Shown here: piece by piece, positions 1 through 38,244 of the stretch
How positions within the stretch are numbered: position 1 is the stretch's first letter
Layout of the letters: every line of letters begins with the position of its first letter
DNA from: Porticoccaceae bacterium
GTDB lineage: Bacteria; Pseudomonadota; Gammaproteobacteria; Pseudomonadales; Porticoccaceae
Direction: 5' to 3'
DNA: 38,244 nt
Assembly (NCBI GenBank): GCA_018654575.1
Contig: JABILI010000065.1
Span: 1-38,244 of the forward strand
Notes under the pieces: model-generated
Told to the model about the DNA's origin: nothing
What the model saw: the letters and a program-made list of their open reading frames with translations, nothing else
Database searches by the model: none
Made by a program: the position numbers and the translations under genes

Positions 1-72
1 CTTCTTCGGCAACAGGAGCTTCTTCGGCAACAGGAGCTTCTTCGGCAACAGGAGCTTCTTCGGCAACAGCGA
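1..72 (-). repeat. 18-bp coding tandem repeat
   Basis: Four consecutive 18-bp units start at 1, 19, 37 and 55. The first three are identical and the fourth differs only at its end. Each encodes one acidic hexapeptide (Glu-Glu-Ala-Pro-Val-Ala) on the minus strand. The array continues to the window edge, so the total copy number is unknown. Confidence 0.95.
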
Positions 73-259
73 CTTCTTCCACTGGCGCTTCTTCAACCAC
101 AGGTTCAACAGGCATGACCGCTTTAATCAAACCTTCAGCCAGTAGAATCTTGATTTTTTCGCCAGCATTAACCCAGTTTCTATTAAAGTCTTTTACCGCA
201 TAACGGCCAGAACTCTTCTGGTAAACAATATAATCCTTCGTCTTTTTTATAACTTTCAT
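1..259 (-). CDS. Partial small protein with C-terminal EEAPVA repeats (function unknown)
   Basis: The gene starts at the ATG at 259 and runs off the left edge, so only about 86 residues are visible and the C-terminus is missing. It begins MKVIKKTKDYIVYQKSSGRY, followed by a short basic/mixed domain of about 45 residues ending in KILLAEGLIK. I recall similar small conserved proteins of unknown function in gammaproteobacteria, but no function. After a Pro/Val/Glu-rich linker it enters an acidic tail of EEAPVA hexapeptides, encoded by an 18-bp tandem repeat. A Shine-Dalgarno-like GAGG sits about 9 bases upstream of the start. It lies downstream of yebC in the same orientation, where many gammaproteobacteria carry ruvC. 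Confidence 0.7.
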   Translation of the reverse strand, partial: MKVIKKTKDYIVYQKSSGRYAVKDFNRNWVNAGEKIKILLAEGLIKAVMPVEPVVEEAPVEEVAVAEEAPVAEEAPVAEEAPVAEE

Positions 260-394
260 CGGTACTACCTCGTTTAATGATTACTCGTTTGAGTACTTGT
301 TAGTCGCAAAATATGAACGACCATCCTTTCTTACATTTACCACTTGTTACAACTACACCTTTAGATATAAACCCATGTCTGCCCAAACCGTGCA

Positions 395-1144
395 TCACTC
401 ATCAAGCTGAGCAAATATTTCGCTAGGAATTTCGGCATTAGTGTATACATTTTGTACATCGTCTAAATCTTCTAGGGCATCAATAAGCCCAAGTAACTTT
501 TCTGCACCGTCCTTATCCATGGCCACTGTAATGGCAGCAATCATCGTGACCTCAGCGTGAGCAGGGCCGAACCCCGCTGCAGTCAATGCTTCTTTGACAT
601 TCAAAAACTCTTCCCAACTGGTTTGAACATCCACAGAGCCATCTTCATTTAACGTTAGGTCCTCAGCACCGGCTTCCAATACCGCCTCCATCAGCCTATC
701 TTCATCTACACCTGACTCATAACTAAGCTGGCCAACACGTTTAAACAAATAAGCGACCGACCCATCAGTGCCTAAATTGCCACCACGCTTACTGAAACCA
801 TGCCTTACATCACCGACCGTACGGTTACGATTATCAGTCATACACTCCACTAATACTGCGACACCACCTGGGGCATAACCCTCGTAGGTGATCTCATCAT
901 AATTGTCTCCCTCGCCAGCACCTACACCTCGAGCAATAGCCTTGTCGACGGTATCACGCTTCATATTGGCCCCAAGGGCCTTGTCCATTGCAGCCCGAAG
1001 GCGAGGATTATCTTCAGGGCTCGGACCACCGGCCTTCGCTGCCACAACTAGCTCACGAATAACCTTAGTAAAGACCTTTCCTCGCTTAGCATCTTGAGCC
1101 GCCTTACGATGCTTGATATTGGCCCATTTACTATGGCCTGCCAT
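395..1144 (-). CDS. yebC: YebC/PmpR family protein
   Basis: The 249-residue product has the normal family length and the hallmark N-terminus [20 protein letters not shown], followed by the conserved three-domain YebC/TACO1 sequence, with [11 protein letters not shown] near residue 46 and [14 protein letters not shown] near residue 87. Family members have been described as DNA-binding regulators (PmpR) and, more recently, as ribosome-associated factors that help translation through difficult stretches. Which applies here cannot be read from sequence. It lies 15 bases downstream of aspS in the same direction, the usual aspS-yebC arrangement, and is almost certainly co-transcribed with it. The common downstream partner ruvC is not visible in the window. 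Confidence 0.95.
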
Positions 1145-1159
1145 AAATTATCTGGCTCC

Positions 1160-2929
1160 TTAATCTTCTTTTTTGCGCAAGCGTATATTTAACTCTCGCA
1201 ACTGCGCCGCATCGACATTACTTGGTGCATCCGTTAGCAAACAGGCTGCTGACTGCGTTTTGGGGAAAGCTATCACATCTCGAATAGAATCTGTCCCCAG
1301 CATTAACATCATTAATCGATCAAGGCCAAAGGCGACGCCACCATGAGGAGGCGCACCAAACTTTAGTGCATCAAGTAAAAACCCGAACTTCTCACGCTGC
1401 TCAGTTTCATCGATTCCCAGCACATCAAATACAACTGCTTGCATTTTCTGATCGTGAATACGTATAGAACCGCCACCCAATTCAACGCCATTAAGCACCA
1501 TGTCATAAGCTCTGGATAGCGCATTAACGGGATCCGACTGAAGGTCCTCAATTGAACATGACGGTGCTGTAAATGGGTGATGCAATGGCGTTAAACCATC
1601 ATTGTCAGTCGCTTCAAACATCGGGAAGTCGATCACCCACATAGGAGCCCATTCAGAGGTGTAAAGATTGAGATCTTCACCAACCTTACATCGCAATGCG
1701 CCTAAAGCTTCTGAAACCACTGCCGATTTGTCAGCCCCAAAAAACACGATGTCGCCATTTTTAGCCCCCAGGCGCTCCATGATGCCTAAGGTCACATCAT
1801 TACCAAGAAACTTAATAATCGGTGACTGCAAACCGGCAATGCCATCTTCAATGGCATTAACTTTTATCCAAGCTAGGCCTTTAGCACCATAAATACTGAC
1901 AAATTTAGTGTAATCATCTATTTGTCTACGCGATATTTCAGATCCACCGGGCACCTTTAATGCCGTTACCCTGCATGCTGGATCGTTAGCTGGACCAGCA
2001 AATACCTTAAATTCAATATCTTTTAACAAATCTTTAATTTCAACCAACTCTAAAGGGATGCGTAAGTCGGGTTTGTCTGATCCGAACCGATCCATCGCCT
2101 CTGCGTAAGTCATGCGTGGAAAAGACTGGAATTTAACACCCATATGCTCAGCGAAAATCTGAGTGATCATGGTCTCAGTGGTAGACATAATGTCTTCTTC
2201 ATCAACAAACGAAGCTTCGATATCAATTTGCGTGAATTCCGGCTGACGGTCTGCTCTAAGATCTTCATCACGGAAACACTTAGCGATCTGATAATAACGA
2301 TCGAAACCAGCCACCATTAACATTTGCTTGAAAAGCTGCGGTGACTGGGGCATCGCGAAGAATTGGCCCGCGTGAGTACGCGAGGGAATTAAATAGTCTC
2401 GAGCCCCTTCAGGTGTTGCTCTCGTCATAATAGGCGTTTCAATATCTAAAAACCCATCGTCAACCAAATAGTTACGAATCGATGAGGTTATCTTAGAGCG
2501 GAAGCGCAAACTGTTTTGCATTTCCGTACGGCGCAAGTCCATATAACGATATTTGAGCCGCACATCTTCCCCAACCGTGACATGGTCATCCAACTGAAAA
2601 GGAGGAGTTTGGGCGCTATTAAGAATCTCTAGAATAGTCCCGTAAACCTCTATTTCACCCGTGGGCATGTTTTTATTTACCGTTGCATCACTCCTTGAAC
2701 GGACCTTACCGGTAACTTTGAGTACATATTCCGATCGAACACTATCCGCAAGATCAAAAAACTCTCCAGCATCAGAGTCAAAAACAACCTGAACGATCCC
2801 CTCACGGTCACGTAAATCAAGGAAGATAACACCACCATGATCGCGACGGCGATCTACCCAGCCACTGAGGGTTATCTCTTCGTCAATGTGAGAGCTTCTC
2901 ACTAATCCGCAATAGGTTGATCGATCCAT
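1160..2929 (-). CDS. aspS: Aspartyl-tRNA synthetase (bacterial type)
   Basis: This 589-residue class II synthetase charges tRNA with aspartate in the cytoplasm. It has an N-terminal anticodon-binding OB fold (about 1-105, with [11 protein letters not shown] at 23-33), motif 2 ([18 protein letters not shown]), the bacterial GAD insertion in the middle, and motif 3 ([15 protein letters not shown]) near the C-terminus. Length and order match bacterial AspRS. Residue 31 is His, as in the non-discriminating Pseudomonas aeruginosa enzyme, whereas E. coli has Leu; the enzyme may therefore also charge tRNA-Asn and rely on the GatCAB amidotransferase (inference). It sits between the fmdB-like gene and yebC in one operon. 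Confidence 0.98.
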
Positions 2930-2956
2930 TAGTATTTTATTCCTGCTAGTAAAAGT

Positions 2957-3265
2957 TTATTGCGAACCAGAGGTTACGCTTGACGTGGCACTACTCTTAT
3001 CAGCACCGCTTTTATCGTTTGCTTTCGCTGCAGGCGAGCTGCCTGAGTCTGGCGACTGTTCGCCACTTATGTTTTTCTTCTTACCACTTTTGAAATCAGT
3101 CTCGTACCATCCGGTCCCGCTGAGCCTAAATCCCGCTGCAGATATCTGTTTTTTTAGTTCAGACTCGCAACAATTAGGACAGTTAACCAACGGCTCATCA
3201 CTCATTTTTTGCAGAACCTCCATCTTGTGCCCACATGATTGACAGAGATATTCATAAATCGGCAT
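2957..3265 (-). CDS. FmdB-family zinc-ribbon protein
   Basis: The 102-residue protein begins MPIYEYLCQSCGHKMEVLQK and has a second knuckle, CPNC, at about residue 29. The two CxxC pairs form the small zinc ribbon of the FmdB family. A conserved GFRLSGTGWYETDFK segment follows, and then a low-complexity Ser/Lys/Ala/Asp tail that is probably disordered. The biochemical role is not established; family genes are often found directly upstream of aspS, as here (27 bases), so it is probably the first gene of the fmdB-aspS-yebC operon. Confidence 0.88.
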   Translation of the reverse strand: MPIYEYLCQSCGHKMEVLQKMSDEPLVNCPNCCESELKKQISAAGFRLSGTGWYETDFKSGKKKNISGEQSPDSGSSPAAKANDKSGADKSSATSSVTSGSQ

Positions 3266-3334
3266 AACCTGAGTTCCTAATTTGTCATCGGTTAATTCCT
3301 ATCCGGACTAATAAGCCCTATAAAAGCGCGGCGA

Positions 3335-3363
3335 AGTATACATCAGCAGTGCCTCTGTGAGAA
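3335..3363 (-). promoter_or_regulatory. Candidate sigma70 promoter for the fmdB-like/aspS/yebC operon
   Basis: Read on the minus strand there is a weak -35 TTCTCA (3363-3358), a 17-bp spacer and a good -10 TATACT (3340-3335). Transcription would begin near 3328, giving a leader of about 60 bases before the start at 3265. The call rests on spacing and the -10 match only. Confidence 0.35.
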
Positions 3364-3617
3364 TGGTAACCAACCAGATTATATACACACACATAATATC
3401 GGGAAAGCTCATTCTCGCTGGACTCATTAAAATAGATACGACCAAGAAAGAGGCCAAAGGAGCCTATATCGGGATCAATCCTTTCACGGGTAAAACGATT
3501 CAATTCAGATCTAAACCAGCCAAAACTGTCGTCAAAGTGCATGCTTTGAAGGGCCCAAAGGATATGGCTAGATATACAATTATAAGCGCGCAATCTAAGG
3601 GCTTTATTTCAAGATAA
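3357..3617 (+). pseudogene. Remnant of an HU-like DNA-binding protein gene
   Basis: The 86-codon open frame carries the C-terminal half of a proteobacterial HU-type histone-like protein. GKLILAGLIKI (about 16-26) matches the family's GxFxLPGLxKI strand, and GINPFTG (39-45), a basic patch, VVKV and ALKGPKDM correspond to the DNA-binding arm and last helix. The N-terminal helices (roughly 40-60 residues) are missing, and no trace of them is seen upstream in any frame. The normal end after DMA/DMV is also lost: a TAG sits one frame away at 3569-3571, and the frame instead runs into the stem of a terminator. The only start is a GTG without a convincing ribosome site. I read it as a 5'-truncated, frameshifted relic; a divergent short protein is the alternative. 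Confidence 0.65.
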
Positions 3618-3629
3618 AGCCCTTTTTTT
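3597..3629 (+). terminator. Rho-independent terminator of the HU-like remnant
   Basis: A perfect 11-bp stem (3597-3607 pairing with 3614-3624) closes a 6-base loop and is followed by a run of seven T (3623-3629) on the plus strand. The T run shows it terminates plus-strand transcription, so it belonged to the HU-like gene rather than to the minus-strand HIT gene beyond it. The remnant's open frame stops inside the stem, which supports loss of the original stop codon. Confidence 0.9.
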
Positions 3630-3654
3630 ATCCCCCTCACCCGACCTGCGCTAT

Positions 3655-4077
3655 CTAGCTACTGGTTAAGCCGCAGGATATCAGCTGGCCGCTCACATCG
3701 GAGATAATAGCTGTAACGTCTGCATGCGTGTACGCAGTCGCGGGAACCTGACCCCACACTGGCTTTGGCCAGCATACGTCGGTACGGAACCTGCACACAT
3801 GGTGTATGTGCAGTTGAGGCACCATATTGCCAATGGCTGCAATATTGAGCTTGTCGGGACTAAACAGACTGACGAGCGCCTTTGATAAGCAATCAGATTC
3901 TTTCATTAACTGATGGCGATCATCAGCTGATAGCTGATACAACTCCTCGATTCCATGTCGTTTTGGCACTAATATCAGCCAAGGATAGTTTGCATCTTTA
4001 CTGAGTAGCAACAAGGATAGTGGTAATTCCCCTATTTTTACCGTATCTGACTCAAGTGTTGGGTGTAATTCAAACAT
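3655..4077 (-). CDS. HIT-family protein
   Basis: This 140-residue HIT-fold protein belongs to a superfamily of small nucleotide hydrolases and transferases. The N-terminal part has YPWLILVPKRHG (about 32-43), the strand and loop that lead into the active site. The motif NMVPQLHIHHVCRF near residues 84-97 is the histidine-triad region. The canonical first His of HxHxH is Gln here (QLHIHH), as I recall for this gammaproteobacterial subfamily, so its hydrolase activity should not be assumed. The gene stands alone, converging on the HU-like remnant and divergent from proS. Confidence 0.85.
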   Translation of the reverse strand: MFELHPTLESDTVKIGELPLSLLLLSKDANYPWLILVPKRHGIEELYQLSADDRHQLMKESDCLSKALVSLFSPDKLNIAAIGNMVPQLHIHHVCRFRTDVCWPKPVWGQVPATAYTHADVTAIISDVSGQLISCGLTSS

Positions 4078-4078
4078 T

Positions 4079-4106
4079 TTGCATCCTTAAACAGCTTTAC
4101 TGTATA
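4079..4106 (+). promoter_or_regulatory. Candidate sigma70 promoter for proS
   Basis: TTGCAT (4079-4084) and TGTATA (4101-4106) are separated by 16 bp, placing a start near 4113 and a leader of about 55 bases before the preferred proS start. The element lies in the short divergent gap between the HIT gene and proS. Both hexamers deviate from consensus. Confidence 0.35.
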
Positions 4107-4168
4107 CCGCGACGATCCTGCATCGTAAAATGGTATCATTAGTCACCAGTCAATATTTAAGAGAAACC

Positions 4169-5899
4169 ATGCGCGCCAGTCAATATTTAATAACAACTAA
4201 GAAAGATTCCCCCGCTGATGCTGAAGTCATTAGCCATCAGCTAATGCTCCGTGCCGGCATGATTCGTAAAGTAGCATCTGGCCTCTACTCGTGGATGCCG
4301 CTCGGCTTGAGAGTATTTAGAAAAGTTGAGGCTATCGTCCGGCAAGAAATGGACCGATCCGGAGCCCTGGAAATGCTGATGCCAGTAGTGCAGCCCGCTG
4401 ACCTATGGGCTGAATCTGGCCGCTGGGGCCAATTTGGACCAGAATTGCTGCGAATCAAAGATCGACATGACCGTGAGTTTTGCCTTGGCCCTACTCACGA
4501 AGAAGTGATCACCGATATTATCAGAAACGAGATTAGCAGTTACAAACAATTACCGGCCAATTTCTATCAAATACAAACTAAGTTTCGTGATGAGAGACGG
4601 CCTCGTTTTGGCGTGATGCGCACCCGGGAATTTTGTATGAAAGATGCCTACTCTTTCCATAGCAATGCGACGTCTCTGCAAGAAACATACGATGTAATGC
4701 ATAAAACCTATACCACTATCTTCGAGCGTGCTGGTCTTACTTTCCGCGCGGTACTAGCAGATACCGGCAGCATTGGTGGCAGCCATTCCCATGAGTTTCA
4801 CGTTCTTGCTGAGTCCGGAGAAGATGCGATTGTATTTTCAAGTGAGGGTGACTATGCCGCTAATATAGAGAAAGCAGAAGCACTAGCCCCAGCGGGAGTT
4901 GCTCCTAGCCCACAATTAGACCTGACTGAAATCCCAACACCTGGGGTCCATACCATTGCTGACCTTTGTCAGCTCTTAGAGGTTGAGCCCGAGAAGACGC
5001 TGAAATCTCTTATCATAAGTACCGAAGATGACATGGGTAAGACCCAGCTCTACGGGCTAATGTTACGTGGCGACCACGAGCTTAATGAAGTTAAAGCTCA
5101 AGGGGTTTTAGGGCTTAAGACACCGATTAGTTTCGCTACGGAAGAACAAATCAAGAAGGCTCTCAAATGCTCTCCAGGGTCGATCGGGCCCGTCAATCTC
5201 GCCCTGCCTTTAGTGGTAGACCCAAGTGCCGCAGTACTCAGTGACTTCGCCTGCGGCGCAAATCGCGATGGTCACCATTTTACCGGGGCCAACTGGAAGC
5301 GAGATACTGCAGACTATGTCGTTGCTGACATTCGTAATGTTGTAGCCGGCGATGTAAGCCCCGATGGCAAGGGGGTTTTAGAAATAAAGCGCGGCATCGA
5401 AGTAGGTCACATATTCCAGCTAGGCACAAAATATAGCGAAGCCATGAAGGCGACTGTATTAGATGAGAACGGTAAAGAACAGTATATGAGTATGGGCTGC
5501 TACGGTATTGGCGTTAGCCGAATAGTAGCCGCTGCTATTGAGCAAAATAACGATGAAAACGGCATAATCTGGCCCGAATCTATAGCCCCATTCCAGATTG
5601 CTATTGTGCCGATCAATATGCATAAATCTAATACTGTCAAAGAAGCCTGCGAGACTCTCTATAACCAATTAACGGAATTAGGTTACGAGGTTCTCTTTAT
5701 GGACGAAGTTAAGGCTAGGCTGGGCGGTATGCTTGCCAACGTCGAACTCATTGGCATTCCCCATAGAATCGTTGTAGGTGATAGAGGCCTAGAGGCTGGG
5801 TCAGTAGAATACCGGCATCGTAGAGCCACTGAGAATCAACATATTGCCCTGAAAGATACGGTTAACTTTCTCACGGAGCACGCATTTAAAGACAGCTAA
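4169..5899 (+). CDS. proS: Prolyl-tRNA synthetase (bacterial type, with editing domain)
   Basis: This class II synthetase attaches proline to tRNA-Pro. I chose the ATG at 4169 rather than the in-frame ATG at 4130, because [20 protein letters not shown] matches the usual ProS N-terminus and gives 576 residues, close to the 572 of E. coli. The longer version adds 13 residues from a local duplication. Motif 2 appears as [17 protein letters not shown], motif 3 as the [14 protein letters not shown] segment near residue 445, and the bacterial editing insertion occupies about 220-400. A purine-rich AAGAGA precedes the start. The 20-base gap to the DUF1445 gene suggests read-through into the 5-oxoproline operon. 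Confidence 0.97.
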
Positions 5900-5919
5900 A
5901 TGCAAAAGGTCCAAATAAT

Positions 5920-6705
5920 ATGCCTAACAATCTCACCCCAGTAAATCTTCGTAGGTTGATCCGCAATAACGATCATATCGGCGCGACATCGGGATTCTGC
6001 AAGGGGTACGTTCAGTGCAATATGGTGATATTACCTGAGGCGTGGGCTGAGGACTTTACGCTCTTTTGTCGAGCCAACCCAAAACCATGCCCACTTATTG
6101 CTGTGTCCAAGGTCGGCGACCCACATCTTGCCGAATTAGGTCAAGACCTTGATGTTCGCACCGATATATCGAGTTACAGATTATTCGAAAATGGCCAGTT
6201 AACGCGTGAAATCTCTGATATTTCAGCTTTATGGAACGACAATTTAGTTGCTTTCTTAATAGGCTGTTCATTTTCCTTTGAGGACGCCCTGATTGCAGAA
6301 GGCTTAGAAGTGCGCAATGTTAGCCAAAATCGAAATGTCCCCATGTATCGAACTAACATTGACTGCACTCCCGCTGGACCCTTTAAGGGAAAAATGGTGG
6401 TTAGCATGCGCCCTTTCAACGACGAAGATACTCAGGAAGCCATACAAGTAACGGGGCGATTCCCATCGGTACACGGCGCCCCAATCCATTTTGGTGATCC
6501 GGCCGCAATAGGTATAAAAGATATTAATAGGCCTGATTATGGGGATGCGGTGACCATTAATAATAATGAACAACCTGTGTTTTGGGCCTGTGGAGTAACG
6601 CCTCAGGTTGCGCTGGAGCAAGCGAAACTGCCTTTTTGCATCACTCACAGCCCCGGCTGTATGCTCGTAACAGATCTACTTAATAGCTCTTTTGATCAGC
6701 GCTAA
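5920..6705 (+). CDS. DUF1445 / YcsI-family protein (D-glutamate cyclase N-domain homologue)
   Basis: The 261-residue protein has the YcsI/UPF0317 signatures: [16 protein letters not shown] near residues 24-39, [10 protein letters not shown] near 114-123, SMRPF near 162, and [11 protein letters not shown] near the end. Length is normal for the family. In B. subtilis, ycsI sits in the kip (pxp) operon. In mammals DUF1445 is the N-terminal domain of DGLUCY, which cyclises D-glutamate to 5-oxo-D-proline, with DUF4392 as the second domain. Here DUF4392 is fused to PxpC three genes downstream, so the two proteins may form a split D-glutamate cyclase (inference). Older annotation calls the family a putative hydro-lyase. 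It is followed by pxpA after 34 bases. Confidence 0.9.
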
Positions 6706-6739
6706 TTGAACGGGCCCAGACTTTAGTTAGGATACTCTT

Positions 6740-7471
6740 ATGTCTCTAATGTTAAATTGTGATCTAGGTGAAAGCACCCATCCTGATGTCATGGATGTCG
6801 ACGCTCTGGTTATGCCTCATATCGATCAAGCCAATATTGCTTGCGGTCTCCATGCGGGTGATGCAGAAATGATGAGAGCGACACTGCTTCTAGCCAAAGA
6901 GAATGGCGTTCGAGTTGGCGCCCACCCTAGCTATCCAGATAGAGAAGGTTTTGGACGTCGTTCAATGCCACTGCCTAGCGACGCACTGATCGCAATAGTG
7001 CAGTCGCAGATTGCAGAGTTAACCCAGATTGCAATCGAGGTAGGTATTTCAGTTTCCTATGTGAAACCTCATGGCGCGCTTTATAACGATATGATGGCGA
7101 ACGGCCATATTCGTAGTGCTGTCATGCAAGCTGTCAGCTCATCTCCCCAGCCCTTAGCATTTATGTTGCAAGCGACCCCAGATGCGGAGACTCACCGAAG
7201 AGAAGCTAAAGCTTTCGATTTAGAGGTTATCTTTGAAGCTTTTGCTGATCGTTGCTATGCCGATAATGGGTCGTTATTGAGTAGAAAGCTGCCTGGCGCC
7301 GTGCATAGCCGCGAAATGATGTTAGAACAGGTCGCTCAACTGAACGAAAGTGGCACCATCACCACCATTAGCGGCCATAGGCTATCCATTCAAGCAGATT
7401 CAGTCTGTGTTCATGGGGACAATGTAGATGGCGTGGCAGCCATAGAAGAAGTTCGCCAGTTGCTGCGATGA
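6740..7471 (+). CDS. pxpA: 5-oxoprolinase subunit A (LamB/YcsF family)
   Basis: PxpA is the LamB/YcsF subunit of the bacterial ATP-dependent 5-oxoprolinase, which opens 5-oxoproline (pyroglutamate) to glutamate together with PxpB and PxpC. The 243-residue sequence starts MSLMLNCDLGEST and shows ANIACGLHAGD, VGAHPSYPDREGFGRR and YVKPHGALYND in family order, with CVHGDN near the C-terminus. AGGA lies 9 bases before the ATG. It is followed after 10 bases by pxpB. Confidence 0.96.
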   Translation: MSLMLNCDLGESTHPDVMDVDALVMPHIDQANIACGLHAGDAEMMRATLLLAKENGVRVGAHPSYPDREGFGRRSMPLPSDALIAIVQSQIAELTQIAIEVGISVSYVKPHGALYNDMMANGHIRSAVMQAVSSSPQPLAFMLQATPDAETHRREAKAFDLEVIFEAFADRCYADNGSLLSRKLPGAVHSREMMLEQVAQLNESGTITTISGHRLSIQADSVCVHGDNVDGVAAIEEVRQLLR

Positions 7472-7481
7472 TAGGTCAACA

Positions 7482-8210
7482 ATGACAAATCAATCAATCA
7501 AGATATCGGTCGCCGGAGAAAATGCGCTTATAGTGTATTTTTCTGATCATGGTGACGCCGCAGTGGCAGCTCAGATACAAGCTTGTTCCTTGGGCATTCG
7601 TCTTGCGCTGGGCCCTAAACTCATTGATCTAGTAGCCTCTTATGCCTCCATTTTAGTCATCTACGATGACCTACTTACCGATCACTTTGCTGTATCTAAA
7701 GTCATTCGTGCCGCTGCAACTGAGACATTCAACCAATCTACTGCGACGCCCACTAATCATACTGAGAACCTCATTACTCTCCCTGTCTATTACAGCCTAG
7801 AAACGGGGCCAGACTTAGCTGCCTTAGCAGAAAACGCAGGCTTAACAACTGATCAAGTAATAGACATCCATCAATCTACGGAATATCGGGTTTATGCTAT
7901 TGGTTTTGCTCCAGGATTTGCGTATCTAGGAGAGGTTGACGAACGCATAGCGGCATCTAGGCTGGCTACCCCGAGGCTTAAAGTGCCTCGTGGAGCAGTG
8001 GCAATTGCCGATCGTCAAACGGCGGTTTATCCTGCTGAATCACCCGGCGGGTGGAACCTAATTGGCCTTTGCCCTACACCCATGTTCGACGCAAAAGCGG
8101 ACCCGATCATGCCTGTATCGACGGGCGATAGGGTTAGTTTTAAGGCCATTAGCAAACAAGATTTCATTGATCTTGGTGGCAAGCTGGATATTCTGGGAGA
8201 GCTTAAGTGA
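7482..8210 (+). CDS. pxpB: 5-oxoprolinase subunit B (KipI family)
   Basis: The 242-residue KipI-family protein has the conserved core YAIGFAPGFAYLGEVD (near 137-152), followed by TPRLKVPRGAVAIADRQTAV and the PGGWNLIG motif. KipI was first known in Bacillus as a kinase inhibitor; in most bacteria the conserved role is as the PxpB subunit of 5-oxoprolinase. Its stop codon overlaps the pxpC start as GTGA, which indicates translational coupling and fits a fixed PxpB-PxpC complex. Confidence 0.95.
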   Translation: MTNQSIKISVAGENALIVYFSDHGDAAVAAQIQACSLGIRLALGPKLIDLVASYASILVIYDDLLTDHFAVSKVIRAAATETFNQSTATPTNHTENLITLPVYYSLETGPDLAALAENAGLTTDQVIDIHQSTEYRVYAIGFAPGFAYLGEVDERIAASRLATPRLKVPRGAVAIADRQTAVYPAESPGGWNLIGLCPTPMFDAKADPIMPVSTGDRVSFKAISKQDFIDLGGKLDILGELK

Positions 8211-9979
8211 CTGGACTAAGAGTCATACAGCCAGGCGTCCATAGCTTGATTCAGGATGAGGGTCGTTTCGGTAAACATCACATAGGTCTTACAGTAGGAG
8301 GCCCCTTAGATCGTCATTCTTTTCGCTGGGCCAACAAGCTATGTTCAAACCCTATCAACACGCCCACTATTGAGGTGGCCATAGGCGGCCTTGTACTAGA
8401 ATCAATGATAGATACCTCTTTCGCGGTCACTGGCGCCATGATTGATCTTAGCATCAACAAAATCCAAGTAAATTGTTGGACGGTTCATCGAATCAAGACC
8501 GGAGATCGCATCGAGCTGGGCTACGCCAAGGTGGGTATACGTTGCTACCTAGCCGTCATCGGTGGCTTTGAGATAGAGCCAACATTTGGCAGTTGCTCCA
8601 CGGTTACCAGAGAGGCTGTGGGTGGCTTAGCGGGTGACGGTACGCCCCTTGCTAGTGGTGACCTAATATCCTGTTCTGAAACTCCATTATACGTTCCATA
8701 CTTTGTGGCGAGGGAACAACAACCCAAGCACCTAACAATAACGCCCGAATCGACTTGCTTGAGAGTAATCTTGGGGTACCAGCAAGATTACTTTACAGAG
8801 CAGCAGACAAAACAGTTTTTTCACGGGAAATACCGCATTTCAGAACGTAACGATAGAATGGGCTTTAGACTATTAGGGCCCGATATTAAGCCCTCTATTG
8901 ATGGCATTCTGTCTGAAGGTATTTGCCAGGGCGCCATTCAAGTGCCGCCTGATGGCCAACCGATAATCCTACTCAATGACCGCCAAACCATTGGTGGATA
9001 CCCTAAAATAGGCTCTGTACTGTCTTTGGACCTCGACAAATTAGCGCAACTTGGTCCAGAAGCCGTTGTTTGCTTCGAAGAGGTGAGTATCGAGCAGGCA
9101 CATAATCTAAAACATCTTGCTGCGATTAATTTTCAACAAGGTAAGGCTACTGTAAACCTAGATGCTCTGTCCAAAGCAATAGAAGATCTGTTAGTCGCTA
9201 GTAACCCTAGGGGCATGAAGACAGTGTCATCAGCCATCCAAGACGGATCATACTTAAGAGCTGCTCAACTGATCCATAATGCCCAAGGTAAGATACTAAT
9301 CGGCACGGGTTTCCCTGTAAATGGTAGCTTTGAAACCGATGGTCCACTTGGTGCAATCGCACTGTATAAGGCGATAAAGGCTATTGGTGGCTCTCCAGTC
9401 TTAGTCTGTGAGGCTCCATTATGTACTTTGTTAAACACAGACTTTCAGACTCTAGAGATAAAAATAAATGAAGACGGTCAAAATCAAGCCCAGAAAGCTC
9501 TCGATCAGTACCAACCTGCCCTAGTTATTTCAATCGAACGCCCAGGGCAATCTAATGATGGTCGATACTACAATATGCGTGGTATAGATATTTCAGAGTA
9601 CTGTGCCGATTATGATAGCTTTTTGTCACTAGCCACCTGCCCCACTATCGCCATAGGTGATGGAGGTAACGAAATCGGCATGGGAAACATTACGGAAGCC
9701 TTAGAACAACTTGATATTCACGCTGCAACAACTGAATGTGACGAGCTGCTTCTTGCAGACATCTCCAACTGGGCAGCCCATGGCTTAGCCGCGCTACTAT
9801 CTACAATCAGCGGTCAAGACATACTCTCTGACTGGAATAACAAGTCAGTGCTGCAGATGCTTTCAGACGGTGGCAGCGTCGATGGTGTGACCGGTGAAAA
9901 TACCTTAACAGAGGACGGTGTCGATTCAGATGTAAGTCAACGGCTGGTAACCGAACTAAGAAAGATAGCAGGGTTTTAA
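8207..9979 (+). CDS. pxpC: 5-oxoprolinase subunit C fused to a DUF4392 domain
   Basis: A 590-residue two-domain protein starting at GTG. Residues 1 to about 310 are a complete PxpC/KipA biotin-dependent-carboxylase-like domain: IQPGVHSLIQDEGRFG near 7-22, GGPLDRHSFRWAN at 31-43, RNDRMGFRL near 214-222, and PPDGQPIILLNDRQTIGGYP near 247-266. From about 318 to 586 follows DUF4392, the C-terminal domain of mammalian D-glutamate cyclase, with ETDGPLGA (376-383), ERPG (444-447), DGRYYNMRG (451-459) and GDGGNEIGMG (484-493). KipA proteins are usually about 300-340 residues and DUF4392 is usually separate or fused to DUF1445. The frame is continuous with no sign of a sequencing join. The fusion suggests that cyclisation of D-Glu and ring opening of 5-oxoproline are coupled (inference). 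Confidence 0.93.
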   Translation: MTGLRVIQPGVHSLIQDEGRFGKHHIGLTVGGPLDRHSFRWANKLCSNPINTPTIEVAIGGLVLESMIDTSFAVTGAMIDLSINKIQVNCWTVHRIKTGDRIELGYAKVGIRCYLAVIGGFEIEPTFGSCSTVTREAVGGLAGDGTPLASGDLISCSETPLYVPYFVAREQQPKHLTITPESTCLRVILGYQQDYFTEQQTKQFFHGKYRISERNDRMGFRLLGPDIKPSIDGILSEGICQGAIQVPPDGQPIILLNDRQTIGGYPKIGSVLSLDLDKLAQLGPEAVVCFEEVSIEQAHNLKHLAAINFQQGKATVNLDALSKAIEDLLVASNPRGMKTVSSAIQDGSYLRAAQLIHNAQGKILIGTGFPVNGSFETDGPLGAIALYKAIKAIGGSPVLVCEAPLCTLLNTDFQTLEIKINEDGQNQAQKALDQYQPALVISIERPGQSNDGRYYNMRGIDISEYCADYDSFLSLATCPTIAIGDGGNEIGMGNITEALEQLDIHAATTECDELLLADISNWAAHGLAALLSTISGQDILSDWNNKSVLQMLSDGGSVDGVTGENTLTEDGVDSDVSQRLVTELRKIAGF

Positions 9980-10072
9980 CTGCCTGCCAGATATTTTCAC
10001 TTGAAATGCTACTTGTATGAGAAATTTTCCTGCAATCTAACCTGATTAGCGTAATTTAAAAATCAATTGTCT

Positions 10073-10101
10073 TTGTCTAAAACTGCACTAACTGGTACTA
10101 T
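10073..10101 (+). promoter_or_regulatory. Candidate extended -10 promoter for dat-alr
   Basis: TTGTCT (10073-10078), a 17-bp spacer and TACTAT (10096-10101) preceded by TGG, an extended -10 element. It lies in the 190-base gap after pxpC and would start transcription near 10108, about 65 bases before the transaminase start. It implies that dat and alr can be expressed independently of the pxp operon. Confidence 0.5.
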
Positions 10102-10173
10102 TTTTGGTCGGCAATAAGTAAAGCCGCCGATTAACCCAGCGCTCTTTTAGTGCATATAAAAGTAAGGTCGCCC

Positions 10174-11031
10174 ATGAGTATTGTTTTTTTAAATGGTTCA
10201 TATATGCCCATGTCAGAGGCAAAGATTTCGCCACTAGACCGTGGTTTTCTTTTCGGTGATAGCATTTATGAAGTTATCCCCTCCTATCAAGGCCGCTTGT
10301 TAGGCTTTGGCCCTCATATTGATCGTATGAACGATGGGTTCAAAGGCATTGGCTTGAACATGGACTGGTCCGATCAGCAATGGAAAATGCTTTGTGAAGA
10401 CCTTGCTGATAAAAACGGTAACAGTAACTTAGGCATTTACTTACAGGTTAGTCGAGGAGCTGATACTAAGCGATACCATGCTTTCCCCGCAGAGGTTGAG
10501 CCAACCGTCTTTGGGTTCACCTTTGAAATTCCCGAGCCTCCCGTGGCAGACAAAGCGGTTGCTAAAGGCTACAAGGTATCAATTGCTGAAGACCTCCGAT
10601 GGCAGCGTTGCCATATCAAATCGACTGCATTACTAGGCAATGTTCTGCACTTTCAGCAAGGATACGATCAAGGCCATGATGAAACCTTATTGTTTAACGC
10701 GAACAATGAGCTCACTGAGGCTAGCTCATGCAATGCCTTTATCGTTAAAAATGGGACACTTATTACACCTCCTCTGGATAATCAGCTTTTACCCGGCATT
10801 ACGCGCCACATGCTACTCGATATCCTGCGTAAAGATGGCTCAATCCCAGTTGAAGAGCGAATCGTTAGCAAGCAAGAGGTGCTTAACGCCGATGAAGTCT
10901 GGATTAGCAGCTCCACTAAAGAGATCGGTGCGGTTATTGAAGTGGATGGAAGCCCCGTTGGTGACGGCAAGGTCGGCGATATTTGGCTGGCTGCTCAACG
11001 GCTTTTTTCCGCCCATAAGTTTAATTACTAG
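10174..11031 (+). CDS. dat: D-amino acid (D-alanine) transaminase, PLP fold type IV
   Basis: The 285-residue fold-type IV aminotransferase probably interconverts D-Ala plus 2-oxoglutarate with pyruvate plus D-Glu. The segment DLRWQRCHIKSTALLGN is close to the DIRWLRCDIKS signature of bacterial D-amino acid transaminases rather than to branched-chain enzymes; Lys149 in it is the PLP-binding lysine. SPLDRGFLFGDSIYEVIP, EASSCNAF and a GITR-type phosphate-binding segment are also present. The ATG at 10174 is preferred over the GTG at 10150 because AAGG lies 6 bases upstream and the family N-terminus begins there. alr starts 14 bases downstream, giving a D-Ala/D-Glu gene pair. Confidence 0.88.
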   Translation: MSIVFLNGSYMPMSEAKISPLDRGFLFGDSIYEVIPSYQGRLLGFGPHIDRMNDGFKGIGLNMDWSDQQWKMLCEDLADKNGNSNLGIYLQVSRGADTKRYHAFPAEVEPTVFGFTFEIPEPPVADKAVAKGYKVSIAEDLRWQRCHIKSTALLGNVLHFQQGYDQGHDETLLFNANNELTEASSCNAFIVKNGTLITPPLDNQLLPGITRHMLLDILRKDGSIPVEERIVSKQEVLNADEVWISSSTKEIGAVIEVDGSPVGDGKVGDIWLAAQRLFSAHKFNY

Positions 11032-11045
11032 CGGTACACACTATC

Positions 11046-12146
11046 ATGTCAAGACCTACTCTCGCTGTTATTGACCTAAAAGCTCTAAGGGCTAATTTTG
11101 CCTTAGCACAATCTTTAACACCAGGCGCAAGCACTATTCCTATGGTCAAGGCTAACGCGTACGGGCATGGCATGATAGAGGTAAGCCGTGCGTTGTCAGA
11201 ATCTGCTCCAGCATTTGGTGTTGCGTCAATTGATGAAGCTTTGGTACTCCGAGAGGCAGGCATTAAGCAGCCTATCTTGTTACTTGAAGGTACGTTCTCT
11301 TGTGATGAAGTAGGGGTCGCCGCTGATAATAACTTCATACTGATGGTTGAGAACTCAGCGCAAAAGGATGCCATCCTAAATGCGTCTATCTCTCGCCCAG
11401 TGAGTGTGTGGCTCGGCATTGACACGGGCATGCATAGACTCGGATTTGAGCCTCATGAGGCCACCCAAGCCTATCTTGCGCTTAGTAATACCGACAATGT
11501 CGCTAAACCTATTGTGGCGGCCTCTCACTTCGCTTGTGCAGATGATTTGGGTAGCAGCGCAACAGAAAGGCAAGTAGTGATTTTTGATCAATGTACCGCA
11601 TCCATGGCCGATGCGACTAACGATGTTATTGCTAAATCTCTGGGTAACTCTGCAGCAATTCTAGCTTGGCCGAAAACTCATCGTGACTGGCAAAGACCTG
11701 GCTATATGCTCTATGGAAACTCACCTTTTTCAGAGGGGCAAGAGAACGCCAACAAACTTCAACCCGTTATGTCTTTGCAGTCAGCTGTGATTTCTATTCG
11801 TCGTATTGCTTCTGGCGAATCAGTCGGCTACACCGCTAACTGGACGGCAGATCGAAACTCAATCATCGCCACGATTACCGTTGGTTACGGTGATGGTTAT
11901 CCACGTCAGGCGCCCAATGGAACACCCGTACTGGTTAATGGAGTGCGTTGCCCTCTGGTGGGACGAGTTTCGATGGATATGATTACCGTCGATGTCACCG
12001 ACCTAGATCTTGTATCTATCGGAGACAAAGTCATTCTTTGGGGGCCTGAACTTCCGGTTAATGAGATTGCTGAACACTGCAACACGATCGGTTATGAACT
12101 GTTGGCACGCATACCTTCTCGGGTGCCGCGGATATATAGTAACTAG
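11046..12146 (+). CDS. alr: Alanine racemase
   Basis: This 366-residue PLP fold-type III enzyme interconverts L- and D-alanine. Lys35 in MVKANAYGHG is the cofactor lysine, and the second catalytic residue is the Tyr of VGYTANW at about 262. Other conserved segments are GIDTGMHRLGF, ASHFACAD, RPGYMLYG, TITVGYGDGYPR and GRVSMDMITVDVTD. Length is normal. It is the last gene of the plus-strand D-amino acid block. Its TAG overlaps the TAG of the convergent Lrp-type regulator in the palindrome CTAG, leaving no room for a terminator. Confidence 0.96.
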   Translation: MSRPTLAVIDLKALRANFALAQSLTPGASTIPMVKANAYGHGMIEVSRALSESAPAFGVASIDEALVLREAGIKQPILLLEGTFSCDEVGVAADNNFILMVENSAQKDAILNASISRPVSVWLGIDTGMHRLGFEPHEATQAYLALSNTDNVAKPIVAASHFACADDLGSSATERQVVIFDQCTASMADATNDVIAKSLGNSAAILAWPKTHRDWQRPGYMLYGNSPFSEGQENANKLQPVMSLQSAVISIRRIASGESVGYTANWTADRNSIIATITVGYGDGYPRQAPNGTPVLVNGVRCPLVGRVSMDMITVDVTDLDLVSIGDKVILWGPELPVNEIAEHCNTIGYELLARIPSRVPRIYSN

Positions 12147-12619
12147 CGGTTAATCTGGATAGCAGTTTCGGACTTAACATCTTGAATAACAACGTAGGTA
12201 TGGGTCTGGCTTATATCGCTGATTGAGGCAAGTTTCTCGCCTAAAAACCGTTGATAATGTTGCATATCAGCCACTCGTATCTTAATCAAATAATCAAAGC
12301 CTCCGGCCACCATCTGGCACTCTTGCACCTCTGGAAGATCAATCATCTGTTGATTGAAACGCTTAAAAGCATCAGTGGTTGAACTTACCAACTGAATCTC
12401 GATATAAGCACAGAGACTAGAATTAACCTTCACCGGATCAATTAGAGCCACATAATCGGTTATAAACCCTTCTTTCTCCAATCTTTTTACTCTCTCCAGA
12501 CAGGGCGTTGGTGTCAAATTGACTTGACGTGAAAGTTCTACATTAGAAATTCGCCCGTTACCTTGCAGTACCGTTAGAATTCGTTTATCTATCAGGTCAA
12601 GTCCCGTTATATTTTTCAT
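12143..12619 (-). CDS. Lrp/AsnC-family transcriptional regulator
   Basis: The 158-residue protein has an N-terminal helix-turn-helix (about 6-60: LDLIDKRILTVLQGNGRISN through LTPTPCLERVKRLEKEGFI) and a C-terminal RAM ligand-binding domain (about 70-150, with AGGFDYLIKIRVADM). The ATG at 12619 is chosen over one 29 codons upstream because AGAGGTGG lies just before it and the product then matches normal Lrp length. It is divergent from putA, the arrangement of PutR-type Lrp regulators that activate proline dehydrogenase when proline is present (known for such pairs; inferred here). It could also sense alanine and act on alr/dat. Confidence 0.92.
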   Translation of the reverse strand: MKNITGLDLIDKRILTVLQGNGRISNVELSRQVNLTPTPCLERVKRLEKEGFITDYVALIDPVKVNSSLCAYIEIQLVSSTTDAFKRFNQQMIDLPEVQECQMVAGGFDYLIKIRVADMQHYQRFLGEKLASISDISQTHTYVVIQDVKSETAIQINR

Positions 12620-12737
12620 TGCCACCTCTTTGTTTAATGCCGCATAAGCTTCATGACTATTACCGTCGCTAAATGATGTCTTTTTAACCAAACCTCTAAA
12701 GCACAATAATCTATAAAAATGAATTTAGCGATATTAA

Positions 12738-12769
12738 ATATGGCAAAAATAACATTTTTGGAGCCATAT
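12738..12769. promoter_or_regulatory. Nested inverted repeat in the lrp-putA divergent region
   Basis: ATATGGC (12738-12744) pairs with GCCATAT (12763-12769), and inside it AAAAAT (12745-12750) pairs with ATTTTT (12754-12759) around AAC. A 3-base GGA bulge lies on the right side. The AT-rich, dyad-symmetric site lies between the regulator and putA and is the best candidate for the Lrp-type binding site. Confidence 0.5.
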
Positions 12770-12827
12770 TCTAAATCATTTACATCAAAATGCAGAATAA
12801 TAAATTTAACCTTGGTTAGGGCACTCA

Positions 12828-15800
12828 GTGAACCAAATTCAATTGCGACAACACATACAGAAAACCGCCCATATCGATGAACACCAAATGATGAGTCAAC
12901 TTATTCATCGCAACCCTCTATCGCAAACGGCCAGAGACGGCATTCTTAAATCTGCCCGGCAACTCGTTACCGACTGCAGGGCGAGTAAAGCTAGTGGCGG
13001 AACCCTCGATGCGTTTCTACTCCAATTTGGTCTATCTAACGGCGAAGGCGTTGCGTTAATGTGTTTAGCCGAGGCCCTATTACGCGTCCCTGATGGGCTT
13101 ACGGCAGACCGCCTAATCGCCGAAAAAATTCGATCAGGAAAGTGGAGCGATCATCGGGGTCAGTCAGACTCTTTATTCGTCAACGCATCTACGTGGGGGC
13201 TCATGTTGACGGGGCACTTAGTCAGCTTAGATACCGATATTACTCAACACCCAGATAGCTGGATAAAGCGGCTCACAGCAACCATGGGCGAACCCGCTAT
13301 TCGTGCGGCCGTGATGCAAGCAATGCGTATTATGGGAGGGCAATATGTCCTGGGTCGTACTATCGTTGAAGGTATTAGAAAAGGGCAGAAAAAAAACAAC
13401 AGTGACTCTCTATTCTCATTCGATATGCTTGGTGAAGGTGCTCGCACTAATGATGACGCTCGCAACTACTTGCGGGCCTATAGACAAGCCATTGATGAGA
13501 TCGGTGCCGCACGTCAAAATTGCAAGGGCGATCAATCAGACATTTATCAGGCAAACGGCATCTCAGTAAAGCTTTCTGCCCTTCATCCACGATACTATTT
13601 CGCTCAACACTCATTGGTGATGAATGAACTGTTACCGCGCATCAAACAACTCTGCCAACAAGCCAAAGACCACAATATTGGCCTTTCTATTGATGCAGAA
13701 GAATCATATCGTTTAGACATTTCTTTGGATATCTTTGAGGCTCTAGCCAATGACCCCGACTTAGCAGGCTGGCAAGGCCTTGGCTTTGTACTACAAGCCT
13801 ACCAAAAACGAGCGCCATACACTACACAATGGCTCATTGCCGTTGCCAAGCAAAGCAAACGACGATTAATGGTTCGTTTGGTTAAAGGCGCCTATTGGGA
13901 TGCGGAAATTAAACACGCCCAAGAGCTAGGGCTTGAAAGCTATCCTGTATTCACACGAAAATCCAACACCGACCTGTGCTATCAGCACTGCGCTGAACTA
14001 TTACTAAATGCACCACAATTAATATTCCCTCAATTTGCCACGCATAATGCCTACACAGCGTCCATGATATTGGCATTAGTAGGTGATCGTGAGTTTGAAT
14101 TTCAAAGATTACACGGCATGGCTCATAGTCTGTACCCCCAACTACAAAAACAGCATCCTGACAGACCATTTCAGGTTAGAGTCTATGCCCCTATTGGAAC
14201 CCATAAAGACTTGCTGCCTTACCTTGTTCGTCGACTGCTTGAGAATGGTGCTAACAGCTCTTTCGTTAATCGATTTCTGGATAAGCAAACACCCGTTGAA
14301 GAGCTGCTCAACGACACCCGAACAGAAGTGACAAGTACATTTCCATACCAACATAAAGAGATACCAATCCCCGGAAAGATTTTCGAAGCCGTCGGCGAAA
14401 TGCGTAAAAACGCGCGAGGTATAGACTTAGATTCTGTACATGAGACTCAGATATTGCTAAATCATGTAGAGCACTTCTCAAAGGATTTACTAGCTGCACA
14501 ATCCATTGTTAATGGCAAATGTATCGGTCATGAGCTCAAAGAGTATTTCAACCCTGCGGATCATTTACACGTTATTGGCCATTTCAGTGCAGCCAGCCAA
14601 GACGATATTTTGCACGCACTAGAATCTGCCTACTCTGCACAGCCTGACTGGAATAGCAAGGGGCCTCTTTATCGTGCAAACATCTTAGACAAAGTTGCCA
14701 ATTACATGGAGCGCGACTGTGCAGACCTGATCACTATCATCGCAAACGAAGCCGGACGAACTCTTAATAATGGTTTATCCGAAGTTCGAGAAGCGATTGA
14801 TTTTTGCCGGTACTATGCAATCCAAGCCCGTCAGTTGGACCTCGATTCATCATTAAAACTGCAAGGCCAAGGCGTGTTCTTATGCATCAGCCCATGGAAT
14901 TTCCCGCTGGCCATTTTTGTGGGCCAAATTGCCGCAGGCTTAGTCGCAGGCAACGCTGTAATCGCCAAACCCGCCATGCAAACACCTGCTGTAGCATCCT
15001 ATGCTATCAAGCTGTTTCACAGCGCTGGCGTACCTCGACAGGCATTACAGTTACTTTTAGGTGGTGGCTCCAAAATAGGCAAGCTACTGATTAAAGACCC
15101 ACGTATCGCAGGTATTGCATTCACAGGATCAACCGCGACAGCCTTAACTATTAACCGTCAGTTAGCTAGCCGCTCAGGGAGGCCCATACCCTTGATCGCC
15201 GAAACGGGCGGTCAAAACTGCATGATAGTCGATTCAACTGCTCTGCCTGAACAGGTAGTTGATGATGTTATCAGTTCTGCATTTTTAAGCGCAGGACAAC
15301 GTTGCTCTGCTCTTCGCGTTCTGTTCGTACAGCAGGATATTGCCGACCACGTGTTGGAGATGCTATCTGGCGCCATGGCCTCAATAAAAGCCGGCAACCC
15401 AAAACAGCTAGACACTGACTTAGGCCCGGTGATCGACATGGGCGCAAAGCAAACCCTTGACGCTCATATTGATCGCATGACACGCGAGGCTAGCTTAATC
15501 GCCAAGGTTGAGCTAAGCGAAGCTTGCACTAATGGTAGTTTTGTCGCACCTCATGTCTTTGAAATAGATTCACTAAATCAGCTTAGTGAAGAAGTATTCG
15601 GGCCAGTACTGCATGTCATTCGCTATGCTGCAGATAAACTTGAGGACGTCATAAAACAGATTAATGATACCGGCTATGGACTTACTTTAGGAGTTCACAG
15701 TCGTATTGAAGCTTTTGCGGACACCGTGTTTAGAAACACCATCGCGGGTAATGTTTATATCAACCGTAACATGGTCGGGGCCGTCGTTGGTGTCAATCCA

Positions 15801-16601
15801 TTTGGTGGGCGTGGGCTTTCAGGTACCGGCCCCAAAGCCGGTGGGCCCAACTATCTTTTGCGCTTCTCTTCCGTAGTGCATGAGAAAGAATTAATGCTAA
15901 ATAATGGAAGTGTCATCTTTAATCTGACCGAAAAAGCCAAAGACAAAGATATTACAGATCAGGTTTCTCGCGCATCAAAGACGATTCAGCAGTGGCAAAG
16001 CACCTCAATAGAGGAACGAATCAATATTTTATCGAGACCCCATAAATCTATTTTACTTGCTACCGAGATTGAGGCCCTTGTGCTCCAAAAGATCGACACA
16101 CCTATCGAATTGCCTGGCCCAACTGGCGAAGCCAACCAACTATCGGTTCATGGCCGTGGGATAATGCTCCTGCTGATAAGGCACCGTGATCCATTTAAAA
16201 ATGCTCTTCAACAAATCGGATGTGCATTACTCTGTGGTTGCCCCGTCATTATTGCCGCTCATGAAAGTCTAGCAATAAAGCTGACCAGCATTATAAATGC
16301 CTGCGTTAAAAAGGGCCTGCCAAAACATCTAGTCACCTTAACTAGCCTTGATGAATCAGTAGACCTTATTCGGCACCCTGATATTTCTGGAGTAATAGCC
16401 AATACTGCGCAGACTGACAGTCAATCACTGCGACAGGCTATGGCCACACGTAACGGCAGCATTATCCCTTTAATTGAATGGCCTAAAAGTAGTCAGGGGT
16501 ACCACTATCAGTGGCTATTATGGTTTTTAAGCGAGCGAACACGCACCGAAAACTTGGTTGCACGGGGAGGAAATACGCAGCTGTTTAATTTAACTGAGTA
16601 A
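12828..16601 (+). CDS. putA: Bifunctional proline dehydrogenase / P5C dehydrogenase (PutA)
   Basis: The 1257-residue PutA oxidises proline to glutamate. An alpha arm and the FAD-binding proline dehydrogenase barrel (about 80-490) carry ISVKLSALHPRY (about 244-255), RLMVRLVKGAYWD (about 345-357) and RRLLENGANSSFVNR. The NAD-dependent P5C dehydrogenase (about 560-1010) carries CISPWNFPLAIF (about 686), FTGSTATA, the ETGGQN glutamate near 792 and the catalytic Cys of GQRCSALRV near 826. A degenerate ALDH-like C-terminal domain follows. The ribbon-helix-helix DNA-binding domain of E. coli PutA is absent: the protein begins directly at the arm. It is thus bifunctional, not autoregulatory, consistent with the divergent Lrp-type gene. 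Start codon is GTG with a weak AGGG site. Confidence 0.96.
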   Translation: MNQIQLRQHIQKTAHIDEHQMMSQLIHRNPLSQTARDGILKSARQLVTDCRASKASGGTLDAFLLQFGLSNGEGVALMCLAEALLRVPDGLTADRLIAEKIRSGKWSDHRGQSDSLFVNASTWGLMLTGHLVSLDTDITQHPDSWIKRLTATMGEPAIRAAVMQAMRIMGGQYVLGRTIVEGIRKGQKKNNSDSLFSFDMLGEGARTNDDARNYLRAYRQAIDEIGAARQNCKGDQSDIYQANGISVKLSALHPRYYFAQHSLVMNELLPRIKQLCQQAKDHNIGLSIDAEESYRLDISLDIFEALANDPDLAGWQGLGFVLQAYQKRAPYTTQWLIAVAKQSKRRLMVRLVKGAYWDAEIKHAQELGLESYPVFTRKSNTDLCYQHCAELLLNAPQLIFPQFATHNAYTASMILALVGDREFEFQRLHGMAHSLYPQLQKQHPDRPFQVRVYAPIGTHKDLLPYLVRRLLENGANSSFVNRFLDKQTPVEELLNDTRTEVTSTFPYQHKEIPIPGKIFEAVGEMRKNARGIDLDSVHETQILLNHVEHFSKDLLAAQSIVNGKCIGHELKEYFNPADHLHVIGHFSAASQDDILHALESAYSAQPDWNSKGPLYRANILDKVANYMERDCADLITIIANEAGRTLNNGLSEVREAIDFCRYYAIQARQLDLDSSLKLQGQGVFLCISPWNFPLAIFVGQIAAGLVAGNAVIAKPAMQTPAVASYAIKLFHSAGVPRQALQLLLGGGSKIGKLLIKDPRIAGIAFTGSTATALTINRQLASRSGRPIPLIAETGGQNCMIVDSTALPEQVVDDVISSAFLSAGQRCSALRVLFVQQDIADHVLEMLSGAMASIKAGNPKQLDTDLGPVIDMGAKQTLDAHIDRMTREASLIAKVELSEACTNGSFVAPHVFEIDSLNQLSEEVFGPVLHVIRYAADKLEDVIKQINDTGYGLTLGVHSRIEAFADTVFRNTIAGNVYINRNMVGAVVGVNPFGGRGLSGTGPKAGGPNYLLRFSSVVHEKELMLNNGSVIFNLTEKAKDKDITDQVSRASKTIQQWQSTSIEERINILSRPHKSILLATEIEALVLQKIDTPIELPGPTGEANQLSVHGRGIMLLLIRHRDPFKNALQQIGCALLCGCPVIIAAHESLAIKLTSIINACVKKGLPKHLVTLTSLDESVDLIRHPDISGVIANTAQTDSQSLRQAMATRNGSIIPLIEWPKSSQGYHYQWLLWFLSERTRTENLVARGGNTQLFNLTE

Positions 16602-16603
16602 AG

Positions 16604-17092
16604 TTAGGCAAAATGCCACTCTGTGCGGCCAGCGAAGCTATCGCCATTATTGGTGAATCGAGCAAATAAAGGTTCGACCCGATAAAAGGAGCTCTTGCCA
16701 AAAGCAGCACCGATAAGCCTTTCTTGATCGCTTTGAGGACTATCGATTAAGCTTTTAATCTCTGGAAATCGAGAAAAATAAAGGTCTTGGGCGACAGACT
16801 CCTGTCCGTCAGGCAAAATTCTAATAGATACACTCATCTGCGCCCCACAAATTGACTGCCAATTGCCACGGTAATCCGAGTAAATCGAAGCAGCAACAAC
16901 GCCGTCATGAGGTAAACCCTTAATGTGGCGACTATTAGAGGATGACAGAAAATATAAGACGAATGGGCTCAAGGAGGTATCTGCCACGTAGAGTACTGGC
17001 GCGCTCCAAGGACTATTAGAATCACTCGTTGAAATAGTGAGGACCGTTTCATCCTGCAAAAATTTATGTAGCTTGCTAAAATCTTTAGACAT
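16604..17092 (-). CDS. Pyridoxamine 5'-phosphate oxidase-like split-barrel protein (YhbP-like)
   Basis: The 162-residue sequence reads as a single PNPOx-like split beta-barrel: FLQDETVLTISTSDSNSPWS near the N-terminus, then APVLYVAD, FVLYFLSSSNSRHIKGL and VAASIYSDYRGNWQSICGAQ, which resemble the UPF0306/YhbP group. Such proteins often bind FMN or another flavin, but the substrate is unknown. Its start overlaps the ubiX end by 8 bases on the same strand, so the two are probably co-translated; a link to prenylated-flavin metabolism is only suggestive. Confidence 0.75.
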   Translation of the reverse strand: MSKDFSKLHKFLQDETVLTISTSDSNSPWSAPVLYVADTSLSPFVLYFLSSSNSRHIKGLPHDGVVAASIYSDYRGNWQSICGAQMSVSIRILPDGQESVAQDLYFSRFPEIKSLIDSPQSDQERLIGAAFGKSSFYRVEPLFARFTNNGDSFAGRTEWHFA

Positions 17093-17651
17093 TACCCTGC
17101 CAGCGTTTTAGGCTTTCTGACTCGATATCAAATAAGTCCAATATTCGAGCGGCTGAATGATTAATAATATCATCTACGCTTTCGGGCTTTGAATAAAATG
17201 CCGGTGATGGCGGGCAAATAATAGCCCCGATTTGACTCGCTTTTAGCATCAACTCGCAATGGCCTGTGTGCAGAGGAGATTCTCTGGGGACAATCACTAA
17301 CTTGCGACGCTCCTTTAACACAACATCGGCAGCACGAATAAGTAGATTGTCAGCATAAGAGCTAGCGATACCTGACAGCGTTTTCATGGAGCACGGCACT
17401 ACTACCATACCTGCGGTCTTAAAGGAGCCGCTGGCAATACTTGCACCTATATTTTTATTGTTATGGACAACGTCCGCCAGCGCCTCAACATCTTCCGCCT
17501 TCCAGTCAGTTTCGATACCAACATTCATTCGTGCGGCTTGACTCATAACCAAATGGGTCTCAATCTCAGAATTGCTCGCTAGCATCTCAAGTATTCTTAT
17601 CCCATAGATCACACCACTTGACCCAGACATACCGATAATCAAACGCATCAT
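17085..17651 (-). CDS. ubiX: Flavin prenyltransferase UbiX
   Basis: UbiX makes prenylated FMN, the cofactor of UbiD-type decarboxylases in ubiquinone synthesis and in aromatic acid decarboxylation. The sequence has the family N-terminus RLIIGMSGSSGVIYGIRIL, then VVVPCSMKTLSGIASSYADN, VLKERRKLVIVPRESPLHT and CPPSPAFYSKPESVDDIINH, which form the FMN- and dimethylallyl-phosphate-binding site. I chose an ATG at 17651 (the next codon, 17648, is also ATG) because AGGA lies 8 bases upstream; an ATG at 17669 would only add a short unconserved stretch. The product is about 188 residues, normal for the family. Confidence 0.95.
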   Translation of the reverse strand: MMRLIIGMSGSSGVIYGIRILEMLASNSEIETHLVMSQAARMNVGIETDWKAEDVEALADVVHNNKNIGASIASGSFKTAGMVVVPCSMKTLSGIASSYADNLLIRAADVVLKERRKLVIVPRESPLHTGHCELMLKASQIGAIICPPSPAFYSKPESVDDIINHSAARILDLFDIESESLKRWQGNV

Positions 17652-17781
17652 TACAGCCATCCTATTCATTCTATAAGACAGTCATTTTGCCCTGTTTAAG
17701 ACGCAGTTGGTAGTCCGTCTTGCGGAAATAACCAATTCACAAGCCCTTAGAGGACCCGTTGGACAGCCTATCTACTATCGA

Positions 17782-18888
17782 TCAGGCAACCACAACAATG
17801 CCTTCGTTAGGATTTATATTTCCAACAACCATCTGATCATAGATACCGCTAAAGGCTTCCATTCCGAATATTTCCTCTACCTGCATCCACGACAGACTTT
17901 CTTGTATTCGTGCAGACATAAAGGCATTCGCACGTGCGTTATAGCCCTCTATACCCCAGTCCGCCATGCGTTTCTGGATATGTGCCGGAGCAAAGAAAAA
18001 AGACGTCCTCTCTCTAATCATTTGCACTGACTGGGGATCATTGTCAGACAAGGTTCCCCAGTGAGTCATACCGACACTGATACAATTGAGCATGTTATCG
18101 CCTAAGGCACCATGCACGGCGCCTAAAACAGCGCGGTTACCCGCCATATCAACCATAACACTCGCCATACTGGCATCTAACTCACTGAGTTCGTCATAAC
18201 AGATAATTTGATCATAACAGCCAAGGCTATCAACAAAATCGACATTACTGCGCGAGGTCAAGCCAACGATCTTAGGTGCGCCCTCTTCTTTGGCCAACCC
18301 TTGAGCTAGACCAATAGCAGTTTTACTAGATGCACTTACGATGATGATCTGAGAAGCCCCATGATATTCCGCTTCCTGAAGTGCATCGCACAAACAAAAT
18401 GAAGTGACATGCAATGGGAACAGCAACGAACGAAGGTTATCCATCGCGCTATCGTAGTCCGTTTCGCCAGATATTCGTTGATAATTATTGTACACCGCAG
18501 GAAGCTCGGCGCGATGTAATGCACCATCAACAAAACGCTGCGGGGAAATCTTTGTCGGCGACATCACTAAGAAATCTGATGGAGGGTAATAACCATAAAG
18601 ACGCTCGCCGATCTCTAACCCATCTACATTTGACTCAATAACCTCAGCGAAACCCCAGACAGGCAGACAACCCCAGTCACCACTTTCATTGTTCGCCGCT
18701 GGAAAGAACTTCCAATAGCCAATGGTATCTCCCGCCGCACCATAGGTGACATTATTAGCGGTAAAGGCAAAGCGCTCAACACGCACTAGAATCTGTCCAT
18801 TGCCTAAACCATTTCGCACAGCGTCCTCATCTGTCTCAACCAACCTGGTTTTAGTCAAATCTTTTTTAAATGTTTGAAATTCACTCAT
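17782..18888 (-). CDS. DUF2855 family protein
   Basis: The 368-residue protein matches DUF2855, a family resembling medium-chain dehydrogenase/reductases: a GroES-like N-terminal half (ILVRVERFAFTANNVTYG near 33-50; GFAEVIES near 79) and a Rossmann-like C-terminal half (IIIVSASSKTAIGLAQGLA near 186-204; IVGLTSR; VMVDMAGN). The typical zinc ligands of alcohol dehydrogenases are not seen. Substrate and reaction are unknown. Only 2 bases separate it from the upstream FAD oxidoreductase, so the two are translationally linked and probably act in one reaction sequence. Confidence 0.85.
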   Translation of the reverse strand: MSEFQTFKKDLTKTRLVETDEDAVRNGLGNGQILVRVERFAFTANNVTYGAAGDTIGYWKFFPAANNESGDWGCLPVWGFAEVIESNVDGLEIGERLYGYYPPSDFLVMSPTKISPQRFVDGALHRAELPAVYNNYQRISGETDYDSAMDNLRSLLFPLHVTSFCLCDALQEAEYHGASQIIIVSASSKTAIGLAQGLAKEEGAPKIVGLTSRSNVDFVDSLGCYDQIICYDELSELDASMASVMVDMAGNRAVLGAVHGALGDNMLNCISVGMTHWGTLSDNDPQSVQMIRERTSFFFAPAHIQKRMADWGIEGYNARANAFMSARIQESLSWMQVEEIFGMEAFSGIYDQMVVGNINPNEGIVVVA

Positions 18889-18890
18889 GC

Positions 18891-20303
18891 TTAAGCTCCT
18901 TGGACCAGTTCAACATTAAACTGCTGTAGTTTAGCGATGGCTGGCATTGCGTTGTTTTGAATACGTTGCATAATTTTCATTTTTCCTTGATCATTTTCAT
19001 CAATACCACTGATAAGCTTAGTAAAACCATCAAGCCGATTTTCTCGGATCCAATGGCGCAGGGGCTTATCCTGAAACCAATTGAATTGATTCATCATCAT
19101 AGCCAAGGTCATAGGTATAAAATCCACATCATTGTTTGGCAGCGGCACCAAAGAGCAAAGGCGGTTCTTCTCAGCTTCAGTATCGTAATTAATCTCAACG
19201 TAAGCTGCCATTGATGCGCTAAAAGCTGGCTGATAGGCACGTATCATCTGCGGCGTAATACAGTTTCCATCAAATATTGGGCTAGGCTCTTTATGGCCAA
19301 AAGACCGTTCCAAACTCGCAGAGCAATCAACATGAATGTGCGTTGTAGTGGTTGAAATTTCTCCCTTAGATAATATAATCCGATCTGATTCAATCGCAGT
19401 GACCTGCCCCATGCGCACAATGTCCTTAATTCGCTGCAACTGCGTGATTTCAGCCTTACTTATGGTTGCTGCATGAAACATAGTTGGCCGAACATTCTCA
19501 TCTAAACGGAGCAGATAACCACCCTCTTCAAGACGATCAAACATATCTTCAATAGAGCTAGCACCACCAATCGCCTCATACTGCGCGGCTAAGGAGCCCA
19601 CAGACTTCTCGAAGAATACCTCTGCTGTTTGGGTATTGGCACGATCAAGTAGCCACGCATCACGAGATCGTATCCATGTAATATCATCTGGGTCAACGCC
19701 GCCCTCAAGCAGCCATAGGCAGGCGTCTATGCCTGTTTTACCCCCGCCTATAACAACGTAGCCAGTTGGCTTTTCAGAAATACTTGGCAGGTCATTCAGG
19801 GGCATAAATTGAGCTTCTGGTGCTATTGTGAAGTTAGGCGTATGCGTAGAGGGAACCGCAATAGTCAAGAAAGTCGCATCCACTAATTTCTGATAGCTCA
19901 CTGTATGCTTTTTACCCGTCAACTTAGACGTAAACTGGCCACCGCCTTCATATTCACACATAGGGAAATACTGGACTCTACCACTGGCCAAAAATCGCTG
20001 ACGCATAACATCATCAAAGTAAGCACATATCTCAGCACCGGTCGCGAGATCACCCATGCCTTTATTTAGACCTATATGATCCACCTCGCCTCGGCTAAGC
20101 TCCTTCGAACTCACGCCAAAAAAAGCCGACGGTTGATGCAAGGTGACAAAAGGGTATGCCATGTTCCAGTGCCCACCAGGCTTGGCATAGCGATCGACAA
20201 TAATGATATTGGCATCAGTCTCTGTAAAAAGCGTATCTGCAAAGGCCATCCCTACTAGGCCACTGCCAATAATTAGATAATCTGTCTTTAGTGCGTCGTT
20301 CAC
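18891..20303 (-). CDS. FAD/NAD(P)-dependent oxidoreductase, monooxygenase-like
   Basis: The 470-residue flavoprotein has two dinucleotide-binding folds: LIIGSGLVGMAFADTL near residues 10-25 for FAD and YVVIGGGKTGIDACLWLLEG near 182-201 for NAD(P). IVDRYAKPGGHWN follows the first fold, as in flavin-containing monooxygenases and related enzymes. I do not see the full Baeyer-Villiger fingerprint. There is no signal peptide. It heads a two-gene unit with the DUF2855 gene. The substrate is unknown, and a small lipophilic ketone, acid or quinone can only be guessed. Confidence 0.8.
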   Translation of the reverse strand: MNDALKTDYLIIGSGLVGMAFADTLFTETDANIIIVDRYAKPGGHWNMAYPFVTLHQPSAFFGVSSKELSRGEVDHIGLNKGMGDLATGAEICAYFDDVMRQRFLASGRVQYFPMCEYEGGGQFTSKLTGKKHTVSYQKLVDATFLTIAVPSTHTPNFTIAPEAQFMPLNDLPSISEKPTGYVVIGGGKTGIDACLWLLEGGVDPDDITWIRSRDAWLLDRANTQTAEVFFEKSVGSLAAQYEAIGGASSIEDMFDRLEEGGYLLRLDENVRPTMFHAATISKAEITQLQRIKDIVRMGQVTAIESDRIILSKGEISTTTTHIHVDCSASLERSFGHKEPSPIFDGNCITPQMIRAYQPAFSASMAAYVEINYDTEAEKNRLCSLVPLPNNDVDFIPMTLAMMMNQFNWFQDKPLRHWIRENRLDGFTKLISGIDENDQGKMKIMQRIQNNAMPAIAKLQQFNVELVQGA

Positions 20304-20454
20304 TATATAGTCCTTTATTAGGCTCTTAAAATCCCGAGTTCGCGCAGATTAAAATATCAGGCGCCCAGTATAATAGCCAGCGCTGATCGCAGATAAGTTA
20401 TGTGGGTTATTCATGGTGTTACATTAAACATCTCGTTAAAGTAAGTCACTAGCC

Positions 20455-20473
20455 ACAAAACTTGCAGTTTTGT
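20455..20473. promoter_or_regulatory. Perfect palindrome, candidate operator
   Basis: ACAAAACT (20455-20462) and AGTTTTGT (20466-20473) form a perfect 8-bp inverted repeat around TGC. It lies between the divergent FAD oxidoreductase and acyltransferase genes and overlaps the -35 of the likely acyltransferase promoter. Size and symmetry fit a dimeric repressor site. No regulator gene is adjacent. Confidence 0.5.
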
Positions 20474-20496
20474 CACTTGGGTCAATTGTGTATGAT
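20470..20496 (+). promoter_or_regulatory. Candidate sigma70 promoter for the acyltransferase gene
   Basis: TTGTCA (20470-20475) and TATGAT (20491-20496) are good hexamers, but the 15-bp spacer is short. The start would be near 20503, about 55 bases before the acyltransferase ATG. Confidence 0.4.
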
Positions 20497-20558
20497 GCCG
20501 ACAAATCCACTTGTTAACTCGCATTCGTACTATTATCTCGTCTAATAGAGGCATAACT

Positions 20559-21143
20559 ATGCGCTACACACTTTTTTCCACCCCACTACTTACGCCATTA
20601 CTGCGTGTTGTGTCCAAGATCATATTAAGACTAATTCGCTGGCGCGTAACAGGAACCTTGCCCGAAGACCACAAAAAATATGTGCTGATTGTCGCGCCAC
20701 ATACCTCTAATTGGGACTTCTTTCTATTTGTTTTAGCGGTGTCAGTCCTTCGGCTTCAACCAAGTGTTTTGATTAAAAGCACTCTTTTTATTGGACCTCT
20801 TGGGTGGTTTTTACGTTACTGCGGCGCGATTCCTGTCAATCGATCGCAGGCCTCATCACTTGTAGATTATATAGCCGACCTTTACAACGACCGCGACGAG
20901 TTTGTGCTAATAATTACTCCTGAGGGAACTCGCAGTGCTAATCCAAAGTGGAAGCTCGGTTTTCATTATGTTGCCACTGCCGCTGAGGTCCCCATCCTGG
21001 TAGTCTATGTCGACAGTGTAGTTCGCATCGTCGGTATTGAGGGACTTATGAAACCATCCCCCGACGCCCAGGCCGATCTTAAAGAATTAAAACAATTTTT
21101 TGATAAAAAGAGCGGACTCAAACCTAAGAATTACGCCTCATAG
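20559..21143 (+). CDS. Lysophospholipid/1-acylglycerol-3-phosphate acyltransferase-like protein
   Basis: The 194-residue PlsC-superfamily acyltransferase has the HX4D catalytic motif in APHTSNWDFF (about 46-55), a GAIPVNRSQ segment near 93-101, and the acceptor-binding TPEGTRS near 122-128. A hydrophobic N-terminal stretch suggests attachment to the inner membrane. The acyl acceptor is not evident. The ATG at 20559 is preferred over one 16 codons upstream because AGAGG lies 7 bases before it and the hydrophobic N-terminus starts there. It precedes the DedA-type gene and is divergent from the FAD oxidoreductase. Confidence 0.88.
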   Translation: MRYTLFSTPLLTPLLRVVSKIILRLIRWRVTGTLPEDHKKYVLIVAPHTSNWDFFLFVLAVSVLRLQPSVLIKSTLFIGPLGWFLRYCGAIPVNRSQASSLVDYIADLYNDRDEFVLIITPEGTRSANPKWKLGFHYVATAAEVPILVVYVDSVVRIVGIEGLMKPSPDAQADLKELKQFFDKKSGLKPKNYAS

Positions 21144-21200
21144 AGATGTAAGTTTCTGCTACTATTACCGGCTTGCAAATATACCCGCGGGACAACACTC

Positions 21201-21704
21201 ATTGACGATCTAATTTTAGACTGGCTAAATAACAACAAAACCCATGCGTGGATAATGGTGCCTATACTCGCCTTTCTTGAAGCATGTCCTGGCGTCGGAC
21301 TGCTTGTTTCTGGTGTAATATTGTTAACCGTTAGCACGGTACTGTATGCGGAACAGATTGCCACACTAGCCCAAATACTCCCTCTCGCTTTCATCGGAGC
21401 CTTTACCTCTGATCACCTTGGTTTTTATCTGGGTCGCTGGTTTGGGCCCAAGTTTCACCACACTCCATTTGCTATGAAAAGAATCGATAAAATTCAAAAA
21501 GGTGAAGCCTTTATTGCAAAGTACGGAACTTTATCTGTCGCAGGCGGGCGTCTTATTACCGCGGTGCGAAGCTTAGTGCCAATGATGGTGGGCGTCAGCA
21601 GTGCCAGCCGTATTAAGTTTACAGTGGCTGATATTCTAGCTTGCACAATTTGGACTACTGGGCTTGGACTATTAATCATAGGCTTAGATAATTTATTCAG
21701 TTAA
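21201..21704 (+). CDS. DedA-family (SNARE-associated/VTT domain) membrane protein with likely ATT start
   Basis: Polytopic inner-membrane protein of the DedA family, which is linked to lipid scrambling and undecaprenyl-phosphate or phospholipid recycling. FLEACPGVGLLVSGVILL and GAFTSDHLGFYLGRWFG are the family's first re-entrant regions, and GGRLITAVRSLVPMMVGVS is the second conserved block. The first ATG (21255) would remove LILDWLNNNKTHAW, which aligns with the usual start of DedA proteins. In frame upstream there is no ATG, GTG or TTG; an ATT at 21201 with GGGA before it, or a CTG at 21156, are the only options. The C-terminus is short for the family. It follows plsC-like by about 57 bases. 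Confidence 0.75.
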   Translation: MDDLILDWLNNNKTHAWIMVPILAFLEACPGVGLLVSGVILLTVSTVLYAEQIATLAQILPLAFIGAFTSDHLGFYLGRWFGPKFHHTPFAMKRIDKIQKGEAFIAKYGTLSVAGGRLITAVRSLVPMMVGVSSASRIKFTVADILACTIWTTGLGLLIIGLDNLFS

Positions 21705-21720
21705 ATGACGGCAATTCAAG

Positions 21721-22035
21721 TTAACCAAGTTTAACCGCTGTGCCAAAAACCATAATCTCAGAAGACCCGTCCATGATGGCGCTAGTCGTAAAGCGTATGC
21801 CTATCACGGCATCTGCGCCTTTTTCTTTCGCGCTATTGACCAAACGCCCAACAGCAACATCTCTAGCCTCATTGAGCATTTCGGTATAACCCCGTATTTC
21901 ACCACCGACAATACTTTTTAGACCGGCCATAATGTCCCGGCCAATGTGTTTAGCTTGGACCACGTTGCCTGTGACAACGCCTAAACTCCTAATAATATTC
22001 CGACCAGGGATTGTTTCCGTTGTTACATAAATCAT
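21721..22035 (-). CDS. UPF0145 (YbjQ) family protein
   Basis: The 104-residue protein is full length for UPF0145: TTETIPGRNIIRSLGVVTGN at 5-24, GGEIRGYTEMLNEARDVAVG, and the KGADAVIGIRFTTSAI segment. The fold is thought to assemble as a pentamer, sometimes annotated as heavy-metal binding; the function is not established. AGGAAGG precedes the ATG. Convergent with the DedA-type gene, with only 16 bases between the stops. Confidence 0.93.
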   Translation of the reverse strand: MIYVTTETIPGRNIIRSLGVVTGNVVQAKHIGRDIMAGLKSIVGGEIRGYTEMLNEARDVAVGRLVNSAKEKGADAVIGIRFTTSAIMDGSSEIMVFGTAVKLG

Positions 22036-22110
22036 AAACCTTCCTCACATTTTTTGTAGCGTCATTTTTATACTAGCAGTCAATATCTAATTATTCAGTG
22101 ACTAGATCCC

Positions 22111-22144
22111 ATAATTAGAGTAAATCTCTATAATTAGCGTAAAT
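22111..22144. repeat. Near-identical 15-bp direct repeat upstream of the UPF0145 gene
   Basis: The sequence ATAATTAG-N-GTAAAT occurs at 22111-22125 and 22130-22144, differing at one base. The 19-bp period is close to two helical turns. It lies about 75-110 bases upstream of the UPF0145 start and could be a paired regulator site or chance AT-rich sequence. Confidence 0.5.
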
Positions 22145-22221
22145 TTAGTGTTTATGTGACCTTCCCGACCACAAAAACCCACTTTCGCAGGCTTTTTTGG
22201 AACTAGTTACTGAGGTTCTAA

Positions 22222-23199
22222 CTAGCCCATAGACAGTATGACTTTGCCTTTGGCTCGACGCTCACCAATGGAACCAAAAGCAGAGCTATGGTCATCAAGA
22301 GAGTAAACTTCAGTCACTAACGGCGTGAACTTGCCGCCGTCAATCATCTCTACAAGCTCTTTAAAGTTCTGCTGTGACGACCGAGGATCTCGCGCAGACC
22401 ATGCACCCCAAAAAACGCCAACCAAAGATGCACCTTTAAGTAATGCTAAGTTAAGTGGCATTTTAGGAATGGGACCTGACGCAAAGCCAATAACCAAGAA
22501 CCGACCATCCCATGCGATGGCACGAAATGCCTGCTCTGAGAAATCACCACCAACAGGATCATAAATAATATCTGCGCCCTTCCCTTTGGTCAGTTCTTTA
22601 ACCTTTTCTTTTAGATTTTCGGTTGAGTAGTTAATACGCAGATCAGCTCCTGCTTCGCATGCGAAGTCGAGTTTTTCTTCAGTACTGGCTGCAGCAATTA
22701 CCGTCGCACCCATCGCTTTAGCTATCTGAATCGTTGCTATGCCCACACCACCTGCCGCACCTAGCACAAGCACTGTCTCACCCGGCTTGAGTTGCGCCTT
22801 TTGCTTAAGCGCGTAATAGGATGTTCCATAAGTAACCGCAAACCCTGCCGCTTGATCAAAGGACATAGTGTCACCCTTGGGAAAGGTAGTATATTCAGAG
22901 GTAACAACCTGAGTAGCAAAGGCTCCAGTCTGGACCATACCAACCACTTCATCACCCACCTGACGAGTGGTCACGCCTTCACCTAACTTAGTCACCACAC
23001 CGGACACTTCAGTACCCGGAATAAAAGGCAGTGGCGGCTTGAATTGATACTTTCCCTCAACCGTTAAAATATCGGGGAAGTTAACGCCAGCAGCTTTAAC
23101 ATCGATAAGTACCTCGCCGGCAGCAGGCTCAAGGTCGTCACGAGTCTCAAGCGTTAAGTCTTGGGTTGATCCGAGTTCGCTACATACTAATGCTTTCAT
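22222..23199 (-). CDS. NADPH:quinone oxidoreductase-like MDR enzyme
   Basis: The 325-residue zinc-free medium-chain reductase is of the quinone oxidoreductase/enoyl reductase type. AAGVNFPDILTVEGKYQ (about 37-53) is the QOR substrate-side motif, VLVLGAAGGVGIATIQIAKA (about 144-163) binds NADPH, and KGKGADIIYDPVGG follows. No structural or catalytic zinc ligands are seen. It is the last gene of a minus-strand run with an SDR 17 bases upstream and acyl-CoA dehydrogenases beyond, so a role in reducing or handling an unsaturated acyl or ketone intermediate is plausible, but the substrate is unknown. Confidence 0.88.
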   Translation of the reverse strand: MKALVCSELGSTQDLTLETRDDLEPAAGEVLIDVKAAGVNFPDILTVEGKYQFKPPLPFIPGTEVSGVVTKLGEGVTTRQVGDEVVGMVQTGAFATQVVTSEYTTFPKGDTMSFDQAAGFAVTYGTSYYALKQKAQLKPGETVLVLGAAGGVGIATIQIAKAMGATVIAAASTEEKLDFACEAGADLRINYSTENLKEKVKELTKGKGADIIYDPVGGDFSEQAFRAIAWDGRFLVIGFASGPIPKMPLNLALLKGASLVGVFWGAWSARDPRSSQQNFKELVEMIDGGKFTPLVTEVYSLDDHSSAFGSIGERRAKGKVILSMG

Positions 23200-23216
23200 A
23201 ATCTCATCCTGAACAT

Positions 23217-24131
23217 CTATTTATTTTTAAAGTAAGCGCTAGCTTTAGCAACAAACTTATCAGTTTGTTGAAAACCACCCACCAGTATTTTTTGATCATC
23301 GGTGTTTTCAATCGAGTCCATATTAGCCCTTACGTTTTCTGGGGTTTGATCTTCTGGCGCTAGGAAGATGCCGTTGGTTTCATAAATGTGGGTGCGCGCA
23401 TATCCGCCAGCACCTGCACACAATATGGTGCGGTTAGGTGCATCATTATCACACAGGGTTAAAAGCCCAGTTGTCACCGATTCAACAGTTAAGATCGCTG
23501 AAGCCTCATCGGTCAACAAGCCGTCAAGCATACGCGTGCCAGCTGTGGGTGAGAGACAGTTAACCTTAATATCGTATTTGTCGCCTTCAAGCACTAGGGT
23601 ATTCATCAAGCCGACCACAGCCATTTTGGCAGCGCCATAGTTAGCCTGCCCAAAGTTGCCGTACATGCCGCTAGAGGAGGTAGTCATAACCACACGACCG
23701 TAGCCCTGCCCACGCATTAGCTCCCAAACAGCTTTGGTACAGTTAGCCGAGCCCATCAGATGGACATCAACCACTAGCTGAAAATCAGCCATGGTCATTT
23801 TGACAAAGCTTTTGTCTCGCAGTATTCCGGCATTATTGACCAAGATATCGACTCGACCCCATTTCTCTACAGCTTGAGCCACCATAGCTTCAACCTGAGC
23901 GAAATCAGCCACATTAGCGTCGTTACTGATGGCTTCGCCGCCAGCTTGTTCGATTAAACGTACCGTTTGTAGTGCGGCGTCACTTGAACTGCCTGAACCA
24001 TCTACGGCCCCACCAAGATCGTTAACCACCACTTTAGCGCCACGCTCAGCTAATGCTAGTGCATGCGAGCGGCCTAGCCCATTTCCAGCACCAGTAACAA
24101 TGGCTACCTGTCCGTCATATCTAATTTTCAT
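23217..24131 (-). CDS. SDR-family 3-hydroxyacyl-CoA dehydrogenase-like protein
   Basis: A 304-residue short-chain dehydrogenase. VAIVTGAGNGLGRSHALALA (about 9-28) and VNDLGGAVDGSG (36-47) are typical of the dehydrogenase domain of peroxisomal-type multifunctional enzyme 2, which oxidises (3R)-hydroxyacyl-CoA. NNAG near 98, Ser in TTSSSGMYG and the YxxxK pair in NYGAAKM complete the catalytic set. A C-terminal tail beyond the core is present, as in that subfamily. It sits between the MDR gene and the acyl-CoA dehydrogenases, consistent with beta-oxidation of a particular acyl chain. Confidence 0.88.
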   Translation of the reverse strand: MKIRYDGQVAIVTGAGNGLGRSHALALAERGAKVVVNDLGGAVDGSGSSSDAALQTVRLIEQAGGEAISNDANVADFAQVEAMVAQAVEKWGRVDILVNNAGILRDKSFVKMTMADFQLVVDVHLMGSANCTKAVWELMRGQGYGRVVMTTSSSGMYGNFGQANYGAAKMAVVGLMNTLVLEGDKYDIKVNCLSPTAGTRMLDGLLTDEASAILTVESVTTGLLTLCDNDAPNRTILCAGAGGYARTHIYETNGIFLAPEDQTPENVRANMDSIENTDDQKILVGGFQQTDKFVAKASAYFKNK

Positions 24132-24156
24132 GCTGTTTCCTTAATCTATTGAATCG

Positions 24157-25374
24157 TTATTTATTGTATTCACGCAACTCTCGACGGCCAATTACCATGC
24201 GGTGAACCGCATCGGGACCATCAGCAAAACGTAGAGTGCGTTGAGCTCCATACCAATGCGCTAGCGGTGTATCATTTGAGATACCAATGCCACCATGCAT
24301 CTGCATCGCTTCATCAATGATTTTCAATGACATATTAGGCGCAGCGACTTTGATCATCGATATATAAGGTTGAGCGGCATCGGTGCCCATATTATCCATA
24401 AGCCATGCGGCTTTAAGGCATAATAACCGCGTCATTTCGATGTTAATACGAGCATCAGCAATAATATCTACGTTACCGCCAAGCTTGGCTAACGGACGCC
24501 CGAAGGCTTCGCGGCTAACTGCGCGCTCACAGAGCAGTTTAAGTGCCGCTTCAGCAAGACCAATTGAGCGCATGCAGTGATGGATTCGGCCAGGCCCTAG
24601 ACGCCCTTGGGCAACTTCAAAGCCACGGCCCATACCCAAAATCATGTTTTCCTTTGGAACACGTACGTCGGTGAATCGCATATGCATGTGACCATGAGGT
24701 GCATCATCGATATTCATGACGGTCATGGGACGCAGATTTTTAACCCCGGGAGTATCAAACGGTACCAACACCTGTGAATGTTGGGCGTGTCGCGGCCCAC
24801 CAGGGTTAGTATTACACATGACAATCAGAATCTTACAGCGCGGGTCACCAGCACCAGAAATCCAGATTTTCTCTCCATTGAGCACCCACTCATCCCCATC
24901 TTCAACACAACTCATAGCTATATTGGTCGCATCAGAAGACGCCACCGCAGGCTCAGTCATGGCATAAGCAGAGCGAATTTCACCATTAAGTAGCGGCGTA
25001 AGCCATTTCTCTTTTTGTTCTTCGCTGCAGTAGCGTGCCAAAACCTCCATATTGCCCGTATCCGGCGCGGCGCAGTTAAATACCTCTGGCGCTAAAAATG
25101 AACGCCCTGTCTCTTCCGCTATGTAGGCATATTCGACGGTGTTAAGACCATAGCCACCCTCCCAATGAGTAAGGAAAAAGTTCCAGAGATTTCTAGATTT
25201 AGCTTTGCTCTTGAGTGTTTCAAGAATTTCAGTCTGACGATCGGTAAATATCCAGCGATCACCTTTACCTACTTCTTGGTGATATTCCATTTCAAGTGGA
25301 AGAATTTCAACGTCGATGAAGTTTTTTACTTCTTCGAGTATCGGTTTAACCTTATCGCTAATGCCTAAATCCAT
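24157..25374 (-). CDS. Acyl-CoA dehydrogenase (ACAD10/11-like group)
   Basis: The 405-residue FAD enzyme introduces a 2,3 double bond in an acyl-CoA. AYAMTEPAVASSDATNI binds FAD/substrate, GEKIWISGAGDPRCKILIVM follows, and the C-terminal QMHGGIGISNDTPLAHWYG and LRFADGPDAVHR match the ACAD10/11-like branch, where an Asp replaces the usual catalytic Glu. I start it at 25374 (MDLGISDKVKPILEEVKNF), because AGGA lies 7 bases upstream and the 15 preceding residues are not family-like. It is separated from the next dehydrogenase by about 107 bases holding a hairpin. Confidence 0.93.
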   Translation of the reverse strand: MDLGISDKVKPILEEVKNFIDVEILPLEMEYHQEVGKGDRWIFTDRQTEILETLKSKAKSRNLWNFFLTHWEGGYGLNTVEYAYIAEETGRSFLAPEVFNCAAPDTGNMEVLARYCSEEQKEKWLTPLLNGEIRSAYAMTEPAVASSDATNIAMSCVEDGDEWVLNGEKIWISGAGDPRCKILIVMCNTNPGGPRHAQHSQVLVPFDTPGVKNLRPMTVMNIDDAPHGHMHMRFTDVRVPKENMILGMGRGFEVAQGRLGPGRIHHCMRSIGLAEAALKLLCERAVSREAFGRPLAKLGGNVDIIADARINIEMTRLLCLKAAWLMDNMGTDAAQPYISMIKVAAPNMSLKIIDEAMQMHGGIGISNDTPLAHWYGAQRTLRFADGPDAVHRMVIGRRELREYNK

Positions 25375-25440
25375 TATATATTCCTCATATTTTAAAGATT
25401 GTGATATTAGTACGCTCAACCTGTCGGTAGTTTAAACCCA

Positions 25441-25469
25441 AAAGGGGCCACCTTTAATGGTAACCCTTT
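25441..25469 (-). terminator. Hairpin between two acyl-CoA dehydrogenase genes
   Basis: AAAGGG (25441-25446) pairs with CCCTTT (25464-25469), and ACC (25050-type inner pair at 25450-25452) pairs with GGT (25459-25461), leaving a small internal loop and a 6-base hairpin loop. No clean T run follows on the minus strand, so it is more likely a partial terminator or a processing/stability element inside the operon. Confidence 0.3.
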
Positions 25470-25481
25470 AATTTATTACAT

Positions 25482-26621
25482 TTAGTACCCGCTGAGCAGC
25501 GCAAAACGATTGGCGTGATAATTATAATCACCATAGAGCATCTGGGCAGGTCGAGCACGTTTTATGAAAAACCCAATTTCATACTCATCAGTCATGCCGA
25601 TACCACCGTGGATCTGAATCGCCTCGTTCGTCGATAATTCCGCCACTTCACAGAGTTTGGCCTTCGCTATACTCGCTAACGCCGGGCTCTTTACATCTCC
25701 GTCATCAAGTGCTTGCAGAGATTTCAGAACAACTGACTTACATAACTCAATTTCGCTCCACCAGTGAGCGGCCCGGTGCTGTAATGCTTGAAAGGAACCA
25801 ATTAATGCACCAAATTGCTTGCGCTCTTTCATATACTGCAGCGTGCGATCAAAACTTTCTTGCGCAATACCCAAAAGCTCAGCAGCGAGGTGAGCGTTAC
25901 CAGCATCTAGCGTTGCTGAAAGTGCACGAAAACCCCTATCTTGCTCCCCCAGCAACGCATCTAAACCCACTTCAACATCAGTAAAAGTAACTATTGCAGC
26001 GCTACGTCCGTCGATCATTTGTGTCTGGTCAACGTTAATCCCAAGTGTGTTACGGTTTACTAAAAACAGGCTAATGCCCTTCATGTCACCAGGACTTCCC
26101 GCCGTGCGGGTAGCCACTATTAAAATGTCTGCCGTACTACCATCAACGACGAAACGTTTCTCACCATTTATGACATAACCCTCACCCTTTCTCTCTGCCG
26201 ACATTGCTATCTGCATCGGATCGTGATGAGTTTTCTCATCAACGGCCAACGCTATTGTCAACTCACCTCCAGCAATCGCCCCCAATAATTCAGTCTTCTG
26301 CTCTTCGCTACCCGCCAAGTTAATCGCGGTAACTCCAAGAATCGCTGTTGATAACAGAGGCGATGCGGTCAACGTACGACCACTTTGCTCAACAATTTGC
26401 GCCATGCCAACATGACCAAAAGCTAACCCGCCATATTCTTCAGGCACTAAAATTGCGGCCCAACCCATGTTGACCATCTGGGGCCATAGAGTGCTTGAAT
26501 AACCCGTCTTATTGCCCGCGTCTCGCTGTGTTCGCAATTCTGAAACTGGAGCATGCTCAGCCAGAAAACCCTGAGCGGATTCTTTAAGCATTTGTTGTTC
26601 TTCGTTTAATACCAGTGCCAT
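25482..26621 (-). CDS. Acyl-CoA dehydrogenase, probable non-catalytic partner subunit
   Basis: The 379-residue protein has the ACAD fold: N-terminal helices, MGWAAILVPEEYGGLAFGHV near 51-70, a middle beta domain, and IQIHGGIGMTDEYEIGFFIK near the C-terminus. The segment that normally carries the catalytic Glu (YEGT) reads MLYGDYNYHANR (YGD at 363-365), so no Glu is present there. Adjacent ACAD pairs with one degenerate member form alpha2beta2 enzymes in mycobacterial sterol side-chain degradation (FadE28-FadE29 type); the neighbour at 26643 may be its partner (inference). Gap to that gene is 21 bases. Confidence 0.9.
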   Translation of the reverse strand: MALVLNEEQQMLKESAQGFLAEHAPVSELRTQRDAGNKTGYSSTLWPQMVNMGWAAILVPEEYGGLAFGHVGMAQIVEQSGRTLTASPLLSTAILGVTAINLAGSEEQKTELLGAIAGGELTIALAVDEKTHHDPMQIAMSAERKGEGYVINGEKRFVVDGSTADILIVATRTAGSPGDMKGISLFLVNRNTLGINVDQTQMIDGRSAAIVTFTDVEVGLDALLGEQDRGFRALSATLDAGNAHLAAELLGIAQESFDRTLQYMKERKQFGALIGSFQALQHRAAHWWSEIELCKSVVLKSLQALDDGDVKSPALASIAKAKLCEVAELSTNEAIQIHGGIGMTDEYEIGFFIKRARPAQMLYGDYNYHANRFALLSGY

Positions 26622-26642
26622 CTTAAATATCCTTAAAGACTA

Positions 26643-27821
26643 TTAGCCCAAGTCAAGAATGTTTTTAGCAATAATGTTCAGTTGAACCTCGGAGGTTCCA
26701 CCTTCAATTGAATTGCCCTTAGTTCGCAATAATGTTCTCGCCATCCAGCCATTGTTTGATACGTCACCTTCCCAAACAAGATCATCGCTGCCGCCGATTT
26801 TCAGTAGCGTCTCAAACCGACGCTTGTTGAGCTCGGTACCATAATATTTAAGCATTGCAGAGGTAGCGCCCACGCCTTGCCCCGCTTTAGCTTGGTCTGT
26901 TACACGCTCAGTGGTAAAGGCAAACGCCGCTGCATCGATCTCCCACCTAGCAACATCGGTGCGCATAAAAAGGTCATTTAAGCGACCATGGGTTGTACCT
27001 ATGGTCTGAGCGGCAATCATGCCGAGGGTTTTAGAACCCGCTCCAGTAAGGCCCATGCCACCAATCATTTCACGCTCATGCGTGAGCAAGTATTTTGCAA
27101 TCGTCCAACCCTGATTGACCTCACCCACCACTTGGTCTTTCTCTACACGCACATCGTCAAGGAAGGTCTCACAGAAAGGAGAGCTACCCGATATAAGTTT
27201 AATCGGCTTGGGGGTTACCCCGGGTGTTTCCATGTCGAACAACATCAAGCTGATACCCGTTTGTTTCTTCGCGTCTGGATCCGTGCGTAACAAGCAGAAC
27301 ATCCAGTCAGCTTTATCCCCATAGGACGTCCATACTTTTTGGCCGTTAGCAATAAAGTGATCGCCCATATCGACCGCTTTACTCTGTAACCCAGCCAAGT
27401 CAGACCCAGCATTCGGCTCACTGTAGCCTTGACACCATCTGATCTCGCCTTTAATAATTGGCGGTAAATGCTGCTGTTTGAGTTCCTCTGAGCCAAACTT
27501 CAATAGCGCGGGACCAATCATCCAGATACCAAAGCTATCCAGAGGCGATCGCGCTCGGATTCGGCCCATTTCTTCCTTTAGAATTTTATGTTCTGCTTTT
27601 ACTAATCCACCACCACCGTATTCAGTGGGCCAATCAGGTGCAGTCCAACCTTTGGCTCCCATGCGGTCCATCCACAGCTGCTGGTCTTCACTTTCAAAGA
27701 TCCAATTGCGGCCTCCCCAACAGGCACCTTCACCTGCCACTACAGGCGAACGCATACTTTGGGGACAATTTTCTTCTAACCACTCTCGGGTCTCTTGCCT
27801 GAAAATTTGTAAATCACTCAC
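26643..27821 (-). CDS. Acyl-CoA dehydrogenase (catalytic-type)
   Basis: The 392-residue ACAD begins MSDLQIFRQETREWLEENCP and has GWTAPDWPTEYGG near 58-70, WCQGYSEPNAGSDLAGLQ (FAD/substrate loop) near 133-150, and the C-terminal SIEGGTSEVQLNIIAKN, where Glu373 is at the position of the usual catalytic base. The N-terminal extension with tryptophans is typical of the FadE branch acting on bulky or branched acyl-CoA. It is the first gene of the minus-strand lipid operon, divergent from tesB. An AGGAG site lies just upstream of the ATG. Confidence 0.93.
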   Translation of the reverse strand: MSDLQIFRQETREWLEENCPQSMRSPVVAGEGACWGGRNWIFESEDQQLWMDRMGAKGWTAPDWPTEYGGGGLVKAEHKILKEEMGRIRARSPLDSFGIWMIGPALLKFGSEELKQQHLPPIIKGEIRWCQGYSEPNAGSDLAGLQSKAVDMGDHFIANGQKVWTSYGDKADWMFCLLRTDPDAKKQTGISLMLFDMETPGVTPKPIKLISGSSPFCETFLDDVRVEKDQVVGEVNQGWTIAKYLLTHEREMIGGMGLTGAGSKTLGMIAAQTIGTTHGRLNDLFMRTDVARWEIDAAAFAFTTERVTDQAKAGQGVGATSAMLKYYGTELNKRRFETLLKIGGSDDLVWEGDVSNNGWMARTLLRTKGNSIEGGTSEVQLNIIAKNILDLG

Positions 27822-28079
27822 ATTAGGCTCCTACGGGTTTGTTTAATCTAAAGATGCTCTCCGATGGGAAATAGCACCAGTATCGAAGAGTATTTTTGAG
27901 AAATTGAAGTTACAGTGTGTTATTGGAAGTTTCAAGTATTTTGGTGACTCACCGCCCACAAATTCTTGGCTTTAGGCCTCTGTAATACTAGTTATTTCAT
28001 GGGAAGAACTTTAGTGATTTAGCTGTTAAAATAGAAGCCGAATAAGCGACAACCCCACCTACTCCCAAGGAAAAGCGGA

Positions 28080-28961
28080 ATGAGTGAAGCACTGAAGCAA
28101 TTGCTTGGCATTTTAAAGCTGGAAAAGATCGATACAAATCTCTATCGAGGTATCACGCCAGAGACTAGTGGCAAAAGAGTTTTTGGTGGACAAGTTTTCG
28201 CTCAGGCTATGCGCGCCGCGCAGGACACGGTAGATTCAGAACGCATGGTTCATTCTCAGCACGCCTACTTTTTGCGCCCTGGCGACCCTTCGGTGCCAAT
28301 TTTATATGATGTGGATAACATTCGAGACGGGGGTTCATTTACTACCCGCCGAGTTGTAGCGTCACAGCGTGGCAAAGCGATCTTTAACACTTCCCTGAGC
28401 TTTCAAATATTAGAGCCGGGTTTAAGCCACCAATGTGAGATGCCTCAGTGTCCTAGTCCCGAAGATTTAACGGACGACAGCCAACACTGGGACAAAATAC
28501 GCGAGCAATTAAACCCCACAGCAAAGACAAAACCGAAAAAACATCGTCCTAGACTGCTACCGATTCAAATGAGATCAGTTGAACCTATTGATTACATTAA
28601 CCCGGTTGCTCGAGAAGCAGAACAATTTGTCTGGATTAAAACAGCTGGAGAGTTGCCTGCAGAACAAGATACCGGCCTGCATAATGCGATTCTCGCCTAT
28701 GCATCTGACTTCAGCCTAATGAGCACGGCATTAATGCCCCATGAGGTGAGCATCATGAACCCCAAGCTCCAACCCGCATCTCTAGACCATGCAATTTGGT
28801 TTCATGATAGCTTTAGAGCTGATGAATGGCTTTTGTATCATATGGATAGCCTGCGTTCTAGCCGCAGTCGAGGGCTAAGTCGTGGCACTTTTTACAGTCG
28901 AGATGGACGCCTCGTGGCGAGCACTATCCAAGAAGGGTTAATGCGCCTTCGCGACAATTAA
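28080..28961 (+). CDS. tesB: Acyl-CoA thioesterase II
   Basis: The 293-residue double-hotdog thioesterase hydrolyses acyl-CoA to free acid and CoA. LYRGITPETSGKRVFGGQVF near 21-40 is the TesB N-terminal signature. The catalytic Asp-Thr-Gln network maps to AYASDFSLMSTAL near 207-219, SLDHAIWFHDSFRADEWLLY, and the Gln of STIQEGLMR near the end. AAGGA lies 8 bases before the ATG. It is transcribed away from the acyl-CoA dehydrogenase operon, and the 258-base region between them shows no convincing promoter hexamers. Confidence 0.95.
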   Translation: MSEALKQLLGILKLEKIDTNLYRGITPETSGKRVFGGQVFAQAMRAAQDTVDSERMVHSQHAYFLRPGDPSVPILYDVDNIRDGGSFTTRRVVASQRGKAIFNTSLSFQILEPGLSHQCEMPQCPSPEDLTDDSQHWDKIREQLNPTAKTKPKKHRPRLLPIQMRSVEPIDYINPVAREAEQFVWIKTAGELPAEQDTGLHNAILAYASDFSLMSTALMPHEVSIMNPKLQPASLDHAIWFHDSFRADEWLLYHMDSLRSSRSRGLSRGTFYSRDGRLVASTIQEGLMRLRDN

Positions 28962-28983
28962 AGCATTAAATAACTGCGCTTTA
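28959..28983. terminator. Weak possible bidirectional terminator between tesB and the CPBP gene
   Basis: TAAAGC (28959-28964, including the tesB stop) pairs with GCTTTA (28978-28983) across a 13-base loop, followed by a T-rich stretch. The position between two convergent stop codons fits, but the stem is short. Confidence 0.25.
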
Positions 28984-28987
28984 TTGT

Positions 28988-29590
28988 TTATTGGACGGCT
29001 TGCTTTGTCGGCGCAGTCGGCGTATTCAGAAATGTCACCAACCAATGCACCCCCACGACTAAAATAATGTCTTCAGTATTGCCTAGTAGGCGACTCAGGC
29101 CTAACCCACCTAAGAATGCTCCTACGCAATTAATAAGCCTCCAGCGCAAAGTGAAGAAGTGCACGCCGGCAAAGGCCAAATTACTTAAGAGTGTTGCGGG
29201 AATCACCCCCACCGTGATCATTAAAAAGTTAGGCAACAGTAATCGAAAGGCAAACTCCTCAACAATCGATATAAACAGCAAATACGCCAGCCAAAATAGC
29301 TCGCGCCCGTTAGTGGAATAGCCGCTGAAGCGCAGATAACCAAGGAAAAATATCACTAGCATTGAGCCCACTAGAAAATAACGCGGATAATCACCTAGAA
29401 ACGAAGCAGTACTCCACTGAATAGTTTCATCCGCGGTAGGCGCCAACAAGCACACTAGGGCCACTAAACCCATGGTTAGTCCATGGCGAAACAAGACTTG
29501 CCGAAATTTTGTTATGTAGACGCCATCCAAGGATGCCTTGCGCTGAAGGCGACCTTCGAGTGAATCATCAGGTGTAGTCTGTTTTGTCAT
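28988..29590 (-). CDS. CPBP/CAAX-type intramembrane protease
   Basis: The 200-residue multi-pass membrane protein has the three CPBP motifs: the catalytic EEFAFR (EExxxR) near residue 111, NLAFAGVHF near 137-145, and GVHWLVTFLN near 179-188. At least five hydrophobic segments are visible after a charged N-terminal 30 residues on the likely cytoplasmic side. Bacterial members process membrane proteins or act in bacteriocin immunity, but the substrate here is unknown. It stands alone between tesB and mltC. Confidence 0.88.
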   Translation of the reverse strand: MTKQTTPDDSLEGRLQRKASLDGVYITKFRQVLFRHGLTMGLVALVCLLAPTADETIQWSTASFLGDYPRYFLVGSMLVIFFLGYLRFSGYSTNGRELFWLAYLLFISIVEEFAFRLLLPNFLMITVGVIPATLLSNLAFAGVHFFTLRWRLINCVGAFLGGLGLSRLLGNTEDIILVVGVHWLVTFLNTPTAPTKQAVQ

Positions 29591-29650
29591 ATCGTCAAAT
29601 TCTTGTTGTTGGGCAGAATGTAAAGATAACTCAGAGGATCATGGATACAC

Positions 29651-30715
29651 TCATAAATTAGCGTATTTCACTTGTTTCCCACTGACCTTCTTGACGTAAT
29701 TACGTGTCTCTCTACGAATATGACGGTTGGTTAGGAACCAATAAAAATCAGAAACTGACATTTTATTGATTCGAGCTAGAGACTTCCTTTTATTTCCCTT
29801 TCTATCCAAGCTTAACCAGAGATTACCAGCACCGCCGTTGTAACTAGAAATAATTGCGTACTCTCTCTTTTTCGGGTGTTTTATACCCACCAGGTAACGG
29901 CTCCCTAATATACTGAGATAGCCTGCCGCGACCTCGATATTGTTCTTAGGACTATATAAAAAGGATGACGTCGGAGTATGTTTATAACCCTTAATAAGGG
30001 AGAAGTAATCGCGCCCCGCCGTGTCTGCTTTGATTTGCATCAACCCTAAGGCATTGGATCGCGAACGTGCCAATGGGTTAAAAGAACTTTCCGTCTCCAT
30101 AATCGCCATCACCAGCGATACAGGGACTTTATGCTGCCGACTAGCCGCTTTAGCTAATTTAACGTACTTGCCTCCCGCTATATCTTTATGGGTCTCAACC
30201 ATGGCTAGAGACACCTTGAAACGACCACTCTGGCGCGTTTTCCCCTTCAGAAGGTAATCTGCAAATTTACCCGCCCGCCATTCAGAGCCTATTGCCTGAC
30301 CGGTATGATCAAGTACCTGCTCCCAGAAAAAGGGCCTATTAGTTTTGTCGTTGATTAAGCCAAAATTTTGAGCCGTTTTAGCATCAATAACCGAGGGATC
30401 AATTTGAGTAAGTAGGACGTCAATGATTGACTGCTTTAATACGGTTTCCGTTGTCGCAGTGAGCACAATTAGCCCTGTTTCGAAATCAACCAAAGTATTG
30501 CTGTCTTTTCCTTCATTAAACAACAGAACTGACGGCGCATAGGACCCCTGGTCATCGGGAAGAATTTGGTATTCCTGCAATAGCTTGGCTACATCGTCAT
30601 CATAATCATCGTAATTCCCGGCAAAGGCGAACTTCGCCGCACCAGTTAGCAACAATATTCCAGAGATCAATATGGTGATTGAGAGACCTATACTTTTCTG
30701 CTTTAGCATTGCCAT
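29651..30715 (-). CDS. mltC: Membrane-bound lytic murein transglycosylase C-like protein
   Basis: The 354-residue protein has the MltC N-terminal domain (DFETGLIVLTATTETVLKQS near 77-96, then FADYLLKGKTRQ) and the lytic transglycosylase SLT domain: SLVMAIMETESSFNPLARS near 201-219 with the catalytic Glu, ALGLMQI, SYNGGAGNLW and the C-terminal RRETRNYVKKV. It cleaves peptidoglycan glycan strands to 1,6-anhydro ends. The N-terminus is a signal peptide (LSITILISGILLLTGAAKFA) but has no lipobox Cys, unlike the lipoprotein of E. coli, so it may be cleaved after AFA and released to the periplasm. Its start codon directly abuts the preceding SDR stop. Confidence 0.92.
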   Translation of the reverse strand: MAMLKQKSIGLSITILISGILLLTGAAKFAFAGNYDDYDDDVAKLLQEYQILPDDQGSYAPSVLLFNEGKDSNTLVDFETGLIVLTATTETVLKQSIIDVLLTQIDPSVIDAKTAQNFGLINDKTNRPFFWEQVLDHTGQAIGSEWRAGKFADYLLKGKTRQSGRFKVSLAMVETHKDIAGGKYVKLAKAASRQHKVPVSLVMAIMETESSFNPLARSRSNALGLMQIKADTAGRDYFSLIKGYKHTPTSSFLYSPKNNIEVAAGYLSILGSRYLVGIKHPKKREYAIISSYNGGAGNLWLSLDRKGNKRKSLARINKMSVSDFYWFLTNRHIRRETRNYVKKVSGKQVKYANL

Positions 30716-31516
30716 TTACCGTTGGTAATCGTAACTAGGGTTCTGCTCGACAATGCCTTTGCGCATTCTCCTCATACCCTTTATCCAGCGATCATAATCA
30801 GCACCTTTGCCTTGGGCATAGGTCGCTAGATCACTATGAGGCATAATCAAGAAGGTCTCCGCCTCCATGCCCTCCAATACTGACTTGGCAGCATCTTCCG
30901 CGGTTATCACTTGATCATTACCGCTAACACCTCGCCCACCCTCAGTCATGCGCGTCGCTACATAAAGCGGACAAACGACTGACACTTTTATATTGTCATC
31001 GCCATGGGTAATGGCAAGGGATTCTGCAAAGCCAAGCGCAGCTGTCTTCGTTGTAGAATAAGCAGCATCTCCAACCTGACAGAGCAAAGAGGCTCCGGAT
31101 GCGACATTAACAAGATAACCACCACCACGTTGTATCATGTCAGGAATAACGGCACGAGCCGCATACACATGAGCCATTACATTGACATTCCAGCTGGTTT
31201 GCCAGACCTCATTAGACGCTGAAGCGGCCATCCACCCGGGAGCATCACTAAAAGACACGCCGGCATTAGATACAAATATGTCGACTGGCCCTAGTTTGGC
31301 CTCAACCGCCAGTACAGCTGCCTGAATGTCAGCTTCTATACCCACATCTACGCCTAAGCCTAGACCACCACATGAATCAGCCACTTGCCGCGCCGCATCA
31401 ATCTCAAGGTCAACAACAGCGACTTTTGCGCCTAAGTCTGCAAATTGTTCACACAGCGCCTTGCCGATGCCATTGGCTCCCCCGGTCACAACCACTACTT
31501 TATTATTAAATTCCAA
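30716..31516 (-). CDS. Short-chain dehydrogenase/reductase
   Basis: A 266-residue classical SDR. VVVVTGGANGIGKALCEQFA (about 7-26) binds the cofactor; VVDLEIDAARQ after it, with an acidic residue, suggests NAD(H). SNAG near 89, a VASGAS serine and YSTTKTAALGFAES supply the Ser-Tyr-Lys set. The substrate is unknown, most likely a secondary alcohol or ketone. It lies 23 bases downstream of the 4HBT gene in a run with the iron alcohol dehydrogenase. Confidence 0.9.
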   Translation of the reverse strand: MEFNNKVVVVTGGANGIGKALCEQFADLGAKVAVVDLEIDAARQVADSCGGLGLGVDVGIEADIQAAVLAVEAKLGPVDIFVSNAGVSFSDAPGWMAASASNEVWQTSWNVNVMAHVYAARAVIPDMIQRGGGYLVNVASGASLLCQVGDAAYSTTKTAALGFAESLAITHGDDNIKVSVVCPLYVATRMTEGGRGVSGNDQVITAEDAAKSVLEGMEAETFLIMPHSDLATYAQGKGADYDRWIKGMRRMRKGIVEQNPSYDYQR

Positions 31517-31539
31517 CTGGTAACTCCTTTATAAGTTTG

Positions 31540-31971
31540 TTATTCCTTTATCACAAGCGCTTCTAACGCGACCCTAAGCGTCGAAGGGATAGGAACTGAA
31601 TCATCAGTAGTGCGATCAACAAAAACATGGGTAAAGGTGCCCATGGCCGAAGCCTGTTCGGCACCTTCCCTAAAAATGCCTATGCCATACTCCACAGAGC
31701 TATTACCTAATTTATTCACCCGCAAGCCGGCAGAAAGCGGCTCAGGATAGGAAACTGGAGACTTGTATTGACAATTTGAGGCGACCACAAACCCAATAAT
31801 ATCGGCATTCTTGATATCTAGCCCTCCCTCCTCGATAAGGTACTTATTAGTCACTGAATCAAAATAGCTGTAATAAATAACGTTATTAACATGGCCATAG
31901 ATGTCGTTATCCATCCAGCGGGTAGTAATCTGTGAAAAGTATTTATAATTTGATCGTTGATCATCATTCAT
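31540..31971 (-). CDS. 4HBT-type acyl-CoA thioesterase
   Basis: The 143-residue single hotdog domain resembles the 4-hydroxybenzoyl-CoA thioesterase/FadM group. RWMDNDIYGHVNNVIYYSYF near 18-37 carries the catalytic Asp-x-x-x-x-x-His region, followed by the hotdog helix and strands (GFVVASNCQYKSPVSYPEPL). It probably hydrolyses a specific acyl-CoA. It lies 19 bases after the iron alcohol dehydrogenase gene and before the SDR. Confidence 0.9.
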   Translation of the reverse strand: MNDDQRSNYKYFSQITTRWMDNDIYGHVNNVIYYSYFDSVTNKYLIEEGGLDIKNADIIGFVVASNCQYKSPVSYPEPLSAGLRVNKLGNSSVEYGIGIFREGAEQASAMGTFTHVFVDRTTDDSVPIPSTLRVALEALVIKE

Positions 31972-31990
31972 ATTGTGCTCTCCATACGCC

Positions 31991-33148
31991 CTAATAGGCT
32001 TGCTGATAAATGTTCAAAGCATCTTTGAGGCTAAGTTCGCGTGGATTATTAATAAGTAAGCGTTGCTGAAGCATTGAATCCTCTGCCAGCTTGGGTAGAT
32101 CATCTTCAGGAATATTCATCTCTCGCAATGTCGTTTGTAACCCTAGATCAGCCGCCAGGGACAAAAAGTGGTCAGCGAGCATCTCCGTCGTAGCGACAGT
32201 ATCGTCAGGTAGAATCTGATTAGGCATGATCAAAGGGGCGATCTCGGCATAAAGATCCGCCGCTATCGGCCCATTGAAGCGAAGCACATGAGGTAGCACC
32301 AATGAATTAGATAAGCCGTGAGGGATATGATAATTACCACCCAGCGGGTAGGCTAAGGCATGCACCGCTGCCACAGGCGCATTAGAGAAGGCCTGTCCTG
32401 CTAACATAGCGCCTAATAACATATCCGCTCTGGCCTCTAGATTACCCCCCTGCTTTACCGCAGTAACAATGCTGCCGGATAATAACCGCAGAGCTTCTCG
32501 GGCGAGCATATCAGACAGTGAGTTTTTGAGCCGCTTTGACGTATACGCTTCAATTGCGTGCACCATCGCGTCAATTCCTGTTGCCGCCGTAACATGCGCA
32601 GGCAAGCCAACCGTCAAAGCCGCGTCCAGAATGATCTTATCGGCTAACAAGGTGCGGCTCACCACACCCGCCTTTGTGGTCTCACCCGTCGTTATAATAG
32701 ACACCATAGTCGCTTCAGACCCTGTGCCAGCTGTGGTAGGCACCTGAATGAGAGGCAATCGACCGGCCGTTATTTGATCGACGCCATAGATGTCAGATAA
32801 AGTTTGCTCCCCGGCAATCAGAACCGCTAATAGCTTAGCCACATCCATAGGGCTACCACCACCAAAACCGATAACGCCATCACAACCAAAAGCCTTCGCT
32901 GCCACAACAGCGTCTAACACAACATGCTCTGGCGGATCCGCTACTACATCAGAATAAATACTGTATTCGATATTATTCATATCGAGGCTCTTAGTAGCTG
33001 AATCCAGCAAGCCAAATTCAATAATCCCAGAATCAGTCACCACTAAGGCACGCTTAATACCCAGCTCAATAGCCATTTTCCCTAGTTGATCGGAGGCACC
33101 CGTACCGACAACAACATCAGATACCGCACTAAAAAGAAAGTTACTCAT
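31991..33148 (-). CDS. Iron-containing alcohol dehydrogenase
   Basis: The 385-residue group III alcohol dehydrogenase has a Rossmann-like N-terminal half (GFGGGSPMDVAKLLAV near 98-113) and a helical C-terminal half with the metal ligands in GIDAMVHAIEAYTSKR and VAAVHALAYPLGGNYHIPHG. It oxidises an alcohol to an aldehyde or ketone, or the reverse, with NAD(P). It heads the three-gene unit iron ADH-thioesterase-SDR. The remnant of a probable TetR regulator lies directly upstream. Confidence 0.94.
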   Translation of the reverse strand: MSNFLFSAVSDVVVGTGASDQLGKMAIELGIKRALVVTDSGIIEFGLLDSATKSLDMNNIEYSIYSDVVADPPEHVVLDAVVAAKAFGCDGVIGFGGGSPMDVAKLLAVLIAGEQTLSDIYGVDQITAGRLPLIQVPTTAGTGSEATMVSIITTGETTKAGVVSRTLLADKIILDAALTVGLPAHVTAATGIDAMVHAIEAYTSKRLKNSLSDMLAREALRLLSGSIVTAVKQGGNLEARADMLLGAMLAGQAFSNAPVAAVHALAYPLGGNYHIPHGLSNSLVLPHVLRFNGPIAADLYAEIAPLIMPNQILPDDTVATTEMLADHFLSLAADLGLQTTLREMNIPEDDLPKLAEDSMLQQRLLINNPRELSLKDALNIYQQAY

Positions 33149-33197
33149 AAGCTATAATCCCGCGGAAAAAGATGTTAAATTAACTAATGTAATATCT

Positions 33198-33405
33198 TTA
33201 TTTATAAGGTAATTCATTGATAAATATATAAAAATAACCTAAATAAAGGTCTCCAGTCTTTAGGTCTGGGAGCCATTCAGACAATTCAGGGTTACCCTCG
33301 ATCGCTCCTGACAACATATTCTGAGTTATCTCCGGATCGATATTATGAACTGTGCCATCAATCAAGCCCTGACGAATATAGGCGCCAAATCTTAACCACC
33401 CGTCA
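33198..33405 (-). pseudogene. C-terminal fragment of a probable TetR-family regulator
   Basis: Between moaA and the iron alcohol dehydrogenase the minus strand is open for about 66 codons and encodes a well-formed protein tail: WLRFGAYIRQGLIDGTVHNI, then DPEITQNMLSGAIEGNPEL, SEWLPDL and GYFYIFINEL before a TAA at 33200-33198. This resembles the ligand-domain end of TetR regulators (xGxxDGSxRxxDPxxxxxxLxGA, then YFxxFxxGL). No start codon or N-terminal helix-turn-helix remains: upstream, the frame enters the moaA 3' end and stops at 33428-33426. It looks truncated by a recombination joining moaA to this locus. The regulator assignment is moderate; the presence of a coding relic is more certain. 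Confidence 0.6.
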
Positions 33406-34408
33406 TATTCATAAACCGAACAATATCAGTCCGGTTAGGATCAAATTCATGACGCTCCGGCTTATCTTGCAGAGCTTGCACGATCTTACTTCGTAATAGT
33501 GCCGAATCCCCTGGGTGAGACCGCATCACAGCACGTAAGTCCATGCTCTGCTCATTACCCAAGCACAGCAATAATCGCCCTTCTGCAGTCATTCTTACGC
33601 GATTACAAGAATCACAAAAATTATTTGACATAGGGGAAATGAAGCCAATCTTACTGTCACTGCCTGCCACTCTGACATATCGCGACGGCCCACCGGTAGT
33701 CTCTACGCTATCGGTCAACTCAAACTCGGTCTCAAGCTGGTCGCGCAAAGCCTGGCTAGTAATCTGAGTATTAACGCGTTTATGAGATGATATTTCTCCT
33801 AGAGGCATCTCCTCGATAAACGTAATATCCATCTGGTTATCTATAGCATACCGGGCTAAATCAAGAACCTCATCATCATTAAAGCCGGATAATATGACCG
33901 CATTTAATTTGAGTTTTGTGAAATTAGCTGTTTTAGCGGCCCGAATACCCTTATGCCATACATCTAGGTCGCCAAGCCGAGTTAATGCCTTAAAACGATC
34001 GGGCCGAAGGCTGTCGACACTAATATTGAGTCGGTTCATACCTGCATCTTTAAGGGGTTGCGCCATTTTAGGCAGCAACATGCCATTGGTGGTCATCGTC
34101 ACTTCATCTAGGAAAGGAAGAGCCGATATTGCACTCACCAACTTAATAATATCCCGACGAATCAAAGGCTCACCACCAGTTAGTCGGATCTTTCGAACGC
34201 CTAGCTCAACAAAAGCCGAGGCAACATCGCGAAGCTCTTCTAAGGACAGAATCTGCTGACGAGGCAGAAAGGTCATATCTTCTGCCATACAGTAGGTACA
34301 GCGCAGATTACACCGATCTGTAACTGACAGCCGCAAATAATCAACCTTACGACCAAATGGATCAACCAGTGTGTTGCTTAACGGAGGTAGCTCAGCTGAT
34401 TTAGTCAC
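33392..34408 (-). CDS. moaA: GTP 3',8-cyclase (molybdenum cofactor synthesis)
   Basis: This 338-residue radical SAM enzyme catalyses the first step of molybdopterin synthesis, converting GTP to 3',8-cyclo-GTP. The N-terminal cluster ligands are Cys33, Cys37 and Cys40 in DRCNLRCTYCM; RLTGGEPLIRRD follows; the C-terminal cluster ligands are in FCDSCNRVRMTAEGRLLLCLG. The essential C-terminal Gly-Gly (MTGG) is intact. It is the last gene of the Moco operon, 31 bases after moeA. moaC, moaD and moaE are not in the window. Confidence 0.97.
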   Translation of the reverse strand: MTKSAELPPLSNTLVDPFGRKVDYLRLSVTDRCNLRCTYCMAEDMTFLPRQQILSLEELRDVASAFVELGVRKIRLTGGEPLIRRDIIKLVSAISALPFLDEVTMTTNGMLLPKMAQPLKDAGMNRLNISVDSLRPDRFKALTRLGDLDVWHKGIRAAKTANFTKLKLNAVILSGFNDDEVLDLARYAIDNQMDITFIEEMPLGEISSHKRVNTQITSQALRDQLETEFELTDSVETTGGPSRYVRVAGSDSKIGFISPMSNNFCDSCNRVRMTAEGRLLLCLGNEQSMDLRAVMRSHPGDSALLRSKIVQALQDKPERHEFDPNRTDIVRFMNMTGG

Positions 34409-34439
34409 GTATTACTCTTATTTCTCGAATTTAGTATGC

Positions 34440-35624
34440 TCAATAGACTAACACATCAACAAGGTCGTCAACTTGAATATGTTCGCCACTATTTTGTCTA
34501 ACCAAGACATCACCCCAACTCACCGAAGAGAGTACCCCGCTACTTTGATTAGGGTATATTTCAACGCCCTCGCCCTTTTCAGTGCAGCTTAGGCGACCTC
34601 GCAGATAAACCTCGCGTGACTCAGCCTCTCGACTGAACAGGGACACTGCTTTTAGTATAGGTTTATGCTCGACACACAGGCCCTGGCTAGCCAACAGAAA
34701 GGGTCTGGCAAGTACCATGAATGTTACAAATACAGAGGCCGGATTGCCAGGTAAGCCGATAAAAGGCGTGTTACCAACACTACCGAAAGCTAAGGGTTTA
34801 CCGGGCTTAATCGCTACCCGCCAAAATTCTATTGAGCCAAGGTCTGCGACAGCCGCTTTAACGTAATCTTCTTCACCGACTGAAACACCCCCAGCGCTAA
34901 TCACAATATCCGACTTAAGTGAAGCATCGTGCAACACGCGCTTAGTCGCTTCAAGTTCGTCGGCCACGGTACCCATATCAACGCAATCCATACCTAGTGA
35001 CTGAATAAGGCCAGTCAGAGTCGCATGATTTGAATTATAAATTTGGCCAGGTTTCAATTCCACGCCAGGGTCAACAAGCTCATCCCCTGTTGAAAAAATA
35101 GCCACTTTAAGCGGAGTATATACCTCAACTTGGCTAATACCTTGAGATGAAAGTAAGCCCATCTCTGCGGCGCCTAATCGGCTGCCTGCAGTTAATATCA
35201 TTGATTTAGCGGCAATGTCCTGCCCGCGAGGCCTTATGTTGGTGTTAGCTAGAATACTAGGGTTCAACTGCACTACATTGTCTTGCTCAGTGCAATTTTC
35301 CTGCATGGCTACGGTGTCAGCACCTGCTGGTATCTCACCGCCGGTAAAGATGCGAGCGGCAGTATTGGCTAGTAAAGGGAGTGGCGCAGTCCCTGCCGGA
35401 ATGCGCTGGCTGATTGGTAGACTGTAGCTCTGGTTAATCGCATCGTCGCAGCAAAAGGCATAGCCATCCATTGCGCTATTATCTGCAGGAGGCACATCAA
35501 CACAAGCAACCACGTCCTCCGCTAATATTCGACCCAAACTATGAATAACCGCGATCGAACCAATCATTGGCAATACAGAGGCTCGCTCAATCAGGCTGGC
35601 AATGGCCTGTTGGACTGATTGCAT
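34440..35624 (-). CDS. moeA: Molybdopterin molybdenumtransferase
   Basis: The 394-residue MoeA inserts molybdate into adenylylated molybdopterin. VPPADNSAMDGYAF near 42-55 is the N-terminal signature; FSTGDELVDPG near 178 and SAGGVSVGEEDYVKAAV near 246 line the active site; PGKPLAFG and FIGLPGNPASVFV follow, with a C-terminal beta domain. All four MoeA domains are present. Its ATG overlaps the moaB stop by one base, so the two are translationally coupled. Confidence 0.97.
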   Translation of the reverse strand: MQSVQQAIASLIERASVLPMIGSIAVIHSLGRILAEDVVACVDVPPADNSAMDGYAFCCDDAINQSYSLPISQRIPAGTAPLPLLANTAARIFTGGEIPAGADTVAMQENCTEQDNVVQLNPSILANTNIRPRGQDIAAKSMILTAGSRLGAAEMGLLSSQGISQVEVYTPLKVAIFSTGDELVDPGVELKPGQIYNSNHATLTGLIQSLGMDCVDMGTVADELEATKRVLHDASLKSDIVISAGGVSVGEEDYVKAAVADLGSIEFWRVAIKPGKPLAFGSVGNTPFIGLPGNPASVFVTFMVLARPFLLASQGLCVEHKPILKAVSLFSREAESREVYLRGRLSCTEKGEGVEIYPNQSSGVLSSVSWGDVLVRQNSGEHIQVDDLVDVLVY

Positions 35625-36148
35625 TACTTGACCTCTGATCCAACATGCTGAACGAAATTACAGGGCTCAAATGTACTATCTAGCTGTGATTTGATAATGC
35701 CATTCCAGCCAGTCTTGCAGGCACCAGTAGAGCCAGGCAAGCAGAATATAGCCGTCCTGTTCGCAAGCCCTGCAAGACACCTAGACTGAACAGTGGAGGT
35801 TCCTATCTCATCATAAGATAATTGACGAAAAAGCTCGCCAAAACCTTCGATATGTTTGTCAAAAATGGGCGCCAATGCTTCGGGTGTACTATCACGGCCA
35901 GTAAAACCAGTCCCGCCGGTGGTAATCACCACCTCTATATCGTCCTCCGCGATCCAACTGGAGACAATAGCCCTCATCTGATAAATATCATCGACAACTA
36001 TTTTCCGGTCAACAAGTTCATGCCCGTCATTCTCGATAGCCTCTTGCAACCAAGAGCCAGAACTATCGGTTTGAAAACAGCGCGAGTCAGAAATAGTCAG
36101 TACCGCTATTTTCAGAAATCGTCGTGTAGACGCAGTTGCTTTGCTCAT
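35624..36148 (-). CDS. moaB: Molybdopterin adenylyltransferase-type protein MoaB
   Basis: The 174-residue MoaB/Mog-fold protein shows [20 protein letters not shown] near 17-36, [18 protein letters not shown] near 76-93 and [18 protein letters not shown] near 133-150, the nucleotide- and molybdopterin-binding loops. In organisms without mogA it probably adenylylates molybdopterin before MoeA acts. E. coli MoaB is not essential, so the role is inferred from its coupling to moeA here. Confidence 0.94.
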
Positions 36149-36158
36149 AATAAACCTC

Positions 36159-36908
36159 CTAGTCAGATGCAGAACCGCAGGTTGGGCAGCCTACGTTACG
36201 GTTGCAGTGCATTGACAGCCATTGACCGCGCTTGCCATCATAGCGTGTCATTTCTCCGTGCTGCTCAAAATAGCCTAGCAGCAACCTAATCACCGTAGTC
36301 GCCTGCATACTCCCCATAATTCCTAGCACGGGCCCCACAACGCCTGAATTAGCACAGTTCATCATTGGTTCCGCTGAGTTACGATCAATAATACAGTCAA
36401 AACAAATACTTCTAAAGCGACTAAAGTCAAAAGCCACTAGCTGGCCCTCCCACACGACTGCCGCGGCACTGACGAAGGGAATCTCCTGGGCGTAACAAGC
36501 TTGATTCATTAACTGGCGAGCCTCTAGGTTGTCAGTACAGTCGACCACCAAATCATATCCATCAGTCAATATTTCTTTGCCAATTTTACAAGGGAAAGCG
36601 CTAACAACAATCCCCGGATTCAACGCCTCTAGCGTCTGCTTAGCGCAGTCCACCTTAAGACTTCCACAATCATCCGTTCGATACAAGACCTGACGCTGTA
36701 AATTGGTTTTATCAACTCGGTCCGGATCACAAAGTCCTATCTGGCCAACACCAGCCGCGGCCAAATAGAGCGCCACAGGACAGCCAAGACCGCCAAGACC
36801 TACAATCAGAACTCTTGCCTCTAATAACCGCTGCTGACCCACCTCGCCGATGTCATCCATCAAAAGATGACGGCTGTAGCGCATAAAATCATCGTCATTC
36901 AAGGGCAT
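36159..36908 (-). CDS. moeB: MoeB/ThiF-family adenylyltransferase
   Basis: The 249-residue E1-like enzyme adenylates the C-terminus of a small sulfur-carrier protein. VLIVGLGGLGCPVALYLAAAG near 34-53 binds ATP and DPDRVDKTNLQRQVLY near 60 supplies the conserved Arg. Zinc-binding CxxC pairs appear in ICFDCIID and CPTCG, and NCANSGVVGPVLGIMGSMQA carries the family Cys. The genomic context (moaB, moeA, moaA) favours MoeB, acting on MoaD; ThiF acting on ThiS is the alternative. Ten bases separate it from moaB. Confidence 0.9.
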   Translation of the reverse strand: MPLNDDDFMRYSRHLLMDDIGEVGQQRLLEARVLIVGLGGLGCPVALYLAAAGVGQIGLCDPDRVDKTNLQRQVLYRTDDCGSLKVDCAKQTLEALNPGIVVSAFPCKIGKEILTDGYDLVVDCTDNLEARQLMNQACYAQEIPFVSAAAVVWEGQLVAFDFSRFRSICFDCIIDRNSAEPMMNCANSGVVGPVLGIMGSMQATTVIRLLLGYFEQHGEMTRYDGKRGQWLSMHCNRNVGCPTCGSASD

Positions 36909-36936
36909 ATAAACTACTCACTCAATTACCAATCGG

Positions 36937-38043
36937 CTATTTTTTTACTCGTATATAGCTTCTTTTATTTAATATTTCACCACTGCCGCCAAATAAAACC
37001 GCGTGGCACTGAGCCAGAATTGACAATGCTATGGACTCGGGCAATTCGCCGCCCAGATCAAGACCTACAGGGCCATTTACGTGATTGTCGAGCCAATCCA
37101 AGTCTGATACATCGCACAACTCCAGCACTCTTTCTCGCCGCTCAACAGGACCTAAAAGGCCCACATAAATTGGGTTCGAATGCTTATGTAAAAAAGCTAA
37201 CCACTGCGCATCTAGTTTTAAATTGTGGGTCATTAACATTGCGCCATCTATAGGCGGTCGCCCTTCGGCACAATCCAACTCCTCAGGCCTAGTCTTGACA
37301 ATAGTTTCCGCCGATTTAAAAGCACTCGCTCTTGCGTAAGCCGTTCTATGATCAACTACTGTCACTCGCCACCCTAACTGTGAAGCCATGGACGCTAGAG
37401 GCTCTGCATCAGCGCCACCTCCAAAAATCCAAAAGTTGAAAGCAGCATCGATTCTTGAGAGGGAGTATCTAGAGTCCCCTGCATAAAACGTCTGATGTTG
37501 ATCTATGTATTCAGCGCCCTTAATTATCTCAGCTTGGTCTTGATCTTTGCCTTGATCAACCGTTGACGCCAATTGTTCACCATGGCTATCTAACAAGATG
37601 ATCTCGTTTAGACCGGAGGATGTCATGGGAGCTTCAAATTCTTGGAGTAGGTAACAGGACCCACCCGCTTTTAGCGTAGCGTATAAAACATCCAGTACCA
37701 CTCGGTGTTTTTCCGTTAACCTCTGGATCAGCACCCCAATTTTGCCTTTACAGCCGATTCCAAGCTCTGCAGCAAAAGAATCCTCTTCACGTAAATCGTA
37801 TTCGGCATAAGTAGCGTTGGCGCTATAGAAAACCTGTTTTGCTCGCCTAACAATGTCCGCTTCCAGGCACCCACCGCTAACAAGACCAAAGGACTGGCCC
37901 AAAGAGTTCACCATCATGATAGATCCCGGCGAACGATAACTGGAGCCCTCTTTATTCACCACGGTAGCCAAGGCCCACTCACAACCAGACACATCAGACA
38001 AGTAATGCTCCAAAAGTGCGTAATGTGAATGTTTATTTGCCAT
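36937..38043 (-). CDS. XdhC/CoxI-family molybdoenzyme maturation factor
   Basis: The 368-residue protein has the XdhC_CoxI domain at the N-terminus (NKEGSSYRSPGSIMMVNSLG near 25-44; LVSGGCLEADIVRRA near 54-68; GIGCKGKIGVLIQRL near 94) and an XdhC_C Rossmann domain in the C-terminal half (FWIFGGGADAEPLASMASQL near 207-226; VVDHRTAYA). XdhC binds molybdenum cofactor, helps sulfurate it and hands it to xanthine dehydrogenase-type enzymes; CoxI serves related enzymes. Its place inside the Moco operon points to a xanthine oxidase-family enzyme elsewhere in the genome. Confidence 0.92.
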   Translation of the reverse strand: MANKHSHYALLEHYLSDVSGCEWALATVVNKEGSSYRSPGSIMMVNSLGQSFGLVSGGCLEADIVRRAKQVFYSANATYAEYDLREEDSFAAELGIGCKGKIGVLIQRLTEKHRVVLDVLYATLKAGGSCYLLQEFEAPMTSSGLNEIILLDSHGEQLASTVDQGKDQDQAEIIKGAEYIDQHQTFYAGDSRYSLSRIDAAFNFWIFGGGADAEPLASMASQLGWRVTVVDHRTAYARASAFKSAETIVKTRPEELDCAEGRPPIDGAMLMTHNLKLDAQWLAFLHKHSNPIYVGLLGPVERRERVLELCDVSDLDWLDNHVNGPVGLDLGGELPESIALSILAQCHAVLFGGSGEILNKRSYIRVKK

Positions 38044-38180
38044 AAGGTCAAAATCTCTCTGTCTGTAACGCTAAACGGGGGACTACTTTGTCACAACTAA
38101 GCACTGCGAAGGCATTTAGGCTCAAAAAAACATCCTACTAACAGCCAAGCCTAGATTATCTGTTCGTTATGAAAAGAAAC

Positions 38181-38244
38181 CTAAATGTCCAATAACTTCT
38201 CAGCCTGATCTAGATCGTCAGGTGTAGTAATATTAAAAAACGGA
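38181..38244 (-). CDS. mobA: C-terminal end of molybdenum cofactor guanylyltransferase (MobA-like), partial
   Basis: Only the last 20 codons lie in the window, reading PFFNITTPDDLDQAEKLLDI and then TAG. FFNI(N/T)TPxDL is the conserved C-terminus of MobA and related MocA nucleotidyltransferases, which attach GMP or CMP to molybdenum cofactor. Position at the head of the Moco operon supports this. MobA versus MocA cannot be decided from the fragment. Confidence 0.7.
   Translation of the reverse strand, partial: PFFNITTPDDLDQAEKLLDI

What the first reader, a model, noticed from the sequence alone, without database searches (positions are those of the whole stretch)
8207..9979. PxpC fused to the DUF4392 half of D-glutamate cyclase, with the DUF1445 half encoded three genes upstream
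Seen: one uninterrupted frame encodes a full KipA/PxpC domain (about 1-310) and a full DUF4392 domain (about 318-586, with ETDGPLGA, ERPG and GDGGNEIGMG), and DUF1445 is the first gene of the same run (5920-6705). Known: mammalian DGLUCY is DUF1445 plus DUF4392 and converts D-Glu to 5-oxo-D-proline; PxpABC hydrolyses 5-oxoproline to glutamate with ATP. Inference: a D-Glu cyclase is split over two polypeptides and physically tethered to 5-oxoprolinase, so the cyclic intermediate could be channelled. An open question is stereochemistry: the cyclase should make the D form, while PxpABC is known on the L form, so either this PxpABC accepts 5-oxo-D-proline or an unseen racemisation occurs.
Basis: partly seen in the sequence, partly recalled or inferred. 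Interest (0 to 1): 0.85.

Follow-up and report, generated by a model that had tools for sequence, protein, structure and literature searches.

The report
D-glutamate cyclase half fused to oxoprolinase
In a group of ocean bacteria, one half of an enzyme thought to close D-glutamate into a ring is joined in a single protein to part of an enzyme that opens such rings, inside a gene cluster that also appears to make D-glutamate, so a poorly understood branch of cell-wall amino-acid metabolism becomes testable.

Summary
8207-9979 is one open frame: a PxpC-type domain (residues 26-291) plus DUF4392 (329-585, all six metal ligands kept); DUF1445 is at 5920-6705. The genome belongs to the SAR92/HTCC2207 clade (Porticoccaceae). 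The fusion is real and old: 12 of 12 scorable members of one subclade carry it, and a second fusion is seen in one other assembly. In an order-wide draw, 3 of 54 clear DUF4392 hits have a fusion-length frame, all in this genus.
DUF4392 tracks DUF1445 (24 of 28 genomes; in the other 4 a contig edge cuts the cassette) but not PxpA; the pair is missing at least twice independently while PxpABC-Dat-Alr stayed, and stands as a bare pair elsewhere. This supports a two-subunit D-glutamate cyclase. Channelling into PxpABC is unproven: without inversion at the ring stage, cyclase plus a D-accepting PxpABC is a futile cycle. Glutamate racemase is missing genus-wide, but that is not specific to the cassette (13 of 50 carriers have it, versus 83 of 274 background genomes).

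The parts
5920..6705 (+). DUF1445 protein (putative hydro-lyase), first half of the presumed two-subunit D-glutamate cyclase, 261 aa
   Evidence: PF07286 1.8e-68; NF003969 405 bits over cut-off 324; PDB relatives 2pif, 3db9
6740..7471 (+). PxpA (LamB/YcsF), 5-oxoprolinase subunit A
   Evidence: PF03746 4e-80; NF003816 303 bits over 213
7482..8210 (+). PxpB (KipI), 5-oxoprolinase subunit B
   Evidence: PF02682 2.5e-64; TIGR00370 149.4 bits over 145.55
8207..9979 (+). PxpC-DUF4392 fusion protein, 590 aa
   Evidence: single open frame; two Pfam domains; same joined frame in relatives
8216..9139 (+). PxpC-type domain (urea amidolyase-related, residues 4-311)
   Evidence: TIGR00724 267 bits over 230.2, but NF045499 PxpC equivalog only 196 of 500; Foldseek 5dud
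9140..9190 (+). linker, residues 312-328, with a helix starting at 318 in the model; relaxed selection over residues 301-330
9191..9961 (+). DUF4392 domain (residues 329-585) with metal ligands E376, D378, E444, D485, E489, D570, equivalent to TON_0340 E59, D61, E115, D157, E161, D246
   Evidence: residues of TON_0340 from PMC5132392
10150..11031 (+). D-amino-acid transaminase (Dat) type, canonical carboxylate trap Y40, R108, H110
   Evidence: PF01063; nearest solved structures are D-amino-acid aminotransferases 3daa/1daa; triad described in PMC10003956 (passages)
11046..12146 (+). alanine racemase (Alr)
   Evidence: TIGR00492 361 bits over 168
4130..5899 (+). prolyl-tRNA synthetase (ProS), 20 bases upstream on the same strand; usual neighbour in the genus, probably not a functional part

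Best explanation
The locus is a D-glutamate handling cassette. Dat, fed by Alr, interconverts D-Ala + 2-oxoglutarate and D-Glu + pyruvate and is the likely source of wall D-Glu in a lineage without a recognisable glutamate racemase. DUF1445 and DUF4392 together form a two-subunit, Mn/Mg-dependent D-glutamate cyclase (the animal enzyme DGLUCY as two polypeptides) that takes surplus D-Glu out as 5-oxo-D-proline and may run backwards. PxpABC opens 5-oxoproline at the expense of ATP. In this SAR92 subclade the DUF4392 subunit became covalently joined to PxpC, so the cyclase assembles on the oxoprolinase core, with DUF1445 recruited as a separate subunit. Shown from sequence: gene content, domain and fold identity, intact metal ligands, purifying selection, the old fusion, the joint presence and absence of the two cyclase halves, linkage to Dat/Alr. 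Inferred: activities, the physical complex, direction of flux. On stereochemistry I think it most likely that PxpABC works on the L form (its known substrate) while the cyclase works on the D pool, the cassette thus covering both hands of the Glu/5-oxoproline pair, rather than one substrate being channelled through both.
For: Domains and folds; six metal ligands invariant in 26 homologues (ligands from PMC5132392). DUF1445 is found in 24 of the 28 genomes that have DUF4392; in the other 4 a contig edge cuts the cassette (DUF4392 at a contig start in G006, G013, G016; G001's contig ends in PxpB). DUF4392 does not track PxpA (Fisher p 0.12 in all 56, 1.0 in the genus). Both halves are absent from 8 genomes in two clades that keep PxpA-PxpB-PxpC-Dat-Alr in place; G031 is a probable third case (DUF1445 missing between the SLT gene and PxpA, neither half found in an 85% complete genome). 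DUF1445-DUF4392 pair without Pxp or Dat in the stretches fetched as L200 and L201. Dat on the same strand in 71 of 80 loci; a Dat-type protein of at least 226 bits in 50 of 50 cassette genomes searched. No glutamate racemase over the cut-off in any of 35 genomes of the genus. In the sister clade a lytic transglycosylase gene sits between ProS and the cassette (5 of 5 tested by Pfam; similar ORFs recognised by eye in 13 of 14 loci read), pointing to peptidoglycan turnover. Fusion present in 12 of 12 scorable members of its clade.
Against: No activity is known for any protein here. TON_0340 (DUF4392) was reported as a weak Mn-dependent phosphatase, not a cyclase (PMC5132392), and which half of DGLUCY is catalytic is not established in what I read. 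Both halves also occur alone: DUF1445 without DUF4392 in G047 and G053, and Bacillus subtilis rings for DUF1445 but not for DUF4392; DUF4392 without DUF1445 in the fetched stretches of several plasmids and genomes. In the four genomes with DUF4392 only, the search was genome-wide, and G016 is 99% complete, so the contig edge need not be the whole reason. Lack of glutamate racemase is not special to cassette carriers (13 of 50 versus 83 of 274 have it, Fisher p 0.62). Dat scores below the cut-offs of its NCBIfam models (237 of 320; 233 of 277). The co-occurrence test is not corrected for relatedness.
Confidence: 0.5

Rival explanations
1. Neutral fusion. PxpC and DUF4392 are adjacent, overlapping, translationally coupled genes; loss of a stop/start joined them without functional consequence. 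The two enzymes work independently.
For: In 14 of 14 scored unfused relatives a start codon of the DUF4392 frame lies before the PxpC stop; six show the ATGA 4-base overlap, so fusion is an easy step. Linker under relaxed selection. Most carriers manage without fusion (3 fusion-length frames among 54 hits over the cut-off).
Against: Present in 12 of 12 scorable members of a deep clade and apparently arisen twice, though the second case rests on one assembly.
Confidence: 0.22
2. ATP-driven inversion. D-Glu is cyclised to 5-oxo-D-proline, inverted at the ring stage (spontaneously or by one of the cassette proteins), and opened by PxpABC to L-Glu: a one-way D-to-L glutamate route without glutamate racemase, for which tethering makes sense.
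For: It is the reading in which cyclase and oxoprolinase in series give a net reaction; the genus lacks a recognisable glutamate racemase; tether to PxpC; conserved cassette.
Against: No inversion activity is known for any cassette protein; two clades keep PxpABC-Dat-Alr without the cyclase; PxpB and PxpC are encoded away from the cassette in Pseudoalteromonas lipolytica and G037; racemase absence is not enriched among carriers.
Confidence: 0.15
3. DUF1445 and DUF4392 are not a cyclase here but accessory subunits of PxpABC, for example DUF4392 acting as a phosphatase or hydrolase on a phosphorylated ring intermediate, or giving it specificity for another lactam.
For: TON_0340 has Mn-dependent phosphatase activity (PMC5132392); the PxpC domain is far below the PxpC equivalog cut-off (196 of 500 bits), so the substrate of this PxpABC subfamily is open.
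Against: The pair exists without a Pxp gene in the fetched stretch (L200, L201) and is missing without loss of PxpABC.
Confidence: 0.1
4. Sequencing or assembly artefact.
For: The home genome is a 103-contig assembly.
Against: Same joined frame in 11 further assemblies of the clade from named and unnamed sources.
Confidence: 0.01

Closest known systems
Mammalian D-glutamate cyclase DGLUCY / C14orf159 / 9030617O03Rik (PMC5339696, parts 1-2 of 4 read; PMC5132392, parts 1-2 of 4 and passages read)
   Same: The same two domains, DUF1445 and DUF4392; substrate D-glutamate fits the Dat/Alr context
   Different: There one polypeptide with no oxoprolinase part; here two polypeptides, DUF4392 joined to PxpC
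Split bacterial homologues of human GLUCM (D-glutamate cyclase) counted in gut bacteria (PMC11580864, table passage only)
   Same: Already in print: 0 full-length and 6 split homologues in gut bacteria, so the split as such is not new
   Different: The passage seen names no operon, no Pxp link and no fusion to PxpC
Prokaryotic ATP-dependent 5-oxoprolinase PxpABC (LamB/YcsF, KipI, KipA)
   Same: All three subunits in order A-B-C; many residues invariant across 25 homologues (not checked against published catalytic residues)
   Different: PxpC carries an extra domain; its PxpC part is below the NCBIfam equivalog cut-off; D-amino-acid genes in the cassette
TON_0340 of Thermococcus onnurineus (DUF4392, PDB 4fc5, 5gl4)
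   Same: Fold and six acidic metal ligands
   Different: Free-standing domain reported as a weak Mn-dependent phosphatase
D-amino-acid transaminase (PDB 3daa/1daa)
   Same: Nearest solved relatives of the Dat product; Tyr/Arg/His carboxylate trap conserved
   Different: K35 of the P-pocket aligns with Pro44; below NCBIfam cut-offs

Membership tests
D-glutamate cyclase (DGLUCY type) | DUF1445 domain present | tested here: met
   PF07286 1.8e-68, 5920-6705
D-glutamate cyclase (DGLUCY type) | DUF4392 domain with the metal site | tested here: met
   PF14336 4.5e-69; six ligands conserved
D-glutamate cyclase (DGLUCY type) | both domains in one polypeptide | tested here: not met
   separate genes with PxpA and PxpB between them
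D-glutamate cyclase (DGLUCY type) | D-Glu to 5-oxo-D-proline activity | not testable with these tools
   no assay
5-oxoprolinase PxpABC | PxpA, PxpB and PxpC subunits encoded together | tested here: met
5-oxoprolinase PxpABC | PxpC passes the NCBIfam equivalog NF045499 | tested here: not met
   196.4 bits against cut-off 500; passes the TIGR00724 domain model; an unfused relative scores 215.8
5-oxoprolinase PxpABC | ATP-dependent hydrolysis of 5-oxo-L-proline | not testable with these tools
   no assay
D-amino-acid transaminase | canonical Tyr/Arg/His carboxylate trap and catalytic Lys | tested here: met
   Y40, R108, H110 and the lysine of IKS aligned to 3daa (that this lysine is the catalytic one is recalled)
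D-amino-acid transaminase | NCBIfam subfamily/equivalog cut-off | tested here: not met
   237.4 of 320 (NF005209), 233.1 of 277.45 (TIGR01121)
DUF4392 / TON_0340 family | fold | tested here: met
   Foldseek 4fc5_C E 7.4e-21

The most novel reading that the evidence does not exclude
The fused complex is a glutamate stereo-inverter: D-Glu is cyclised, the ring is epimerised, and PxpABC re-opens it to L-Glu with ATP, giving marine bacteria without glutamate racemase an irreversible way to recover D-Glu from Dat and from peptidoglycan as L-Glu.
Probability: 0.13. Interest if true: 0.85.

Novelty: new variant of a known kind. Interest (0 to 1): 0.55.

Why it matters
The bacterial role of the two DGLUCY domains is unsettled: DUF4392 was published as a phosphatase, DUF1445 is annotated 'putative hydro-lyase'. 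The cassette and the fusion tie both to 5-oxoprolinase and to D-amino-acid enzymes and give four natural states (fused, separate, bare pair, pair missing) that can be compared. It makes the fate of 5-oxo-D-proline in bacteria, and the source and disposal of D-Glu in SAR92-type marine bacteria, directly testable. Among the listings seen of searches I saw no paper on a PxpC-DUF4392 protein or on a DUF1445-Pxp-DUF4392-Dat cassette; the library holds open-access papers only, and searches listed only part of their matches. Split bacterial GLUCM homologues as such are in print (PMC11580864).

Tried and rejected
MurI replacement as the driving force: absence of glutamate racemase looked striking in the genus (0 of 35 over the cut-off), but cassette genomes have it about as often as background genomes (13 of 50; 83 of 274; p 0.62). 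Dropped as evidence specific to the cassette. The 50 include HTCC2207, of the same genus; the 274 include the window's own genome and were not screened for the cassette.

PxpBC-less cassettes as proof that PxpA alone partners the cyclase: Pseudoalteromonas and G037 lack PxpBC in the cassette, but a PxpB/PxpC pair is encoded elsewhere in Pseudoalteromonas lipolytica and in G037. Rejected.

G032 as a reversal to separate genes: the apparent break is a run of N in the PxpC part; DUF4392 is in frame with the PxpC C-terminus.

Promoter and terminator scan of 4000-13000 gave nothing beyond chance (10 promoter-like sites against 16.3 expected; 8 terminators against 7.9).

Regulators: a cluster of 16 neighbour ORFs, most of them inserted between DUF4392 and Dat in non-SAR92 loci, looks LysR-type (one member tested); not followed further. 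PMC13274462 (PxpTABC of Corynebacterium) was searched for D-form terms and held none.
Full report
OBSERVATION. The window is contig C96 of a 2.42-Mb, 97.6% complete genome. The 590-aa frame at 8207-9979 carries a PxpC-type domain (CT_A_B, 26-291) and a DUF4392 domain (PF14336, 329-585); DUF1445 (PF07286) is at 5920-6705, PxpA at 6740-7471, PxpB at 7482-8210. Dat (10150-11031) and Alr (11046-12146) follow, then an Lrp-type regulator on the other strand and PutA. An AlphaFold2 model from 24 aligned sequences has mean pLDDT 85.2 and pTM 0.79. Foldseek matches one half to E. coli YbgJK and the other to TON_0340.

ORGANISM AND REALITY OF THE FUSION. Named relatives with the same locus are Porticoccaceae UBA4026, SAR92 bacterium MED-G29, HTCC2207 and others, so the genome is of the SAR92/HTCC2207 clade. 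Of 56 genomes (own plus relatives) 28 have DUF4392. Of these, the junction to PxpC could be scored in 24: 10 are fused (9, plus G032, whose apparent break is a run of N) and 14 are separate. G006, G013 and G016 end at contig edges and G037 has no PxpC beside DUF4392. Three further named SAR92 assemblies are fused: L106, L107 and L122. On a tree of nine concatenated proteins 12 of these 13 fused genomes lie in one clade (support 100; its only unscored member is G006). The thirteenth, G004 (contig of the same length as L112, so the same assembly), groups with the unfused G019 and the unscored G013 (support 100). Two fusion events are thus the simplest reading, but the second rests on one assembly; the start codon seen in unfused sisters is not present at its junction. 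In a phylum-wide draw 10 of 398 genomes had DUF4392. In an order-wide draw of 390 genomes 55 had a match, 54 over the cut-off, and three (G000, G003, G004) had an open frame over 400 aa; fusions cut by a contig edge would be missed there. In 14 of 14 unfused genomes the DUF4392 frame holds a start codon before the PxpC stop, six with a 4-base ATGA overlap, so joining them is mechanically easy. Both domains are under purifying selection in 5 of 6 pairs (dN/dS 0.07-0.14; 0.31-0.38 in one very close pair, dS about 0.04); the linker is relaxed (0.27-0.81).

WIDER CASSETTE. The 80 best DUF4392 loci of a scan of named genomes (biased to close relatives; 525 relatives were found and 80 kept) show DUF1445-PxpA-PxpB-PxpC-DUF4392-Dat-Alr in 27 and the same without Alr in another 27. 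In all, 67 of 80 have DUF1445, 74 have PxpC and 71 have Dat on the same strand. Of the 13 without DUF1445, nine have DUF4392 within 0.8 kb of the start of the locus; the other four (L121, L134, L178, L181) are real absences from the stretch. So the fusion is a late detail of an old gammaproteobacterial cassette, and Dat is nearly as regular a member as the Pxp genes. A Pseudoalteromonas plasmid carries DUF1445-PxpA-DUF4392 and a class IV aminotransferase. A Dat-type protein (226 bits or more) is in 50 of 50 cassette genomes examined.

DUF1445 AND DUF4392 AS A UNIT. Over 56 genomes DUF4392 and DUF1445 are both present in 24, both absent in 26, DUF4392 alone in 4, DUF1445 alone in 2. In the 4, a contig edge cuts the cassette, but the search was genome-wide and G016 is 99% complete, so this is not proof that DUF1445 is there. 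PxpA does not follow DUF4392. Eight genomes in two separate clades (G005, G008, G010, G014, G034; and G017, G018, G033) have PxpA-PxpB-PxpC-Dat-Alr at the same place with both cyclase genes missing; the outgroups on the tree have both, so loss is the simpler reading. G031 is a probable third case: DUF1445 is missing from its place, the contig ends in PxpA, and neither half was found in the 85% complete genome. L200 and L201 carry DUF1445-DUF4392 as a bare pair in the stretch fetched. PMC5132392 had noted that the animal protein joins the two and suggested sequentially linked functions (passage); PMC5339696 reported D-Glu to 5-oxo-D-proline for the animal protein (parts 1-2 of 4); a survey of gut bacteria counts six split homologues of the human protein and no full-length one (PMC11580864, table passage). 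I conclude that the two halves work as one enzyme here, most likely the cyclase. The six metal ligands of TON_0340 map to E376, D378, E444, D485, E489 and D570 and are invariant in 26 homologues.

D-GLUTAMATE CONTEXT. TIGR00067 (glutamate racemase) gives no hit over its cut-off in any of 35 genomes of the genus (two weak partial hits, G007 and G019), while a Dat-type protein of 190 bits or more is found in 32 of 35 (the misses are G017, where Dat lies in two frames, and the incomplete G030 and G031). The window's Dat keeps the Tyr/Arg/His carboxylate trap (Y40, R108, H110) described for the canonical enzyme. Dat with Alr is therefore the plausible D-Glu source. The control weakens any stronger claim: 13 of 50 cassette genomes have glutamate racemase, against 83 of 274 in a class-wide draw. 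In the sister clade a lytic transglycosylase (SLT) gene lies between ProS and the cassette: Pfam-confirmed in 5 of 5 tested, and recognised by eye in 13 of 14 loci read, two of them shortened or broken, not in L032. This again points to peptidoglycan.

MECHANISM AND STEREOCHEMISTRY. Equilibrium between glutamate and 5-oxoproline favours the ring, and PxpABC reverses it with ATP (recalled). If cyclase and PxpABC used the same hand, their sum would only burn ATP. I therefore prefer two pools: cyclase on D-Glu/5-oxo-D-proline, PxpABC on 5-oxo-L-proline, Dat and Alr linking D-Glu to D-Ala and 2-oxoglutarate. The covalent join would then serve co-assembly or fixed stoichiometry. The inversion reading is bolder, not excluded, and the one that would matter most.

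LIMITS. No activity, interaction or expression was measured. Co-occurrence statistics are not phylogenetically corrected. The 80-locus survey is a best-match sample. PxpC and Dat fall below strict NCBIfam cut-offs, so their names are by best relative. Literature statements rest on the open-access library, several listings being partial; I did not read the original PxpABC paper or a later DGLUCY enzymology paper, and what I say of them is recalled.

Noticed in passing
   Followed up: partly
   Followed up: partly
L090 10316-10960, L084 10675-11271, L085 5872-6486, L096 2619-3227, L098 5922-6527: Lytic transglycosylase (SLT) gene between ProS and the cassette in the sister SAR92 clade; absent from the window, where ProS and DUF1445 are 20 bases apart.
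   Followed up: yes
L115 4009-4521, L117 3818-4339, L174 4004-4525: A tRNA_edit gene upstream of the cassette in three non-SAR92 loci, where SAR92 genomes have ProS, which itself holds a tRNA_edit domain.
   Followed up: partly
L206 7770-11349 and L205 6760-8897: Pairs of DUF4392 genes on Bradyrhizobium and Roseinatronobacter plasmids among amino-acid ABC or tripartite tricarboxylate transporters, without an annotated DUF1445 in the stretch.
   Followed up: no
L204 6849-9403: Threonine/serine dehydratase, DUF4392 and RidA in a row near the bhc genes on an Agrobacterium plasmid.
   Followed up: no
L048 7973-8791 (G011) and L085 9018-9882 (G017): DUF4392 with an internal TAG in G011 and Dat spread over two frames in G017; pseudogenes or assembly errors.
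   Followed up: no
for example L120 8924-9820, L131 8947-9837, L182 8873-9760: A LysR-type regulator gene (one tested, L120) inserted between DUF4392 and Dat in a number of non-SAR92 loci.
   Followed up: partly
window 12143-16601: Lrp-type regulator divergent from PutA (1257 aa) next to the cassette, as in much of the genus, but not at this place in the 1.2-1.4 Mb genomes G005, G008, G010, G014 and G034.
   Followed up: partly
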